Origin: Halonotius aquaticus
GTDB taxonomy: Archaea; Halobacteriota; Halobacteria; Halobacteriales; Haloferacaceae
Direction of reading: 5' to 3'
DNA: 64,000 bases
Assembly: GCF_003605575.1 (NCBI RefSeq)
Contig: NZ_QKNY01000013.1
Coordinates: forward strand, 62,001 to 126,000
A program made the translations under genes and the position numbers. A model generated the notes under the pieces. The model was not told the origin of the DNA. It searched no databases and was given only the letters and a program-made list of their open reading frames with translations. Every line of letters begins with the position of its first letter. Positions within the stretch are counted from its first letter, which is position 1. This document shows positions 1-64,000 of the stretch, one piece after another.

Positions 1-284
1 CGCAGTGTGGAGGAACGACCCTGATCGAGTTGGTCGGCGAGGAATTCGATGGTGTACACAGCTTTCAGCAGCTTGCGAGCCCCACGGACGGAGTTCGCGC
101 TGCGGGTCGACGTGCGATCGCCGTAGACCCAGACCCCCGAATCGGGATCGTACTCGATGTTGCTCTTCGTTCGGGTTGGCAGCGTCATGTGCGGGATTTC
201 ACCGCCGGCAAACTGGTCGTAAAACTCCGCGGCGAGGTCGATAAGCTGTTCGCGGGCGCGTTCTTCGTTGAGTTTCGTGCTCAT
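1..284 (-). CDS. top6A: DNA topoisomerase VI subunit A, N-terminal part (cut by window edge)
   Basis: The minus strand reads MSTKLNEERAREQLIDLAAE onward for 94 residues and runs off the left edge with the frame open. Top6A is the Spo11-like DNA-cleaving subunit of the archaeal A2B2 type IIB topoisomerase. The visible part includes the conserved stretch around TRSANSVRGARKLLKA and stops at GRSSTL, just before the family's catalytic tyrosine region, so the active site cannot be inspected. The ATG at 284 lies 15 nt after the top6B stop, so the two subunits form a B-then-A operon, as is usual in haloarchaea. The only uncertainty is the missing remainder. Confidence 0.9.
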   Translation of the reverse strand, partial: MSTKLNEERAREQLIDLAAEFYDQFAGGEIPHMTLPTRTKSNIEYDPDSGVWVYGDRTSTRSANSVRGARKLLKAVYTIEFLADQLDQGRSSTL

Positions 285-299
285 GGTTTTGATCTTAGC

Positions 300-4798
<4,499 letters not shown>

Positions 4799-4799
<1 letters not shown>

Positions 4800-7324
4800 T
4801 GAGCACCGATCTGCCTGACGATCCTGATGTCGACGCCGCCAGAATCGAGACCGCCCGGATCGAAGATGAGATGGAGCAATCCTACATCGATTATGCGATG
4901 TCGGTCATCGCCGGGCGTGCACTGCCGGACGTTCGTGACGGTCTCAAACCCGTCCACCGCCGCATCCTGTATGCGATGCACGAAGCCGGTGTCTCTGCGG
5001 GCTCGGCCCACCGCAAGAGCTCCTCCATCGTCGGTGAGACGATGGGTGATTTCCATCCCCACGGCGACAGTGCGATCTACGACACCCTCGCCCGGATGGC
5101 CCAAGATTTCTCGATGCGGTACCCACTTGTCGACGGGCAAGGCAACTTCGGCTCTGTCGACGGCGACCCGCCAGCGGCGATGCGCTATACGGAGGCCCGC
5201 ATGGCCCCCATCGCCGAGGAGTTGCTGGCCGACATCGACAAGGACACCGTCGATTTCAGCGCAAACTACGATGACCGCCTGCAGGAACCTGATGTGTTGC
5301 CGTCAGCGTTCCCGAACCTCCTCGTCAACGGCTCCTCTGGGATCGCCGTCGGGATGTCGACGAACATCCCGCCGCACAACCTCGGCGAGGTCATCGATGC
5401 GACCGTCCATCTGATTAACAACCCTGAGGCGACCGTTGAGGATCTGATGGATCACGTCAAGGGGCCGGATTTCCCAACTGGTGCCAACATCGTCGGCCGG
5501 GGTGGCGTCCACTCGGCGTACAAGACCGGCCGCGGTCGCGTCCGCGTTCGCGCTGAGTTCGAGGTCGACGAGGAGGAAGGCCGGATTGTCATCACTGAAC
5601 TGCCCTTCCAAGAGAACAAAGCCCGCCTCGTCGAGCGCATTGCAGACGACGTGAACGAGGGCAAACTGGAGGGGATCCGTGATCTCCGCGATGAGTCCGA
5701 TCGCGACGGGATTCGCGTCGTCATCGATCTCAAACGCGACGCGATGGTCGATGTGGTCAAGAATCAACTGCTCGAAAGCCATCTCGAATCAACCTTCGGC
5801 GTCATCAACCTCGCCTTGGTCGATGGTGCGCCGCAGGTACTCGATCTGCGGGAGACGATTCAGCACTACCTTGATCACCGCCGTGAGGTCGTCCGTCGGC
5901 GCTCCCAGTACGAACTCGACGAGGCCGAGGATCGCGCCCACATTCTTGAGGGCCGGCTGACCGCCCTCAACAACGTCGATGACGTCGTCGAGACGATCCA
6001 AGATGCGGCTGACCGCGACGCCGCGAAGGCCGCCCTACGGGAGCAGTTCGACTTCTCGGAGGATCAGGTCGCCCACATCGTTTCGATGCAGCTCGGGTCG
6101 CTGACATCGATGGAGGCCCAAGCGATCAAAGACGAGTACGAAGAGGTGCAGGCCCGCATCGAGCGGCTCGAAGAGATCCTCACCAACGAGAGCGAACTGC
6201 TCGGTGTCATCGAGGAGGAACTGCTCGAAATCAAGGACGAATACGACGACGAGCGACGCACCTCGTTCATCGAAGATACCGACACCGTCGCCCACGAGGA
6301 TCTCATCCCCGAGGAGGACATCGTCGTCGCCATGTCCGAAGACGACTACATCAAGCGGATGCCGCTGTCGACGTTCTCCGCACAGAACCGCGGCGGCAAG
6401 GGGATCATCGGCACCGATCTCAAGGAGGACGATGCGGTCTCATCGGTGTTTGTCGCCAACACCCACGACTATCTGCTCTGTTTCACCAACTATGGGCAGA
6501 TCTACAAGCTCCGTGGGTTCCAGATCCCCGAGATGAGCCGTACCGCCCGCGGGAAATCTGCGGTCAACATCCTCGATCTCGACGACGGCGAGGAGCTTAC
6601 GGCGGTCGTCAACACCGACGACATCGCCGACGAGTCCTTCGATGGCCAGCGGTATCTGACGATGGTGACCCGCGACGGCTACATCAAACGCACCGGCGTC
6701 GATGACTTCCAGAACATCCACACCTCGGGGATCCGCGCGATCCGCCTAGAGGACGGCGACGAACTCGTCGATGTCGAGGTTACCGACGGCGACCGGACGC
6801 TTGTGGTGACGACGACCGGCGGGATGTCGATCCGCTTCGATGAAGACGATGTCCGCGCGATGGGCCGGAGTGCCCGCGGTGTCCGTGGGATCGACCTCCA
6901 GGACGACGATACGGTCGCTGGTGTCGCCGCCGTCGACGTCGATCGTCACAGCTGGGTACTAACGGTCACCGAAAACGGCTACGGCAAGCGATCCGATATC
7001 GACGAGTACCGCGTCCAATCCCGCAACGGGAAGGGTCTAATCGACATCAAAACTGCGGGTCGCAACGGCCCGGTCTGTGCGATGGAGACTGTCGGCCCCG
7101 GCGACCACCTGGTCGTGATGAGCAAGTCGGGCCAGATCATGCGCACGCCTGTCGAGGACATCTCAACGGTCGGCCGCAACACGATGGGCGTGATCGTGAT
7201 GGATCTCGTCGAGGCCGACCGCGTCGCCTGTCTCGATGTGATCCCCCGTGAGATGGTTACCGACGAATCGGAGGCCGACGTTGATCTCGCGACCGATCCC
7301 GAAGCCGCCCCGAGCGACGACTGA
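4799..7324 (+). CDS. gyrA: DNA gyrase subunit A
   Basis: 841-residue DNA-cleaving and rejoining subunit of gyrase. The winged-helix/tower core carries the catalytic tyrosine in [11 protein letters not shown] (about residue 131). The C-terminal six-bladed DNA-wrapping domain begins with a GyrA-box-like QNRGGKGI at about residue 529, followed by repeated blades such as [18 protein letters not shown] and GRNTMGVIV. The N-terminal [20 protein letters not shown] is canonical. The ATG at 4799 overlaps the gyrB stop by one base. The C-terminal tail is acidic, as expected for a haloarchaeon. The next gene starts 17 nt downstream on the same strand, so it may be co-transcribed. Confidence 0.97.
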
Positions 7325-7341
7325 CGAGTAATGGGCCACCA

Positions 7342-8187
7342 GTGAAATCGTTTCCACCGACGCCACCGGTTGCAGACGCCCCGGACGGGTTGCTGTCGGG
7401 ACATCTCTGGCTGCTGGAGTTGATCGACGGCCGACCGCTGCGGTTTCAACTCCAGGACTCAGGGCTGCTCCGTGTTGGCGATGGAGAGGCGGTCTATGAC
7501 GACCCAGAGACGATTCCGCTGCCGTTCCGTCAGGCGGTTGCCCACATTCGTGACTCCCTCGACCGCGACGCACTCAGAGCCGCCGTTGATAACGTCGAAG
7601 CGGTCACTTTCTTCGGTGTAGCAACTACCCACGAGTCGGTACCATACGATTTCGAGTCGATGCCGCCGTTTCTCAGCACCGACGTGTGGGCGGCCGACCG
7701 CGAGACGTTTCGCCCGCCGGACGCTGCCGATGGCATCTTCCGACGACTCGGGCTTGTACCCGTCAACACCTTCGAACGAGAAGTCAACACACGGGATTTC
7801 TCCCCCGATACATACGAGCTGCCGACATCGGCGTGGTATGACGGCCCGGCCGCGGGTGTTGTGATCCGGAACAAACAGGGCCAGCGCGGCCAACTATCAA
7901 ACCCAGCCGTGGCTGCCTCGACACCGGCAGGAGACTCGACACAATCGAAGCCAGCCCAATCGATCGATGAGCTGGTCGATACGTACGCAACACCGGCGTC
8001 TATCGAGTCCATCGCTACGTCGATGCGGTCGGATGAGCGATCAGTTGCCGTCGACACCGTTACCGATCGGCTGTGTGGGGTTGTCGGCCGACGGCATCCT
8101 GACGCGTTTTTGGGTGCCGACGGCCTCGATCAGCCCGCGTTCCGCTCGGCGATCGCCGAACAGGTGCAACGACACCTCCATCGGTGA
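7342..8187 (+). CDS. RNA-ligase-like protein, apparently catalytically degenerate
   Basis: 281 residues from a GTG start, 17 nt after gyrA. The layout resembles haloarchaeal proteins annotated as RNA ligase (Rnl2/nucleotidyltransferase-like), in which an N-terminal KxDG holds the adenylated lysine, FFGE is motif III and EGVVxR is motif IV. At the matching places this protein has LELIDG (residues 25-30, Leu for Lys), FFGVAT (Val for Glu) and AAGVVIRN (Ala for Glu), and the motif V region reads RGQLSNP without the expected Lys. The fold is therefore inferred and the catalytic residues look lost. It may be a pseudoenzyme with a binding role. The family link is from recall and needs a profile search. 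Confidence 0.6.
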   Translation: MKSFPPTPPVADAPDGLLSGHLWLLELIDGRPLRFQLQDSGLLRVGDGEAVYDDPETIPLPFRQAVAHIRDSLDRDALRAAVDNVEAVTFFGVATTHESVPYDFESMPPFLSTDVWAADRETFRPPDAADGIFRRLGLVPVNTFEREVNTRDFSPDTYELPTSAWYDGPAAGVVIRNKQGQRGQLSNPAVAASTPAGDSTQSKPAQSIDELVDTYATPASIESIATSMRSDERSVAVDTVTDRLCGVVGRRHPDAFLGADGLDQPAFRSAIAEQVQRHLHR

Positions 8188-8336
8188 GTCGCTGTGGCTG
8201 TGGGCGCACACGGCTGCCGACAGGATTTGTTTGTCACGCCGAAAGAATTTTCCGCCGACGCCGAACTGAAATTTATCACCTGAATTGTAATTATTCTTCC
8301 ATCGGATTTATGAGTAGTCCCATCGAACGAAAACGC

Positions 8337-8861
8337 ATGTCATCAATCGAACTTACGCCAAGTCAGAAAACCATTCTGACCGCGCTGACCAACCTCCACC
8401 GCGAAGCCGAAGATGCGATCAAAGGCGAGGCCATCGCCGACGAAGTCGACCGCAATCCCGGGACGATCCGCAACCAAATGCAGAGCCTCAAGGCCCTCCA
8501 ACTTGTCGAGGGGGTTCCCGGCCCGAAGGGCGGTTATAAGCCGACTGCCGACGCCTACGAGGCTCTCGACGTTGACCAAATGGACGAGCCAGCCTCGGTA
8601 CCCCTCCAACACAACAGCGAGGTCGTCGAGAATGCCACCGTCGAAAGTATCGACCTCTCCAGCGTTCATCATCCGGAACTCTGCCGAGCGGAGATCCACC
8701 TCCAAGGCTCGATCCGTGACTTCCATGAGGGCGACTCGGTGACCGTCGGTCCCACCCCGCTGTCGAAGCTCAAAATCACGGGCACGCTTGATGCCAAAGA
8801 CGACACTGACAGTATTCTGATCCTCGAAATCGACGAGATGGTCGCCCCGGTCGACAACTAA
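8337..8861 (+). CDS. Winged-helix transcriptional regulator with C-terminal sensor-like domain
   Basis: 174 residues from the ATG at 8337. The N-terminal about 75 residues form a helix-turn-helix resembling Rrf2/TrmB-type DNA-binding domains, including GEAIADEVDRNPGTIRNQM and a glycine-rich wing (GVPGPKGGYKPT). The C-terminal half (about residues 85-174, with VHHPELCRAEIHLQG and VTVGPTPLSKL) looks like a separate effector or oligomerisation domain. An in-frame ATG at 8310 would add nine residues. A TATA-like AAATTTATC near 8270 could serve either start. I chose 8337 because MSSIELTPSQK matches my recollection of haloarchaeal homologues. The regulated genes are unknown. Confidence 0.7.
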   Translation: MSSIELTPSQKTILTALTNLHREAEDAIKGEAIADEVDRNPGTIRNQMQSLKALQLVEGVPGPKGGYKPTADAYEALDVDQMDEPASVPLQHNSEVVENATVESIDLSSVHHPELCRAEIHLQGSIRDFHEGDSVTVGPTPLSKLKITGTLDAKDDTDSILILEIDEMVAPVDN

Positions 8862-9005
8862 CACGCGTCTGCGACTGTCGTATGAGACGACACCGACCGG
8901 TCGTCACATCCACAATAGCTCGGTTGCTGCCGTGACACTACGCGTGACGCTCTCAGGGTTACCGCGGCACAACGCCTAAGCAATAGCCTACACCATCTCC
9001 GCTGC

Positions 9006-10157
9006 ATGCCAGGTGAATTTGAGGAGTACGGTGGTCGACACGTCCCTGAGGCACTCGAAGAACCACTTGCACAGTTGGCTGACGCCTTCGATGAGATTGT
9101 TCCGACCGACGAGTTCCAAACTGAGTTTCAATACTATCTCAAACACTTCGGTGGCCGACCAACACCGGTGTTTTACGCCGAGACGCTGTCAGAGATCTAC
9201 GGTGCAGACATCTATTTCAAACACGAAGATCTGCTGCACGGCGGTGCGCACAAACTCAACAATACCCTTGGACAGGCTCTCCTTGCCAAACGGGCTGGGA
9301 AAGACCGACTGATCGCTGAGACCGGCGCGGGCCAACACGGCACGGCGACAGCCATGGTTGGTGCGTTGCTCGACCTCCCGGTGAAAGTGTACATGGGCGA
9401 GGAAGATATCAAACGCCAGGAGATGAACGTCTTCCGGATGCGGCTGATGGGCGCGGAGGTCGAACCCGTCACCCGTGGGAATGCAAAACTCGCAGAAGCC
9501 GTCGATGCCGCCCTTGAGGATTTTGCGCAGAACATGGAGGATACCCACTACCTCGTCGGGAGTGCTGTCGGGCCGGATCCCTTCCCGCGGATGGTACGGG
9601 AGTTCCAGTCGGTTATCGGTCGGGAGGCCCGCGAGCAGATTCAAGAACTCCACGGCGAGTTGCCTGATGCTTGTGTTGCCTGTGTAGGCGGTGGCTCGAA
9701 TGCGATCGGGCTCTTCCATGCGTTCAAAGACGATGACGTCATGCTCTATGGTGCTGAGCCTGGTGGCACGGGTGACAGCCACTCTGCTCCGCTATCGAAA
9801 TCAAAACAGGAGGAACCAGAGGTCTTCCAAGGAATGTTGACGAAGGTGATTGACGAAGACACAGAGAACCACTCAGTGTCGGCTGGGCTTGATTATCCGG
9901 CTGTGGGGCCGGAACACGCCGCCTTACAGTCGCTCGGTCGTGCAGAATACCACGCAATCAGTGATGAGGAAGCCCTCGCGGCGTTCAAGGAGTTGAGCCA
10001 GGCCGAAGGCATCATCCCAGCCCTGGAGCCGAGCCACGCCATCGCACTGGCGAAAAAATTGGCTCAAGAAGACAAACACGACACGCTGCTTGTGAATCTC
10101 TGTGGGCGCGGGGACAAGGACATGCAGACAGCCGCCGAGCACTTCGATCTGTCCTGA
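9006..10157 (+). CDS. trpB: Tryptophan synthase beta-chain-like protein (PLP-dependent), orphan copy
   Basis: 383-residue TrpB-type enzyme, which condenses indole with serine to tryptophan using PLP. Visible hallmarks are the PLP-lysine motif [10 protein letters not shown], the catalytic-glutamate segment [13 protein letters not shown], the phosphate-binding [20 protein letters not shown], and the C-terminal GRGDKD with the serine that contacts the pyridine nitrogen. Length matches TrpB1-type enzymes. No trpA or trpC lies beside it, so it may work with a TrpA encoded elsewhere, salvage free indole, or be a second copy. The 144-bp upstream gap contains a GACGAC...GTCGTC inverted repeat at about 8886-8905. 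Function is confident at family level, physiological role less so. Confidence 0.85.
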
Positions 10158-10158
10158 G

Positions 10159-10202
10159 AGCGCGTGCCTTCTGGGCAGAAGTAGTATTCTTCTTTGCGCG
10201 CT
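10159..10202 (+). terminator. Possible stem-loop terminator after trpB
   Basis: Two bases after the trpB stop, AGCGCG (10159-10164) pairs with CGCGCT (10197-10202), and an inner AGAAG/CTTCT pair (10177-10181 with 10189-10193) could extend the stem. A short T-rich stretch follows. The middle is imperfectly paired, and archaeal terminators often need only T-runs, so this is tentative. Confidence 0.3.
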
Positions 10203-10319
10203 GTTTCAATCAGGCAGTCGCTCGTACCCAACTCAGCAACGTCTACTTTAGTCGCTATCTTCACGCAACGGGTGACACGCTTGCGTCGGGTGGGATGACA
10301 ATGTATCTGTACACCAGCG

Positions 10320-11486
10320 TTACATGTCGCTCCAGGCACTGATCGCTCGCTTCGTCGAGCTTACCTCAGCGATCCAGCGGGCGGCGATCGCCTTTTTGAG
10401 TGTCCGGGCCGCGACCCCACCGAAGGTGTTGATCGGAATCCCCATGACGTCGTGGGCGACGGCATCCTCGCCGACCGAGATGGCTGTCCCCTTATCCTTG
10501 TGTTGCCACGATTTCAGCGGTGCGCCACGCAGAGCGCGAACCAGGTTCTCGCCGGCAACCTCCGCCGCCGTCCATGCGGCCTCCGCGGTCGGCGGGGCCT
10601 GCTCGTCGTTGCCCTGGTCGATCAGTGCGGTGTCGCCGATCGCAAAGACGCGGTCGTCGCTGGTCTGGAAGTTGGATTCGGCGTGGACGCGCTTCGACCG
10701 CTCATCCTTGTCAAGGTCGCTGTTGGCAACCGTCTCTCGGCCGGTGATGCCACCGGCCCACACAAGTACGTCGTAGGGCATCGACTCGTCGTCGCCGAGG
10801 TGAACTAACTCATCATCGACCTCGGAGATGAAATCGCCGGTGAGGATCTCGATATCGCGGTTGAGCAGGCGTTTTCGGAGCGCGCCCTGTACCTCGGGAT
10901 CGTTGCCCGGGAAGATCTCATCGAGTCCTTCGATCAGTTTGATGTCGATCGGGGCGTGGGTATCGTCCCGGTAGCCGGCGATCTCGCCGGCGATCTGGAT
11001 GCCCGACAGCCCCGCACCGCCGACCAACACCTGTGCTGGCTCGGATTGGGTTGCGTCCTCGCCGGCCGTTCGTACCGCCTCATGAATCTCGCGGGCGTCA
11101 TCGAGGCTTTTCAGCGTGAGAGCGTGTTCTTCGAGGCCATCGATGCCGAAGAATGCGGTTGAGCTTCCAACTGCGAGGAGGAGATAATCGTAGTCGACAG
11201 GGTCGCCGTCCTGCAGTTCGAGCGTCTGCTCACCGGTGTCGATATCGGTGACGCGGTCGCGGATGAAGTTCGTCGACGGCGATTTGATCTCATCGACCGG
11301 GATCGCAACTTTTGATTCGACCTCGGGATTCCGGATCACGCGATGGGTCTCGTGGAGGACAAGATGGTAGTCGTGTTCGGAGATCCAGGTCAGTTCGGCT
11401 TCCCCTTCATCGATCTCGTCTTCAAACGATTTGACGGTGCCAGCACCGGCATAGCCGGCACCGACAACGACGACGTTGGCTGACAT
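10320..11486 (-). CDS. NAD(P)/FAD-dependent oxidoreductase, type II NADH dehydrogenase-like
   Basis: 388-residue two-dinucleotide-binding flavoprotein. The FAD site GAGYAG is at residues 9-14, a second Rossmann motif (VGGAGLSGIQIAGEI) lies near residue 165, and the flavin-contacting FAIGDTA occurs late in the protein. The arrangement matches NDH-2-type enzymes, which oxidise NADH at the membrane and reduce quinone without pumping protons. No membrane segment is evident, so attachment would be peripheral. No SoxE/SQR-type redox cysteine pair is seen, which argues against sulfide:quinone reductase. It is convergent with trpB and lies upstream of no obvious partner on its strand. The exact substrate is inferred. 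Confidence 0.75.
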   Translation of the reverse strand: MSANVVVVGAGYAGAGTVKSFEDEIDEGEAELTWISEHDYHLVLHETHRVIRNPEVESKVAIPVDEIKSPSTNFIRDRVTDIDTGEQTLELQDGDPVDYDYLLLAVGSSTAFFGIDGLEEHALTLKSLDDAREIHEAVRTAGEDATQSEPAQVLVGGAGLSGIQIAGEIAGYRDDTHAPIDIKLIEGLDEIFPGNDPEVQGALRKRLLNRDIEILTGDFISEVDDELVHLGDDESMPYDVLVWAGGITGRETVANSDLDKDERSKRVHAESNFQTSDDRVFAIGDTALIDQGNDEQAPPTAEAAWTAAEVAGENLVRALRGAPLKSWQHKDKGTAISVGEDAVAHDVMGIPINTFGGVAARTLKKAIAARWIAEVSSTKRAISAWSDM

Positions 11487-11552
11487 ACCCCTGCTTCTGG
11501 GGCCCTCGGATAAAGCGGCTTTGGAACGTTGCCGCGCTGTGTTTCGGTCGAG

Positions 11553-12398
11553 TTACTCGATTGAGAGCCCTGGGTGCCACCGGTCGACACCGGCGGCCGT
11601 CTTTGCGGCATCCATCTCTGCCAACAGCGCGACCGCAAGGCTTGCCGTTTCGGCGGCCTTTCGTTCGCCGACTGTGGCGAATTCCCCGGTTTCGCGGTTG
11701 GCGTAGACGGCACACACCGCCCCCGCTCGCAGGTCATAGAGATTCGATAGCGTCAGCAGCGTTGCAGCCTCCATCTCGATGTTGGCAACGTTGGCATTTT
11801 TCAGCGTCTCTATGAGATCGTCGCTGCCGGGGGCCTCATAGCCCTCGAATCCGGGCCGGGCTTGCCCAGCGTAGAAGCTGTCGGTGCTAAGCGTGACACC
11901 GACATGGTAGTCGTGACCCAATCGCTCGGCGGCGGCAACGAGTGCGCTAACGACCTCGTAGTCGGCACTCGCCGGATACGTTTCGTCGATATACTCGCTG
12001 CTGGTGCCCTCGCCTCGCATCGCCCCCGAGGTAATGACGAGGTCGCCGATGGCGATATCCGAGCGGACGGTGCCACAGGAGCCGACGCGGATGAGCGTCT
12101 CCGCGCCGACACGGGCGAGTTCTTCGACAGCGATGCCTGTCGAGGGGCCACCGATCCCCGTCGACGTGACCGAGATCGGCGTCTCCCGATACTGGCCGGT
12201 CGCGGTGCGGTACTCCCGGTGGCTGGCGACCTCTGTTGCTGACTCCCAGACGTCAGTGATCTTCGCCAGTCGATCAGGGTTTCCCGGCAGCAGGACGCTG
12301 TCGGCAACGTCGTCGGCGGTGACGTCGAGATGGTACTGGCGATCGGTGTTAGGGTTCTCGCTGTTTCTCGTGTCAAATGGGGCGTCGCTGTCAGTCAT
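11553..12398 (-). CDS. udp: Uridine phosphorylase / nucleoside phosphorylase family
   Basis: 281-residue PNP/UDP family-1 enzyme, which splits nucleosides with phosphate into ribose 1-phosphate and a base. Family motifs are LLPGNPDRLAKI, STGIGGPSTGIAVEEL, RVGSCGTVR and the late NIEMEAATLLTL segment that contacts ribose. Its ATG overlaps the cdd stop as ATGA (4 nt), so the two are co-transcribed. Cytidine would be deaminated by Cdd and the uridine then phosphorolysed here, feeding uracil and pentose phosphate salvage. Uridine specificity is inferred mainly from the cdd neighbour; a purine or mixed specificity is possible. Confidence 0.85.
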   Translation of the reverse strand: MTDSDAPFDTRNSENPNTDRQYHLDVTADDVADSVLLPGNPDRLAKITDVWESATEVASHREYRTATGQYRETPISVTSTGIGGPSTGIAVEELARVGAETLIRVGSCGTVRSDIAIGDLVITSGAMRGEGTSSEYIDETYPASADYEVVSALVAAAERLGHDYHVGVTLSTDSFYAGQARPGFEGYEAPGSDDLIETLKNANVANIEMEAATLLTLSNLYDLRAGAVCAVYANRETGEFATVGERKAAETASLAVALLAEMDAAKTAAGVDRWHPGLSIE

Positions 12399-12844
12399 GA
12401 TGACTCCCCACTATCTGAGTCACTCATATCGTGTGGCGAATCGTTGTCGGCGGCGTCGGTCAGCGTTGACGCTGAGATCGTTTCGGGGAGCAACTCTCCA
12501 AGCGTGTAGGTGGCGACTTCGCCGTCGCCGCAATCGCAGACGATCGTGAGGTCGTCTCCACAGAACTCCGCGAGTGTCTGCCGGCACATGCCGCAGGGTG
12601 TGACCCCATCTCGCACGCCAGAACTGACCGCCAGTCGATCGAACTCGTGGTGGCCTGCTGTGACCGCCGTTCCGATCGCTACCTCCTCGGCGTGGAGGCT
12701 ATTGGAGTAGTTGGCGTTTTCGACGTTGCAGCCGGTGAAAATCTCGCCATCGGCCGTCCGGAGTGCGGCCCCGACGCGGTACTCGGAGTAGGGGACGTGA
12801 GCCGCCGCGAGCGCCTCGCGGGCGCGTTCGATCAGTGTATCCAT
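12395..12844 (-). CDS. cdd: Cytidine deaminase
   Basis: 149-residue zinc-dependent cytidine deaminase, the first gene of a two-gene salvage operon with udp. The zinc site reads H51-A-E53 (in NSLHAEEVA) and PCGMC. In short tetrameric CDAs the first zinc ligand is usually Cys, whereas His is typical of the longer dimeric form, so this short enzyme combines a tetramer-like length with a His ligand. E53 is the expected proton shuttle. The substrate-binding FTGCNVENANY is present. It is transcribed divergently from the small membrane protein at 12930 across an AT-rich promoter stretch (12888-12906). Confidence 0.92.
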   Translation of the reverse strand: MDTLIERAREALAAAHVPYSEYRVGAALRTADGEIFTGCNVENANYSNSLHAEEVAIGTAVTAGHHEFDRLAVSSGVRDGVTPCGMCRQTLAEFCGDDLTIVCDCGDGEVATYTLGELLPETISASTLTDAADNDSPHDMSDSDSGESS

Positions 12845-12929
12845 ACTGTGGAGGGTCGGCCGACCGGCAAATAGCTTGGCGGTGTACTGAATAATAATAT
12901 TTAATTAGCAGGCGATGTGACGCAATGAT

Positions 12930-13163
12930 ATGCATCGACCGCCGTCGCTGACGCGCTACGACGGGCTGTTGGCCGCGATGCCTGTCTCGGTCGCCGGCGG
13001 CACGGCTGCAGGCTGGTGGCTGGCGATCCCGCTACTCGCGGGCGTTGGGATCGGCTCGGGGGTCGCTGTCGTGATGATCCTCATTTCGGTCGCCATGACA
13101 CCGACTGGCTCTCGACGGAAAGCTTCTATTCAGCGCGGCTCCTACCAACAGTGTGACGATTGA
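12930..13163 (+). CDS. Small haloarchaeal membrane protein (hypothetical)
   Basis: 77 residues with two predicted membrane segments (about residues 13-32 and 35-56) and a short basic tail. The N-terminal PPSLTRYDG resembles other small haloarchaeal membrane proteins that I recall beside cdd. A TATA-like AATATTTAA at about 12895-12903 sits 27 bp before the ATG, which fits a leaderless mRNA. The next gene starts inside it (GTG at 13153, 11-nt overlap), so the two probably form an operon and may act together. No function can be assigned. Confidence 0.6.
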   Translation: MHRPPSLTRYDGLLAAMPVSVAGGTAAGWWLAIPLLAGVGIGSGVAVVMILISVAMTPTGSRRKASIQRGSYQQCDD

Positions 13164-13410
13164 ATCAGACGACCGCGGTGCCGGCCGGCGCATCCTTTCG
13201 CTTTTGGGTCTCGGCATGATCGCGCTTGGCGGCGTTCTCGGCTTTGTTGTCGGTGCCAACGGCGGTGGCGGCATCGACGCTATCGAACCGTTTGGGCTGG
13301 TGACGGTGCCGATCTCGCCGGGCGCGATGACGCTCTACGGGATGGGTGTTATCGCCGTGGCGATCGGGACACTCTACGCCTTGGTATCGGTGGCCTCACG
13401 ATACGACTGA
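13153..13410 (+). CDS. Small haloarchaeal membrane protein (hypothetical, DUF7520-like?)
   Basis: 85 residues from a GTG that overlaps the end of the preceding gene. A short charged N-terminus is followed by two hydrophobic segments (about residues 14-35 and 58-80) joined by a glycine-rich loop and the segment FGLVTVPISPGAMTLYGMG. It may correspond to one of the small haloarchaeal two-helix DUF families; the DUF7520 suggestion is recall only. Overlap with the upstream membrane protein suggests translational coupling. Function unknown. Confidence 0.6.
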   Translation: MTIESDDRGAGRRILSLLGLGMIALGGVLGFVVGANGGGGIDAIEPFGLVTVPISPGAMTLYGMGVIAVAIGTLYALVSVASRYD

Positions 13411-13461
13411 CCTGCGCCGGGAAGCCGGCTGATTTTTACTCGTTGGGGCCGACGGTTAGGT

Positions 13462-13731
13462 ATGGCACAGCCGACCAGCGAGACTGAGGCCCCCGAGGAT
13501 CCGGTGGCGGGTTCGGAGTCACCGACGGAGTCGGTCAGCGATACCGATCGCAACCGGCGACGGGCAGCCCTCTATGCGCTGCCGTTTCTCGCACTTGGCG
13601 TCGGCAACGCAATCCTGATTCTCAACTTCGGTCTGGAGCCGCTGTGGGCGTTTGCCCAACTCCCGCCGATCCTGTTTACGACCGTGCTGACCTATCTCGT
13701 GTTCAGCACGGATTTCCTCGATGACCGGTAG
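13462..13731 (+). CDS. Small membrane protein with acidic N-terminus (hypothetical)
   Basis: 89 residues: an acidic, Ser/Thr-rich cytoplasmic-looking N-terminus of about 35 residues, then two membrane segments (about 36-55 and 60-80) ending in a short charged tail. A TATA-like TTTTTACT at about 13433-13440 precedes the ATG by about 25 bp. The layout resembles short subunits or tethering proteins, but no motif identifies a family. It is convergent with the acetyltransferase gene that follows. Confidence 0.6.
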   Translation: MAQPTSETEAPEDPVAGSESPTESVSDTDRNRRRAALYALPFLALGVGNAILILNFGLEPLWAFAQLPPILFTTVLTYLVFSTDFLDDR

Positions 13732-13780
13732 CCACGACGGTCAGTCGCTTCGACGACCAGCACGTGCGGCGACCGCTTGT

Positions 13781-14347
13781 TCAGCTGCCGGTATCGTACT
13801 TGTAGGTCGCTCCATCGGCGTCGATCCCGAACTCCTCGGCATCAACGGATGGCTCCTCGCCAGCCCCGCTGGCAGTTTTAAACGCGTCTCGCAGCCGCGA
13901 TGGCATCTCGAATGCCTCGGGGTTGATAGCGAGGGCACCCCCATCGTTGTCTCCCACCGCTTTGGGTTGTGTTCGCTGGTCAGCCAGTGGCGTTGGCAGG
14001 TCGTCGACCCGCTCAAACCCAAACTGGGCTGGATAGCCCGGCTCATCAGTCAGTAGGTACACTGTCTCGACGCCGGCGTCGCTGGCTTTGGTGAGCAGCC
14101 GTTCGATAATGTGGGCTCCGACACCTTGCTCGCGCCATGATTCGCGAACCCCGATGTGTGTCAGCTCGCCGACCGCCGGCTCGTCCGCATGGACGCACAG
14201 CCGGCCAAACCCTGCCCGTTCGTCGGAGTCCTCTTCGACCGCGATCACGTACTCCTGTGGCTCGCCGACCGCCTCGCCGAGGCCCATCGCCTCGATCCCG
14301 TCACGAAGCCATGTCTCATCCCGGCTTTTGCCATCGCGGACATACAT
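13781..14347 (-). CDS. GNAT family N-acetyltransferase
   Basis: 188 residues from the ATG at 14347 (an in-frame ATG at 14389 would add 14). GNAT motif A is seen as GVRESWREQGVGAHIIE, with the acetyl-CoA pyrophosphate loop, preceded by the beta-4 strand AVGELTHIGV and followed by VYLLTDEPGYPAQFGFERV, a typical beta-5/motif B end. It transfers an acetyl group from acetyl-CoA to an unknown amine. The C-terminal 60 residues (PSRLRDAFKTAS and beyond) extend past the GNAT core. It is divergent from the repeat-tail membrane gene at 14463. Confidence 0.8.
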   Translation of the reverse strand: MYVRDGKSRDETWLRDGIEAMGLGEAVGEPQEYVIAVEEDSDERAGFGRLCVHADEPAVGELTHIGVRESWREQGVGAHIIERLLTKASDAGVETVYLLTDEPGYPAQFGFERVDDLPTPLADQRTQPKAVGDNDGGALAINPEAFEMPSRLRDAFKTASGAGEEPSVDAEEFGIDADGATYKYDTGS

Positions 14348-14462
14348 ACGCGGTCGTATCACCCGCACCGATGTAAACCGTGGGGCCACGACGGGAAGAC
14401 TAAACCCGCTGGTCGAGTAGCAATGCTATGTCGCGTTACGTTCGTCACGCCGGAGTTAAGCA

Positions 14463-15221
14463 ATGAAGCCGAATCGCGTCGATTTTATCGTCGATATGAC
14501 GTTCGGGCTGTTGATCTCGCTGGCCGTCGTCTTGCTTGTCGTCGTCGGCACCCAAACGGGGGTCGCATTCGGACTCGGGGTGCTCTTGTCCTACACCGTC
14601 CACGTCGTCTGGAAGATGTCGCGGTTCGATCCCGACTGGATGACACAGGAGGTCGCCGAAGCCGTCGAGAAAACCGTTGAGGAGACCGTCGACAAAGAGG
14701 TCGGCGAGGCCGTCGAGAAGACCGTTGGCGAAACGGTCGAGCAGGAAGTCGGCGACACCGTCGAGAAAACTGTCGAGGAGACAGTCGACAAGGAGGTCGC
14801 TGAAACCGTCGAACAGACTGTGGGCGATACGGTTGAAAAAGAGGTCGGCGATACCGTCGAGGAGACGGTTGAGGCAACTGTCGAGGAGACGGTCGGCAAA
14901 ACTGTCGACGACGGCGTCACCGAAACCGTCGAAGAAACCGTCGAGGAGACGGTCGGCGACGAGGTCGCCAAAACCGTCGAAGCCACGGTTGGTGATGAGG
15001 TTGAGAAAACGGTCGAAGCGACCGTTGGTGAGGAAGTCGCCAAACGGGTTGAGGAGACGGTCGAAGCGGCCGTCGAAGAGACGGTCAGCGAGGAGATGTC
15101 AGCGGCAACTGAGAAGTTGGAAGCAAAAACTGAGGCGATCGAGGCGCAACTTGATGCGGAAGCCGACGATGGTAGCGCCGATGACAATGATGACGGCGAC
15201 GATACGGACGACGAGAAGTAG
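14463..15221 (+). CDS. Membrane-anchored protein with long Val/Thr/Glu tetrapeptide repeat
   Basis: 252 residues. Two hydrophobic segments (about 13-30 and 34-51) anchor the N-terminus. From about residue 61 to 215 the protein consists of a degenerate four-residue periodicity with Val at every fourth position (units such as VEKT, VEET, VDKE, VGET), mirrored by a 12-bp periodicity in the DNA. A short helical stretch with EKLEAKTEAIEAQLDAE and an Asp-rich tail ends it. A GGAG at 14453-14456 precedes the ATG. Coiled-coil tools might call the tail helical, but the spacing is 4.0 rather than 3.5 residues. Function unknown; a long extended spacer or scaffold is possible. Confidence 0.8.
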   Translation: MKPNRVDFIVDMTFGLLISLAVVLLVVVGTQTGVAFGLGVLLSYTVHVVWKMSRFDPDWMTQEVAEAVEKTVEETVDKEVGEAVEKTVGETVEQEVGDTVEKTVEETVDKEVAETVEQTVGDTVEKEVGDTVEETVEATVEETVGKTVDDGVTETVEETVEETVGDEVAKTVEATVGDEVEKTVEATVGEEVAKRVEETVEAAVEETVSEEMSAATEKLEAKTEAIEAQLDAEADDGSADDNDDGDDTDDEK

Positions 15222-15273
15222 ACGAGTTACCTGACACCGCCTGCCGGTGCCAGCCGAGAGCCGATTTTTGCTC

Positions 15274-16317
15274 TTAGATCCAGCCTTCTTCGACGAGGAG
15301 TTCGCCGTTCAGCAGGCTCGCGCCGGCCGCTCCGCGGAGGGTATTGTGAGCGAGACAGTTGTATTTGAGCCCGCTGGGGGTTTCGCTGACGCCGCCGGCG
15401 GAGATGGCCATCCCGTTGTCGCGGTTCCGATCCAGCCGTGGCTGCGGTCGGTCAGGCTGGTCGTCGCCAAAGACGTGGATGAGCTGATCGGGCGCACTCG
15501 GGAGATCGATCCCAGGGAACGATTCCAGTGCTTCCCGCGCCGCAGCCGGCGACGGATCGTCGGCGAGATCGACAAAGACGCTTTCGAGGTGGCCGTCAAG
15601 CGTTGGAATCCGATTACAGGAGGCGTTGACCTCGGCGTCGTGCATGGAGAGTTCCGCGCCGTCAAACTCCCCGAGCAGCTTGCGGGATTCGGTCTCCATC
15701 TTGTTCTCTTCGCCGCCGATATGCGGGATGGCGTTGTCGATGATCTCCATCGACGTGACCCCGGAGTAGCCCGCGCCGGAGACGGCCTGTAGCGTCGTCA
15801 CGTCGGCGCGTTCGATCCCGAAGCCCTCGTCGAGGGCGGCCAACGTCGGCACCATCGTGATCGTCGAGCAGTTGGGATTCTTGATGAGCGCGCCATCCCA
15901 GCCGCGGTTGTCGCGCTGTACCTCGATGAGGTCGAGGTGATCGGGGTTGATCTCAGGGATGGTCAGTGGCACGTCCTCCGCCATGCGATCGTTCGAGGAG
16001 TTCGAGGAGACCACGTAGCCCGCTTCGAGGAATTTGGGTTCGACCTCGCTGGCGACGCCAGAGGGCAACGAGGAAAACAGAAGGTCGATATCGTCGCCGA
16101 CAGCGTCCGGATGCGTTTTGCCGACCTCGATCTCGGCGACATCTCGGGGGATTGGGGTGTTTGCGCGCCATTTGGCGGCTTCCCGATACGGTTTGCCCGC
16201 ACTCGACTCGCTGGCGGTCAGCGCGTCGATCTCAAAGGTTGGATGGCCATCGAGCAGTTGAATGAATCGCTGTCCGACCGCGCCCGTTGCACCGAGGATA
16301 CCGACAGAGACTGTCAT
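15274..16317 (-). CDS. asd: Aspartate-semialdehyde dehydrogenase
   Basis: 347 residues from the ATG at 16317 (an upstream in-frame ATG at 16338 adds only MNPFPTA). The enzyme reduces beta-aspartyl phosphate to aspartate semialdehyde with NADPH, the branch point to lysine, threonine and methionine. The NADP-binding GILGATGAVGQRF is at the N-terminus and the catalytic cysteine is in NPNCSTITM at about residue 148. The ARPQ-like region and the Hxx active-site His segment follow in the C-terminal half. The GxxGAVG start and overall pattern fit the archaeal/fungal-type ASADH. The gene stands alone here, without aspartokinase next to it. Confidence 0.93.
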   Translation of the reverse strand: MTVSVGILGATGAVGQRFIQLLDGHPTFEIDALTASESSAGKPYREAAKWRANTPIPRDVAEIEVGKTHPDAVGDDIDLLFSSLPSGVASEVEPKFLEAGYVVSSNSSNDRMAEDVPLTIPEINPDHLDLIEVQRDNRGWDGALIKNPNCSTITMVPTLAALDEGFGIERADVTTLQAVSGAGYSGVTSMEIIDNAIPHIGGEENKMETESRKLLGEFDGAELSMHDAEVNASCNRIPTLDGHLESVFVDLADDPSPAAAREALESFPGIDLPSAPDQLIHVFGDDQPDRPQPRLDRNRDNGMAISAGGVSETPSGLKYNCLAHNTLRGAAGASLLNGELLVEEGWI

Positions 16318-16420
16318 TGCCGTGGGAAACGGGTTCACCTACATAAGTCGGTCGGATTCCCCGACGCTCGGGGTGGTGTCGCAGCGCAACCCAAAAGCCG
16401 GCATCGATAGCTGGCTCTCG

Positions 16421-17089
16421 TTACTGCTGTGCTCGCTGGCCGCCTTCCTCGTAGGGCTGGACGACGACAAAGCCCTCGTTGCCGGTAAACGCCATCTGGA
16501 ATGACTCGCCGGACTGTTGACCGATCTCGATGGTTTTGTTGGTGCTGATCGACGGCGAGAGATTCGTACTCCATGCGACGGTCGCATCGGGATCGGTCGT
16601 GATCGGCGGGGTTGCCACCAGCGGCTCGCCGTGGGTCGTCAGCGCGACCGTGCCGGGGCCGCTGAGGTAGACGTTTGTCAGCCCGCCGGCGATGGCCTCT
16701 GAGAGCCCCCCGACCGTGTTGATCTCGTAATCGACGTGGGATTCGAAGGCGAGAATATCGTTGCCGTTGACCGAGATCGAATCATCGGCGTCCAACTCCA
16801 GCACCTGTATCTTCTTTTCCTGTTCGGCGACGTAGAGATGTCCCGACCCTTCGGCTTCCATAATTGGCGTCCCCTCATTGGAGACTGCCTCCTTGACGAA
16901 GCCGGTGATCCCACCCTCGGCAGAGGATTTGCCGGTGAAGGTGAACTCGCCGGTGTAGGCGACCATCGAGCCAGCTTTGACCATCACGGTATCCTCGACG
17001 GCGATATCGAGCAGCTTCGAGTTCTCCAGTTGGAAGCCGTCGCCGCCAGGTTTCGGTGCGTTCGACGCGGTAAACTCCTCTAGCTTCAT
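16421..17089 (-). CDS. AIM24 family protein
   Basis: 222 residues from the ATG at 17089 (MKLEEFTASNAP). The sequence has the beta-rich pattern of the AIM24/TIGR00266-like family: short strands with repeated Gly turns, including KAGSMVAYTGEFTFTGKSS, GLTNVYLSGPGTVALTTHGE and NLSPSISTNKTIEIGQQSGE. These proteins form a pseudo-symmetric double beta-roll; in yeast the relative supports inner mitochondrial membrane organisation, while archaeal roles are not established. No signal peptide is seen. It lies 103 bp upstream of asd on the same strand. Confidence 0.75.
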   Translation of the reverse strand: MKLEEFTASNAPKPGGDGFQLENSKLLDIAVEDTVMVKAGSMVAYTGEFTFTGKSSAEGGITGFVKEAVSNEGTPIMEAEGSGHLYVAEQEKKIQVLELDADDSISVNGNDILAFESHVDYEINTVGGLSEAIAGGLTNVYLSGPGTVALTTHGEPLVATPPITTDPDATVAWSTNLSPSISTNKTIEIGQQSGESFQMAFTGNEGFVVVQPYEEGGQRAQQ

Positions 17090-17171
17090 GTCACCGACTT
17101 CTTGATTGAGGCAGCATATATACACGGTGAAGGCTCAAACGAGCGTTTTCAGCACCACACCTCGGGTACGC

Positions 17172-18692
17172 TCAGATGCGTGCCAACGTTGCCCACAGCA
17201 GGATCCCGAGCAGTGGCAGGAACACTGGCCCGGCGATCACGAGCACCGCAACGGCAGTTCCGCTGTCGAGATTGCCCATAGTGAGCAAGCCAACCGGAAG
17301 CACACCGAAGACGGTCAGCAAGCCACCGGCAGCAGCAACGACGCTATAATCCGTTTCGGGGCGCTGCGGTTGTGAGATCGGGAGTCCAAGCTCGTCGACG
17401 GCGGCATCGAGCTCCGGAACCGGCCCGAGCGTGACTGTCTCACGGTCGTCGTCGGTCGCCGGCAGCGTCAGCGTTCCTGTCCCGAGCAGCCGATCGGGGA
17501 TCGCGTTTTGCACCTCGATGTCGCCACCATAGACGGGAGCGATCCACTGCGGTTCGGCTAGCAGGCGGTCGTAGGCAACGATCTCATGGTCGCGTCGCTG
17601 ATACTCGACGGTGCCGAACCGCAGCCATCGACTCAGCACGGCGACCGCGACAATCGCAAGCAGGGCGACGGCACCGAGCCCGACGACCAGCGGGGAACCG
17701 ATGGTGATGCCAAACGCGAGCAGCGCTGTCAACAGCACGCCGCCGCGGCTGAACAGTCCCAGCATGACGTTCGTAACACTGCCGAGGACGACCGCCGTGG
17801 TGTCGGTCTCGACACGGCCGTCGACCGGGGCCTCCGGCAACGCCAGTTCCGGCGGCGGCTCTTGGAGCGGCTCAGTCTCGATCAGCGCGCTCTCTTTCAG
17901 CCAGTCAGTGATACCGACCAGCGGCTGACCCATGTGGTCGACGTAGAAGCGATAGGCCTCAGCGGTCGTTTTCGTAAGGACAATGCCGCCCAACAGGCCG
18001 ACCCCACTTGCCGCCTCGCCCATGGTAAATGGGAGCACGCAGAGCAGCACCAACACCTGCTGGGCCGGCGTGCGGGTGAGCTCCCGCGCTGAGACATCGG
18101 TGTACCGCTCGGCACCGATGTAGTCGACCCGAAAATCTGCGAGATGCGAGGCGACGAGGGCGACAAGGGCGACGAGGAGTCCACCCGACAGCGTGGGAGC
18201 GAGATCAAGTGAAAACCAGGCAAGCAGACTCACCGGCAGCACCGTCATAGCCCAGACACTCAGTATTGAGACTGCAAACGGGACGTTTCGGGGATAGATC
18301 GGCGGCCAGCCAGCCCGTGGCTGCAGCCCGCCGCGCTTGGCGCGCAGATCAGGCAGTCGTTGCACCCCGGGGAGCTCTGGAGAGCCCTGTTTCGCAAAGA
18401 GGGCCTTGATCGCAGCCAGCAGCGCGGTTGTGAGGGCTTCGAGCCAGTAGACGACGAGTAGTGACGCGAGGCTCCACTCCCAGACGGCGACGCCGACCAG
18501 CGGGAGGAGGTTGCCGGCGACGACCGCGAGGAGACCGAGCCACTGCGTCGTCCTGGAGGGCGAACGCGGCACGGCAGGTGGTGTGGGAGGGATTCGTAAC
18601 TGTGTTTCGGCTTTCGACAATCGATCATGCCCGTGGACGATGGCAGCGGAAGGTGTAAGCCGAGCGCGCACCGATGTTCTGGTACGTGCCAC
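17172..18692 (-). CDS. Polytopic membrane protein, DUF6498-like
   Basis: 506 residues with about nine or ten hydrophobic segments. Two sit near residues 50-90 (GLLAVVAGNLLPLVGVAVW), several between 130 and 265, a pair near 320-360, and two at the C-terminal end (ending FLPLLGILLWATL). A long soluble loop lies between about residues 365 and 450. The layout fits the haloarchaeal DUF6498 membrane family as I recall it. The basic first 45 residues look unlike the rest, and there is no internal ATG before the first membrane segment, so the true start may be a GTG inside. Function unknown. Confidence 0.6.
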   Translation of the reverse strand: MARTRTSVRARLTPSAAIVHGHDRLSKAETQLRIPPTPPAVPRSPSRTTQWLGLLAVVAGNLLPLVGVAVWEWSLASLLVVYWLEALTTALLAAIKALFAKQGSPELPGVQRLPDLRAKRGGLQPRAGWPPIYPRNVPFAVSILSVWAMTVLPVSLLAWFSLDLAPTLSGGLLVALVALVASHLADFRVDYIGAERYTDVSARELTRTPAQQVLVLLCVLPFTMGEAASGVGLLGGIVLTKTTAEAYRFYVDHMGQPLVGITDWLKESALIETEPLQEPPPELALPEAPVDGRVETDTTAVVLGSVTNVMLGLFSRGGVLLTALLAFGITIGSPLVVGLGAVALLAIVAVAVLSRWLRFGTVEYQRRDHEIVAYDRLLAEPQWIAPVYGGDIEVQNAIPDRLLGTGTLTLPATDDDRETVTLGPVPELDAAVDELGLPISQPQRPETDYSVVAAAGGLLTVFGVLPVGLLTMGNLDSGTAVAVLVIAGPVFLPLLGILLWATLARI

Positions 18693-18888
18693 AAGTCCCC
18701 GGCCGAGCTATCCTATTTCGGGAGCGATGACAGTCCGGCGAACCCAGGCACGGGACAGACGGCCCGCTGTCGGCCGCAACGATAGCCGCCCGGCACGAGG
18801 GTTTCCCGACCGACGAGGCACGCCGCCATAGGATGAGGTCGGGCGTTAGTGTTCCGGGCGACAGTTTTGCGCAGTGAATGACGGCGGG

Positions 18889-18896
18889 ATTTATTT
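18889..18896 (+). promoter_or_regulatory. TATA box of the aldolase gene
   Basis: ATTTATTT lies 25-32 bp before the ATG at 18921 in an otherwise GC-rich 228-bp gap, the spacing expected for a leaderless haloarchaeal transcript. No other gene is apparent in 18693-18920. Confidence 0.55.
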
Positions 18897-18920
18897 CACT
18901 CCCTGCAGAACAGCGTAGAC

Positions 18921-19913
18921 ATGACCTTCTATGGTGGCACTGAACTGGCATCGGTCTACGACGATGCACTTGACTCTGGGTTTGGACTGATCGCAAGCAA
19001 CATCGCCGAGCCGAACACGATGATCGGGTTGATTCAGGGTGCGGCCAGCGTCGATTCTGATCTCCTGCTGCAGATGAGCAACGGGGCCTGCACGTTCGCC
19101 GGCAACGGCGATCCCATCGCGGGCCTGCGCGTCATGGGCAACTACATCGAGCGCATCGCTGCCCAGTACGATATCGGCGTCTTCCTCAACATGGATCACC
19201 AAACTGACCTCAATACCATTCAGCGACAGGTCGAGTTGGAGATCCCCTCTTCGATCATGATCGACGCCTCCCACGAGGAGTTCGAGGAGAACGTCGCCCG
19301 GAGCAAGCAGGTCGTCGAGATGATCGACGACGCCGATGCCGATATCCTCGTCGAGGCCGAACTCGGGAAGATCAAAGGCGTCGAAGACGAGATCGTCTCC
19401 GAGAACGCCTTCTACACTGATCCCGAGCAGGCCGTCGAGTTCGTCGACCGCACGGGCTGTGACCTGCTGGCGATCTCAGTCGGCACCCAACACGGCGTCG
19501 CCAAGGGGAAAGACCTCGAACTCAAACCCGACCTGACCGAGGAGATCCGCACTGCTCTGCGCGATCACGGCCTCGATACGCCGCTCGTCCTGCACGGCTC
19601 CTCGGGCGTCCAGCCAGACCAACTGCAGGAGATGCTGACTCACGGCATCTGTAAGGTCAACAAGGACACGCGCTATCAGTACGAGTACACACGTACTGCC
19701 TTCGATCTCTACCGCGAGGAGACCGACGAGATTGTGCCGCCGGAGGGCGTCGAAGATCACCGCAATACGTTCTTCAACGACGTGGAGTGGGCCCCGAACA
19801 AGGATCGCTTCGATCCACGGGTCGCCGGCCGGCAGATCCGCGACCGCATCGCCGACGTGTACGCCGACCTCGCCGAGGTCTCGGGAAGTGCCGGCCGCAG
19901 CAAATTCAGCTGA
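18921..19913 (+). CDS. fba: Class II fructose-1,6-bisphosphate aldolase
   Basis: 330 residues. Cleaves fructose 1,6-bisphosphate to dihydroxyacetone phosphate and glyceraldehyde 3-phosphate with a divalent metal. Metal and active-site segments are visible: FLNMDHQTD (zinc-ligand His in a DH pair), [26 protein letters not shown] and VLHGSSGVQ, with KVNKDTRYQ near the phosphate site. In haloarchaea the class II enzyme is associated with fructose degradation and gluconeogenesis. The gene is monocistronic-looking, followed by a 6-bp perfect stem-loop and then uspA. Confidence 0.93.
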
Positions 19914-19938
19914 ATTACTCCTAACTCTCGGTCGACGA

Positions 19939-19956
19939 CACCCCACTGAAGGGGTG
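19939..19956. terminator. Perfect 6-bp inverted repeat between fba and uspA
   Basis: CACCCC-ACTGAA-GGGGTG forms a hairpin 25 bp after the fba stop and ends at the TATA-like AAATTAAG (19957-19964) of uspA. It could help end fba transcription or act as an operator for uspA; sequence alone does not decide. Confidence 0.4.
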
Positions 19957-19988
19957 AAATTAAGCGGCCACCCACCGTAGCAGTAGGC

Positions 19989-20438
19989 ATGTACGAGACT
20001 ATTCTGGTGCCGACTGACGGCAGCGAGACGATTCAGCGAACGCTCCCGCACGCCCTGACGCTGGCCGCCGACAACGACGCAACCGTGCGCGCCCTCTCAG
20101 TCGTCGATATCCGCTCGGTACAGGCCGCTGGCGACGACGACCGCGACGGCGTCGACGCCGAACTCACCGCCGACGCCGAAGCCGCTGTCGAGGAGGTCGC
20201 CGACGCGGCCGCCGAAGAGGGGCTTGATGTCGAGACGACTGTCCGGCGCGGCACCCCCGACAAGGAGATCGTCAAAGAATCCAACGAGCAAGACATCGAC
20301 GTGATCGTCATCGGCACCGATGGCAAGACTCCACGCGAGAAACTCCGCTCGCTCGGTAGTGTCTCCGAACGCGTCGTCGACAAAGCCGAAGTCCCGGTGT
20401 TCGTGATTAAGCAGGCGGCTGAGGAGACTGCTGAATAG
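19989..20438 (+). CDS. Universal stress protein, single UspA domain
   Basis: 149 residues with one complete UspA fold. The N-terminus is YETILVPTDGSETIQ and the C-terminal nucleotide-loop region is VIGTDGKTPREKLRSLGSVSERVV, close to the G2xG9xG(S/T) motif of ATP-binding Usps, so ATP binding is plausible. Usps are soluble dimeric stress-associated proteins with poorly defined individual roles. The AAATTAAG element at 19957-19964 lies 25-32 bp before the ATG. A second, more divergent tandem Usp gene lies 1.9 kb downstream beyond elp3. Confidence 0.88.
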   Translation: MYETILVPTDGSETIQRTLPHALTLAADNDATVRALSVVDIRSVQAAGDDDRDGVDAELTADAEAAVEEVADAAAEEGLDVETTVRRGTPDKEIVKESNEQDIDVIVIGTDGKTPREKLRSLGSVSERVVDKAEVPVFVIKQAAEETAE

Positions 20439-20512
20439 CCGTGCGATTCCGAGAGGAACGACGAGACCGCCGAGCGACACGCTTAACCGCGAAACGCAAC
20501 CACGAAACAGTA

Positions 20513-20545
20513 ATGCGACCCGTTCGATCGGAGGTGTTGCCGTGA
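20513..20545 (+). CDS. Possible 10-residue leader ORF overlapping the elp3 start
   Basis: ATG at 20513 opens a frame for MRPVRSEVLP whose TGA (20543-20545) overlaps the elp3 GTG (20542-20544). A TATA-like CTTAAC (20482-20487) is 26-31 bp before this ATG, so a transcript could begin at it without a leader. The frame contains the GGAGGT (20530-20535) that serves elp3. It may allow translational coupling or may be chance. Confidence 0.3.
   Translation: MRPVRSEVLP
20530..20535 (+). promoter_or_regulatory. Shine-Dalgarno site of elp3
   Basis: GGAGGT sits 6 nt before the GTG at 20542. It supports that GTG as the translation start and marks elp3 as a leadered mRNA, unlike most genes here. Confidence 0.65.
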
Positions 20546-22218
20546 GCTCTGAACTCGCTGACGGCGAGACCACCGAGGAATCCGCGGCGTTCCAGCAGGC
20601 CTGCGAGGAGCTCGTCGACCGGATCATCGACGGCGAGATCGAACGCGACGACCTCGAATCCGCGAAGCTGGATGTCTGTTCGGAGTTCTCTTCGCCGAAG
20701 GTTCCAAAGAACACCGAGCTACTGTCCTACGCCCCGCAGGAACACCGCGATACGGTCAAGGCTGTCGTCAAGCGCAAGCCGGTGCGGACGGCCTCCGGCG
20801 TCTCGCCGGTGGCGATCATGACCTCCCCGCATATGTGTCCCCACGGGAAGTGCCTCTACTGTCCCGGTGGGCCCGCCAGCGAGTTCGATTCTTCACAGAG
20901 CTACACCGGCCACGAGCCCGCGGCCGCTCGCGGGGAACAGAACGACTACGACCCCTACGGACAGGTCACGTTGCGGCTCCACCAACTGCGGACAATCGGC
21001 CACCCGGTCGACAAGGTCGAACTCATCCTGATGGGCGGGACGATGACCGCTCGCAGTCACGACTACCAGGAGTGGTTCGTCAAGCGCGCGCTGCAAGCCC
21101 TCAACGACTACGACCTCGACAACGAGCCCGCCGCCGCCGAGGGTGAAAGCTTCGCCCAAGACCCGGAGGCGTACGAGTTCGAATACCTCGAAGACGTGAT
21201 CGCCGAAAACGAGACCAACGAGATCAGGAATATTGGAACCACCTTCGAGACCAAACCCGACTGGTGTGATCCCGAGCAGATCGACCGGATGCTCGACCTC
21301 GGCGGCACGAAAGTTGAGGTCGGCGTCCAGACGACCTACGAGCGAATCAATCGTGAGATGCACCGCGGTCACGGCAATCAGGCCTCTATCGACGCCAACC
21401 GCCGGCTGCGGGATTCAGGGTTCAAGGTTGGCTTCCACATGATGCCCGGCCAGCCCGGCATGACCAAGGAGATGTGTCTGGAGGATTTCCGACAGTTGTT
21501 CTCGAATTCGGATTACAAGCCGGATTATCTCAAGATCTATCCCACCATTGTCGTTCGCGATACGCTCACCTACGACATGTGGCGACGCGGCGAGTACGAA
21601 CCGCTGCAAAACGAGGAGGCCGCCGAACTCATCGGCGAGATCATGGGGATGATCCCGAAGTACACCCGCCTCCAACGCGTCCAACGCGACATCCCCGCGG
21701 ACTTCATCGACGCCGGCGTCTGGAAATCGAACCTCCGGCAGTTGGCCCAGCAGTACGCCGACGACAACGGGATCGAGTGTCGGGACATCCGCGCCCGCGA
21801 GGTCGGCATGAACGAGGCTGAACCCAACGCCGAGGCTATCGAACGCGACGTGCTGACCTACGAAGCCTGCGGCGGCACCGAACACTTCATCAGCTACGAG
21901 GATACCGAGCAAGACCTCCTGATCGGGTTCTGTCGCCTGCGGTTCCCGAACGATCCGGTGCGACGTGAGCTACAGGACGCGGCGATCGTCCGCGAACTCC
22001 ACGTTTACGGCAGCGAGGCTGGCATCGGCGAGGCCGCTGGGGAGGCTGACTGGCAACACCGCGGCTACGGTCGCCGGCTGCTCGAAACAGCCGAGGAGCT
22101 CGCGGCTGATGCTGGCTTCAGCAAGCTCAGTGTGATCTCCGGGATCGGCGTTCGGCAGTACTACCGCGAGAAGCTGGGCTACACACAGGATGGCCCCTAC
22201 GTGAGTACGTGGCTGTAA
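20542..22218 (+). CDS. elp3: Elp3-type tRNA wobble-uridine carboxymethyl synthase (radical SAM/GNAT)
   Basis: 558 residues. Elp3 uses a radical SAM domain plus an acetyl-CoA-binding GNAT domain to build cm5U at wobble U34 of tRNAs. The Fe-S cluster motif CX4CX2C is in MCPHGKCLYCPGG near residue 98. The radical SAM core continues through VELILMGGTMTAR and GVQTTYERIN. The C-terminal GNAT domain (about 400-558) shows WQHRGYGRRLLETAEELA and GIRQYY-like GIGVRQYYREKLGY. Archaea use Elp3 alone, without the other Elongator subunits. A GTG start with SD is chosen. A Trm9-like methyltransferase at 32606, acting on the same wobble position, is in the same window. Confidence 0.95.
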   Translation: MSSELADGETTEESAAFQQACEELVDRIIDGEIERDDLESAKLDVCSEFSSPKVPKNTELLSYAPQEHRDTVKAVVKRKPVRTASGVSPVAIMTSPHMCPHGKCLYCPGGPASEFDSSQSYTGHEPAAARGEQNDYDPYGQVTLRLHQLRTIGHPVDKVELILMGGTMTARSHDYQEWFVKRALQALNDYDLDNEPAAAEGESFAQDPEAYEFEYLEDVIAENETNEIRNIGTTFETKPDWCDPEQIDRMLDLGGTKVEVGVQTTYERINREMHRGHGNQASIDANRRLRDSGFKVGFHMMPGQPGMTKEMCLEDFRQLFSNSDYKPDYLKIYPTIVVRDTLTYDMWRRGEYEPLQNEEAAELIGEIMGMIPKYTRLQRVQRDIPADFIDAGVWKSNLRQLAQQYADDNGIECRDIRAREVGMNEAEPNAEAIERDVLTYEACGGTEHFISYEDTEQDLLIGFCRLRFPNDPVRRELQDAAIVRELHVYGSEAGIGEAAGEADWQHRGYGRRLLETAEELAADAGFSKLSVISGIGVRQYYREKLGYTQDGPYVSTWL

Positions 22219-22235
22219 ACAGACAACTCTTTGCG

Positions 22236-22249
22236 TGAATGGCCATTCA
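22236..22249. promoter_or_regulatory. 14-bp perfect palindrome after elp3
   Basis: TGAATGGCCATTCA is a perfect palindrome 17 bp after the elp3 stop and 142 bp before the tandem Usp gene. It may be a protein-binding site or an end-of-transcript hairpin without a loop. The rest of the 159-bp gap is AT-rich and holds the TATA box TTTATAT at 22348-22354. Confidence 0.35.
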
Positions 22250-22347
22250 TAAGGCGTTATTTTACACAAATACGTGACTTTGTTGGGCTGTATGCAACCC
22301 CTGAATTCTATTAGCAAACCATCATTTCTTGTAAAGGGTCACTGGAA

Positions 22348-22354
22348 TTTATAT
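22348..22354 (+). promoter_or_regulatory. TATA box of the tandem Usp gene
   Basis: TTTATAT lies 24-30 bp before the ATG at 22378, matching leaderless haloarchaeal promoters. Confidence 0.6.
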
Positions 22355-22377
22355 CTGAGCAGGCGTCACTGCAGGGT

Positions 22378-23169
22378 ATGATCGCGGTCAACGATGCCGT
22401 GTCGACACCGAGAGAGTGCCACGGGCCGTGTCTCGTCGGCCACATCAGCGACGAGACAGCCGCACGGCGTGGCGCGATGGTAGGCCACGCCATGGCGACC
22501 GTGCGGGATACAGAGTTGCTTCTCGCGGAGTCGACCACCACAACACCGGCTGGCGAGATCCAACTGCCGCCGGATCACCGCGACGCATACAGCCAGTCGG
22601 CCACCGCCATCGCCGCGGCCAACGACGTTGAACCTGCAGTTGATCGACGAAATCCGTCGGCGCTCGTGGTGGAACGTGACCCGGGGCCGTCGCTGCTGTC
22701 GGGCCTCCGCGGTACCGCCGCCGAGCGACTGGCTGACCGGACAGATGTGCTCACCGTCGACGACCGCGGCGATGTCGAGACGCTGGCGTCGATCCTCGTG
22801 CCGATCGCCGGTGGTCGTCACAGCCAGCTGGCGGTCGAAGCCGCACAGGCGATCGCCGCCGCCACCGACGCTGCGATCGATCTCTTCCACGTGGTCGAAA
22901 CTGAGGGCGCGGCGAGCCGCGAGCGTGGCGAACAGATCCTTGCCACGGCGGCAACCGCGCTGGGCGAGTTTGAGAACGTCGACACCTGGCTCTATGAAGC
23001 TGAGTCGGCGGCTGATGCAATCATCGAGCAGTCGGAGTACTACGATCTGACAGTGATGGGCGCGCCGACGGTCGGCCCCTTAGAGCGGTTTGTCTTCGGT
23101 TCGACCTCGACAGATGTCCAACAGGATGCGGACTCCTCTGTCGTCGTCGCCCACGCGCATAGTCCCTGA
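22378..23169 (+). CDS. Tandem universal-stress-like protein
   Basis: 263 residues. The C-terminal half (about 135-263) is a recognisable UspA domain, starting SILVPIAGGRHSQLAVEAA and ending with LTVMGAPTVGPLERFVFGSTSTDVQ, which resembles the Usp nucleotide-loop region. The N-terminal half (about 1-130) has the same length and predicted alternation but has largely lost the motif, so this looks like a degenerate-plus-intact tandem Usp. It may be a regulatory domain for a transporter acting in trans. It is convergent with purB. Confidence 0.75.
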   Translation: MIAVNDAVSTPRECHGPCLVGHISDETAARRGAMVGHAMATVRDTELLLAESTTTTPAGEIQLPPDHRDAYSQSATAIAAANDVEPAVDRRNPSALVVERDPGPSLLSGLRGTAAERLADRTDVLTVDDRGDVETLASILVPIAGGRHSQLAVEAAQAIAAATDAAIDLFHVVETEGAASRERGEQILATAATALGEFENVDTWLYEAESAADAIIEQSEYYDLTVMGAPTVGPLERFVFGSTSTDVQQDADSSVVVAHAHSP

Positions 23170-23187
23170 CTGCAGCGCGCTTGCTTC

Positions 23188-24600
23188 TTATTCCGTGCTG
23201 TCGGCAAGATCCCCAGCGACGCCAGTGTAGCCGGTCGGCGTCAACGCAAGCAATTCCTCCCGAACCGACTCGTCGACATCGAGTGATTCGAAGAGGTCGT
23301 AGAAGTCCTCGATTGTGACCTGCTTGCCGCGCGTGAGTTCCTTGACGCGTTCGTAGGCGTCGGTGTCGCCCTCACGGCGGAGGATCGTCTGGACGGCCTC
23401 GCCGATAATCTCGGGGGTCGATTCGAGGTCATCGGTCATGACCTGTTCGTTCGGGACGACCTTGCTGAGGCCGGCCTGCGTCTTGCCGTAGGCGATCAAG
23501 CAGTGACCAAAGGCCGCGCCGATGTTGCGCTTGACCGTCGAATCAGAGAGATCGCGCTGGAGCCGCGAGGTGGTGACGTAGTCGGCGAGGAAGGTGAGAT
23601 CGGAGTTCGCCTTCGAGAGGTTGCCCTCGCTGTTCTCGAAGTCGATCGGGTTCACCTTGTGCGGCATCGTCGACGATCCGGTTTCGCCGTCGACGGTTTG
23701 CTGGCCGAGGTAGCGATCCGAGATGTAGAGCCACATGTCCTGATCGAGGTCGATGAGGACGTTGTTGACGCCGCGGGCCGCGTCGAACAGCGCGGCCAAG
23801 TCGTCACAGGGGTTGACCTGCGTTGTCAACGCAGTGTGATCGAGTCCGAGGTCGGTAACAAAGGATTCCGAAAACGCCTGCCAATCAACATCAGGGAACG
23901 CTGCGTGATGGGCGGCGTAGGTGCCCGAGGCCCCGGCGAGTTTCCCCGAGAGGTCGTCGCTGGCGTGCGTGAGTCGTGCCATCGTCTTCCCGAGTCGGGC
24001 TGCGTAGACGGCCATCTCCTTACCGAACGTCGTTGGCGTCGCCGGCTGGCCGTGCGTGCGGGCGAGCATCGAGAGGTCGCGGTGCTCGTGAGCAAGGTCG
24101 GTCAGCGCGTCGCGGATTTCGCGGAGTTCCGGCAGCAGCACGTCCTCGACTGCGGGCTTGACCAACAGCCGCTGGGCGAGATTGTTCACATCCTCGCTGG
24201 TCAGCCCGAAGTGCAGCCACGGATAGAGCCGCTCGGCGTCGCTGACAGCAGTGGCTTCGTCAAGCCGAATTCGGAGAAAGTACTCGACGGCTTTCACGTC
24301 GTGGTTGGTCGCGCTGTAGCCCGCCGCGCCGTCGACTTCGAGCTGTTTGATCAACTCGGCATCGTCGGCGTCGAACGCCTCGTAGGTCGCGCGGATCGCT
24401 GCCTGCTCGTCGGCGGTGAGATCAAGGTCGACGGCGTCAACGTCGGCCAACGCGATCAGGTACTCGGCTTCGACACGGACGCGAGCCCGCATGAGCCCGG
24501 ACTCGCTGGCGTACGGTGAGAGGGGGGCCGTCCGGCGGCTATACCGCCCGTCGAGCGGCGAGACCGCCGCCAGCGGGTCACTACGGGAGAGATCAGTCAT
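23188..24600 (-). CDS. purB: Adenylosuccinate lyase
   Basis: 470 residues from the ATG at 24600 (MTDLSRSDPLAAVSPLDGRY). It splits SAICAR to AICAR and adenylosuccinate to AMP, both with release of fumarate. The fumarase-superfamily signature is seen in GSSTMPHKVNPIDFEN, whose loop carries the catalytic serine. HYGLTSEDV-like HFGLTSEDVNN and ARTHGQPATPTTFGKE are also present. The frame is open further upstream, but homologues begin at SPLDGRY. It is transcribed divergently from the purN-purH fusion across 124 bp, so two purine-pathway genes share one promoter region. Confidence 0.95.
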   Translation of the reverse strand: MTDLSRSDPLAAVSPLDGRYSRRTAPLSPYASESGLMRARVRVEAEYLIALADVDAVDLDLTADEQAAIRATYEAFDADDAELIKQLEVDGAAGYSATNHDVKAVEYFLRIRLDEATAVSDAERLYPWLHFGLTSEDVNNLAQRLLVKPAVEDVLLPELREIRDALTDLAHEHRDLSMLARTHGQPATPTTFGKEMAVYAARLGKTMARLTHASDDLSGKLAGASGTYAAHHAAFPDVDWQAFSESFVTDLGLDHTALTTQVNPCDDLAALFDAARGVNNVLIDLDQDMWLYISDRYLGQQTVDGETGSSTMPHKVNPIDFENSEGNLSKANSDLTFLADYVTTSRLQRDLSDSTVKRNIGAAFGHCLIAYGKTQAGLSKVVPNEQVMTDDLESTPEIIGEAVQTILRREGDTDAYERVKELTRGKQVTIEDFYDLFESLDVDESVREELLALTPTGYTGVAGDLADSTE

Positions 24601-24724
24601 AGCCGACGGTGCCCGTGGCAGTCGCAAAAGCATGTCGATGGCCGGAGGCCCGCCTGTGAGCCGCTGGCGGGCGGCCCCGGCAGCCGACCGCAACTGTTTT
24701 TCGGTCGCCCGGGCACCCACCGGT

Positions 24725-26308
24725 ATGGTGAAAATCGCCGGCTTAGCGAGCAATCGCGGCCGAAATCTGCTGCATATCGCCGACCGCGCGCCGGGCGGCG
24801 CGGAGCTGGCTATCGTACTGACAAACGAGGACGGTGCGCCCGTCGTTGAGGGGGCCGCCGAGCGTGGGATTCCGACCGAAGTCGTCGCCCGCGAGGACGG
24901 CGAATCCCGCGAAGCACACGAGGCCCGGATCGTCGAAACGTTAGCGAGCTACGATTTCGATCTCGTCTGTCTCGACGGCTATATGCGGATTCTGACCGAC
25001 GAGTTCATCGACAACGTGCCGACGACACTCAACGTCCACCCCTCGTTGCTGCCGGCGTTCCCTGGCATGGACGCCCACGAGCAGGTGCTTGACGCCGGCG
25101 CTCGGATGACCGGCTGTACCGTCCACGTCGTCACCGAGGAAGTCGACGCGGGCCCAATCGTCACCCAAGAGGCCGTCCCGGTCTATGAGGGCGACGACAC
25201 CGACGACCTCAAAGAGCGCGTCCTCTACGACGGCGAGTTCACGGCCTACCCGCGGGCCGTCCGCTGGTTCGCCGAGGATCGCGTCACCGTCGATCATGAG
25301 GCAGAAACCGTCGCAATCGACGGCGACAGTGGCGGCGACTTCCCACAGCGACGCCTCGTCGCCGACGACCTCGCTGACACCTTGCGCTACGGCGAAAATC
25401 CCCATCAGGACGGGGCGGTCTATGCCGACGGCACCTGCGAGGAAGCCAATGTCGTCTCCGCACCGCAGCTCAACGAGGGCGCGAAAGACCTCTCGTACAA
25501 CAACTACAACGACGCCGACGGCGCGCTCAACCTCATCAAGGAGTTCGACGAGCCCGCCGCCGCCGTGATCAAACACACCAACCCCGCAGGCTGTGCCGTC
25601 TCGGACTCGCTGGCCGACGCCTACGACCGCGCGCTCCGTACCGACCCGAAGAGCGCGTTCGGTGGCGTCGTCGCGCTCAACCGCGAGTGTGACGCCGAAA
25701 CCGCCGAGCAGGTCGTCGACTCGTTCAAGGAAGTCGTCATCGCGCCGGGCTACACCGAGGCTGCCCTCGACGTACTGACCGAGAAAGATAACCTCCGCGT
25801 GCTCGACGTGGGCGAACTCGGCGACATCACGGAGACGATGACTGAGAAGCCGATCGTCGGCGGGCGACTCGTTCAGGAGCGCGATCTCGCCTCGCCCGAT
25901 CCCGAAGAGTTCGAAGTTGTCACAGAACGGGAGCCGACCGACGAGGAGCTCGAAACGATGTCGTTCGCGTGGCAAACCCTGAAGCACGTCAAATCCAACG
26001 GGATCGCCTTCGCCACCGGCACCGAGACGGTTGGTCTCGGCGTCGGGCAGGTCTCTCGTGTCGACGCCGTCGAACTCGCCGCCAAGAAAGCCGAACGCGA
26101 CGCCGAAGGAAAGTCGGCTGAGGGAGCCGTCATGGCCTCCGACGCCTTCTTCCCGTTCCCGGATGGGATCGATGCCGCCGCCGAGGCCGGCATTGACGCC
26201 GTGATCCAGCCGGGTGGCTCTGTCAACGACGAGGACGTGATCGAGGCCGCCGACGAACACGGGATGGCGATGGTCTTCACCGGGATGCGGTGCTTTAGAC
26301 ACGACTGA
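24725..26308 (+). CDS. purNH: Fused GAR transformylase - AICAR transformylase (PurN-PurH)
   Basis: 527 residues. The N-terminal about 190 residues are PurN, which formylates GAR using 10-formyl-THF: LNVHPSLLPAFPG carries the catalytic His, followed by GCTVHVV and DAGPIVTQE. From about residue 205 a PurH-type AICAR transformylase domain follows (RYGENPHQDGAVY, KHTNPAGCAV with the catalytic Lys-His, SAFGGVVALN, QPGGSVNDEDV). The IMP cyclohydrolase (MGS-like) domain of bacterial PurH is absent; archaea usually use PurO for that step. The start at 24725 follows a T-rich element by about 25-30 bp. The 3' end runs into a 69-bp tandem repeat. Confidence 0.93.
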   Translation: MVKIAGLASNRGRNLLHIADRAPGGAELAIVLTNEDGAPVVEGAAERGIPTEVVAREDGESREAHEARIVETLASYDFDLVCLDGYMRILTDEFIDNVPTTLNVHPSLLPAFPGMDAHEQVLDAGARMTGCTVHVVTEEVDAGPIVTQEAVPVYEGDDTDDLKERVLYDGEFTAYPRAVRWFAEDRVTVDHEAETVAIDGDSGGDFPQRRLVADDLADTLRYGENPHQDGAVYADGTCEEANVVSAPQLNEGAKDLSYNNYNDADGALNLIKEFDEPAAAVIKHTNPAGCAVSDSLADAYDRALRTDPKSAFGGVVALNRECDAETAEQVVDSFKEVVIAPGYTEAALDVLTEKDNLRVLDVGELGDITETMTEKPIVGGRLVQERDLASPDPEEFEVVTEREPTDEELETMSFAWQTLKHVKSNGIAFATGTETVGLGVGQVSRVDAVELAAKKAERDAEGKSAEGAVMASDAFFPFPDGIDAAAEAGIDAVIQPGGSVNDEDVIEAADEHGMAMVFTGMRCFRHD

Positions 26309-26484
26309 GTGGAACGAAGGAGTGTCTAAAGTCAGCGAGCGAACGCAGTGAGTTCGCGCGATTTCAGACACGACTGACCGGAGTGATGGAGTGCCGAACG
26401 TCAGCGAACCAGCGCAGTGAACTCGCGCGATGTCCGACACGAGTGAGCGAAGCGACGGAGGTGCGGACGTAAGCGAACCAGTGA
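26293..26484. repeat. 69-bp tandem repeat, about 2.8 copies, with stem-loops
   Basis: Two full 69-bp units (26293-26361, 26362-26430) and a partial third (26431-about 26484) start inside the purNH C-terminus. Shared parts are AGACACGACTGA, the middle GGAGTG, CAGCGA and the ending TCGCGCGA. Copy 1 contains a perfect 10-bp inverted repeat, CTTTAGACAC (26293-26302) with GTGTCTAAAG (26322-26331), that encloses the purNH stop codon, and a second stem GCGAAC/GTTCGC. Later copies are degenerate. The core GCGAACGCAGTGAG (26339-26352) recurs with one change near the tRNA gene. Confidence 0.8.
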
Positions 26485-26566
26485 CCCGTATTTACGCGAT
26501 TTTCGCCACGATTGAAACCCGTCAGTAAGCATCAGCACTTTGTATACACGCCAAAAACCGGGAGCC
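26485..26566. other. Intergenic stretch with promoter for the CNNM leader
   Basis: The gap from purNH to the CNNM gene is 359 bp. Besides the repeats it holds this short AT-richer part with a TATA-like GTATAC (26542-26547), 20-25 bp before an ATG at 26567. No further gene is seen. Confidence 0.4.
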
Positions 26567-26674
26567 ATGTCTGTTGGCCTCCAGCGACGGAGTCGGCGAC
26601 GACACCGCCGGCCGAATCGTCGAGAGCGACTGATTGCCGCCAGCCACGATGCTATCGGAGTCACCGCATGGTAG
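26567..26674 (+). CDS. Arg-rich 35-residue leader ORF overlapping the CNNM gene
   Basis: ATG at 26567 opens a frame of 35 residues, very basic in the middle (QRRSRRRHRRPNRRER), ending with a TAG at 26672-26674 that lies just inside the next gene, whose ATG is at 26668. The TATA-like GTATAC 20-25 bp upstream would place transcription start at or next to this ATG, so it would be read as a leaderless ORF. Strong basicity is unusual in a haloarchaeon. It could be a regulatory leader peptide or a non-functional by-product of the true leader. Not confirmed. Confidence 0.35.
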   Translation: MSVGLQRRSRRRHRRPNRRERLIAASHDAIGVTAW

Positions 26675-28023
26675 CACTCGCGTGGTCATTTGGCCGCCTC
26701 GCCGCAGCACTGTTTCTCGTCGCGCTCAACGGTTTCTTCGTCGCTTCGGAGTTCGCACTCGTCCGGATTCGCTCAACAGCAGTTGAGCAGATGGTCGAGG
26801 AAGGGCGGCCCGGCGCGGGAACGCTCCAAGAGGCGGTCAACAGTCTCGATGACTACCTCGCAGCAACGCAGTTGGGGATCACCGTCGCCTCCCTCAGCCT
26901 GGGGTGGATCGGCGAACCCGCTGTCGCCGCGTTGATCGAACCTGTCTTGGCACCGGTGTTGCCAGCGGGAACGCTCCATCTTGTCGCCGTCGGGATCGGG
27001 TTCAGCGTCGTCACCTTCCTCCACGTCGTCTTCGGCGAGTTGGCTCCCAAGACGTTTGCAATCGCCGAAGCCGAAAAGATCGCGCTCCTCATCGCGCCGC
27101 CGATGAAGCTCTTCTACTATGTGTTTTATCCCGGATTGGTTGTCTTCAACGGCGCGGCCAACTGGTTTACCGGGCTGTTGGGTGTTCCCGCGGCTTCTGA
27201 AACTGAGGAAACACTCTCCGAGGAAGAGATTCGGATGGTACTCGCCCGCGCCGGGAGTGCCGGAACCGTCGGCGGCGAAGAGGTCGAAATGATCGAACGT
27301 GTGTTCGAACTCGACGATATCACCGCCCGCGATGTAATGGTACCACGTCCGAACGTCGTCACCGTCCCAGCCGAGCTGTCATTTGCGGACGCGCGCTCGC
27401 TGGTGATCGACCACGGCCACACCCGCTATCCGGTCATCGACGACACCGACGACGAGGAGACGGTCGTCGGCTACATCGACACGAAGGATCTCTTGGAGGC
27501 GACAGCCGAGGACACCAACGAGCTCACGGCCGGCGAGATGGCCCGCGACCTCCCGCTAGTGCCGGAAACGATGCCGATTGCCGATCTCCTGTCGCTGCTG
27601 CAGGACGAGCACCACCAACTCGCGGTCGTCATCGATGAGTGGGGGACGCTGGAGGGGATCGTCACCGTCGAGGATATGATCGAGATTGTTGTTGGCGACC
27701 TTCAAGACGCCTTCGACGCCCGGACGCCGGAACCCACGATTCGCGAGGATGACGGCAGTTATCTCGTTGACGGCGCGTGTTCAGTCCAGCAGGCAAGCGA
27801 CGCGCTTGATGCGGACTTCGAGACGACCTACGGGACGATAGGCGGACTCACGCTCGGTCGACTCGGCGGTTCGCCCAGCGTCGGCGAGACGGTCACCGCG
27901 GGTGGCTACCGGATCGAGGTCACCGCGGTCGACGGGGCGCGAGTCAAGACCGTCCGGCTCACGCCGGTGGACGACTCGGCTGCTGACGCAGCGACCGATG
28001 CCGACACGAGCGACACGTCGTAG
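26668..28023 (+). CDS. CNNM/CBS-domain transporter (HlyC/CorC family)
   Basis: 451 residues from the ATG at 26668. The N-terminal DUF21/CNNM membrane domain (about 1-200) has four hydrophobic segments and the signatures LNGFFVASEFALVRIR and ASLSLGWIGEPAVA. A CBS pair follows (about 205-330; MVPRPNVVTV, VGYIDTKDLL, GTLEGIVTVEDM). A CorC_HlyC domain ends the protein (about 345-430; DGSYLVDGACSV, TIGGLTLGRLG). Members are linked to Mg2+/Co2+ efflux or to membrane integrity, with nucleotide sensing by the CBS pair. The frame is open upstream to 26512, but membrane-domain homology begins at MVALAWSFGRLA. Confidence 0.88.
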   Translation: MVALAWSFGRLAAALFLVALNGFFVASEFALVRIRSTAVEQMVEEGRPGAGTLQEAVNSLDDYLAATQLGITVASLSLGWIGEPAVAALIEPVLAPVLPAGTLHLVAVGIGFSVVTFLHVVFGELAPKTFAIAEAEKIALLIAPPMKLFYYVFYPGLVVFNGAANWFTGLLGVPAASETEETLSEEEIRMVLARAGSAGTVGGEEVEMIERVFELDDITARDVMVPRPNVVTVPAELSFADARSLVIDHGHTRYPVIDDTDDEETVVGYIDTKDLLEATAEDTNELTAGEMARDLPLVPETMPIADLLSLLQDEHHQLAVVIDEWGTLEGIVTVEDMIEIVVGDLQDAFDARTPEPTIREDDGSYLVDGACSVQQASDALDADFETTYGTIGGLTLGRLGGSPSVGETVTAGGYRIEVTAVDGARVKTVRLTPVDDSAADAATDADTSDTS

Positions 28024-28033
28024 CGACGCGCGC

Positions 28034-28660
28034 TCAGTCGCGTTCAGAAAGATAACGCGGCGGAACGTGATCGGTTGTATAGACGCTTTTTCCGCGTTTT
28101 GTGATCGTGTGGCCGTCGTCGCCCATTGTCGCCGCGTCGATCTGTAGGATTACCGGCTCGGCCGCATGGCGGCTCCCAACGTCGCGAGCGTCGCCGACCG
28201 ATTCGCTGAGGTGGACGTACTGCCGATTCATCGGTTTGAGGCCCGATTCGCGGATCGATGCCAGCGCGTCTGGTGAGGTTCCATGATACAGCGTTTCGGG
28301 AACCGGTGTGCCGCCAGCATCCAGATCGACGGTGATCGAGTGGCCGTAGGCTGCCCGCACTCGGTCGTCGTCGACCTCAAAGCGACCCTTTGGGTCGGTT
28401 TGAATGATCCCAATGACCGCCTCGCGGTCGATGCCGTACTTCTCGCTGGCGCGGTCGACGACGCTGTCGAGGGCTGTCCAGCCGGCCTCGTCGAGAGCAA
28501 GCCCGGCATCGTCTGGGAAGTGACGCAACGCGCCACTGAGGAACTTCGATACCTGTCGTCGGGTCGATCCATCGAGGACGTGGGTTCCGGTCGCTCCACA
28601 GGTGGGACACGTTTCGGCGTCGAAGTAGCCATGGTCGTCACAGGCGGTAATATCGCTCAT
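28034..28660 (-). CDS. kptA: tRNA 2'-phosphotransferase (KptA/Tpt1)
   Basis: 208 residues from the ATG at 28660. Tpt1-type enzymes remove an RNA 2'-phosphate using NAD+, making ADP-ribose 1'',2''-cyclic phosphate. Typical segments are SKFLSGALRHFPDDAG, GRFEVDDDRVRAAYGHS, LYHGTSPDALASI, and YVHLSESVGDA, with conserved Arg and His residues in the expected places. A short N-terminal CxxC (ETCPTCGATG) may bind zinc with nearby His/Cys and is common in haloarchaeal versions. Archaea lack the yeast-type splicing ligase that leaves this phosphate, so its physiological substrate is open. Confidence 0.9.
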   Translation of the reverse strand: MSDITACDDHGYFDAETCPTCGATGTHVLDGSTRRQVSKFLSGALRHFPDDAGLALDEAGWTALDSVVDRASEKYGIDREAVIGIIQTDPKGRFEVDDDRVRAAYGHSITVDLDAGGTPVPETLYHGTSPDALASIRESGLKPMNRQYVHLSESVGDARDVGSRHAAEPVILQIDAATMGDDGHTITKRGKSVYTTDHVPPRYLSERD

Positions 28661-28836
28661 CTCGGGTGGTGCTTCTCCCGTAGTCGACGGCGACCCATGG
28701 ACGTTTCGCCCCCGACACCGCGACCAAGCTACATTGACGGAACCGAGGTCACCCAGCACGAAACGGGTGACGAACCGTCACCGGCGGTCTTGCTGGGAGA
28801 AAAATCACAACACATTTGATTCGACACATCGCAGAT

Positions 28837-29034
28837 ATGGCTGTCATGCCCTCCATCGCTATCCTCGGACTGTTGATGTCGCTGCTGTTTCTCGCAGTCC
28901 ACGTTGCAATGATCATCTGGACGTACTCCGACGCGAACGACAACAGCGAACAGCCGGCGTTCCTGTGGGCGGTTGTTGTCTTTCTTGCCCCGCTGTTGGG
29001 GCTCGTGTTGTACCTCCTGCTCGGTCGGAACTGA
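28837..29034 (+). CDS. Small membrane protein, PLDc_N-like
   Basis: 65 residues from the ATG at 28837 (a TTG at 28816 would add seven). Two hydrophobic helices flank WTYSDANDNSEQPAFLWAVV, and the protein ends LVLYLLLGRN. This matches the phospholipase-D N-terminal (PLDc_N) two-helix module often found as stand-alone small proteins in haloarchaea. Function is unknown. It is followed 47 nt later by the thermonuclease-like lipoprotein. Confidence 0.6.
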   Translation: MAVMPSIAILGLLMSLLFLAVHVAMIIWTYSDANDNSEQPAFLWAVVVFLAPLLGLVLYLLLGRN

Positions 29035-29081
29035 TCATCGGCTACCACTCGTTTCTTGTCGCTGCCGGCCGAGCGTCCGAT

Positions 29082-29666
29082 ATGCAGCATCGCCGCGTTG
29101 TCTCTATCCTTGCCATCATCGCCGTGGTCGCTCTCGCCGGCTGTAGCGGGATCGCCCCGCTGCCGACGCCGGATGCCGGGCCGACGACCGAGCCTGTTGC
29201 GACCGCCGAGGGGCCCTCATGGAACGTCACGGTTACCCGCGTCATCGACGGCGACACCGTTGAGATTCGCTACGCAAATGGCACGACCGAGACGGTTCGG
29301 CTCCTTGGCGTCGACACGCCGGAAACGCCACCAAACACGGTCTCGCCGGCGGAGTTCGAGGGGATTCCTGACACCGAAGCCGGCCGAGACCATCTCGTTT
29401 CGTGGGGTGGGAACGCAACCGAGTTCGCTGAGCGAAAGCTGGCCGGCACGGAAGTCCGGCTCGTCGTCGACCCTGAGTCGGATCGGCGTGGCGGCTACGG
29501 TCGCCTACTGGCCTACATCTATGTTGACGGCGAGAATTTTAATTCGCTGCTGCTGTCAGGCGGCTACGCACGGCTCTACGAAAGTGAGTTCCGGCTTCGA
29601 GATTCGTTTGCAGCGACCGAAGCCACCGCACAGCAAGAGCGGGTTGGGCTTTGGAACTTCGAGTAA
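29082..29666 (+). CDS. Thermonuclease-family lipoprotein
   Basis: 194 residues. The N-terminus is a Sec-type lipoprotein signal with the lipobox LAGC (residues 18-21 region), so the protein is probably lipid-anchored outside the membrane. The remainder is a staphylococcal-nuclease OB-fold: VTRVIDGDTVEIRY (metal Asp), VRLLGVDTPET (Arg/Glu region), GRLLAYIYVDG, and QQERVGLWNFE at the end. It would cut DNA or RNA outside the cell using Ca2+. The 198-bp gap after it shows no gene. Confidence 0.87.
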   Translation: MQHRRVVSILAIIAVVALAGCSGIAPLPTPDAGPTTEPVATAEGPSWNVTVTRVIDGDTVEIRYANGTTETVRLLGVDTPETPPNTVSPAEFEGIPDTEAGRDHLVSWGGNATEFAERKLAGTEVRLVVDPESDRRGGYGRLLAYIYVDGENFNSLLLSGGYARLYESEFRLRDSFAATEATAQQERVGLWNFE

Positions 29667-29864
29667 GTTGCCGGCGGTTGGATTGCGACGCTTCCCACAG
29701 TCAGGTGGTAGCTGTTCGCGCGCTGTCGCCAACGCCGCTGTGGCTGTGTTGCCACTGGCTGCTTCGAGAACCCCACCAGATCACTCTTTGAGTGGCTGTC
29801 CGTAGGAGGCGATTGTACGGTAAGGCGATCCCGTCGCGGATTCGTCTCCCACACCAGAGCATCC

Positions 29865-30392
29865 ATGAATCGACGACAGGTGTTGACCGGCCTTGCTGGC
29901 ATCGGACTCACCGGTGGGAGCCTCTGGGTTGTTCGCGGCAACGACACCAGCCGTGGAGACGAGTTTCCGATCACCGTCGAGACAATCGACGCCACGGGGT
30001 CGACAGCCGGCGAAACCACGCTGCCGGTCGCCGACGCGCCGACCCTGATCGACTGTTTTGCGACTTGGTGTGATCCCTGCAAGAAGCAGTTCCCGAAGCT
30101 GGCTGAGCTCCACACCGAATTTGGCGAGGCTGTCGCCTTTGTTTCTGTGACGAACGAGCTCATCGGGCGCGGCACCACGAAGGCCGAACTGCGACGGTGG
30201 TGGAACACCCACGGCGGGGTGTGGCCGGTCGGGATCGATCGAGATGGCGCGGTGCTGGAGGCGATCGGTGCCAGCAGCATCCCGTCGCTCGCTGTCGTCG
30301 ACGCAACCGGGGCGATTCAGTGGACGGACAGCGGGCAGTTCGATGTGGCATCGCTGCGGACACAGCTTGCCGCGGTTTCGGAGTCGACATGA
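29865..30392 (+). CDS. TlpA-type thioredoxin-like protein, Tat-exported
   Basis: 175 residues. MNRRQVLTGLAGIGLTGG is a twin-arginine-type signal, so the folded protein is exported. The thioredoxin fold has the redox motif W68-C69-D-P-C72 and a cis-proline region ASSIPSLAVVDATG. Such TlpA/ResA-like proteins reduce extracytoplasmic disulfides, for example in cytochrome c maturation. Its stop overlaps the next ATG (ATGA), and that gene is CcdA, the expected electron donor, which supports the assignment. Confidence 0.88.
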   Translation: MNRRQVLTGLAGIGLTGGSLWVVRGNDTSRGDEFPITVETIDATGSTAGETTLPVADAPTLIDCFATWCDPCKKQFPKLAELHTEFGEAVAFVSVTNELIGRGTTKAELRRWWNTHGGVWPVGIDRDGAVLEAIGASSIPSLAVVDATGAIQWTDSGQFDVASLRTQLAAVSEST

Positions 30393-31048
30393 CACAGTCG
30401 GCGTTTCTCGGCACGCTGGCCTTCGCCGGCGGGGCTGGTGTGACGACCTTTTTTTCGCCGTGTGCGTTCCCACTCCTGCCAGGCTATGTGGGCTACTACG
30501 TCCACAACAGCGACGAGTCGACACCGGCGATCGTGTCAGCGATCGCGGCGGCCGTCGGCGCGCTGCTTGCGGTCGGCGTGATCGGCGGGCTCGCCTTGCG
30601 TGTCGGCCAACAGGTGACGACTGTGTTGCCGCTGTTCGAACCGCTGGCTGGGGTCGCGTTAGTCGTGTTCGGTGTTGTGATCCTGTTCGGTGTGACACCG
30701 AGCCAACCGATCGAGTTACCCGCTCGTCCTGACTCGCTGCTCGGGTTTGCAGGATTTGGGGCCGTCTATGCGGTTGCGGCCGCCGGCTGTGTCGTGCCGG
30801 TGTTTTTCGGCGTCATCTCCCAGGCACTCACACTGCCGGATCTCCAGGCAGTGGTCGTCCTCGGTGGGTATGCTGTCGGGCTCGCTGCCCCGCTTGTCGG
30901 TGTGACACTGCTCACCAGTGCGGGCATCGAGTCATGGCGGGCGGCCGGCCGGTACACCGGCTGGCTCAAACGCGGGGCGGCTGTGGTGATGATCGCTGCC
31001 GGGATCGGCCAACTGTATCTGTCGATCGTTGTCCTTGCTGTGGTGTAA
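30389..31048 (+). CDS. ccdA: Cytochrome c biogenesis protein CcdA
   Basis: 219 residues, six hydrophobic helices. CcdA moves reducing power from cytoplasmic thioredoxin across the membrane to proteins such as TlpA. The two membrane-helix redox cysteines are in FFSPCAFPLLPG (Cys25) and AAAGCVVPVFFG (about residue 135). The ATG at 30389 overlaps the TlpA stop by four bases; the upstream open frame to 30197 lies inside tlpA and is rejected. The pair forms an export-redox operon, possibly for heme protein or copper protein maturation. Confidence 0.9.
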   Translation: MTQSAFLGTLAFAGGAGVTTFFSPCAFPLLPGYVGYYVHNSDESTPAIVSAIAAAVGALLAVGVIGGLALRVGQQVTTVLPLFEPLAGVALVVFGVVILFGVTPSQPIELPARPDSLLGFAGFGAVYAVAAAGCVVPVFFGVISQALTLPDLQAVVVLGGYAVGLAAPLVGVTLLTSAGIESWRAAGRYTGWLKRGAAVVMIAAGIGQLYLSIVVLAVV

Positions 31049-31127
31049 GCCGCGGTGAGCGCGTCGTCGCTGCGTGGAGCAGCGGACTCGCCAAGGGTTG
31101 ATATCGCTGGCCCGCCGACCAGGCGGT

Positions 31128-32534
31128 GTGGCCGAATCGACCCCACTCGGCTTTCAGTCAGCCACGACCGAGTACGACGACTACCGTCCGCCCGTTGAGG
31201 GGACGATCCCGGCGTGGCTCTCGGGAACGCTCATTCGCAACGGGCCCGGTCGCTTCCGTGTCGGCGAAGAGCGCGTCAACCACTGGTTTGACGGATTGGC
31301 GATGCTGCGTCGCTATGCCTTCGACGATGGCGGGGTACGATACTCGAATCGATTCCTCCGCAGCGACGCATATGCCGACGCCGAGGCCGGCCGACTGACC
31401 GGCCAGTTCGGCACCGACACCCGCGGCTGGCGACGCGTGCTCGATACACTCCGATCGTTTGGCCTGCCGGAGCCAACCGACAACGCCAACGTTCATGTCG
31501 CCCAGATCGACGCCGAGTATGTCGCGCTCACCGAGGCCCCGCGCCGGGTTGCGTTCGATCCCGAAACCCTTGCCACCCGCGGCGAGTTCACGTTCGACGA
31601 CGACCTGACCGAGCACATCACCGCGGCCCATCTCGTTGACGACCCCCACCACGAGGAGCTGATCGGCTTTGCGACCCAGTTTGGCATCCAACCGCAGTAT
31701 CATCTCTACCGAATCCCACGCGACAGCCGGCGGCGGGAGCTGATCACCTCGATCAACGCTCGCGGGCCGGCATACATACACGACTGCAGTGTGACCGATC
31801 GCCACGTCCTGCTGGTCGAATCACCGCTCACGCTGTCGGTGTGGCGAGCATTGAATCCGTTTTCGGAGGGCGCGATCGATATGTTGCGGTGGGATCCTGA
31901 GCAGCCGACCCGGCTGCTCGTCGTCGACCGCGAGAGTGGCGAGGTGGTCGCCGAGCCAACCTTCGAGGCGACGTTCTGTTTCCATCACGTCAACGCCTTC
32001 CGGGACGGCGACGAGATCGTCCTTGATCTCATCGAGTTCCCCGACAGCGACATCGTCGGCGCGCTCTCGATGGCCGAACTCGACGGCGAGGGGTTCCCCG
32101 ACGTGCCGGATGGCCGGCTTCTGCGATACCGGATCGATCCAGCGACCGACGACATCGATCTGACACGGCTGTATACTGGCGGGATGGAACTGCCGCGTGT
32201 CCCACGGGGCACAGTCAGTCGTCGCCACCGCTACGCCTACGGGCAAGCCACCGACCGCGATGGGGCCACCGGGCTGGTGAAAGTCGACTGCGAGGAGGGG
32301 ACAGCACAAGAGTGGTGGGAGGAGTCGGTGTATCTTGAAGAGCCGATCCCGATACAACGCCCCGGCGGCGACGGGGTCGACGACGGTGTCGTGGTGGCGA
32401 CCGCACTCGATGTGCCGCGAGAACAGACCAGTTTGCTCGTCTTTGACGCTGAGACGCTCACGCTGCAGGCGCGAGTTGCCCTGCCGCACGTCGAACCATT
32501 CGGCTTTCACGGCCGGTTCTTTCCCGACGAATAG
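31128..32534 (+). CDS. Carotenoid oxygenase family (RPE65/CCD-type)
   Basis: 468 residues from the GTG at 31128 (a GTG at 31074 would add 18). The seven-bladed propeller family uses four iron-binding His; candidates are in ITAAHLVDDP, YIHDCSVTDRH, FCFHHVNAF and the C-terminal FGFHGRFFP. The start LSGTLIRNGPGRFRVGEERVNHW-like region is typical (SGTLIRNGPGRF). It would split carotenoids or apocarotenoids with O2; beta-carotene cleavage to retinal is one option, but haloarchaea generally use Brp/Blh for that. It starts 79 nt after ccdA. Confidence 0.85.
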   Translation: MAESTPLGFQSATTEYDDYRPPVEGTIPAWLSGTLIRNGPGRFRVGEERVNHWFDGLAMLRRYAFDDGGVRYSNRFLRSDAYADAEAGRLTGQFGTDTRGWRRVLDTLRSFGLPEPTDNANVHVAQIDAEYVALTEAPRRVAFDPETLATRGEFTFDDDLTEHITAAHLVDDPHHEELIGFATQFGIQPQYHLYRIPRDSRRRELITSINARGPAYIHDCSVTDRHVLLVESPLTLSVWRALNPFSEGAIDMLRWDPEQPTRLLVVDRESGEVVAEPTFEATFCFHHVNAFRDGDEIVLDLIEFPDSDIVGALSMAELDGEGFPDVPDGRLLRYRIDPATDDIDLTRLYTGGMELPRVPRGTVSRRHRYAYGQATDRDGATGLVKVDCEEGTAQEWWEESVYLEEPIPIQRPGGDGVDDGVVVATALDVPREQTSLLVFDAETLTLQARVALPHVEPFGFHGRFFPDE

Positions 32535-32605
32535 CTGTCGCTCTCGACAGACGACGTTGTCCGCGGATGCAAGATGGTTTTATTCGCGGTCGCAGAATCA
32601 TACCT

Positions 32606-33334
32606 ATGAGCGAGGAGCCGTCGTCGCCACCAGCCAACACCCCCGATCGCGCGGCCGGGAGCGTTCAGGCTGTCTACGACCGCATCGCCGATCACTTCGC
32701 ATCAACACGGGCCTACGCATGGCCCGAGGTTGAGTCGTTCGTGACGACGATCGCCGACAACGAGGGGCTTGGTCGCGCACTTGATCTCGGCTGTGGCAAC
32801 GGTCGCCACACCGAACTCCTGGCCGAGCACGGTGCTGATGCCATCGGTGTTGATGTGAGCCGCGGGCTATTGTCGACGGCGGCGACACGCCAACGTGATC
32901 ACGGATTTGCTGCCGGGCTTGTGCAAGGTGACGCGGCCACGCTACCCTTTGCCGACGCGACGTTCGACCAGATTGTCTATGTTGCCACGCTGCATCACCT
33001 CCGACCGGAGGCGACTCGCCGACAGAGCCTCGCTGAACTCGGTCGCCTGTTGCGTCCGGGGGGCCTCGCGCTTGTCTCAGCATGGAGCACTGCCCATGAC
33101 CGCTTTGACGCCGAGAGGAGTTTTGACACGACGGTCGAGTGGACGCTGCCCGGCGGCGAGACGGTCGATCGCTACTATCATATCTACGATCCCGACGCGT
33201 TCCGAGCGGCTCTGAACGCCAGTGACACGATCGAACCACTTGTTGTGGCCGTCTCTAGTGGGAACTGTTATGCGATCGTGACAACCACCGACGGCGACGC
33301 GACACCGGACTGGCCTGTTGAATCGGTATTGTAG
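32606..33334 (+). CDS. Trm9/ALKBH8-like class I SAM methyltransferase
   Basis: 242 residues from the ATG at 32606; a TTTTAT about 27 bp upstream supports a leaderless mRNA. SAM motif I is LDLGCGNGRH, followed by GVDVSRGLL and QGDAATLPFADATFD. The N-terminal VYDRIADHFASTRAYAWPEV matches the signature of Trm9/ALKBH8 methyltransferases, which finish mcm5U at the tRNA wobble base by esterifying the cm5U made by Elp3. Elp3 is present 10 kb upstream. Co-factor Trm112 is not in this window. Trm9 assignment is moderate; a general methyltransferase is the alternative. Confidence 0.72.
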   Translation: MSEEPSSPPANTPDRAAGSVQAVYDRIADHFASTRAYAWPEVESFVTTIADNEGLGRALDLGCGNGRHTELLAEHGADAIGVDVSRGLLSTAATRQRDHGFAAGLVQGDAATLPFADATFDQIVYVATLHHLRPEATRRQSLAELGRLLRPGGLALVSAWSTAHDRFDAERSFDTTVEWTLPGGETVDRYYHIYDPDAFRAALNASDTIEPLVVAVSSGNCYAIVTTTDGDATPDWPVESVL

Positions 33335-33358
33335 GCTGGTCGCACGACTGGTGCGGAG

Positions 33359-33364
33359 TTATAT
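33359..33364 (+). promoter_or_regulatory. TATA box of the TrxR-like gene
   Basis: TTATAT lies 26-31 bp before the ATG at 33390. This spacing supports that start over the upstream ATG at 33318 that precedes the promoter. Confidence 0.6.
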
Positions 33365-33389
33365 GACTGGGGGTACAAGATGGGTATAC

Positions 33390-34424
33390 ATGAGTACAAC
33401 GGACGGTGTCGATCCTGAAGCCGAGGCCGACGAGTATGAGGTTGCGGTGGTCGGGGGTGGGCCAGCCGGGCTCTCGGCCGCGCTGTACACGACGCGATTG
33501 AGCCACGACACGGTTGTCATCGACCGTGGTGGCGGCCGGGCGGCGATGATGCTAGATACGCACAACGTCATCGGGGTTCCCGAGGAGATCTCGGGCAACG
33601 AGTTTCTGCAGACCGCCACCGAACAGGTACAAAACTACGGTGGCGACGTCGTTCGCGATCTAGTGACCGAGATCGAACGCACCGACGACGGCCGGTTCTA
33701 CCTCAGCGGCAACAGCACCGAGATTGTCGCCGATCGCGTCGTTCTCGGGATGGGCTTTTCCGATGAGCGACCCGAGCCGCCGCTCCCGCGAACCGGGAAA
33801 GGGCTGCATTACTGTCTGCACTGTGACGCCTACATGTTCATCGACGAATCGGTGTACGTGATGGGTACCGGCGAGGCCACAGCCCACGTGGCGATGATCA
33901 TGCTCAACTTCACCGACGAGGTTGATATCTTGACGCGGGGCGACGAGATCGAGTGGAGCGAGGAGACCCAGCGACTTGTCGAGGGTCATCCGGTCGACGT
34001 GATCCACGAGGACATTGAGAGCCTGACGCGCGGCGACGACGGTTGGCTCGAAAGCTTCACCTTCGAGGATGGCACCACCCGAGAGTACCGCGGCGGATTC
34101 GCCATGTATGGGTCGGATTACAACACCGGATTGGCGACCGATCTCGGCTGTGAGCTCAACGACGACGGGACGGTCATCGTCGACGACCACGGGGCGACGA
34201 CCGCCGACGGCGTCTACGCGGTTGGCGATATCACGCAGGGTCACAATCAGGTACCGGTCGCGATGGGGAAAGGAGCCAAAGCCGGGTTGGCGATTCACAA
34301 GGAACTGCGGACATTCCCCAAGTCACTGGACGAGCTCGAAGCTGAGGGGCCGGTCGGCGAGACCGAGGTGCCAGGGGTCTCCCCGGATATTCGGAACGCC
34401 GCCGAGGCATTTGGCGACGACTGA
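33390..34424 (+). CDS. Thioredoxin reductase-like FAD-dependent oxidoreductase
   Basis: 344 residues from the ATG at 33390. The FAD motif GGGPAGLSAALYTTRL is at about residue 22-37. The redox dithiol CLHC (HYCLHCDAYMF) lies between FAD and NADP domains as in low-molecular-weight TrxR. The second Rossmann segment reads MGTGEATAHVAM, with Glu and Ala in the GxGxxA pattern, and GVYAVGDITQGHNQ closes the FAD site. The C-terminus has an extra about 35-residue acidic tail. Substrate may be thioredoxin or another dithiol protein. Confidence 0.85.
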   Translation: MSTTDGVDPEAEADEYEVAVVGGGPAGLSAALYTTRLSHDTVVIDRGGGRAAMMLDTHNVIGVPEEISGNEFLQTATEQVQNYGGDVVRDLVTEIERTDDGRFYLSGNSTEIVADRVVLGMGFSDERPEPPLPRTGKGLHYCLHCDAYMFIDESVYVMGTGEATAHVAMIMLNFTDEVDILTRGDEIEWSEETQRLVEGHPVDVIHEDIESLTRGDDGWLESFTFEDGTTREYRGGFAMYGSDYNTGLATDLGCELNDDGTVIVDDHGATTADGVYAVGDITQGHNQVPVAMGKGAKAGLAIHKELRTFPKSLDELEAEGPVGETEVPGVSPDIRNAAEAFGDD

Positions 34425-34474
34425 CGACGCTGAATCGGTAAGGTATTAATGGCCCATCGGAAAGTGGGTGGTGC

Positions 34475-34545
34475 GTGCCGGTGGTCTAGTGGTAGGACCT
34501 GAGCCTTCCAAGCTCATGGCCCGGGTTCAAATCCCGGCCGGCACA
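34475..34545 (+). tRNA. tRNA-Gly (anticodon TCC)
   Basis: 71-nt cloverleaf. Acceptor GTGCCGG (34475-34481) pairs with CCGGCAC, with discriminator A at 34545. The D arm is GTCT-AGTGGTA-GGAC. The anticodon stem TGAGC/GCTCA encloses CTTCCAA, giving anticodon TCC at 34507-34509. The T arm is CCGGG-TTCAAAT-CCCGG. CCA is not encoded. A TATA-like GTATTAAT at about 34443-34450 lies about 25-32 bp upstream. A 23-bp copy of its 3' end occurs 141 bp downstream. Confidence 0.95.
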
Positions 34546-34564
34546 TACTGCCGAAGACAACACT

Positions 34565-34588
34565 GCGAGCGACTGCCCTGTCGCTCGC
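34565..34588. terminator. Strong stem-loop after tRNA-Gly
   Basis: GCGAGCGAC-TGCCCT-GTCGCTCGC is a perfect 9-bp stem with a 6-nt loop 19 bp after the tRNA. It may mark the end of the tRNA transcript or be a structured 3' trailer. Confidence 0.45.
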
Positions 34589-34614
34589 ACCTCGTCTGAG
34601 GCTGTCTGTAACAC

Positions 34615-34687
34615 GCCGGATTTGAACCAGGGAACGATGCGAACGAAGTGAGCAGAGCGAGTGAGGTTCAAATCCCGGCCGGCACAT
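34615..34687. repeat. Duplicated tRNA-Gly 3' end and inverted partial copy
   Basis: The 23 bp at 34665-34687 are identical to 34524-34546, the T-arm and acceptor end of tRNA-Gly, as a direct copy 141 bp downstream. Before it, 34615-34628 (GCCGGATTTGAACC) is an inverted partial copy, so 34615-34679 forms a long hairpin with one bulged base. Similarity continues a little past the direct copy (CTGC, AACAACAC and GCGAG in both flanks). The loop holds GCGAACGAAGTGAG (34639-34652), matching the core of the purNH 3' repeats except one base. Confidence 0.85.
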
Positions 34688-35017
34688 TCCTGCGGCGAAC
34701 AACACCGCGAGAGAGTGTTTTCATTAAGGTGACTGAGGCTATCAAGAGAAATCCCGCCAATTAGTCACAAGAATACCCAAATCGATGCCAAAATATGTTA
34801 GAAAATATCTCATTTCTGCCAATCACATGCACATACGCATGAAAATTTGTGACAGTTCAGCTTTGTAAGCCTTTCCGCGGCTAGCCCGCCGCGTGAATGA
34901 ATGAATTTACTCTTATCCGAGTTGTTCATTATTTTGTTTGCAGGAAATACGGTGTTAACTCAGAGTTTGCCGCTTTAGACAAACAAATGTGTGTATATAC
35001 CGTGTTATCTACTGCAA
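34688..35017. other. AT-rich intergenic stretch downstream of the tRNA
   Basis: About 330 bp, clearly richer in A and T than the rest of the window. It holds a short stem AACAC/GTGTT followed by T residues (34701-34722), a 6-bp GC stem CGCGGC/GCCGCG (34876-34893), and a TATA-like TATATA (34995-35000). No convincing protein is encoded before 35018. The base content and position beside a duplicated tRNA end suggest a former insertion. Confidence 0.5.
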
Positions 35018-35175
35018 TGATGGCAAGAAAAGTAGCTGAAACGGAACGATCAAGTATCGAAACCGGCCGGTACAAGCGCTTCCGAGCAACCACCGACAGC
35101 GGCTCGCGGTACAGCAGTCTGCGGGCGACGAGCGGTACCATCTACCGGCGTCGCTCCCAGCGGCGTCGCCGCTGA
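35018..35175 (+). CDS. Small strongly basic protein (hypothetical)
   Basis: 52 residues (51 if the second ATG at 35021 is used). The sequence starts MMARKVAETERSSIETG and is rich in Arg, with a tail RRRSQRRRR; 14 Arg and 2 Lys face about 4 acidic residues. TATATA at 34995-35000 is about 20-25 bp upstream, the right place for a leaderless start at 35018/35021. The second half has GC-rich third codon positions like real genes here. Basic proteins are rare in haloarchaea outside ribosomal and DNA-binding proteins. No family recognised; may bind nucleic acid. Confidence 0.4.
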
Positions 35176-35330
35176 CGCGATCGGTTCCCCTGTCGTCCCA
35201 CTGTACCACCGTTCGGTGGCCACCCACTCCACCTGGTGTTTTCGTGCTGACCCACACGCTACTCATCCCGTGGGTTTTCGAACCGCGTGAGGCCAAAGTC
35301 TGATACTGCACGCTTTCCGACACCAGCCTG

Positions 35331-35516
35331 ATGCATTGGTTTCGAAACGCACGGTACGCGATAGCGCTGGTAGTAATGCCCCTGGCCGGAATCGGCTTCG
35401 CCACACAGATCGGTGACCACTCCACGCTGTATATTGCAACGATCTATCTCATGTTAGCAGGCATGGTTGTACTGACCCTCGGGCTCGCGTATGCAGACAA
35501 GTCACTAACCGAATGA
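35331..35516 (+). CDS. Small two-helix membrane protein (hypothetical)
   Basis: 61 residues with two hydrophobic segments (about 8-25 and 33-53) joined by GDHST and ending in ADKSLTE. No family recognised. The ATG at 35331 has no clear TATA at the expected distance, so the gene is supported only by its hydrophobic pattern and codon use. The flanks (35176-35330, 35517-35651) show nothing else. Confidence 0.45.
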   Translation: MHWFRNARYAIALVVMPLAGIGFATQIGDHSTLYIATIYLMLAGMVVLTLGLAYADKSLTE

Positions 35517-35651
35517 CACTCTTGCTCTGTGGGTGATCCGCTCCGCTCCGACTGGTGGTTCTACCGCTTGTGAAAGCGTCGCTGTGGAGCGACTGGACAC
35601 CAGCGCTCTCGTTGCGCCCCACTCGATTCGTGGTCACCGCCGCGAGTGTGC

Positions 35652-35897
35652 TCAGTTGTAGTGTTCCTTGAGGTACGCCGAGATCTCGGAGCTGTCGTCT
35701 AAATAGCCATCGGGGAGGTCGTCACTGACGAGCACTGGCACGCCACGTTGGCCCGTGATCGATTCAAGATCGTCGCGGTCGGGCTTGGATTCTGGGACGA
35801 TGATCTCCTCGTGGTCGACTTCGAGTACGTCAAGGACGCGGCGCACGCGTTTCGAGTACGGACAATCCGGTCGGTCGTAGAGGGTGAATGCTGACAT
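35652..35897 (-). CDS. Glutaredoxin-like protein
   Basis: 81 residues from the ATG at 35897. TLYDRPDCPYSKRVRRVL is the glutaredoxin start with a CPYS active site (monothiol type of the CPYC motif), and GQRGVPVLVSDD has the cis-proline, followed by GYLDDSSEISAYL. The layout resembles glutaredoxin/GST N-terminal-like haloarchaeal proteins. Haloarchaea use gamma-glutamylcysteine rather than glutathione, so its thiol partner would differ. The frame is open upstream to 36158 but that extension is not protein-like. Confidence 0.85.
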   Translation of the reverse strand: MSAFTLYDRPDCPYSKRVRRVLDVLEVDHEEIIVPESKPDRDDLESITGQRGVPVLVSDDLPDGYLDDSSEISAYLKEHYN

Positions 35898-35977
35898 GCA
35901 GGTGAGGGTGCGGCTGGTGGTCGGATAGTGATTTTTCAACAAGCGATCGGAATCGACACGAAGAGTGCTCAAACTCA

Positions 35978-36003
35978 GTTCAAAGTCTGGCTGTAGTTTG
36001 AAC
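35978..36003. promoter_or_regulatory. Inverted repeat upstream of the HTH-PIN pair
   Basis: GTTCAAA (35978-35984) and TTTGAAC (35997-36003) form a perfect 7-bp inverted repeat with a 12-bp spacer, in the 245-bp gap between the divergent glutaredoxin and HTH-PIN genes. A further tandem CTGTAAT-CTGTAAT (36117-36130) lies 13 bp before the HTH start. Either could be an operator of the regulator. Confidence 0.35.
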
Positions 36004-36142
36004 GGTCTGTTGAATCGGTAGCTGGGCACGTCTACATTCGCTTCGCCGATTTCAGGGCTGCAGTTCGGAATTGAACCCTTGCGGATCGGGGTACCAGAAC
36101 ACTTTTTGCTGTTTTGCTGTAATCTGTAATTAAGATCCAACA

Positions 36143-36730
36143 GTGTCACAGCCCGCAACTCCCGCTGACGGCGACATCGTTCGTGATTTCCTCTCGGTGG
36201 CGGATTTACTTGACGAGCCGCAGTTGGCGCGGCTCTACGCGTATTTCGACCGCGAGGGTGCCGCGACAGTCAAAGAGGCAATGGTGGCTCTCAATCTCTC
36301 GCAGGGGACGGCCTACAGCTACGTCAATCGGCTCGTCGATACCGGCGTGGTCGAGATAACCCACGACGAACAGCCCCGGCGGTATGTGGCCCGCGAGATC
36401 GACCTCACCGTGACGACGGCCGCGGGCGAGTACACGATCACGCCGGCACTCATCGACGCTGTCGGCCGCCGCGAGACCGACGACGACATCGACACCTATA
36501 TCGACCGCCACGGCGTCGCCGGCCTTGCGACGGCGCTGACGTATGCCGTTTCCCGTGAGCGCGGCGAAACGACCCACCGGCTGATGGCCGACGATCTCGA
36601 TATCTCGCCGCTTGCTGCGGAACTAATCCTCCAAGCACTGCGCCCGGTCGTGACTGAACAGTATGCTATTGATGCGTCCGGCGGCTCGCTCGACGAAATT
36701 GACCCGGCAGATACTGCCAGCGACGCGTGA
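36143..36730 (+). CDS. Winged-helix regulator paired with a PIN protein (putative antitoxin-type)
   Basis: 195 residues from a GTG at 36143. Residues about 20-95 form a winged helix: VKEAMVALNLSQGTAYSYV is the HTH and EQPRRYVAREI the wing, reminiscent of TrmB-type domains. The C-terminal half is helical with no clear ligand site. Its stop overlaps the start of the PIN gene (GTGA), so the two are translationally coupled. By analogy with toxin-antitoxin operons it may repress its own operon and restrain the PIN protein, but no experimental link is known to me. Confidence 0.7.
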   Translation: MSQPATPADGDIVRDFLSVADLLDEPQLARLYAYFDREGAATVKEAMVALNLSQGTAYSYVNRLVDTGVVEITHDEQPRRYVAREIDLTVTTAAGEYTITPALIDAVGRRETDDDIDTYIDRHGVAGLATALTYAVSRERGETTHRLMADDLDISPLAAELILQALRPVVTEQYAIDASGGSLDEIDPADTASDA

Positions 36731-37236
36731 GTAGCCTGCATATCGCTGACACCGGGTTGTTCGTCGCAATGGGACAGCCGTCGAACAGTCGCTATCAGGC
36801 TGTCCGCCGGTTCGTTCGCCGCAACGATATCACGTTCGTGGTTCCACAGCGAGTCTACGACGAATTGACTACCGACCAGTCTGCTGTTGAGAATCCACCC
36901 GTCGACACCGCAATTGAAGCGGGCTGGGTGCAGGTCGCAGCCCCGCTTCCGTTCTCGAAGCCGATCGTCTCTCGCGTCATGGACGGTGTCCAGCGATACA
37001 TCGCCAGTGTCGACGACCGACCGGCTGACAACGTCGAGCAAGCCGATGCGGCACTCGCCGCGCTGGCGGCCCAGCAACTCAGCACAGGTGAGACAACGGC
37101 GGTGTACATCTACACGACCGATATCGCTGCCGGCGATGGGGCCGAAACGGTGCTCGCCGATGAGGGGTACGGTGACTCGGTGACGTTCGTGAACGGATTC
37201 CGGTTCATCGACCATCTGTTGACTGGTGATACATAA
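36727..37236 (+). CDS. PIN-domain-like ribonuclease (putative toxin)
   Basis: 169 residues from a GTG overlapping the regulator's stop by four bases. PIN-domain acidic residues fall in the right order: D8 (HIADTGLFVA), E46 (VVPQRVYDELT), D107 (EQADAALAA) and D132 (YIYTTDIAAG). This matches metal-dependent PIN ribonucleases such as VapC, though it is longer than the usual about 130 residues, with an insertion between E46 and D107. Targets are usually tRNA or rRNA. Activity is inferred from the four acids. Confidence 0.75.
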   Translation: MSSLHIADTGLFVAMGQPSNSRYQAVRRFVRRNDITFVVPQRVYDELTTDQSAVENPPVDTAIEAGWVQVAAPLPFSKPIVSRVMDGVQRYIASVDDRPADNVEQADAALAALAAQQLSTGETTAVYIYTTDIAAGDGAETVLADEGYGDSVTFVNGFRFIDHLLTGDT

Positions 37237-37287
37237 CTGATCGGCAGCGTTCTCACGGCAGCGTCCTCCGTCCGCGAACCAAACGCG

Positions 37288-37321
37288 TTTTATATACTCA
37301 CGGCAAAGCGACGTCAAGGAG
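37288..37321 (+). promoter_or_regulatory. Promoter and SD of the rpl44e operon
   Basis: TTTTATATA (37288-37296) is a strong TATA box. AAGGAG (37316-37321) is a Shine-Dalgarno 8 nt before the ATG at 37330, so this operon probably has a short leadered mRNA. Confidence 0.65.
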
Positions 37322-37329
37322 ATTATACC

Positions 37330-37614
37330 ATGGAAATGCCACGCCGGATGAATACATACTGTCCGCACTGTGATGCTCACCACGAACACGAAGTCGAGAA
37401 GGTTCGCTCGGGTCGCTCCACCGGAATGAAGAAGGTGCAAGACCGCCAGCGCGACCGCCAGACCTCGACGATCGGCAACGCCGGGAAGTTCTCGAAGGTG
37501 CCCGGTGGCGACAAGCCAACGAAGAAAACCAACCTCACCTACCGCTGCAGCGACTGTGGCACCGCCCACATCCGCGAGGGATGGCGCGCCGGCCGACTCA
37601 CCTTCCAGGAGTAA
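37330..37614 (+). CDS. rpl44e: 50S ribosomal protein L44e
   Basis: 94 residues. Large-subunit protein near the E-site. The N-terminal [17 protein letters not shown] and C-terminal [11 protein letters not shown] supply the two CxxC halves of a zinc finger. The basic centre ([18 protein letters not shown]) contacts rRNA. It leads the conserved archaeal operon rpl44e-rps27e-aif2a-nop10-pac2. Confidence 0.97.
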
Positions 37615-37616
37615 GT

Positions 37617-37790
37617 ATGGCAGGCAACTTCGTCACCGTCGAATGCAGCGACTGCGGCAACGAACAGATCGTCTTCGAGAAGACCGCGACGGTCGTCAAC
37701 TGTGCGGTCTGCGGCACCACGCTGGCAACGCCGACCGGCGGCAAGGCCGACATCGACCACGAGGTCGGCGAGACCGTCGAGGCACGGTAG
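37617..37790 (+). CDS. rps27e: 30S ribosomal protein S27e
   Basis: 57 residues from the ATG at 37617, two bases after the L44e stop. Four zinc-binding cysteines occur as [10 protein letters not shown] and [10 protein letters not shown]. The in-frame ATG at 37581 lies inside rpl44e and is rejected. Small-subunit protein, second gene of the operon. Confidence 0.97.
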
Positions 37791-37802
37791 GCCCCCGAAT
37801 CA

Positions 37803-38603
37803 ATGAAGTACAGTGGCTACCCCGAGGTCGGCGACCTCGTCGTCGGTGAGGTCGATGAGATCGCTGACTTCGGCGTGTTCGTCGATCTGGATGAGTACGA
37901 GGACAAACGCGGGCTGGCCCACATCAGCGAGGTCGCCAGCGGCTGGATCAAAAACGTCCGCGATCACGTCCAGGAGGGCCAAACCGTCGTCGCCAAGGTG
38001 TTAGATGTCGACGAAGGCTCCCAACAGATCGATCTCTCGATCAAGGACGTCAACGAACACCAGCGCAAAGACACCATCCAGGCCTGGAAAAACCAACAGA
38101 AGGCCGACAACTGGATGGAACTCGCTCTCGGCGAGGACGTCGACGACGACACCTACAGCACGGTCGTCAACGGCCTCCTGGCCGAATATGACTCGCTGTA
38201 CGAGGCCTTCGAGCAGGCAGCGATCCACGGCATCGAGGCCCTCGACGATACCGATCTCGGCGAGGAACACGTTGAGGCGATCGTCCAGACCGCCCGCGAA
38301 AACGTCTCGGTGCCCTACGTCACCGTTACGGGCTACGTCGATCTCCGCTGTCCAACCGCCGACGGCGTCGACGACGTGAAGGAGGCACTCCAGGCGGCGG
38401 AGGGCAACGGCGAGGTACCGCCGGAGGTCGAACTCGAAGTCACCTACGTCGGTGCGCCGGAGTACCGCATCAAGGTACAGGCCCCCGACTACAAAACCGC
38501 CGAAGCCGAGCTTGAGGCGAGTGCCGACCGCGCCACCGAGGCCATCGCGGCCGCCGGTGGCGAAGGCGAGTACCACCGCGAGCGACGCGAAGACGACGAA
38601 TAA
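37803..38603 (+). CDS. Translation initiation factor aIF2 alpha subunit
   Basis: 266 residues. Alpha subunit of the heterotrimeric factor that brings initiator Met-tRNA to the small subunit. The N-terminal S1/OB domain (about 8-80) shows [20 protein letters not shown] and [14 protein letters not shown] helical middle (about 85-170) and a C-terminal alpha/beta domain (about 175-266, [15 protein letters not shown]) complete it. It follows S27e by 12 nt, the classic order. The phosphorylatable Ser of eukaryotes is not expected to be used. Confidence 0.96.
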
Positions 38604-38624
38604 CCGCGTTCTCCTGCTTTTTTC

Positions 38625-38807
38625 ATGAAATCTGACATCCGTGTTTGTAGCGCGTGGGAGACCGAACACGAGCGGCCGGTCTACAGCCTCGGCGACACCT
38701 GCCCAGAGTGCGGCAGCCCCACCGCAAACAGCGCGCCCGCGCCGTTTAGCCCGGAGGATCCCTACGGCGAGTACCGACGGGCTCTTAAGCGAAGCGACCG
38801 CGAATAG
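38625..38807 (+). CDS. nop10: Nop10, H/ACA ribonucleoprotein subunit
   Basis: 60 residues. Nop10 binds Cbf5 in H/ACA RNPs that pseudouridylate rRNA. FSPEDPYGEYRRALKR is the diagnostic C-terminus. The zinc part has Cys8, Cys26 and Cys29 only: the first knuckle reads CSAW where other archaea have CxxC, so one ligand is missing or replaced by a nearby His (His15). Position between aif2a and pac2 is the standard archaeal order. Confidence 0.93.
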   Translation: MKSDIRVCSAWETEHERPVYSLGDTCPECGSPTANSAPAPFSPEDPYGEYRRALKRSDRE

Positions 38808-38811
38808 GGCC

Positions 38812-39573
38812 ATGGACGAAATCGAGATCAACTCGCTTGCGGAGCCTGATCTCCGCGATCCGGTGTTGATCGAAGGACTGCCGGGCGTCGGCCATGTCGG
38901 GAAGCTCGCGGCGGAACACCTCGTCGAGGAGCTCGACAGCGAGCTGGTGCGGCAGGTCTACGCCGACGAGTTCCCCCCGCAGGTCACCGTCAACGACGAG
39001 GGGGTTGCTGACCTCACCTGCGCTGAACTCCATGCCGTCACAACCGAGGGCGACGGCCCTGATCTCGTCGTGTTGACCGGCGACCACCAGGCAGCCACCA
39101 ACGACGGCCACTACCGGCTGACCACCGCCTTCCTTGATGCAGCGGAATCGTTGGGCGTCGAGACGGCTTACGCACTCGGCGGCGTTCCGACCGGCGAACT
39201 CATCGAGGAGTATACCGTCCTTGGGGCGGTCAGTGGTGTCGAGCAGAAAGCGACACTCGAAGACGCCGGCGTCGAGTTCCGCCCCGATGAGCCGGAGGGC
39301 GGCATCGTCGGCGTCAGTGGCTTAATCCTTGGACTGGGCAAGCGACGCGGTCTCGATGCAGCCTGTCTGATGGGTGAAACGAGCGGCTATCTCGTCGACC
39401 CCAAGAGCGCGCAGGCCGTCCTCGAAGTGCTCGAAACGGTGCTTGACTTCGAGGTCGATTTCAGCTCCTTGGAGGATCGCGCCGAGGAGATGGAAGAGGT
39501 CGTCGGCAAGATCCAGGAGATGCAGTCCCAACAGCAGGCGATCCCCGACGAAGAACTGCGATATATTGGTTAA
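38812..39573 (+). CDS. PAC2-family proteasome assembly chaperone
   Basis: 253 residues from the ATG at 38812, four bases after nop10. Homologues (PbaB-like/PAC2, ATP-grasp-neighbouring annotation) assist proteasome assembly. Conserved segments include DPVLIEGLPGVGHVGKLAAEHL at the N-terminus, VVLTGDHQAATNDGHY, YALGGVPTGELIEEY and CLMGETSGYLVDP. The C-terminal about 40 residues are an acidic helix with EEMEEVVGKIQEMQ. The frame is open upstream to 38641, but that overlaps nop10. Confidence 0.88.
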   Translation: MDEIEINSLAEPDLRDPVLIEGLPGVGHVGKLAAEHLVEELDSELVRQVYADEFPPQVTVNDEGVADLTCAELHAVTTEGDGPDLVVLTGDHQAATNDGHYRLTTAFLDAAESLGVETAYALGGVPTGELIEEYTVLGAVSGVEQKATLEDAGVEFRPDEPEGGIVGVSGLILGLGKRRGLDAACLMGETSGYLVDPKSAQAVLEVLETVLDFEVDFSSLEDRAEEMEEVVGKIQEMQSQQQAIPDEELRYIG

Positions 39574-39630
39574 ACCGCGGCTGTTGTCGACGCGTTGGCA
39601 GCCACAATTGTGGCCGTTGACTGAGTCATC

Positions 39631-39638
39631 ATTTTATT
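39631..39638 (+). promoter_or_regulatory. TATA box of the thiolase gene
   Basis: ATTTTATT lies 23-30 bp before the ATG at 39661. Confidence 0.6.
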
Positions 39639-39660
39639 CCCGGCTGTTGAATCGATTGGT

Positions 39661-40827
39661 ATGACGATTGTGCGTGTCGCCGGTGTCGGCCTCACACCAT
39701 TTGGCGACCACGGCGACCGCGCCGGCCGCGACCTCTTTGCTGACGCCGCCGCGGCCACTATCGACGACGCCGGGATCGACCGCGCGGCCGTCGATCGCCT
39801 CGACTACGGCAACTTCATGGGTGCACTCGCCGAGCAACAGGGCCACCAAGCCCCACTGATGGCCGAAGCTGCCGGCCTCGACTGCTCGGCAACGCGCTAC
39901 GAGGAGGCCTGTGCCTCCGCCGGTGTCGCGGTCAAAGCCGGCGTCGAAGCGATTCGTGCGGGCACTGCCGATGTCATCGTCGCCGGCGGGATGGAGCGGA
40001 TGACCTGCCTCGACACCGGCGCGGTCACTGACGCTCTCGCCATCGCGGCCGATGAGCTGTATGAGGTTCGCGCCGGTATGACGTTCCCCAGCGCGTACGC
40101 GCTGATGGCCCAAGCCTACTTCGAGCGTTTCGGCGGCAGCCGCGAGGATCTTGCCCATATCGCGGTCAAAAACCACGCCAATGCCGTCCCCAACGAGTAC
40201 GCCCAGTACCAACGCGAGATCACCGTCGAGGACGCGCTTGACGCGCCGCCGGTCGCCGAACCACTGCATCTCTACGACGCCTGCCCGATCACCGATGGCG
40301 CGAGCGCGGTCGTCCTCACATCCGACGAATACGCCGCCACCCACGGCCTCGACGCGCCGGTGTCGATCACGGGTGTCGGACAGGGTGGCGACCGCCTCGC
40401 CTTGCAGGATCGAGACGCGATCGCCGAAACGCCGGCCGCGACGGCGGCCGCCGAGACTGCCTACGCCGACAGCGGGATCTCCGCCGCCGACATCGACGTC
40501 GCCGAGGTGCACGACTGTTTCACCATCGCCGAAGCGATGGCGCTCGAATCGCTCGGCATCGCCGGGGCCGGTGAGGGGATCCTCGCCGCCCGCGATGGCA
40601 AAACGACACCAGACGGTGACTGCCCAGTGAACCTCTCGGGCGGGCTGAAAGCCAAGGGCCATCCGGTCGGCGCGACCGGTGGCAGCCAGATCGCCGAACT
40701 CACGCGCCTGCTGCGGGGAGACCACCCAAACAGCGAGCACGTCGATGATGCGACCACCGGTGTCGCACACAACGCCGGCGGCACCGTCGCCAGCGCGGTG
40801 GTTCACGTGTTGGAGGTGGCCGAATGA
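39661..40827 (+). CDS. Archaeal thiolase (acetyl-CoA acetyltransferase family)
   Basis: 388 residues. The catalytic cysteine is in RYEEACASAGVAVKAG, and the C-terminal general-base motifs are EVHDCFTIAEAM and KGHPVGATGGSQIAEL with GVAHNAGGT. This is the archaeal SCP2-type thiolase that makes acetoacetyl-CoA for the mevalonate pathway and, in methanogens, works in a complex with HMG-CoA synthase via a DUF35 protein. The DUF35 gene follows with a 4-nt overlap, but no HMG-CoA synthase gene is adjacent, so the role could be beta-oxidation or mevalonate. Confidence 0.88.
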   Translation: MTIVRVAGVGLTPFGDHGDRAGRDLFADAAAATIDDAGIDRAAVDRLDYGNFMGALAEQQGHQAPLMAEAAGLDCSATRYEEACASAGVAVKAGVEAIRAGTADVIVAGGMERMTCLDTGAVTDALAIAADELYEVRAGMTFPSAYALMAQAYFERFGGSREDLAHIAVKNHANAVPNEYAQYQREITVEDALDAPPVAEPLHLYDACPITDGASAVVLTSDEYAATHGLDAPVSITGVGQGGDRLALQDRDAIAETPAATAAAETAYADSGISAADIDVAEVHDCFTIAEAMALESLGIAGAGEGILAARDGKTTPDGDCPVNLSGGLKAKGHPVGATGGSQIAELTRLLRGDHPNSEHVDDATTGVAHNAGGTVASAVVHVLEVAE

Positions 40828-41258
40828 CAGACGAGCACCCAGCCACAGATGGGCAGCCAGCCAGCTACGACGAGTGGCTTGACGCCATCGACGCCGGTGA
40901 GGGGTTCTATCTTGAATCACCAGCTGGCGTCGGCTCGTTGCCACCGCGCCGCGTCTGTCCCGAAACCGGATCGACTGACCTCACACGCGAGCCGCTGCCC
41001 GAGATTGGCACCATCGACACCTACAGCGTCGTCCACGTCGCAACTCCCGGATTCGACGCCGACGCGCCCTACGTCAGTGCGATCGCCTCGTTCGGCCCGG
41101 TTCGGATCACAGGTGTCGTTCGCGGTGTCGACCCCGACGCAGTCGGTGATACCACTGATCTCATCGGGGCCGAGGTTCGGGTGACCGTCGAGACACGTGC
41201 AACGACCGACGATCGGCTCGTTGTGTTGCGCCCAACCGATAGTAGCAACGACGGCTGA
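40824..41258 (+). CDS. DUF35 OB-fold acyl-CoA-associated protein
   Basis: 144 residues, overlapping the thiolase stop by ATGA. DUF35 proteins pair a rubredoxin-like zinc ribbon with an OB fold and bridge thiolase and HMG-CoA synthase. Here the ribbon region (RRVCPETGSTDLTREPLPEIG) keeps only one Cys, so zinc is probably not bound. The OB part follows (GTIDTYSVVHVATPGF, APYVSAIASFG, GAEVRVTVE). The overlap implies a complex with the thiolase. Confidence 0.85.
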   Translation: MTDEHPATDGQPASYDEWLDAIDAGEGFYLESPAGVGSLPPRRVCPETGSTDLTREPLPEIGTIDTYSVVHVATPGFDADAPYVSAIASFGPVRITGVVRGVDPDAVGDTTDLIGAEVRVTVETRATTDDRLVVLRPTDSSNDG

Positions 41259-41298
41259 ACCGCAGGAGAGACCACACCGTCTGATCGTGTCGAGACGT

Positions 41299-41305
41299 CT
41301 ATACC
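41299..41305 (+). promoter_or_regulatory. TATA box of the CDC48 gene
   Basis: CTATACC lies 23-29 bp before the ATG at 41328. Confidence 0.55.
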
Positions 41306-41327
41306 ACCAGCACCCCAAGATGAGGCC

Positions 41328-43511
41328 ATGAGCGACGACGAGGGCTTGGGCCTCACCGTCAAGAGCGCGGAGAAACGCGACGCCGGCCGTGGTATCGCTC
41401 GCCTGTCGGAGCGGGCGATCCGCGAACTCGGCGTCTTGAGCGGTGATACGGTCGTCATCGAGGGCACGCAGGCGACCGTCGCCAAGGTCTGGCCCGGCGG
41501 CCACGACGTGGCTGACGGCACCGTTCGCATCGATGCCGACACCCGCGCTAACGCCGACGTGAAAGTTGGCCAGCAGGTGCGTGTCAGAAAGGAGTCTGTC
41601 GCCGAGGCAACCGCGGTGACACTCCAGGCACCCGAAGAGCTTGGCACCGTTGACATCGATCACGAGACGATCGAAACGGCGGTCAAACGCGGGCTGCGGG
41701 ATCGCCCGATCAGAACCGGCGAAGGCGTTCGCATTGAACGACTCGCCGGCAGTCGATTCGTTGTGACCGACACCGATCCTGATGGTACGGTTCGGGTGAG
41801 TGGATCGACGACGGTGACCGTCTCACCGACCACCGGCAGCGACGCCGGTGAGTCAGCCGGCGACAAACTCCGCAAAACCGTTGATCGGGCGACGGGTGCC
41901 GGCGGCGACGACGCGCCACAGCGACCGGAGACCGGCGTCACCTACGAGGATATCGGTGGTCTTGACGAGGAACTCGAACTCGTCCGGGAGATGATCGAAC
42001 TCCCGCTGTCGGAGCCGGAGGTCTTCACCCGCCTCGGTGTCGACCCGCCGAAAGGCGTCCTGCTGCATGGCCCGCCGGGCACCGGCAAAACGCTCATCGC
42101 CAAGGCCGTCGCCAACGAGGTTGATGCAACCTTCCTCACCGTGTCCGGCCCCGAGATCATGTCGAAATACAAGGGCGAAAGCGAGGAGAAACTCCGCGAG
42201 AAGTTTGAGGCGGCCGCCGAGGACGCCCCTGCCATCGTCTTCTTCGATGAGATCGACTCGATCGCGGGCAAACGCGACGACGGCGGCGACGTGGAGAGTC
42301 GGGTCGTCGGCCAACTCCTCTCGCTGATGGATGGTCTTGACGCCCGCGGCGACGTGATCGTCATCGGCGCGACCAACCGCGTCGATTCGCTCGATCCCGC
42401 ACTCCGGCGGGGCGGTCGCTTTGATCGGGAGATCGAGATCGGGGTTCCCGGCGAGGCTGGCCGGCGGGAGGTACTCGATGTTCACACCCGCCGGATGCCG
42501 CTGGCCGAGGATGTCGATATCGACACACTCGCGGCGCGAACCCACGGGTTTGTCGGCGCTGATCTAGAGGGCCTCGCGAAAGAGGCGGCGATGACGGCGC
42601 TCCGTCGAACCCGACAGGCCGGCGATGATCTCCGGGCCGTCGAGGTCACCCGCGAGGACTTCGAGACGGCGATGACAGCGGTCGAACCCTCGGCTATGCG
42701 GGAGTACGTCGCCGAGCAGCCGACAACCGATTTCGACGACGTTGGCGGCCTCACCGCGGTGAAAGAACAGCTCGAACAGGCTGTGACGTGGCCACTGCAG
42801 TACGGCCCGCTGTTCGACGCTGCCGATACAACGCCGCCGACTGGGGTGTTACTGCATGGGCCACCGGGCACCGGCAAGACGCTGTTGGCCCGCGCGATCG
42901 CCGGCGAAAGCGAGGTCAACTTCATTCAGGTTCGGGGCCCCGAGCTACTGGATCGCTACGTCGGCGAGAGCGAAAAGGCCGTCCGAGAGGTCTTTGAGCG
43001 TGCCCGACAATCCGCACCGGCGATCATCTTCTTCGATGAGATCGACGCCATCGCCGGCGACCGCGATGGGCTGGGCGGCGACTCGGGTGTCGGCGACCGC
43101 GTCGTGAGCCAACTGCTGACCGAACTCGATCGTCTCAACGACACCCCGAATCTTGTCGTGTTGGCCGCGACGAACCGCCGGGAGAGCATCGATGGGGCAT
43201 TGCTCCGCTCGGGACGGCTTGAACGATCGATCGAGGTACCGAACCCGGATCGAGCGACGCGTCAAGCAGTGCTCGATGTGCATACTCGAACCATGCAGTT
43301 GGCCGACGATGTCGACCTCGATGTGATCGCTGCCTCAACCGAGGGGGCCTCCAGTGCCGATCTCACATCGATCTGTCGGGAGGCATCGCTGCTGGCGATC
43401 ACGGAGTTGACTGAGCAGTACGAAGGAGCCACAGCCAACGACCACGCCGACGAGTTGGAAGTCACTGCAGCCCACTTCGAGGCAGCCAAAGCATCGGTGC
43501 TTGAAACGTAG
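41328..43511 (+). CDS. CDC48/VCP-type AAA ATPase
   Basis: 727 residues. The N domain (about 1-190; [19 protein letters not shown]) is a double-psi barrel plus a four-stranded barrel. D1 has Walker [11 protein letters not shown] near residue 246 and Walker [13 protein letters not shown]2 repeats these near residue 509 ([21 protein letters not shown]). Arg-finger regions ([27 protein letters not shown]) follow. The hexamer unfolds proteins for the proteasome. It is one of several CDC48 paralogues haloarchaea usually carry. Confidence 0.94.
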
Positions 43512-43574
43512 CTACGGCGAGAGGCTGTCGGCACCGACCCGTGGTTTGAAGCCGACTGCCACCAAACGCCGGGC

Positions 43575-43976
43575 ATGAGCGATGAAGAACCGCTGTCTGA
43601 GCAGCCATTGACCGAGAGCCGCGCCGACCAACTCAAAACAGTCTGCCGGAGCGCGGTCGGCGACAGCTGTCGGTCGGTCACCTACTTTGATGCGACCAAC
43701 TACATGCAGGTGTACCTCCGCGATGATCTCGAACAGGACGCCGATCTGATGTCGTTTATCGGCCACGAGTGGCACGACTACAAGACGACGACCGACGCCT
43801 ACGCCGGCTCCGAGTTGGGGCAGTATCGCTACTCGATCCGCGTGTTCGAAAACGGGTTTCTGGTGCGGATCGGCGTCGGCGACAGCGGCGTCTTCGTGAC
43901 GACCGACGGGCTGAAGCTCAAGGACTTTGATTCGTTGGTCGCAGCCATCTCTGAGTTGCTCGACCGCTGGGAGTAG
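43575..43976 (+). CDS. Conserved haloarchaeal protein (DUF7522-like?)
   Basis: 133 residues, acidic, no membrane segment. The core includes VTYFDATNYMQVYLRDDLEQDADLM-like segments (QVYLRDDLEQDADL), YRYSIRVFENGFLVRIG and DSGVFVTTDGL. I recall similar short haloarchaeal proteins grouped as DUF7522; this is recall only. The rhomboid gene starts 3 nt after its stop, so they are likely co-transcribed. Function unknown. Confidence 0.65.
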   Translation: MSDEEPLSEQPLTESRADQLKTVCRSAVGDSCRSVTYFDATNYMQVYLRDDLEQDADLMSFIGHEWHDYKTTTDAYAGSELGQYRYSIRVFENGFLVRIGVGDSGVFVTTDGLKLKDFDSLVAAISELLDRWE

Positions 43977-43979
43977 GCT

Positions 43980-44870
43980 GTGTCTTCGGGTCGGCTTCGC
44001 ACGCTGCTCGGCGTCCCCGTGACCGCTGCCCGCTGGTGGCGACGCACAACGACCGCGCCACCCACCGAACAGTACCTGCTGTTGGTCGCCCTCCCAGCAG
44101 TCCTGAGTTTGGGCTGGGTGCTCGGTATCGGTGACGGGTTGGGGTTCAGTCTCGCCGCTGACTCGCTGTTTGCCGACAGGCGAACGCTGCTCACAGCCTT
44201 TACCGCGAACTACGTCCACGTCAGCGGTCGACACCTCGTCGACAATCTGCTCAACTTTTGGGTCACCCTGTTCGGCCTCTACCCGCTGGTGGCGATCGCA
44301 GGCTGGGAACAGCAGTTCCGCCGCCTGACAGTTGGCTATCTTCTCGGCGTCCCATTCTGTATCGCCTGGGTCACACTGGCGACACTCGGGCAGGTCACCA
44401 ACCAACTCTCAGTTGGGTTTTCGGGGATCGTGGCTGCCTTTCTTGGATTGGTGCCGGTCATGCTGGTGGCCGCTGGCAGCGAGGTTACTGACGGCGAGAT
44501 TGATCCAGCATGGAGTGTGGTGCCGTTCACTGGCTCGTTGGCTGTTGTCTTTGCCGCCCCCTCGGTGTGGTACTTCCCTGTCCAACCACTGATCGCCCTT
44601 GGCTGTCTCGCAACCGGGGTTCTCGCCGGCGGGCTCCTCTGGTGGCTGAAACCACCAGCCGGTGTCGTCGCCACCGCGCGGTCGCTGTCACCCGATCGTC
44701 TGTTGGCGTTTTTGATCGGGACGACCGTCTTTGTCTTCGGCGTTGTCGGCGCGTTGGTGCTTGTCCCGCGCGGCACCAATGTGTGGGGACATCTCACGGG
44801 CTACGTCGCTGGCTTTCTGCTGCCGTATCTCGGCTACGTCATCGGCCCGGCACTTCGGTCAAACCGGTGA
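43980..44870 (+). CDS. Rhomboid-family intramembrane protease
   Basis: 296 residues from a GTG three bases after the preceding stop. Six or seven membrane helices. The active-site serine is in GFSG (about residue 147, VGFSGIVAAFLGL), the catalytic His in GHLTGYVAG (about 270), and the conserved N-terminal HxxxN is in VSGRHLVDNLLNFW. All residues needed for a Ser-His dyad are therefore present. Rhomboids cut transmembrane helices of other proteins; the substrate is unknown. A long loop between helices reads SEVTDGEIDPAW. Confidence 0.85.
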   Translation: MSSGRLRTLLGVPVTAARWWRRTTTAPPTEQYLLLVALPAVLSLGWVLGIGDGLGFSLAADSLFADRRTLLTAFTANYVHVSGRHLVDNLLNFWVTLFGLYPLVAIAGWEQQFRRLTVGYLLGVPFCIAWVTLATLGQVTNQLSVGFSGIVAAFLGLVPVMLVAAGSEVTDGEIDPAWSVVPFTGSLAVVFAAPSVWYFPVQPLIALGCLATGVLAGGLLWWLKPPAGVVATARSLSPDRLLAFLIGTTVFVFGVVGALVLVPRGTNVWGHLTGYVAGFLLPYLGYVIGPALRSNR

Positions 44871-44945
44871 CTGCCTTCCACCGAACACCTGTCCAGCCTG
44901 CTGGCGGTGCCGAAACCGTTATATTGGTGTTGGCTAATCCTATAT

Positions 44946-44959
44946 TTAGATGAGTCTAA
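44946..44959. promoter_or_regulatory. Palindromic operator candidate at the metal exporter promoter
   Basis: TTAGA-TGAG-TCTAA is a perfect 5-bp inverted repeat overlapping the TATA-like CTATATTTA (44940-44948). Position over the promoter fits a repressor site, possibly DtxR/MntR-like given the presumed manganese role of the gene. Confidence 0.5.
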
Positions 44960-44989
44960 TTTACACCGGCGTGGTGGCAGCTCACCCAC

Positions 44990-44995
44990 GGAGGT
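44990..44995 (+). promoter_or_regulatory. Shine-Dalgarno site of the metal exporter gene
   Basis: GGAGGT lies 6 nt before the ATG at 45002, so the mRNA starting near 44970 has a short leader with a ribosome-binding site. Confidence 0.6.
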
Positions 44996-45001
44996 GGCTC
45001 G

Positions 45002-46237
45002 ATGGCGGGTGAAATTCTCGACATCTTTCTCGCCTCAGTGCGGGATGGCTACGTGCAGGTCAGCGCGTTTGTTGCGGTGACTGTCCTCGCGTTCAGTTAC
45101 GTCCAGTATCGAACCAAGGGCGCGCTCACCGACCGCTTGGAGTCAAACCGCCGGTACCAGCCGCTTGTCGGCGCGGCGATGGGGTTGACGCCGGGCTGTG
45201 GCGGCGCGATCGTCATGATGCCGCTGTACATCCGCGGCACGGTGAGTTTTGGCACTGTTGTGGCGACGCTGATCGCCACTGCCGGTGACTCGGCGTTCGT
45301 GATCCTCGCGCTCGCCCCGGAGGCTGCCCTCTATGCCTACGGGATGGCCTTCGCGGCGGCGATTCTCTCGGGGTACGCCATCGACCGCTTCGGCATGGGC
45401 GTCGGCTACGTCGACAGCGCGGTGAGCCAACTGCAGACGACAGCGACCGACGGCGGAACCGCCGCCAGTGTCGTCGGCCGAAGCTCGAACCCGGCCCATG
45501 AGTACGACGGCGAGACACCAATTCACACCCACGAGTCCGGCCCTGATCGTGAATCGAGGGTGTTGACGCCGCTGAGTCACGCGATCCACGCGCTGTGGTG
45601 GGTGGCAGCCGTCGCGGCTCTCATCTTGGGCGTTACCTACCTCCTTCGTGGCGCGCCGGAGGTGCCGCTGATGGTCGGCGGCTCCTTTGCCGGCCTGTTT
45701 ACGATTGTCGGCATCGCGGGGACGACGCTGTCGTTTTACCTCTATCTCGTCGGGCGACACTACATCGGCGAGGGGCAGGTCGGCCGCGCCCGGGAGTCAT
45801 TTGGAAGCCTGTATAGCACCTTTCAACATGCCGCCATGGAGACGAGTTTCGTCACGGTCTGGGTGCTTGTTGCCTATCTGCTCTATGAGTACCCCGTCGC
45901 CTTCTTCGAGATCGATATCGCCGCCGTCGCCGCCGCGGCGGGCGTCTTCGCGCCGGTCGGCGGCGCGCTGTTGGGGTTGATCCCGGGCTGTGGCCCCCAG
46001 ATTGTGCTGGCGGGCGCCTACGCCCAAGGCGGGATCCCGTTTTCCGCGCTGGCCGCCAACGCGATCAGCCAGGATGGCGACGCACTGTTCCCGCTGATTG
46101 CGATCGACAAGAAGGCCGCTATCATTGCCAGCATCTACACGACGATCCCCGCGCTCATCATCGGCGTCGCGCTGCACTTCCTGTGGGGGCCGGTGTTCGG
46201 GCTCGAATCCTTCGGCTTTGGTGTCCTCGGCGGCTAA
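45002..46237 (+). CDS. Putative manganese/heavy-metal exporter (ArsP_2-like, 10 TM)
   Basis: 411 residues with about ten membrane helices in two related halves. Each half carries a similar motif: GLTPGCGGAIVMMPLYIRG (about residue 60) and GLIPGCGPQIVLAG (about 325), typical of the PF11449 family annotated as putative manganese transporter. A hydrophilic His/Asp-containing loop (about 150-190) divides the halves. The ATG at 45002 has a proper SD. A palindromic operator candidate overlaps the promoter, which fits metal-responsive control. Substrate ion is inferred. Confidence 0.8.
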   Translation: MAGEILDIFLASVRDGYVQVSAFVAVTVLAFSYVQYRTKGALTDRLESNRRYQPLVGAAMGLTPGCGGAIVMMPLYIRGTVSFGTVVATLIATAGDSAFVILALAPEAALYAYGMAFAAAILSGYAIDRFGMGVGYVDSAVSQLQTTATDGGTAASVVGRSSNPAHEYDGETPIHTHESGPDRESRVLTPLSHAIHALWWVAAVAALILGVTYLLRGAPEVPLMVGGSFAGLFTIVGIAGTTLSFYLYLVGRHYIGEGQVGRARESFGSLYSTFQHAAMETSFVTVWVLVAYLLYEYPVAFFEIDIAAVAAAAGVFAPVGGALLGLIPGCGPQIVLAGAYAQGGIPFSALAANAISQDGDALFPLIAIDKKAAIIASIYTTIPALIIGVALHFLWGPVFGLESFGFGVLGG

Positions 46238-46238
46238 C

Positions 46239-47543
46239 TTAGGTCGCCGCTGCTCCACCGACCGGGAAGTCGGCCGCGAGATCGGTGATAACACCGGCCA
46301 GCAGGTCGATCCCGACGGCGATATCGCGCTCCTGTACGTCGAACGTCGGCGTGTGGTGGCCGCCCGGATGATCGGTGCCGACGCCGACGTAGGCTGCCAG
46401 TCCGCCCCGTTGGTGGACGCGCTGCATGAGATACGTGGCATCTTCGCTGCCGCCGAGGCTGTCATATTCAACGACGGTGTCGACGCCGGTCATTTGGCGA
46501 GCAACACGGTCGACAACCTCGACGACTGCGGCGTCGCTGTGGGCGCTCGGCGCGTCGCCCAGTCGTTCGATGTCGACCTCGCAGTTGTGCATCCTCGCCG
46601 CTCCCGCCAGCACATCTTCGGCGTGATCCCACATGTACTCCATCAGGCCGGTCGTCTCGCCGCGAACCTCGCCTTCGATGAACGACTCTTCGGGGACGAT
46701 ATTGCTCGCGGTGCCGCCGCCGACACGGCCGGCGTTGACGCGGGTGCCGCCGGCGGAATTGCGCGGTATCCCATAGAGATTCTGCACCGCGGCGGCCATC
46801 GCCTGTACCGCGTTGTCGCCGTCCTCGGGCCGCGCGCCGGCGTGGGCCGATTCGCCCGTAAACGTCGCCTCGAACTGTCTGACAGCGAGAAACTCGTCGA
46901 TGCCGGCGACAACTTTGCCCGAGGGGTGATCGAGGCCGATGTGCGGAGCCAGCAGGGCGTCGACATCGTCGAGGACGCCGGAGTCGGCGATCGACTTGCC
47001 GCCCGAGATCGTCTCCTCGGCGGGCTGGAAGAGCAGTTTGAACGTGCCAGCGAAATCACTGTCGAGGATGCGATCAAGTACGCCGAGGCCGATGGTCGCA
47101 TGCGCGTCATGGCCGCAGGCGTGCATGTAGCCCTCGTTGGTCGAGCGAAACCCTGCGGCTGTGGGATAGTGATCGTCGCTGTCGGCTTCGGTGATCGGCA
47201 ACGCGTCGATGTCGACCCGGAGTGCGATGGTTGGCCCATCGCCGCGCTTGACGACGGCGACCGCGCCGGTGAAGCCGTCACCGATGGTGGCGAGTACGTC
47301 CTCGCTCGCGCCGGCCTCGCGGGCACGCTGTCGCCACTCGGTGAGCGTCGTGTCACCGGGGACGTTTCGGCGACTGTCGGGCGCGTGGATCGCTGGGCCG
47401 GACAGGATATCGTCTATCTCTCGCTGTTCGAGTTCCTCAAGTAGGCGGCTCGTCGTGTAGAACTCACACCATGCCGGTTCGGGCTGTTGGTGGAGGTCGC
47501 GACGAAAGGTACGATAGCTCGCAGCCAGTGTGGAGTCGGCCAT
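46239..47543 (-). CDS. M20-family amidohydrolase
   Basis: 434 residues, convergent with the metal exporter (one base apart). M20D metal-binding and catalytic segments are visible: YMHACGHDAHATIGLG, LLFQPAEETISGG, FTGESAHAGARPEDGDNA and the C-terminal GTDHPGGHHTPTFD. These enzymes cleave N-acyl amino acids or related amides with two zinc ions; aminobenzoyl-glutamate, indole-acetyl or N-acetyl substrates are all possible. A dimerisation domain sits in the middle. The enzyme is cytoplasmic. Confidence 0.87.
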   Translation of the reverse strand: MADSTLAASYRTFRRDLHQQPEPAWCEFYTTSRLLEELEQREIDDILSGPAIHAPDSRRNVPGDTTLTEWRQRAREAGASEDVLATIGDGFTGAVAVVKRGDGPTIALRVDIDALPITEADSDDHYPTAAGFRSTNEGYMHACGHDAHATIGLGVLDRILDSDFAGTFKLLFQPAEETISGGKSIADSGVLDDVDALLAPHIGLDHPSGKVVAGIDEFLAVRQFEATFTGESAHAGARPEDGDNAVQAMAAAVQNLYGIPRNSAGGTRVNAGRVGGGTASNIVPEESFIEGEVRGETTGLMEYMWDHAEDVLAGAARMHNCEVDIERLGDAPSAHSDAAVVEVVDRVARQMTGVDTVVEYDSLGGSEDATYLMQRVHQRGGLAAYVGVGTDHPGGHHTPTFDVQERDIAVGIDLLAGVITDLAADFPVGGAAAT

Positions 47544-47645
47544 ACCAGCAGCAGGACGGCAGCGAAAATAAAACGCGGCGACCCTGTCGAGGTGTCGCCT
47601 CCGACTGCGGTCGCGTCGTCGATTCGGGTCGTTGAGGCCTGTTCG

Positions 47646-47942
47646 CTACTGTGAGTACGGGATCCGCGAAGGGCGACCCATGTTCCGATTCTCGGCGGCT
47701 TCCATCCGGCCGACGACCATCCCGGCGACCTGTACCGCCGCGGCCAACACCGGCTCTTCGATGTCCATGTGGAGTTCTTCGGGGGATTGGCTCGCTAACA
47801 GTTCGAGATAATCCTGATTAAGCTCGTCTAACAGTGCCGGATCGAGTTCTTCGAGAATGAAGGCCTCCGCCAACTCATCCGCTAACTCGACAACGTCGGG
47901 ATCAAACTCGAAGGCCCCTCCATCGGCTGGCGACTCCGTCAT
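47646..47942 (-). CDS. Small acidic protein (hypothetical)
   Basis: 98 residues from the ATG at 47942. It is acidic and helical, with FDPDVVELADELAEAFILEEL and a C-terminal AAAVQVAGMVVGRMEAAEN, ending in a basic NRNMGRPSRIPYS. No family recognised. It lies on the minus strand between the S10 paralogue and the M20 enzyme, separated from the latter by 102 bp, so an operon is uncertain. Confidence 0.55.
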   Translation of the reverse strand: MTESPADGGAFEFDPDVVELADELAEAFILEELDPALLDELNQDYLELLASQSPEELHMDIEEPVLAAAVQVAGMVVGRMEAAENRNMGRPSRIPYSQ

Positions 47943-48043
47943 AGAGCTATCTACCGTACTCGGCAAAGTGAATCTTTCTCCATTCGACCGATATGTGTGG
48001 GTGTTGTCGACTTTTGATACCCCAAACAGCCAGTCAGCCGGCA

Positions 48044-48370
48044 TCAGTTGCCGCCCAGCGGTTGCTGTTGTTCAACCTCGATTTCGACATGGATCGAGTC
48101 CGGAAAGTCCATGTGGCCGACCTCGTTGGCGATGTGTTCCGCCCCGTGGATGTCGATCCGACGTTCATAGACACTGTAGTCCCAGTTTTGGAAACTATCG
48201 CCCGGTTGGAGGGTCTGGTACTGGGGGACGGTGAGCCGGGTTTCGGGGGAGGTATGCGGCCCCTTACACTGGCCACCTTTCCGCTCGACCAGTTCCTTCA
48301 GATCGTCAACCGTCTCAGTGAGGACGGCTCGATCGCCAGACTGGAAGGTGAGTTTCGTGACGAAGGTCAT
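48044..48370 (-). CDS. Stand-alone S10 (uS10)-like protein
   Basis: 108 residues from the ATG at 48370. The fold-defining parts of uS10 are present: FVTKLTFQSGD at the start, KGPHTSPETRLTVPQYQTL (loop that reaches into the 30S head in true S10) and IDIHGAEHIANEV, MDFPDSIHVEIEVEQ at the end. The true archaeal rps10 is normally beside tef1a, which is not here. Proteins like this are annotated as uS10/mL48 family in haloarchaea. It may act outside the ribosome or under special conditions. Confidence 0.8.
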   Translation of the reverse strand: MTFVTKLTFQSGDRAVLTETVDDLKELVERKGGQCKGPHTSPETRLTVPQYQTLQPGDSFQNWDYSVYERRIDIHGAEHIANEVGHMDFPDSIHVEIEVEQQQPLGGN

Positions 48371-48549
48371 ATCCACCCCTGAGACGGCAAGCACTAAAAG
48401 CCCGTCTACCGCCTCGTGGCGTGCGGTACCCTCTCATCCACGATGGCAGGGCCGGACTGCGTTTTCGGTCGACCGCCGGCTGGGCTACCGATTGCGTGGT
48501 ACCGCCGCCTCCGATACCCTCTTAGGGTGGGCCTCCGTAGCAGGGCGCA

Positions 48550-48993
48550 ATGACGGTTGAGGCAACCAGTGCTGGAGCGATCCTCTTCCGCGATACCCGT
48601 GGCTGCCGGGAGTATTTGCTCCTCAAAAGCCGACCGGGGGACTGGGAGTTCCCCAAAGGCGGGGTCGAAGGAGACGAGGAGCTTCAGCAAACTGCGATCC
48701 GAGAGGTAACGGAAGAAGCCGGGATCGAAGAGTTCCGACTCATCAACGGCTTTCGTGAGGACTACGATTACGTGTTCCAGGCCAGCGGCGACACCATCCA
48801 CAAGACGGTGCATCTGTTCATCGCCCACTCCTTTGAGGCCAGCGCGGAACTCTCGACGGAACACCGCGACCTGCAGTGGCGCGACTACGAGCAGGCCCTC
48901 AATACAATCACCCAAGACGGCCCACGAGAGATCCTCAAACAGGCCGACGAGTTCCTCGATGAGCGGCTTGAAGAGGAGGGCGATTACATCTAA
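48550..48993 (+). CDS. Nudix hydrolase, diadenosine tetraphosphatase-like
   Basis: 147 residues. The Nudix box is complete: GGVEGDEELQQ followed by TAIREVTEEAGI, with the catalytic Glu residues in REVTEE. FPKGGV just before it and TVHLFIAHSFE after it match the asymmetric Ap4A hydrolase subgroup, which splits Ap4A to ATP and AMP. The DUF5787 gene starts 8 bp after its stop. Confidence 0.88.
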   Translation: MTVEATSAGAILFRDTRGCREYLLLKSRPGDWEFPKGGVEGDEELQQTAIREVTEEAGIEEFRLINGFREDYDYVFQASGDTIHKTVHLFIAHSFEASAELSTEHRDLQWRDYEQALNTITQDGPREILKQADEFLDERLEEEGDYI

Positions 48994-49001
48994 CCCGGGT
49001 T

Positions 49002-50012
49002 GTGTCCGGCCCTGCAACCGCCGACTCGGAGTTTAGCTACGAGCTGTGTGTCTGTCGCTGGGCGGAACTCGCGTGGCCGCCCGGCAGCGACAGCAACGAC
49101 GAGAGTGACGCACACACCAGCGACGATACCGTTCATGTTGTTGCCCGACAACTCGGCACGAAACATCGACGCTGGGATACCGTCGTTATTGAGTGTGATC
49201 CGGACGCACTGCAGGCGCGGGCGGCCTTCGGCGACGACGAACTCGATTCCGACCTCCTCCATGTCGTCCGCAACGCGCCCGCTGAGTGGGCGTGGTACCG
49301 CGACGCACTCCCCGAGCCCGACTATCCGTGGCGATACGTCCGGGAGGCGGTGCATCGCGCGGCCGACCGCGGCGTGGTACAGACCCGCAGCGAGGGCAAC
49401 CGGATCCAGCTCAAACAGATCGCCCCCTACCCCGACTGGGTGCAACGACTGATCGCCATCGAGAACAAACCGGATCTTGACGCCGCGGCGGCCGACCGAC
49501 TGGCCGAACAGATTGACCATGATGTTGAAACCGGTCTCGCAGACGAGGTCTGGGTTGCCACCGCCGAAACCGGTGCGACCGTCGAGCCAGCCTTGTTGGA
49601 AGCACTCCCGGTTGAAGCTGGCATCCTCACGACGGATTTCACCGGTGGTGTCGACAGCGACGCCGCCAGCGTCGCTTGGCATCCAACTTCGTTGACACCG
49701 ACCCACGGCGACGACTACCGGGTGTCACGCCGACTCGAACTCGCCGAACGCGCCTATGGCCGCGGCTGGCGGGAGTATCACGCGACGATGCGGCCGGATT
49801 GCCGACATTTTGAGTTGCGACGCACTGGCCGGCTTTTGGTTCCATGGTGTGCTGCCAAGGAGTGCCATCAGTCGTCGTCAGTTTGTAGCGGTGGCTGCGA
49901 GGCGTTCGAACCTGAACCACCGGCGTGGCGAACGAAGGGGTGGCCCATCGACGGCGGGCCGGGAGCCGGCATTCGGCGACTGTTGGCTGCTCGGGCCGCC
50001 CGCAAGCGATAG
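49002..50012 (+). CDS. DUF5787-like protein, putative PD-(D/E)XK nuclease with Cys cluster
   Basis: 336 residues from a GTG, 8 bp after the Nudix gene. The N-terminal 140 residues hold a possible winged helix (YVREAVHRAADRGVV). The segment YPDWVQRLIAIENKPDL contains Asp145 and E154-N-K156, in the order and spacing of PD-(D/E)XK nucleases, followed by a helix with Gln (ADRLAEQIDHDV). The C-terminus holds five Cys in PDCRHF, PWCAAKECHQ and VCSGGCEAF, a likely zinc or Fe-S site. I recall the family as DUF5787 of haloarchaea, uncharacterised. Nuclease activity is inference. Confidence 0.65.
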   Translation: MSGPATADSEFSYELCVCRWAELAWPPGSDSNDESDAHTSDDTVHVVARQLGTKHRRWDTVVIECDPDALQARAAFGDDELDSDLLHVVRNAPAEWAWYRDALPEPDYPWRYVREAVHRAADRGVVQTRSEGNRIQLKQIAPYPDWVQRLIAIENKPDLDAAAADRLAEQIDHDVETGLADEVWVATAETGATVEPALLEALPVEAGILTTDFTGGVDSDAASVAWHPTSLTPTHGDDYRVSRRLELAERAYGRGWREYHATMRPDCRHFELRRTGRLLVPWCAAKECHQSSSVCSGGCEAFEPEPPAWRTKGWPIDGGPGAGIRRLLAARAARKR

Positions 50013-50528
50013 CTACTCCTCAGTTGTCGACACCGACACGGTATCGCGGTCGACGCAGGCGCGGAACGTCGGCACCGCACGATAGATGACTTCGACAACA
50101 CCGATCCGCTTCAATCGCTGGAGGGCTTGCCGGACGTCGTCGACATCGGGGTCGATGTCGTAGGCCGCTCGCAGCCCGTTGAGCACGCTGACGACGCTTT
50201 CGGATCGCTCATCAGCCCCGGCAACGGTTTCGAACACGTTGGCCTCCAACGGCGAGAGTCGGACGGAACTCGGCGGCGCGTCGTCATCTTCGCCGTCGGC
50301 CGGCGGGGCGACCCCCGGCTCGACGCCCGTGAGCTCGACGGCCTCCGGCGTCGATCGGATGAGGCTGTCGTCGTCGCGGTAGTAGTAGTCTTTGAGGTGG
50401 CCTTCGAGATACTGATGGACCTCGCTGCCGCTGTCTAACTCCCAACGTTCCTGTAGCTCGCCGTTTTTTGTCGGCTGGAGCTCGACGACATCTTCCAGCC
50501 GTGAGAGCTCCTCGTCGGTGAGGCTCAT
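50013..50528 (-). CDS. Haloarchaeal protein, DUF5797-like
   Basis: 171 residues from the ATG at 50528 (MSLTDEELSRLEDVVEL); an in-frame ATG at 50552 would add eight. It shows two winged-helix-like parts: ELQERWELDSGSEVHQYL near the start and LSPLEANVFETVAG...IDPDVDDVRQALQRLKRI near the end, so DNA or RNA binding is plausible. I recall the family as DUF5797. It is convergent with the DUF5787 gene (stops adjacent) and divergent from TFS. Confidence 0.65.
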   Translation of the reverse strand: MSLTDEELSRLEDVVELQPTKNGELQERWELDSGSEVHQYLEGHLKDYYYRDDDSLIRSTPEAVELTGVEPGVAPPADGEDDDAPPSSVRLSPLEANVFETVAGADERSESVVSVLNGLRAAYDIDPDVDDVRQALQRLKRIGVVEVIYRAVPTFRACVDRDTVSVSTTEE

Positions 50529-50644
50529 ACCGGCCGTTTGCAACCGTCCCATATCGTGGTTCCGGGTTCCGGTCGATGGAGCGGCGTCGTGACGCACCGT
50601 CGCAACCCTGTGGTTTAAGTACGACAGTTGATTGCCTCCGCTTA

Positions 50645-50965
50645 ATGGAATTCTGTGACGACTGCGGTTCGATGCTGAAGACTGAGGGCGACAAATGGGT
50701 CTGTGGGTCGTGTGGCTTCGAGAAGCTCCGCGATGAGGCCGCCGAGGCTGCGATGGTAACAACTGAAGGACAAGAGGAAGGCGAGATCATCGACATTAGC
50801 GACGCCGAGGACAAGGGGCTCCCGACGACGACGGCGGCCTGTCCGGAGTGTGACAACGACCGCGCCTACTGGTATATGCAACAGATCCGGGCAGCCGATG
50901 AAAGCGAGACTCGCTTCTTTGTGTGTACCGAATGCGAACACAAGTGGCGCGAGGACGACCACTAG
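50645..50965 (+). CDS. tfs: Transcription factor S (TFS)
   Basis: 106 residues. Archaeal TFS stimulates RNA cleavage by backtracked RNA polymerase. The N-terminal zinc ribbon is FCDDCGSML with VCGSCGFEK. The C-terminal ribbon is ACPECDND with FVCTECEHKW, and the hairpin loop RAADESETRFF carries the catalytic Asp-Glu pair. A TTTAAG at about 50614 is about 30 bp upstream. The next gene begins immediately after its stop. Confidence 0.95.
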   Translation: MEFCDDCGSMLKTEGDKWVCGSCGFEKLRDEAAEAAMVTTEGQEEGEIIDISDAEDKGLPTTTAACPECDNDRAYWYMQQIRAADESETRFFVCTECEHKWREDDH

Positions 50966-51646
50966 ATGGATGTTCCCCGGCCGGCCGTCCCGAGCGACCA
51001 CCTGGCCGGCTGGCGGGAGACTGACGCCACCGTCGACGAAGCGTTTTCGACGCCGGTTGTGACCGTCTACACGCATACGGTCGTATTTGAGGAGACCGAA
51101 GCACGCGAGCACATTCGCGCCCAGACTGGCTGTGATCACCCCTGGCAATTCTTCTTCGTGAGTCGCATTCGGCTTGAACCGTCACGCGACCCAGGGCCGA
51201 TGTTGACGAAGCTGGTACGACGGAAGGCCGCTGCCGGCTTCACCGACCGGCTTGCCGATCGCGGCATCGAGCAGGTCGCCGAGCGCAGTCGCCGTGACCG
51301 ATCGATCGGCGACACGTCGGGACTACTTGTCACCTACGGCGGGCTGGTTCGGCGGTCGATTCAGGACAGCGATGGCACCGACCCCTCGGCTGTTGCCGAC
51401 GAGAGCACCGATGCCGCCAGTCACGCTCACGATCCCTCGCCTGCGCTGCTGTCGGTGCCGATTACCGCCGTCCTCGGTGTCTGGGCGGCCGCTGGCGACT
51501 ACCATGTTGCCGGCGGCGGTGCCCCGGCTGGGCCGCCCGACAGCGGCCCCTCAGACGTTGTCGACGCTGTCGCCGAGGCAATCGATCCGACAGCGGCTCG
51601 TGAGACCCTTCTCGATCTGATCGACGCTTGCGGCCGGGTCGGATAA
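50966..51646 (+). CDS. Conserved hypothetical protein downstream of TFS
   Basis: 226 residues, starting the base after the TFS stop. The first half has a mixed alpha/beta pattern (TPVVTVYTHTVVFEE, HPWQFFFVSRIRLEP, LLVTYGGLVRR) and the second a Gly/Pro-rich linker and final helix (PTAARETLLDLIDACGR). No catalytic motif or membrane segment is recognised. Direct abutment implies co-transcription with TFS, but a functional tie to transcription is not shown. Confidence 0.6.
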   Translation: MDVPRPAVPSDHLAGWRETDATVDEAFSTPVVTVYTHTVVFEETEAREHIRAQTGCDHPWQFFFVSRIRLEPSRDPGPMLTKLVRRKAAAGFTDRLADRGIEQVAERSRRDRSIGDTSGLLVTYGGLVRRSIQDSDGTDPSAVADESTDAASHAHDPSPALLSVPITAVLGVWAAAGDYHVAGGGAPAGPPDSGPSDVVDAVAEAIDPTAARETLLDLIDACGRVG

Positions 51647-51655
51647 GTCGGTGGG

Positions 51656-51949
51656 CTACTTGTCGAGGAGCACCTGACAGCAGGCGCGAGCGTCGGCGAT
51701 GTGTTCGTCGGCAATTTCGTCGCCGGTCGCGTCGGCCTCAGCCAGTAGCGCGGCGACCTGCTGGACTCGCTTTCGTCTGGTCGCCGGGTCGATGTCGTCG
51801 CTGGCCGCATCCCGTGCGACCGCTTCGGCTTCGCCAAGCCATCGGTTGGTCGCCGGCGGAATCGGTCGCTCGGCGGTGGCAGTCAGATGGGCAGCCAAGG
51901 CGTCGCTTGCGGCTGCGGGATCTTCTGGGGGTGTGTCGGGCGCTTCCAT
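51656..51949 (-). CDS. Small acidic helical protein (hypothetical)
   Basis: 97 residues, very Ala/Asp/Glu-rich, probably a helical bundle (NRWLGEAEAVARDA, RRKRVQQVAALLAEAD, EHIADARACCQVLL). A Cys pair lies near the end. No family recognised. It is convergent with the gene downstream of TFS, 9 bp apart. Confidence 0.55.
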   Translation of the reverse strand: MEAPDTPPEDPAAASDALAAHLTATAERPIPPATNRWLGEAEAVARDAASDDIDPATRRKRVQQVAALLAEADATGDEIADEHIADARACCQVLLDK

Positions 51950-52068
51950 ACATCTCCTCGTCGGAGGAGCTGTGTAATCGTATTGGCCCCCGTCGCGATC
52001 TAACAGTGGTTTGCTGTGCGCAGTCGATCAGTGTGGTTTTATGTATGGTGTCAGTAGCGCACAAGCAT

Positions 52069-52551
52069 ATGACTGAGACGCCGTCCGTTAGTCGACGACG
52101 ACTGCTCGCCGCCGGTGGTGTCGGCCTCGGGTTGGCCGCTGCCGGCTGTATGGCACCAGGTTCAGAACGACGCGCCACTGCCTTCCTGCAGCTGTCAGAG
52201 GACGCCCAGGCTGAACTACAGGCCCAAAACCAGGAGCTCAGACAGGAGCTCCAAAGTGGAAACATCTCTCGACAAGAGGCTGGCCAGCAGGTCTCCGAAC
52301 TTCGAAGCGAGCTCACCGACGAGCTGGTCGAGAGTGCGACCACAGAGGCGGAATCACTCGGACTGACGGTTGAGGATTCGATCATACCACCAGGCGGCTC
52401 ACCGCTGCTACTCGTGTCGGGATCAGAGAGCGCACTCCTCGATTATATAAACGTCGACATGGTCGCTGGCATCACCAGCCCTGACCAGTTCGAAGAGCTC
52501 CGACAACAACAGGCTCAAGCAGCAAATCAGACTACCCAACCCAGCGGCTAA
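52069..52551 (+). CDS. Putative Tat lipoprotein with coiled coil (hypothetical)
   Basis: 160 residues from the ATG at 52069. SRRRLLAAGGVGLGLAAAGC has a twin-arginine-like motif and ends in a lipobox Cys, so it is probably a Tat-exported lipoprotein, a common haloarchaeal type. The mature part begins with a Gln/Glu-rich coiled coil (DAQAELQAQNQELRQEL) and has a short globular segment (SPLLLVSGSESALLDYI) and a Gln-rich tail. A GTTTTATG at about 52036-52043 fits a TATA box. Function unknown. Confidence 0.65.
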   Translation: MTETPSVSRRRLLAAGGVGLGLAAAGCMAPGSERRATAFLQLSEDAQAELQAQNQELRQELQSGNISRQEAGQQVSELRSELTDELVESATTEAESLGLTVEDSIIPPGGSPLLLVSGSESALLDYINVDMVAGITSPDQFEELRQQQAQAANQTTQPSG

Positions 52552-52620
52552 CCGCGGACGGTTTCACGTCGCCGTCGCCGACACCGATCATTTTTCCATC
52601 CGCCGCGCCGACCCACACTG

Positions 52621-54732
52621 ATGACCGATCCACTGCGTCGCAATCGACTGGCCGAGGAGGGTAGTCCGTATCTCACCCAACATGAGGACAATCCCGTCAA
52701 CTGGCAGCCGTGGGATGCGACCGCCTTGGAGGCAGCGAAAGATCAGAACAAACCGATCTTTCTGTCGATCGGCTACTCGGCGTGTCACTGGTGTCATGTC
52801 ATGGAGGAGGAAAGCTTCGAAGACGACGCCGTCGCCGAGCGGCTCAACGAGCATTTCATTCCGATCAAGGTCGACCGCGAGGAGCGACCGGATATTGACA
52901 GCATCTATATGTCGATCTGTCAGCGCGTCACCGGCCGCGGCGGCTGGCCGCTGACGGCGTGGCTCACCCCCGAGGGCAACCCCTTCTACATTGGCACCTA
53001 CTTCCCGAAGGAACCACAGGGACAGATGCCGGGCTTGCTCGATCTGCTCGACAAGATCGCAGCCTCATGGAACGATCCCGAGGAGCGAAGCGAGATGCAA
53101 ACCCGCGCCGAGCAGTGGGCTGACACCGCCCGCGACAAGTACGACACCCCCGACGCCGACAGCACAAGCGAGGTACCCGGCGACGACACCCTCGACAGCG
53201 CGGTTCGAACCGCACTCCGTTCGGTCGACGACGAGTACGGCGGCTTCGGCTCTGATGGCCCGAAGTTCCCCCAGCCGGGGCGGATCAATCTGCTTCTGCG
53301 GGCAGCGGGTCGCAGCGGTAGCAGCGACGCACTGACCGCGGTGACGACGACGCTCGATGCGATGGCAGACGGCGGGATGTACGACCACCTCGGCGGTGGC
53401 TTCCACCGCTATGCGACCGACCGGGAGTGGACGGTGCCGCACTTCGAGAAGATGCTGTACGACAACGCCGGGTTGCCACCGCTGTATCTCGCTGGCCACC
53501 AACTCACCGACGACGACGGATACGTCGAGACTGTCGACGAGACGCTGGCGTTTGTCGACCGCGAACTCACTCACCCCGATGGCGGCTTCTACAGCACACT
53601 TGACGCTCGCAGTGGCGACGAAGAGGGATCGTTCTACGTCTGGACGCCTGAAGACGTTCATGCGCATCTTGATGATCCGGCGGCGACGCTGTTCTGTGAG
53701 CGCTACGGTGTGACCGACGGTGGCAACTTCGAGCGCGGGACGACTGTGCTGAACGTCTCAGCCACGGTCGAAGCACTCGCCGACGAACACGATCTGTCGG
53801 CCGATGAGGTCGAAGACACGGTAGCGACAGCACGCGACACGCTGTTCGAGGCTCGTGAAGAACGAACCCGACCACCACGCGACGAGAAGATCTTGGCCGG
53901 CTGGAACGGGATGATGATCTCAGCGTACGCGGATGCCGCACGCATGCGTGACGCTGACTACGCCGAGCCGGCTCGCGACGCGCTGGACTTTGTCACCGAC
54001 CACCTCCTCGACAGCGAGACGGGGCGGCTCCAACGGCGGTTCATCGACGGCGATGTCGCCGGCGAGGGGTATCTGGAGGATTATGCCTTCCTCGCGCGTG
54101 GCGCGTTCGACCTGTATCAGGCGACCGGCGACCTCCAGCCCCTCAGTGTCGCGCTTGATCTCGTCGATACCATTGTTTCGGCGTTCTGGGATGCGGAGAC
54201 GAAAACGATCTACTTCACCCCCGATGACGGCGAAGAACTGGTGACGCGACCCCAGGAACTCACCGATAGCTCGACACCGTCGAGCCTCGGCGCGACCGTC
54301 GACCTACTCTGTGAGCTTGATGGTTTTGTCACCGACGCCGACTACCGAGAGATTGCTGGTGAGGTGTTGGCAACCCACAGCAACCGTATCACCGGTAATC
54401 CACTCCAACACGTCTCGCTAACGCTGGCGGCCGACCGCTACACCAACGGCGGCGCGGAACTCACCGTTGCGGCCGACGACCTCCCGAGCGACTGGCGGGA
54501 TACGTTAGCCGACCGCTACCTGCCGGGTGTCACGCTCGCACACCGTCCGCCGACGGAATCGGGGCTCCAAGCGTGGCTTGATGAACTGGGCTTAGAGACC
54601 GCGCCGCCGGTCTGGGCCGGCCGGGAGGCCATCGACGGTGAGCCAACGGTCTACGCTTGTGAGTCGTTTACTTGTTCGCCGCCAAAAACGGCGTTGGAGC
54701 CGGCTTTGGAGTGGCTAGACGCAAATCGGTAA
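52621..54732 (+). CDS. DUF255 thioredoxin-like/glycosidase-fold protein (YyaL family)
   Basis: 703 residues. The N-terminal about 170 residues are a thioredoxin-fold DUF255 domain with the SACHWCHVM redox motif at about residues 53-61 and [10 protein letters not shown]. The long C-terminal part is an (alpha/alpha)6-barrel-like region ([50 protein letters not shown]). Homologues are YyaL in bacteria and SPATA20 in mammals. Biochemical function is not established. Full length and apparently intact. Confidence 0.88.
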
Positions 54733-54855
54733 GTACGATCTCCGTTTGTTACCTAACTGCCTGCGACAGCAACGAAGCGATTTATATGCGTCGACGCGGG
54801 CAACACACACGTAGATGGCCACCACTTGTTGGGCTCGGCAGTTGGGAGGGAGCCA

Positions 54856-56742
54856 ATGATTCCGCTTGCTGGTGAGGCTGGCACGAACACGCTGTTGATC
54901 GTCGCGGCCATCCTCGGCTTAGGTGTCACCTCGCAGGTGCTGGCTGATCGGTTTCGCGTCCCCAGCGTCCTCTTTTTGATCCTCTCTGGCGTCGCTGTCG
55001 GACCGAAGGGGCTCTCAATTGTCACCCAGGATGTCTTCGGCGGGGCGCTCACAACGATCGTTGGGCTCAGTGTGGCGATCATCGTCTTTGAGGGCTCATT
55101 CCACCTCAAAATCGAGAAGCTGCGAGAATCGCCCTCCGCAGCCCTCCGGCTGATCACACTTGGGGCCGCGCTCTCATTTATCGGGACGACGCTTGCTGTC
55201 CGGTTCTTTCTCAATACTACCTGGGGAATCGCAGCGCTCATTGGGGCCTTGCTTATCGCCACCGGGCCAACAGTCATCACACCGATCCTCGCGGTCGTCC
55301 CGGTGCGTGATCGCGTCGCTGCCGCGCTTGAGACCGAAGGCATCGTCAACGATGTGACGGCGGCGATCCTTGCGGTCGTGATCTTCAAACTCCTCGCAGC
55401 ACAGGGGGCAACACCGCTGGCGTATCTGACTGACTTCGTCGAGCGATTGAGCGTCGGCGTGTTCATCGGGCTCGTTATCTCGGCGATTTTGTGGTTGCTC
55501 CTTACCCGTGTGCGGACGCCAATGGGCTGGACGCCACAGAACGCCCGGTTGCTGACGCTTGTCGGCGCGATTGTGGCCTACAGTACCGCGGATACGATTG
55601 TCACCGAATCCGGGGTTGCGGCGGTGGCAACCGCCGGGATCGTCCTTGGAAACGTTGGATTGCCGTATGAGGCCGAGATCGAGGAGTTCAAAGGCGATAT
55701 CACGATTATCGTGCTCTCGTTCGTGTTTATCGCCCTTGCTGCCTTGATCGAGTTTGAGACTCTGCTTGATCTTGGTCTCGCTGGGCTGGCCGTTGTCGTG
55801 GTGGTCGCACTCATCTTGCGACCGCTGTTGGTGTTTTTGTCGACGACTGGCGATCGGTTCACCCGTGGCGAGAAACTGTTTATGAGCTTTGTCGGTCCGC
55901 GCGGGATCATCCCCGCCAGCGTCGCCACGCTGTTTGCGATCCAACTCGGGACGCCGGCAGCCCCTTCGAACCCGGAGGGTGCAAGCATCCTTGCGGGCAC
56001 GGTCTTTCTGGTAATTCTGCTCACAGTGGTGTTTGAAGGCGGGTTTGCACGGCAGCTTGCGGAATGGTTCAAGGTGATTCCAATGCGAGTACTCATCATC
56101 GGCGGCGGACGTGTCGGCACAGAACTGGCTGAACGACTCGAGGAACGCGGCGAGAACGTCGTCATCATCGAGGAGCGAAAATCGGCGGCGGAAAAACTCC
56201 GCAACAACGGTTTCAGTGTTCGGGAGGGTGATGGCACAAACGTCGAGTTGCTGCGAAAAGCCGGCGGTGACCGGTCGAAAACGATCGTCGCGGCCACCGG
56301 CGACGATGATACCAACCTGCTTGTGGCACAGCTTGCAGAATCGACGTTTGACACCGAGACGGTGATCACCCGTGTCAACGAGCCCGAAAACGTCGACGCC
56401 TTCGAGGAACTTGGTGTCAAGACCATCTCGGCGTCGGCCTCGACAGCGTGGGGGATCGACAACCTCATCGAGCGGCCAGCGATGTCACGATGGATGACCG
56501 AACTCGGCCGCAGCGGCGACGTCCAGGAGGTCGAGGTGACCGACGAATCGCTGGCCGGCAAAACCATCAGCGACGTCAACGAGATGCTCCCCGAGGGCTG
56601 TATCGTCGCACTCGTCAGCCGTGACGAGGAAAATACCGTGCCAGAAGCCAGCCTTGAGTTGGAGTACGGCGATCACCTGACGATCCTCGGTCGGACGGAG
56701 GCGGTTCACGAGGCGATCGATCAGTTGCATCCACACGACTGA
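54856..56742 (+). CDS. Cation/proton antiporter with TrkA-N and TrkA-C domains
   Basis: 628 residues from the ATG at 54856, preceded by GGGAGG (SD-like). About 13 membrane helices fill residues 1-395, with the CPA signature GVAVGPKGLSI and the ion-site region ATGPTVITPIL plus EGIVNDVTAAI. A TrkA-N (RCK) domain with GGGRVGTELAERLEE and a TrkA-C domain (about 540-628) follow, so transport of Na+ or K+ for H+ is probably gated by NAD(H) or another nucleotide. An in-frame TTG at 54826 is an unlikely alternative start. Confidence 0.9.
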   Translation: MIPLAGEAGTNTLLIVAAILGLGVTSQVLADRFRVPSVLFLILSGVAVGPKGLSIVTQDVFGGALTTIVGLSVAIIVFEGSFHLKIEKLRESPSAALRLITLGAALSFIGTTLAVRFFLNTTWGIAALIGALLIATGPTVITPILAVVPVRDRVAAALETEGIVNDVTAAILAVVIFKLLAAQGATPLAYLTDFVERLSVGVFIGLVISAILWLLLTRVRTPMGWTPQNARLLTLVGAIVAYSTADTIVTESGVAAVATAGIVLGNVGLPYEAEIEEFKGDITIIVLSFVFIALAALIEFETLLDLGLAGLAVVVVVALILRPLLVFLSTTGDRFTRGEKLFMSFVGPRGIIPASVATLFAIQLGTPAAPSNPEGASILAGTVFLVILLTVVFEGGFARQLAEWFKVIPMRVLIIGGGRVGTELAERLEERGENVVIIEERKSAAEKLRNNGFSVREGDGTNVELLRKAGGDRSKTIVAATGDDDTNLLVAQLAESTFDTETVITRVNEPENVDAFEELGVKTISASASTAWGIDNLIERPAMSRWMTELGRSGDVQEVEVTDESLAGKTISDVNEMLPEGCIVALVSRDEENTVPEASLELEYGDHLTILGRTEAVHEAIDQLHPHD

Positions 56743-56868
56743 GGACAGTCCCGTCCCGAGACATATGCGGTAGTGTCGCCTCGGTGTTGATTCGGTCACT
56801 GCGCTGGGCTTGCGGTTCTCCGAGCGAGAGTCCGGTTGTGTCGGCTCGTTTCGCGGCTATCCCAGGGA

Positions 56869-56876
56869 TTTAATAT
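56869..56876 (+). promoter_or_regulatory. TATA box of the binding-protein gene
   Basis: TTTAATAT lies 27-34 bp before the ATG at 56903. Confidence 0.55.
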
Positions 56877-56902
56877 GAGCTGTCAGGTACGTGTGGCTAA
56901 AT

Positions 56903-58129
56903 ATGTCACACAACATACGGCGGCGAGATGTCGTGAAAGCACTGGGTGCAAGCGGAACGATCGCGCTGGCTGGCTGTGCCGGCAACGGCGGCGGTGGCGA
57001 TGGCGGCGGTCGGACGCTGAGCCAGGGTGTGTTGATGCCGCTATCTGGCGGTCTCAGCAATCTCGGCCAGCCGATCCGTGACGGCGCGACGCTCCCGTTT
57101 AACCTGCTTGAGGGGAACACGGAGTTCACCATCGACAGCCAGGTTGAAGACACCCAGACCGATCCCAATGCCGGCCAGACGGCCGCAAGCGCGCTCGTCG
57201 ACGCCGGCTATCCGGCTGTCACCGGCGCGGCTGGGTCGGAAGTTACGATCCAGGTCGCCGAAAACGTCTTGATCCCGAACAACGTTATGGCTTGCTCGCC
57301 GGCTTCAACGTCGCCAGCAATCACCGATCTCGACGACAATAATCTTATTTGGCGAACGCCGCCGTCGGACGCGCTGCAGGGGCAGGTGTTGGCGCAGGTC
57401 GCAACCGAAAACGAGGGGGCAGAGACGGCTGCGACAATGTACGTCAACAACGCCTACGGACAAGCACTCTCCAACAGCTTCGTGTCAGCATTCGACGGCA
57501 CCGTCCAAAACGAGGTGTCGTTCCCGTCAGGGGCGAGTTCCTACAGTTCACAGCTGAGTCAGGCCCTCAGTGATGATCCGGATACCGTCGTCGTTGTCGG
57601 CTATCCCGAAAGCGGCGTCCAACTGTTCCGGGACTACTACTCAGAGTACGACGGCTCGACGCCGTTCCTCGTCACCGATGGGCTTCAGGACGGCGACCTG
57701 CCGAGCAATGTCGGCAACGCAATGACCAACGTGCAGGGAAGCGCACCAAGTGCGTCCGGCCCCGGTCGGGACTTTTTCACCACCGAGTATCAAAATGAGT
57801 ACAATAGCGAACCCGGCGTCTTCACCTCACAGGCATTCGACGCAACGGCCGTCTGTCTGCTCGCCAATGCCGCCGCCGGCGAAAACAGCGGCCCGGCAAT
57901 CGCCGAGCAGATGCAGGCCGTCGCCAACCCCGGCGGCGAGGAAGTGACGCCGTCAACGCTGGCCGACGGGCTGGCGATGGCCGCTGAAGGCACTGAGATC
58001 CAGTATCAAGGTGCCTCCAGTCCGGTCGACTTCAACGAGAACGGCGATCTGACGGCAGCGACCTACCAAGTCTTTGCGTTCAACGAGGACGGCTACGAAG
58101 CCACCGACACCATCGAGTTCTCGGCCTGA
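56903..58129 (+). CDS. ABC transporter substrate-binding protein (branched-chain amino acid type)
   Basis: 408 residues from the ATG at 56903 (a GTG at 56891 is possible). NIRRRDVVKALGASGTIALA then AGC is a Tat-type lipoprotein signal followed by a Gly-rich linker, so the protein is exported folded and lipid-anchored. The mature part is a type I periplasmic-binding fold (LMPLSGGLSNLGQPIRDGA, AGAAGSEVTIQVAENVLIP-like region, TMYVNNAYGQALSNSF), as in LivJ. It is convergent with the livHMGF-type operon 28 bp away. Ligand could be leucine-type amino acids, short amides or urea. Confidence 0.88.
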   Translation: MSHNIRRRDVVKALGASGTIALAGCAGNGGGGDGGGRTLSQGVLMPLSGGLSNLGQPIRDGATLPFNLLEGNTEFTIDSQVEDTQTDPNAGQTAASALVDAGYPAVTGAAGSEVTIQVAENVLIPNNVMACSPASTSPAITDLDDNNLIWRTPPSDALQGQVLAQVATENEGAETAATMYVNNAYGQALSNSFVSAFDGTVQNEVSFPSGASSYSSQLSQALSDDPDTVVVVGYPESGVQLFRDYYSEYDGSTPFLVTDGLQDGDLPSNVGNAMTNVQGSAPSASGPGRDFFTTEYQNEYNSEPGVFTSQAFDATAVCLLANAAAGENSGPAIAEQMQAVANPGGEEVTPSTLADGLAMAAEGTEIQYQGASSPVDFNENGDLTAATYQVFAFNEDGYEATDTIEFSA

Positions 58130-58157
58130 CAGCCGCTGTCGCAGATTTACCGCCGAA

Positions 58158-58904
58158 TTAGCCGCCGAGGAACTGTTTTCTGACTTCCGGATCGTTCAGC
58201 AACGCGTCGCCGTCCTCCTCGTAGCGATTGTTCCCTTGGACGAGGACGTAGCTGCGGTCACAGCGTTTGAGCGCCTCCTTCGCGTTTTGTTCAACCATAA
58301 GGATCGCCGTCCCATCGTCGTTGATTCGGTCGATCCGGTCGAACATGTCGTCGACGAGATCGGGCGCGAGGCCGGCGCTCGGCTCATCGAGCAACAGCAG
58401 GTCGGGATCGAGCATCAACGCTCGCCCCATCGCCAGCATCTGCTGTTGGCCACCCGACATCGTCCCCGCCTTCTGGCCCTGCCGCTCTTCTAAGATCGGG
58501 AAGCGGTTGAAGACGGCCTGCATGGCGTCGTCGGGCACAGTATCGAGCACATACGCGCCCATTTCGAGGTTTTCCTTGACCGACAGCGACGGGAAGACGT
58601 TGTCCGACTGCGGCACGTAGCCGATGCCGTGGTGAATGATCTCCTCGGGGCGGAGCCCGTGGATCGGTTCATCGTTGAACTCGATGTGGCCGCCCATGTA
58701 GGTCGTCAGCCCGAAGACCGATTTCATCGTTGTCGACTTCCCCGCGCCGTTGGGGCCGACGATGGTGACGTACTCGCCGTCGGCGACATCGAGATCAACG
58801 TCTTCGAGGATTTGGAGGTCGCCGTAGCCGGCGTCCAGTGACCGAACGCACAGCAGGCTGTCGTCGTAGGTCGTCACCTCGGTGGTTGCAGTCGTCTCGC
58901 TCAT
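58158..58904 (-). CDS. livF: ABC transporter ATP-binding protein LivF type
   Basis: 248 residues, last gene of the operon. Walker A GPNGAGKSTT, Q-loop region YVPQSDNVFP, signature MSGGQQQMLAMGRAL and Walker B LLLLDEPSAG are all present, with the H-loop segment ILMVEQNAKEAL. LivF and LivG form the ATPase pair. Its ATG overlaps the livG stop (ATGA). Confidence 0.93.
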   Translation of the reverse strand: MSETTATTEVTTYDDSLLCVRSLDAGYGDLQILEDVDLDVADGEYVTIVGPNGAGKSTTMKSVFGLTTYMGGHIEFNDEPIHGLRPEEIIHHGIGYVPQSDNVFPSLSVKENLEMGAYVLDTVPDDAMQAVFNRFPILEERQGQKAGTMSGGQQQMLAMGRALMLDPDLLLLDEPSAGLAPDLVDDMFDRIDRINDDGTAILMVEQNAKEALKRCDRSYVLVQGNNRYEEDGDALLNDPEVRKQFLGG

Positions 58905-59743
58905 TGTTGCTCACCAAAGTAGGCATCGACGACACGCTCATTATTCCGGATTTCCTCGGGGCGGCCCTCGGCCAAGACGTGCCCTTGATGCATCACGATA
59001 ACGGGATCACAGTGTTCCATGATGATGTCCATGTCGTGTTCGACCAACAGGAAGGTCAGCCCCTCCTCGGCGCGTAGTTGATTGATGCGGTCAAGCAGCT
59101 TCGTTTCCAGCGTCGGGTTGACGCCGGCGAACGGTTCATCTAACAGGAGCATGTCTGGGTCGGTCATCAGCGCGCGGGCCAACTCCAGCAGTTTCCGTTG
59201 GCCGCCGGAGAGATTCCCGGCCTGCTCCTCAGCGAGGTGGTCGATCTCGAAGAACTCAAGCGATTCCCACACCGCCTCGCGCAACTCGGTTTCCTCCTCG
59301 ATCACACCGTCTCTGAACGGCGGGAGTATCGACCGATAGAGGGCCTCGCCCTGTTGTCGCTGTGGAGCGAGCATCAGGTTTTCGAGGACAGTCATCTCGG
59401 CTAATTCGCGTGCGATCTGGAAGGTTCGCACGAGCCCGCGGTTGGCGATGACGTTCGGCGCGAGCCCGGCGATATCCGTGCCGTTGAAGTAGACCGCGCC
59501 GTCGGTCGGCTCGTGAACTCCCGTAATGCAGTTGAACGTCGTCGATTTTCCCGCGCCGTTCGGCCCGATCAGCCCTGTAAGGGACTCGTCGGCGACCGTA
59601 AACGACGCCCCATCGACAGCGGTGATGCCGCCGAACTCCTTGCGGAGGTTTTCGACACGGAGGGGTGGGTCTTCGTCGCCGTCTCCGGCGGTGTCGACGG
59701 CCGGATCCTCACCGATACTGTCGGCGGCTGACTCGCTACTCAT
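58901..59743 (-). CDS. livG: ABC transporter ATP-binding protein LivG type
   Basis: 280 residues from the ATG at 59743, which has GGAGGT on the minus strand about 7 nt upstream. An acidic 30-residue N-terminal extension precedes the core. Walker A GPNGAGKSTT, signature NLSGGQRKLLELARAL, Walker B MLLLDEPFAG and LLVEHDMDIIMEHCD are present. It overlaps the end of livM by 8 bp and the start of livF by 4 bp. Confidence 0.93.
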   Translation of the reverse strand: MSSESAADSIGEDPAVDTAGDGDEDPPLRVENLRKEFGGITAVDGASFTVADESLTGLIGPNGAGKSTTFNCITGVHEPTDGAVYFNGTDIAGLAPNVIANRGLVRTFQIARELAEMTVLENLMLAPQRQQGEALYRSILPPFRDGVIEEETELREAVWESLEFFEIDHLAEEQAGNLSGGQRKLLELARALMTDPDMLLLDEPFAGVNPTLETKLLDRINQLRAEEGLTFLLVEHDMDIIMEHCDPVIVMHQGHVLAEGRPEEIRNNERVVDAYFGEQQ

Positions 59744-61109
59744 TGTCGACACCTCCTTCATCGGGAGCCGTCAAATCTGTCCCTGTTTGGCCCCCTGGTG
59801 TGTGGCCCTCGCTGAGATCGACGGCGGCCGCCGTCTCGGTGCGATGGCCGAGCAGCCCCTCGGGGCGATTCTGCATCAGATAGACCAACAGGACGCCGAC
59901 GAAGACAAATCGGAGCGCAGGGAGCCGTTGGTTCAGGATGTAGCCCAACAGGGGGGCGATCTCGCCGGCCGCGATCGGGCCAACCGCGGCGATGAAGTTG
60001 TTGGGGTTAGCCTGGATCGAAAAGGTCTGCTCGATCATGGTGGGGAGGTACTGCGGCAGGAGAAAGAGGAGGTTGGCGAAGACCGCCCCACCGAGGACGC
60101 TGCCGGTGTTTGAGCCTGCACCGCCGATGATGACGGCAATGAAGATGTAGAAGGTGAGTTCGGGGCGGAATGCTTGTGGGTAGACCGCACCGGTGCCGAA
60201 CCCTTGCCAGAGCACGCCGGCCAACCCCATCAGCGCGCAGCCGAGCATGAACGTCTTGATCTTGAAGCGGTTGGTGTCCTTGCCGAGTGATTTGGCGACG
60301 ACCTCGTCTTCCCGGATCGCCTTGAGCACGCGACCGAACGGCGAGTTGCCGACGCGAGCCAACAGCGTGTACACGAGGAACACGACGACCGCAAGCACCA
60401 GCCCATAGGTGAGATCGACGATGACAGCACTGCGAACGACGCCGAACACAGCCTCGAAGAAGCCAAAGACAGCGGCCCCGATCGGCGTTGTCCCCGACGC
60501 AGCACTGCTCGGATCGACGTAATAGATCGCCCGAACCGGGTTGCTCGGGAAGTTCCCGATGCCGCTGGCCCCGCCGGTACCGAGGGCGATGCCGCCGGGC
60601 AGCGTGAACGTGCTAAACGCCGGCGAGTTGTACGTCAGTCGGATGATCTCCGAGATCGCGACCGTGACAATGGCGAGGTAGTCGGCGCGCAGCCGGAGGG
60701 CCGGCAACGCGGTCACGAGGCCAACGAGTGCGGCCGCCAGCATCCCGCCGACGATGCCGACCGCGATCGGGAGGCCGAGGCCGGGCGGCGAGCCTGTCGG
60801 CGGCGCGGTCAACATCGCCATCGTGTAGACGCCGACGGCCATGAATCCCGCAATCCCGATATTGAACAGCCCGGCGTATCCCCAATGGAGGTTCAACGCG
60901 AGGACGATCAGCGCGTAGACCGCGGTGAAAAAGGTGACCTGTCCGAGAATCGAGATGAGCCCCGCGACATCGTAGTTGAGAATCGCGCCGACGCCGAGAA
61001 AGAGCAGGTAGAACGCGGCCATCGCTGTGAGGACGAGTGCGGCATCGGAGCGTTCGAGCAACTCGCGGAACTGCGTGAGCCGACCGGTCTGGAACTGATC
61101 GCTGCTCAT
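59736..61109 (-). CDS. livM: ABC transporter permease LivM type
   Basis: 457 residues from the ATG at 61109. About ten membrane helices. The branched-chain permease loop GRVLKAIREDEVVAKSLGKD contacts the ATPases. NLHWGYAGLFNIGIAGFMAVG is the typical start of the core. The acidic C-terminal tail (about 40 residues) is an extension beyond the membrane domain. The start overlaps the livH stop (ATGA). The open frame upstream to 61412 lies inside livH and is rejected. Confidence 0.93.
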   Translation of the reverse strand: MSSDQFQTGRLTQFRELLERSDAALVLTAMAAFYLLFLGVGAILNYDVAGLISILGQVTFFTAVYALIVLALNLHWGYAGLFNIGIAGFMAVGVYTMAMLTAPPTGSPPGLGLPIAVGIVGGMLAAALVGLVTALPALRLRADYLAIVTVAISEIIRLTYNSPAFSTFTLPGGIALGTGGASGIGNFPSNPVRAIYYVDPSSAASGTTPIGAAVFGFFEAVFGVVRSAVIVDLTYGLVLAVVVFLVYTLLARVGNSPFGRVLKAIREDEVVAKSLGKDTNRFKIKTFMLGCALMGLAGVLWQGFGTGAVYPQAFRPELTFYIFIAVIIGGAGSNTGSVLGGAVFANLLFLLPQYLPTMIEQTFSIQANPNNFIAAVGPIAAGEIAPLLGYILNQRLPALRFVFVGVLLVYLMQNRPEGLLGHRTETAAAVDLSEGHTPGGQTGTDLTAPDEGGVDNE

Positions 61110-62206
61110 GCAGTGCTCACCCCGCCGAAGATCCCTTCCGGACGGAACAGCAGCACGAAGATCATCAGCCCGAAGGCGACGGGCTCGGCGAAACTGGAGA
61201 GGTCGCCGGTCAGCCAGATCAGCGAGAGCCGGCTCGCCAGCCCGATGACCAGGCCACCGACGATCGCGCCGTAGACCGAGCCGATACCGCCCATAATGAC
61301 GGCGGCGAAGATCAACAGCAGCAGCAACCAGCCGAGATCGTAGGCGATGGTGCCCTGCGTGAGGACGACGAGGTAGCCAGCCGCGCCGGCCAGCCCGCCG
61401 CCGAGAATCCACGTTGTTCGGATGACGCCCTCGACCGGAATCCCTGTCACCTGTGCGAGATCGCGGTTGTCGGCCATCGCCCGCATCGCCTTGCCGAGCT
61501 TGCTTCGTTGTAAGAGGAGATGGACGCCGACCATCAGCGCGAGAGCGATAGCGACGATTGTGAGTTCGTGGGCGTTGATGACGACGCCGCCGATGTCGTA
61601 GGACGGAACCCGGCTGATGTCGGTGACGCCCTGTCGACCACTATAGAAGAAAAAGACGATGAGATACCGGAGTACGAAGGCAACCCCGATACTCGCAATG
61701 AGTAGTGTGATCCCGTCGGCCTCGCGGATCGGCCGGTAGACCAGCCGATCGACCAACAGCGACACGCCGATCGTGAAGCCGACGGCGACGACGAGCCCGG
61801 CGAGAATGCTCCCCGGTGTGTTTGTGATGCTGACGCCAACGTCACCGGGTGCGGGGCCGTCGCCGGCGCCGATAAGCAGCAACCCGCCGGCCGCATACCG
61901 ATCAATGCCAGCCAAGAGATAGGCGACTGCCCACCCTGAGAACGCCCCCCAGGAGATGTAATCGCCGTGGGCGAAGTTCGCAAATCCAAGGATGCTGTAG
62001 GTCAATGAGAGGCCGATCCCAGCCAGCCCGATGAGTAGCCCGATCACCAACCCGTCCCAGACAAAGCCGCCGAACCGCGCGGCGGTGAGGCCGCCGCCGA
62101 GCAGTTTCCCGAAGAGGTCACCGACCAACAGCATGGCGGCGACCGCTACGACCACGAGCCCGGGTTGGTCGCGCAGTAGTTGTTGACCGCGTGCGTATAG
62201 CTCCAT
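61106..62206 (-). CDS. livH: ABC transporter permease LivH type
   Basis: 366 residues from the ATG at 62206, the first gene of the operon. A TATA-like CTTTTATC on the minus strand (62233-62240) is 27-34 bp upstream. About eight helices; the core begins GLSLTYSILGFANFAHGDYI and the ATPase-contacting loop is SKLGKAMRAMADNRDLAQVTG. The inserted loop at about 85-105 (GIDRYAAGGLLLIGAGDGP) is longer than in bacterial LivH. Confidence 0.93.
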   Translation of the reverse strand: MELYARGQQLLRDQPGLVVVAVAAMLLVGDLFGKLLGGGLTAARFGGFVWDGLVIGLLIGLAGIGLSLTYSILGFANFAHGDYISWGAFSGWAVAYLLAGIDRYAAGGLLLIGAGDGPAPGDVGVSITNTPGSILAGLVVAVGFTIGVSLLVDRLVYRPIREADGITLLIASIGVAFVLRYLIVFFFYSGRQGVTDISRVPSYDIGGVVINAHELTIVAIALALMVGVHLLLQRSKLGKAMRAMADNRDLAQVTGIPVEGVIRTTWILGGGLAGAAGYLVVLTQGTIAYDLGWLLLLLIFAAVIMGGIGSVYGAIVGGLVIGLASRLSLIWLTGDLSSFAEPVAFGLMIFVLLFRPEGIFGGVSTA

Positions 62207-62311
62207 TCGTTCGCACGGAGAACAGGAGTGCTGATAAAAGAATCTTCCCACCATCTGTACGGTGACCGTCAACTTGCTGCGGTGGTGCTCCGGCCGGTCG
62301 ACCCCAAGAGA

Positions 62312-62320
62312 CTTTTTATG
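62312..62320 (+). promoter_or_regulatory. TATA box of the squalene/phytoene synthase gene
   Basis: CTTTTTATG lies 28-36 bp before the ATG at 62348. Confidence 0.6.
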
Positions 62321-62347
62321 CCCCGCACCCTACGGATGGATACTTGA

Positions 62348-63427
62348 ATGACGGATCACGAATCCCGTCCTCCCGGCGTCGATCCCGAAGCCGACCTCGC
62401 GTGGTGCCACGAGGCGGTACAAGGGGTCTCCCGAACGTTCGCGCTGACGATCGACGCGTTGGACGAGCCCATGTCGACACACATCTGCCTGGGGTATCTC
62501 TTCTGTCGTGTCGCCGACACGATCGAGGACGCAAACCACATTCCACCTGGCCCACAGGCCGACCTCCTCCGCACCTACGATGCGGCGATCGACCCCGAGA
62601 CCGACACCGATATCGACACGTTCCGCTCGGCCGTCGATGAGTGGCTGCCGCCCCGCGAGGAGCAGTCAGATGACTGGATTGTCGTTGACGAAGCACCTCG
62701 CATCGCCGCCGCCTTCGAGGAACTCCCCGATGATGTTCAAGAGGCGATCATCCCGCCGGTACGCGAATTGATCGACGGGATGGCGATGTTCGTCGAGCGA
62801 CATGCCGACAGCGGTGGGCTCCGGATCGACGACGGCGAGGAACTCGAAGAGTACTGCTACTACGCCGCCGGCACCGTCGGGACGCTCATCACGAACCTGT
62901 TGACCCGCGGTGAGATCGCCGCCGACCGCCGCCAGCAACTGTACGACACGGCCGTCGACTTCGGCCTGCTGTTGCAGTTGGTCAATATCTCGAAGGATGT
63001 CTACGACGATTACACCGAGGAGAACAACGTCTATCTGCCGGCCGAATGGCTCGCCGAGGAAGGCGTCGACCAGGATGCCGTCGTCGACCCTGACAACCGC
63101 GAAGAGGCGGCGACCGTCGTCAGCCGCACCGTCAGCCACGCCCGGTCGTTCCTTGATGATGCCGAACGCTACCTGCAGGCGATGCCGCTGCGACACGGTA
63201 ACACCATGGCGGCGTGGGGTGTGCCATTCCTGCTTGCGGTTGGGACGCTTCGTGAGCTTCGAAGCCGCCCGGAGGATGCCCTCACTGACCGCGGTGTGAA
63301 GATCTCCAGACAGGAGGTCGGCGCGGTGATGACCGCGATGCACGGCGAGGGTGGCGACTCCCTACGTGAGCTTCGCGAGCTGATCGCTGCCCAGCCGTAC
63401 CATACCGCGGTCTCCAACGCCGACTAG
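62348..63427 (+). CDS. Squalene/phytoene synthase family, probably squalene synthase
   Basis: 359 residues. Head-to-head prenyl synthase: the first Asp-rich motif is D57-T-I-E-D61 in FCRVADTIEDA and the second is in LVNISKDVYDDYTEENNVYLP. SRTFALTIDAL and the Tyr-rich EEYCYYAAGTVGTLITNLL are also typical. The NISKDVYDDY pattern is closer to squalene synthase than to CrtB, so the product is probably squalene, used for membrane isoprenoids in haloarchaea. Phytoene synthase cannot be excluded. Confidence 0.85.
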   Translation: MTDHESRPPGVDPEADLAWCHEAVQGVSRTFALTIDALDEPMSTHICLGYLFCRVADTIEDANHIPPGPQADLLRTYDAAIDPETDTDIDTFRSAVDEWLPPREEQSDDWIVVDEAPRIAAAFEELPDDVQEAIIPPVRELIDGMAMFVERHADSGGLRIDDGEELEEYCYYAAGTVGTLITNLLTRGEIAADRRQQLYDTAVDFGLLLQLVNISKDVYDDYTEENNVYLPAEWLAEEGVDQDAVVDPDNREEAATVVSRTVSHARSFLDDAERYLQAMPLRHGNTMAAWGVPFLLAVGTLRELRSRPEDALTDRGVKISRQEVGAVMTAMHGEGGDSLRELRELIAAQPYHTAVSNAD

Positions 63428-63470
63428 TCCAAATCCACGCGCTTTTGTCGATGCTCCCGGAACGTCAGGT

Positions 63471-63668
63471 ATGAGTTTCGAGAAAGACGATACCGTGGTG
63501 CTGGACGACAAACACAGCGACTACGACGGCGAGACGGGGACGATCACCCAGGTCATCGAGAACATGTTTGGCGATGCAACCTACACGATCAGCTTCGAGG
63601 ACGGCCAGGAAACGGGTGTCCCCGAGGATGATCTGGCGGCCGCCGACGCTGAGGCTGACGACGCCTGA
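63471..63668 (+). CDS. Small SH3-like/KOW-like haloarchaeal protein (hypothetical)
   Basis: 65 residues, acidic. The pattern DTVVLDDKHSDYDGETGTIT and YTISFEDGQETGVPEDDL suggests a small beta-barrel (SH3/KOW-like) with an acidic tail. I recall near-identical short proteins in many haloarchaea, all uncharacterised. It lies 43 bp after the synthase gene. Confidence 0.65.
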   Translation: MSFEKDDTVVLDDKHSDYDGETGTITQVIENMFGDATYTISFEDGQETGVPEDDLAAADAEADDA

Positions 63669-63805
63669 AGCCACGGAGTTTTTAGTACCACACGCACAAC
63701 AGATCGATACCACCGAACCGGCAACGCTGGCTCGGTCGTTCGGCACAATGTTGGCCGCGGCGACACGGTGCGTCCGGCCGTCGGGTTAGCCCACGCGGTA
63801 TAACT

Positions 63806-63955
63806 ATGGATAACCAAGTCCTCTCAATTGACGGGCACGAGACGATCACTCGGTGGATGACATCTGTCTGTGCAGAGCCCGTTGATCAGCGGGGGTGTTC
63901 CGAACGCGGCCGAGCGCGCCACTGCAGTGCCACTGGGAACGAATCTAACTGGTGA
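63806..63955 (+). CDS. Possible 49-residue ORF
   Basis: ATG at 63806 to TGA at 63955 gives MDNQVLSIDGHETITRWM and a Cys/Arg-containing rest. A TATA-like GGTATAAC (63798-63805) touches the ATG, so a transcript from it would start inside the frame, which argues against this start. The stop is four bases before the next ATG. Weak support. The gap 63669-63805 shows nothing else. Confidence 0.25.
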   Translation: MDNQVLSIDGHETITRWMTSVCAEPVDQRGCSERGRARHCSATGNESNW

Positions 63956-63959
63956 CCTA

Positions 63960-64000
63960 ATGACCTCAAACACGACTGAATCACGGGTATTGGCGGCGAT
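63960..64000 (+). CDS. Start of a gene cut by the right edge
   Basis: ATG at 63960 opens MTSNTTESRVLAA and the frame is still open at the window end. Too short to identify. Its position 4 bp after the preceding small ORF would fit an operon. Confidence 0.35.
   Translation, partial: MTSNTTESRVLAA

Follow-up and report, generated by a model that had tools for sequence, protein, structure and literature searches.

The gene and its surroundings

The window analysed here is a stretch of 64,000 nucleotides from Halonotius aquaticus. On its forward strand, a putative pseudo RNA ligase gene occupies positions 7342..8187 (281 amino acids, stop codon included). The reading frame is intact and runs from a GTG start at 7342 to a stop at 8185-8187. 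Directly upstream on the same strand, separated by a gap of 17 nt, is gyrA (4799..7324), which is preceded by gyrB (2751..4799, forward strand). The gyrB assignment drew on a Pfam scan of relatives, and its coordinates are those of the open reading frame as listed; the true start may lie further in. The gene order at the locus is top6B (reverse strand), gyrB, gyrA and then the pseudo RNA ligase gene. A gene for a winged-helix (HrcA-type) protein is found at 8340, 152 nt beyond the last of these.

Some relatives in Halorubrum and Halonotius have GyrB proteins of 1150-1209 amino acids, with an intein that carries a LAGLIDADG domain (sampled loci L071:5520-9149 and L088:3-3458). The GyrB of the window (2751-4799) has no intein insert. 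Elsewhere in the window, at 14463-15221 on the forward strand, an open reading frame of 252 amino acids encodes an N-terminal hydrophobic stretch followed by a long repeat run like VEETVEKTVGETVE.

The fold of an RNA ligase

Searched alone, the 281-residue protein matched no Pfam family, PF09414 (Rnl2-like ATP-dependent RNA ligases) included, even at an E value of 10. It matched no NCBIfam family either, and hence falls below the cut-off of TIGR01209 (Rnl3). Its ligase-fold identity comes from its orthologues and its predicted structure. All 31 scanned orthologues with K/E/E motifs matched PF09414 (best 2e-21), and so did 8 of the 39 fully broken family members. The intact set could be aligned with the Halonotius protein unambiguously and over the full length (hhalign E 4e-116, 44% identity). 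The protein thus has the fold of PF09414 and full-length orthology to members above the Pfam cut-off, and differs from them in scoring below it, with motifs I, Ia, III, IIIa, IV and V degenerate. PF09414 was the family that the earlier note on this DNA had named for comparison. Our literature searches turned up nothing on this haloarchaeal ligase family.

The AlphaFold2 model had a pLDDT of 90.5 with an alignment including five viral relatives, and of only 59 with 20 close relatives before these were added. At E ≤ 0.001 the model had 37 fold matches in the PDB. All are RNA ligases, apart from two chains from a single entry that was submitted as a putative DNA ligase. The top matches were RNA ligases (E 3.7e-7), and the best was the archaeal Rnl3 (Pab1020 family, TIGR01209, PDB 2vug). 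The others included a P. pacificus protein, T4 Rnl1, T4 Rnl2, T. brucei REL1, N. gruberi Rnl and a fungal tRNA ligase. Over whole chains the TM scores were near 0.5 and the rmsd was large, as expected if the domain arrangement differs; with N. gruberi Rnl, about 200 columns were superposed at 3.7 Å. Based on the model and these matches, a nucleotidyltransferase-fold domain covers about residues 1-190 (7342..7911, forward strand). The model also has a C-terminal all-helical domain at residues 208-281 (7963..8184, forward strand), which is aligned throughout with the intact orthologues. Sequence searches of the PDB with profiles of the intact set or the dead set found nothing, and a mixed profile of both found PAB1020 only (E 0.43). 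The protein is thus of the RNA-ligase (nucleotidyltransferase) fold, as the earlier note had proposed.

Loss of the catalytic motifs

Intact members of the family have EK(V/I)DG, FFGEA, AEGVV and RAKL at the aligned motif places. The Halonotius protein has replacements at all of them (all on the forward strand). Motif I reads LELIDG (residues 25-30, 7414..7431), with L27 (7420-7422) in place of the lysine of EKxDG and with D29 and G30 kept. Motif III is FFGVAT (residues 90-95, 7609..7626), with V93 (7618-7620) for glutamate. Motif IV is AAGVVIR (residues 170-176, 7849..7869), with A171 (7852-7854) for glutamate, and motif V is RGQL (residues 182-185, 7885..7896), with Q184 (7891-7893) for lysine. 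Two more changes were found: the motif Ia arginine (R48 in intact forms) is a glycine, G48 (7483..7485), and the aromatic residue of motif IIIa (F113 in intact forms) is T113 (7678-7680) within FLSTDVW (7669..7689). In RNA ligases, the motif Ia arginine serves in end joining and the motif IIIa aromatic stacks on the adenine. An orthologue from Haloterrigena turkmenica (WP_012945014, annotated 'RNA ligase family protein') is 45% identical and intact, and carries K, E, E and K where the Halonotius protein has none.

The motif I lysine (K27) was present in 34/34 intact orthologues, 4/4 viral relatives and 0/50 fully broken forms. Corresponding counts were 32/34, 4/4 and 16/50 for R48, 32/34, 4/4 and 8/50 for the motif IIIa aromatic, and 28/34, 4/4 and 8/50 for the motif V lysine. 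The positions conserved in viral and intact cellular forms yet kept in less than half of the broken ones were exactly K27, R48, E93, F113 and E171, each of which belongs to a nucleotidyltransferase motif. As 'broken' was defined by K, E and E of motifs I, III and IV, the independent part of this result is R48 and F113.

The protein contains only three lysines, K2, K178 and K203. We considered K178 as a displaced nucleophile and rejected it: it is likewise invariant in intact orthologues that still carry the normal nucleophile. The loss of all catalytic motifs read earlier from the single sequence was borne out. With other residues in place of the nucleophile, the glutamates of motifs III and IV, the lysine of motif V and the aromatic of motif IIIa, the protein can very probably neither self-adenylate nor seal ends. 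Binding of a nucleotide, one of the roles that the earlier note had suggested, also seems unlikely from these replacements, because the motif IIIa aromatic and the motif Ia arginine are lost too.

Distribution of the family

A whole-genome search found the family in 34/60 relatives and in 198/392 sampled genomes of the order Halobacteriales; the Halonotius relatives searched include H. roseus (NZ_SESI01000001). Active-looking versions exist, with many homologues carrying K/E/E. The 100 sampled loci were drawn from a ranking by similarity to the Halonotius protein, and therefore their ratio of intact to broken members is no census. Dead members on plasmids of Haloferax, Haloarcula and Natronomonas are annotated 'hypothetical protein'. 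Annotation thus overlooks the family's dead half.

Where the family occurs, one copy per genome is the rule, with few exceptions (80 genomes examined). The genome of Halonotius aquaticus has no match to PF09414 or TIGR01209, and RtcB is present in it. A heteromer with an intact copy is thereby ruled out for this genome. Hence the dead protein does not serve as accessory to a co-resident intact orthologue. Replacement by Rnl3, a separate family, was also rejected as a cause of loss. The presence of Rnl3 does not track the intact or dead state: by hand count, it occurs in 9/31 genomes with an intact form and in 9/35 with a dead form.

Among the sampled loci, as analysed with a crude gene caller, no neighbouring gene was conserved family-wide, and none thereby indicated a pathway. 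Local neighbours include the genes for ribosomal protein S15, RIO1 kinase and a YjeF-type NAD(P)H-hydrate repair protein. In several genomes, the gene of an intact or partly broken member follows a RIO1 kinase gene by 2 nt or directly precedes that of ribosomal protein S15 (L137, L148; L119, L120, L122, L130). In a few genomes, a second, longer RNA-ligase-like protein (about 358 amino acids, weak PF09414 match) is encoded directly after or near the intact ligase (L141:6849 and L152:6861-7937, both on the forward strand, and L157); in L152 the two genes overlap by 4 nt. A plasmid member of Haloferax lucentense (L191:4051-4701, 'hypothetical protein') adjoins a gene of the ribonuclease HI family.

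Recurrent loss of catalysis

We built a tree of 103 rows, from which the motif columns were left out, and rooted it on four intact viral proteins. It requires 12 changes between intact and broken states (bootstrap range 10-13). This number is an estimate, because resolution is poor among the deep branches and fast-evolving rows could be wrongly placed. At least five changes are forced by strongly supported branches alone. Forcing the 50 fully broken rows together was rejected (AU p = 0.0025), which rules out one ancient dead paralogue or a single dead clade. Both states also occur within the genome groups f1, f4, f7, f12 and f17. Parsimony does not separate loss from gain; we read the changes as losses because the outgroup is intact and regaining the same residues is implausible. 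Loss is recurrent across haloarchaeal families and not unique to Halonotius. It had been asked whether the missing residues follow the genus; they are indeed missing in Halonotius, and the losses are not confined to that lineage.

Intermediates survive, with the states KE.,.E., K.E and K.. at the motif I lysine, motif III glutamate and motif IV glutamate. In six members the motif IV glutamate is the only one of the three lost, and in seven the motif III glutamate is the only one kept; R48 and F113 are mostly retained in both sets. The order of residue loss in the family looks ordered, judging from these intermediate sequences.

Selection on the dead forms

Pairwise dN/dS (Nei-Gojobori, NG86) was 0.14-0.21 in Halonotius, 0.14-0.40 in all broken pairs and 0.11-0.22 in intact pairs. 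It was far below 1 in every pair tested, and in many dead lineages it was about twice that of the intact ones. In most lineages the dead forms are thus under looser constraint than the intact ones. The dead forms remain full length. Of the matches listed, which span many genera and deep branches, nearly all have an open frame; one has an internal TGA. Because the dead forms are full length with dN/dS of 0.14-0.40, they do not represent simple decay. The suggestion that the Halonotius frame is maintained was thus upheld: catalytic residues are lost and purifying selection is kept, as in a pseudoenzyme.

Of the positions conserved among the intact forms, 29 are at least 90% conserved in the dead forms as well. 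Moreover, both intact and dead cellular forms retain W23, G41, P59, R250 and K178 at 94-100%, and the viral enzymes lack these residues. These cellular-only conserved positions point to a cellular function that would be independent of catalysis.

Alternative explanations

In all five Halonotius genomes, the gene lies within about 20 nt after gyrA. At about 16 Halorubrum loci, it closely precedes gyrB-gyrA on the same strand, in most cases by no more than about 100 nt. The protein might then work with DNA gyrase or regulate the gyrBA operon, for instance by binding gyrBA mRNA or a gyrase subunit, and two different arrangements beside the same gyrase operon are unlikely to arise by chance. However, the other approximately 100 sampled loci lie away from gyrase, among them those of the group that is closely sister to the gyrase-linked proteins of Halorubrum (L059, L062, L067). 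In the tree, the two gyrase-linked groups are not each other's closest relatives, and proximity to a strongly expressed operon can supply expression with no functional coupling. A general gyrase association of the family is ruled out, being limited to two lineages, and we regard a gyrase role as unlikely. The link to gyrase drawn in the earlier note therefore stands for Halonotius and part of Halorubrum and not for the other sampled members; where it stands, it may be functional or may reflect a shared history of the neighbourhood.

A viral connection was also considered. Haloarchaeal tailed viruses carry intact relatives, HGTV-1 gp217 (KC292026, AGM11514; PHROG 548; 28.6%) and a protein on an IMG/VR contig (38%), which are the nearest non-cellular relatives that we found. 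HGTV-1 gp217 is homologous to the Halonotius protein over its whole length, including the helical C-terminus. Unlike the Halonotius protein, the viral forms have a full set of catalytic residues, and about nine extra residues are inserted after their first strands. This homology suggests exchange of the ligase gene between virus and host. A captured viral ligase might even serve as a decoy, which would bind nicked RNA or pair with viral ligases and so block the repair of RNA cut during infection; a patchy distribution and fairly fast evolution would suit such a role. PADLOC gave no match and no defence island was recognised, however. The members lie in ordinary chromosomal loci, and intact cellular forms, which a decoy model does not need, are common. 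We consider a decoy quite improbable. Still less credit is due to the idea that the ligase is no longer needed and that its frame stays open by chance or inertia. The raised dN/dS in many dead lineages (up to 0.40) and the absence of the gene from half of the genomes would agree with decay, but not the frames that are open in nearly all matches listed, the dN/dS well below 1 in every tested pair (0.14-0.21 in Halonotius) or the 29 shared conserved positions. It is just as hard to believe that the protein is still an enzyme, using an alternative lysine or a different chemistry such as the sealing of pre-adenylated ends. D29 and G30 of motif I are retained and K178 is nearly invariant close after motif IV. 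Yet K178 is equally invariant in intact forms with a normal nucleophile and absent in the viral enzymes, and the protein lacks the glutamates of motifs III and IV, the lysine of motif V and the aromatic residue of motif IIIa.

A probable retained non-catalytic function

The explanation that we favour is that the Halonotius protein descends from a PF09414-type ATP-dependent RNA ligase and is a retained pseudoenzyme. It most likely does a non-catalytic and probably RNA-binding job that is common to its intact relatives. The haloarchaeal family would already have had a second task beside sealing, namely binding an RNA or an RNA-containing partner via surfaces common to intact and dead forms. This task would have been kept where sealing became dispensable, and catalysis would have been lost in place, repeatedly and without gene duplication. 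Purifying selection maintains both the nucleotidyltransferase fold and the helical C-terminal domain of the dead protein. We infer that most likely there is such a common task, that RNA binding is part of it and that the protein binds no nucleotide. The second task would itself be dispensable, given that only about half of the genomes carry the gene. In addition, the raised dN/dS in many dead lineages implies relaxed constraint, and the gene may be slowly disappearing from some lineages.

More generally, we lean slightly towards the view that the single-copy haloarchaeal RNA ligase has a conserved, ligation-free second function, and that catalysis was dropped in place at least five and probably about 12 times independently. 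The exact number is uncertain because deep tree support is weak. In pseudoenzymes in general, as described in the review PMC10211241, the fold is retained and catalytic residues are lost. By our own comparison, the present case differs in that catalysis was lost in place in single-copy orthologues and not in a duplicate.

Most work on pseudoenzymes concerns duplicates that coexist with an active copy. In this family it is the sole genomic copy that seems to have lost catalysis repeatedly and stayed under selection, and graded intermediates survive. The family may therefore be regarded as a natural experiment on the roles of an RNA ligase other than sealing. If our explanation is true, the dead forms would be natural separation-of-function variants of RNA ligase.

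Follow-up and report, generated by a model that had tools for sequence, protein, structure and literature searches.

What is the 336-residue product of the GTG-initiated ORF (hereafter paralogue A) that lies beside a Nudix hydrolase gene in the Halonotius aquaticus window (the whole 64,000-nucleotide stretch that was analysed), and is it, as the initial annotation supposed, a nuclease of the PD-(D/E)XK kind? The protein belongs to Pfam DUF5787 (PF19100; 351.6 bits, E 4.9e-105, curated cut-off 25). No other Pfam family scored above threshold for A or for its paralogue B, no known nuclease profile matched, and the A1 profile returned chance-level matches from the PDB sequences (best E 0.31). The name DUF5787 occurs in no paper of the literature searched (PMC3287961 mentions neither nuclease nor Nudix), and hence the family was rightly described as uncharacterised. 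We consider it probable that DUF5787 is a pair of haloarchaeal PD-(D/E)XK repair nucleases, in which B is predicted to be tethered to the sliding clamp; the evidence set out below suggests a previously undescribed nuclease family made of two haloarchaeal paralogues.

The second copy present in the same genome, paralogue B (L097:6469-7425, plus strand), is ~30% identical to A (comparison with L091/L097). In a FastTree phylogeny all 109 A proteins fall into a single clade (support 0.952), and a long branch lies between it and the 38 B proteins; judged by their sequences, A and B are anciently diverged paralogues. DUF5787 was recovered from 383 of the 392 genomes of the order (Haloferax volcanii among them) and from 343 of the 345 with a completeness of 90% or more and a contamination of 5% or less; a hand count over the 392 genomes gave two copies in 352, three in 21, one in 10 and none in nine. 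No match to alignment A2 turned up in these nine at E <= 10, in a search that had no positive control alongside. One genome rated 99% complete (L178, G327:C45) holds a single match, a paralogue B, and A may therefore be dispensable or unassembled there. In a wider sample of the phylum 53 of 294 genomes matched, 52 of them above the cut-off. A match below the cut-off outside the order (G227, L092) falls on the zinc knuckle of what we take, by eye, to be a methionyl-tRNA synthetase, and was set aside as chance.

The phage records searched held no DUF5787 match, the 60 pattern matches in the viral contigs searched gave 0 confirmed members, and the plasmid records contributed one match, on a Natronorubrum megaplasmid of 828 kb. 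DUF5787 thus has the look of a core gene passed on by vertical descent rather than of a defence gene. Since nearly all genomes of the order have it and none of the phage and viral collections searched does, a defence role is unlikely, and the candidate was ruled out on distribution; from the initial proposal of a DNA-repair or defence nuclease, repair stays plausible and defence is left unsupported.

The structural models (A: AlphaFold2, pLDDT 88.8, pTM 0.86, from a 108-sequence alignment; B: pLDDT 87.0) support, as the predicted fold of DUF5787, a PD-(D/E)XK core with an inserted winged helix. The A model runs alpha-beta-beta-[winged helix]-beta-alpha-beta and consists, by DSSP, of a helix (residues 10-24), two strands (44-52 and 57-65, the second carrying D59), helices and a beta wing up to ~141, a strand (147-155, with E154) followed by K156, a helix (161-177, with Q170 and D174) and a further strand (182-188). 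Both models contain the alpha-beta-beta-beta-alpha-beta core of PD-(D/E)XK proteins with the insertion between beta2 and beta3, and A keeps the restriction-endonuclease order of motifs (I on alpha1, II on beta2, III on beta3, IV on alpha2), according to the scheme and definitions in the portion of PMC1913061 used here.

In VIA-align comparisons, A was closest to PaqCI (Z 11.3, 160 aligned, 3.5 Å) and SPO1766 (Z 10.8, 145 aligned, 5.0 Å), and the matches below these two were mostly winged helices (MarR/BlaI/ArsR-type, Z 6.5-8.1, ~60 residues) superposed on residues 82-141. For B the top match was SPO1766 (3dnx; Z 12.8, 145/146 residues), which we take to be a member of the MmcB family (PF06319, formerly DUF1052), followed by XisH (9.3 and 9.1), PaqCI (9.0), Can2 (8.0), NucS (8.0) and EndoMS (7.9), with Card1, BstEII and SfsA further down. 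Foldseek of B against viral models placed MmcB-like proteins at ranks 1 (E 7e-4, probability 1.00), 2 (3.7e-3) and 4 (4.6e-3). Resemblance to known PD-(D/E)XK proteins was hence seen both by VIA-align and among the MmcB-like viral models; as neither model had a Foldseek match in the PDB at E <= 0.001, the PD-(D/E)XK assignment leans jointly on topology, residues and VIA-align (Z 8-13). The restriction-endonuclease fold anticipated by the initial annotation was borne out by structure prediction and comparison, which recovered the core and its PD-(D/E)XK neighbours.

Residue conservation was counted in 147 distinct proteins (109 A, 38 B), collected from 59 loci on haloarchaeal contigs and from other genomes of the same order. 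E10, E14, D59, E154, K156, Q170 and D174 are invariant (109/109 A and 38/38 B), which gives the family a conserved motif II Asp on beta2 and a conserved motif III (D/E)xK on beta3. The motif had originally been read as YPDW...IENK, with D145, E154 and K156 followed by a helix Gln. Its residue positions were right (YPDW 143-146, D145, E154-N-K156, Cys 267/283/288/295/299), and the invariance of E154, K156 and the helix Gln (Q170) in 147 of 147 homologues is far more than chance would give in so short a motif. Conservation within the family, on which that reading had been staked, holds for E154/K156 and fails for D145, which is Asp in 88/109 A and 32/38 B. Because D145 precedes strand 147-155 and is thus distant along nine extended residues, it cannot easily partner E154 and K156, and we rejected it as the catalytic Asp. 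The position is fitted by D59: in the model, the catalytic Asp is most likely this residue of beta2, separated from the ExK motif by the winged-helix insertion.

Table. Coordinates in the window of DUF5787 paralogue A, of its predicted structural elements and motifs, and of its adjoining genes
Feature	Position (nt)	Strand	Basis
DUF5787 paralogue A, predicted PD-(D/E)XK nuclease	49002..50012	+	PF19100 match; model pLDDT 88.8, pTM 0.86
Helix alpha1 (10-24), carrying C18 and the candidate motif I residues E10 and E14	49029..49073	+	DSSP; conservation
Strand beta2, residues 57-65, with D59 (most likely motif II Asp)	49170..49196	+	DSSP; D59 invariant
Inserted winged-helix domain, ~residues 82-141, between beta2 and beta3	49245..49424	+	VIA-align
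Codon of D145, catalytic Asp of the initial annotation, variable	49434..49436	+	Two residues ahead of strand 147-155
Strand beta3 (147-155) and K156; E154-x-K156 as motif III	49440..49469	+	DSSP; invariant residues
Helix alpha2 (161-177), carrying the candidate motif IV residues Q170 and D174	49482..49532	+	DSSP; both 109/109 A, 38/38 B
C-terminal Cys4 cluster C267-x15-C283-x11-C295-x3-C299	49800..49898	+	Conservation in 147 homologues
Nudix hydrolase, Ap4A-hydrolase-like	48550..48993	+	PF00293; nearest PDB sequence 3i7u (AP4A hydrolase, E 1.1e-13)
DUF5797 gene, convergent neighbour downstream (context)	50013..50540	-	PF19110; 50/72 A loci

Five C-terminal cysteines had been pointed out and likened to the iron-sulfur site of Cas4/AddB-type nucleases. 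All five are present in the window protein, yet only four belong to the family: C267 and C299 are Cys in all 147 homologues and C283 and C295 in all except A_L057, while C288 is Cys in 33/109 A and 0/38 B. The Cas4/AddB iron-sulfur site is built from one N-terminal and three C-terminal cysteines (C-x2-C-x5-C type); DUF5787 has four C-terminal ones with spacings of x15, x11 and x3, and its N-terminal Cys is not obligatory (C18 is Cys in 108/109 A and 34/38 B, and the 4/38 B proteins that lack it all retain the C-terminal four). The persistence of C-x15-C-x11-C-x3-C in B proteins without C18 points to a self-contained Cys4 metal site, not a one-plus-three arrangement, and the likeness to the Cas4/AddB site is not supported. 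To judge from this pattern, a structural metal, either Zn or an Fe-S cluster, most likely occupies the site.

A metagenome-derived A homologue (L057:5965-6921, plus strand) lacks the C283/C295 segment and keeps the catalytic residues. The Cys region was also compared with DUF7140 (a small haloarchaeal Cys domain), to which 38 of 108 members matched weakly at E <= 5 (best E 0.0011, below the DUF7140 cut-off). In the Halonotius genome an apparent membrane protein of 379 aa carries DUF7140 as its Cys4 tail (L135:1498-2637, minus strand), and its gene lies ~2 kb from the NreA gene.

The two paralogues are set apart by their C-termini. The usual end of B is Q-x-x-L-(D/N/S)-x-F, and the PIP-box pattern Qxx(L/I/M)xx(F/Y/W) occurs within the last 18 residues of 37/38 B and 0/109 A proteins, the window protein being among those that lack it. 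The tail of the own-genome B (QSGLNRFL) can be set beside those of Fen1 (QTGLDRWS) and NreA (RQTGLDIFK) from the same genome. In a crude background set 17 of 1133 ORFs matched the pattern in the last 16 residues and 11 of these were B, leaving 6 matches among ~1,120 non-B ORFs. According to the part of PMC4929162 drawn on here, NucS and NreA have PIP motifs at their C-termini, and the reference list of that paper ties NreA to mitomycin C repair. By its PIP-like tail, B appears to be tethered to the PCNA clamp. Two further ORFs can be mentioned: that of NucS/EndoMS in the Halonotius genome (L133, G000:C14:123227-123571) has no PIP-like end, unlike described archaeal NucS, and a 306-aa ORF beside B (L103:7358-8279, plus strand) has one (QSSLGSFS).

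The gene context of A was conserved as a block. The upstream Nudix gene reported initially is there (its ORF ends 8 nt before the DUF5787 start), and a co-directional Nudix gene lies upstream in 62 of the 76 A loci that have at least 700 nt of upstream sequence; the neighbouring Nudix proteins are 81-99% identical to that of the window. Genes for an S10-like protein (58/72), DUF5797 (50/72), an M20 peptidase (43/72) and transcription factor S (TFS, 34/72) are also kept near A, in counts that score loci cut at contig ends as misses. B was found near genes for a metallo-beta-lactamase (17/22 loci) and an AAA ATPase (15/22). No restriction-modification gene occurred among the neighbours scanned. 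The small S10-like protein of the window (48044-48370, minus strand), which adjoins the Nudix-DUF5787 block, scored below the S10 equivalog cut-off.

This context could be taken to mean that DUF5787 is an RNA or nucleotide-stress nuclease, coupled to the Nudix enzyme (whose closest solved relatives are Ap4A hydrolases) and working near transcription factor S. Both the frequent co-directional Nudix gene and the recurrent TFS gene are in line with such a role. Nevertheless, as the whole block is syntenic, the A-Nudix pairing is not strong functional evidence, and the gap between the two genes, which ranges from overlap to 1.9 kb, is at most 30 nt in only 15 of the 62 loci. Considering moreover that B is without this Nudix gene and has the clamp motif, which points to DNA, we regard an RNA or nucleotide-stress function as quite unlikely.

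The abundance of winged helices among the structural matches of A raises another reading, namely that DUF5787 is a PD-(D/E)XK relic that has lost catalysis and serves, as a winged-helix protein, in DNA binding or regulation. The catalytic positions are, however, invariant in every homologue of both paralogues, which is not expected if catalysis had been lost, and makes a relic very unlikely. Fainter still is the chance that DUF5787 acts in defence or end processing as an iron-sulfur nuclease of the Cas4/AddB type: the PD-(D/E)XK core, the conserved C-terminal cysteines and the almost constant C18 of A are what such an enzyme would have, but the cysteine spacing, the B proteins that dispense with C18 and the near-universal distribution with no phage match and no confirmed viral contig argue against it, as does PADLOC, which had no model for A and one weak match for B (E 0.017). 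A PHROGs search likewise returned nothing for A and an E of 0.15 for B.

Returning to DUF5787 as a repair-nuclease pair, we reason that D59 and E154 would bind a divalent metal, with E10 or E14 (alpha1) and Q170 or D174 (alpha2) nearby, and that K156 would serve phosphodiester hydrolysis, while the winged helix between beta2 and beta3 may position duplex or branched DNA. The window copy A would work off the clamp, whereas B would act on PCNA through its PIP box. We predict that the pair serves in housekeeping DNA repair and that its targets may be branched or crosslinked DNA, in the way put forward for MmcB. A more specific scheme, which we put forward tentatively and hold to be unlikely in its entirety, is that A and B work as a constitutive pair, MmcB-like and confined to haloarchaea (B on PCNA behind the fork, A free or as the partner of B) for the replication-coupled incision of crosslinked or branched DNA, outside the described haloarchaeal repair inventory. 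Should the repair-nuclease reading be true, nearly every haloarchaeon, including Haloferax volcanii, would have two unrecognised conserved nucleases, one of them bearing a clamp motif; with the exact residues and the tail named, this core gene pair can be tested directly in an archaeon amenable to genetics.

Among known systems, the type IIS restriction endonuclease PaqCI, the top fold match of A, shares 8% identity with it. Cas4/AddB have in common with DUF5787 the PD-(D/E)XK core and a Cys cluster near the C-terminus, and differ in the number and spacing of the cysteines, in distribution and in context. NucS/EndoMS (PF01939) also shares the core (2vld Z 8.0 and 5gke Z 7.9 against B), and its clamp binding by a C-terminal PIP (as given in the sections of PMC4929162 and PMC8228993 relied on here) parallels paralogue B; its accessory domains differ from those of DUF5787, the Halonotius genome has a separate NucS gene, and the PF01939 profile gave no match to DUF5787 at E <= 1. 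MmcB, for its part, shares the PD-(D/E)XK core and provides the best fold match of B, a resemblance seen with 3dnx (on our presumed family assignment) and with the viral MmcB-like models. The PF06319 profile gave no match at E <= 1, nor at E <= 5 over 108 sequences. MmcB would be the closest functional model by fold, though not by sequence family. In the portion of PMC9578287 cited here it is a PD-(D/E)XK endonuclease that guards Caulobacter from mitomycin C. Compared with MmcB, DUF5787 adds the inserted winged helix, the C-terminal Cys4 site and, in B, the PIP box, and constitutes a two-copy, near-universal haloarchaeal family.
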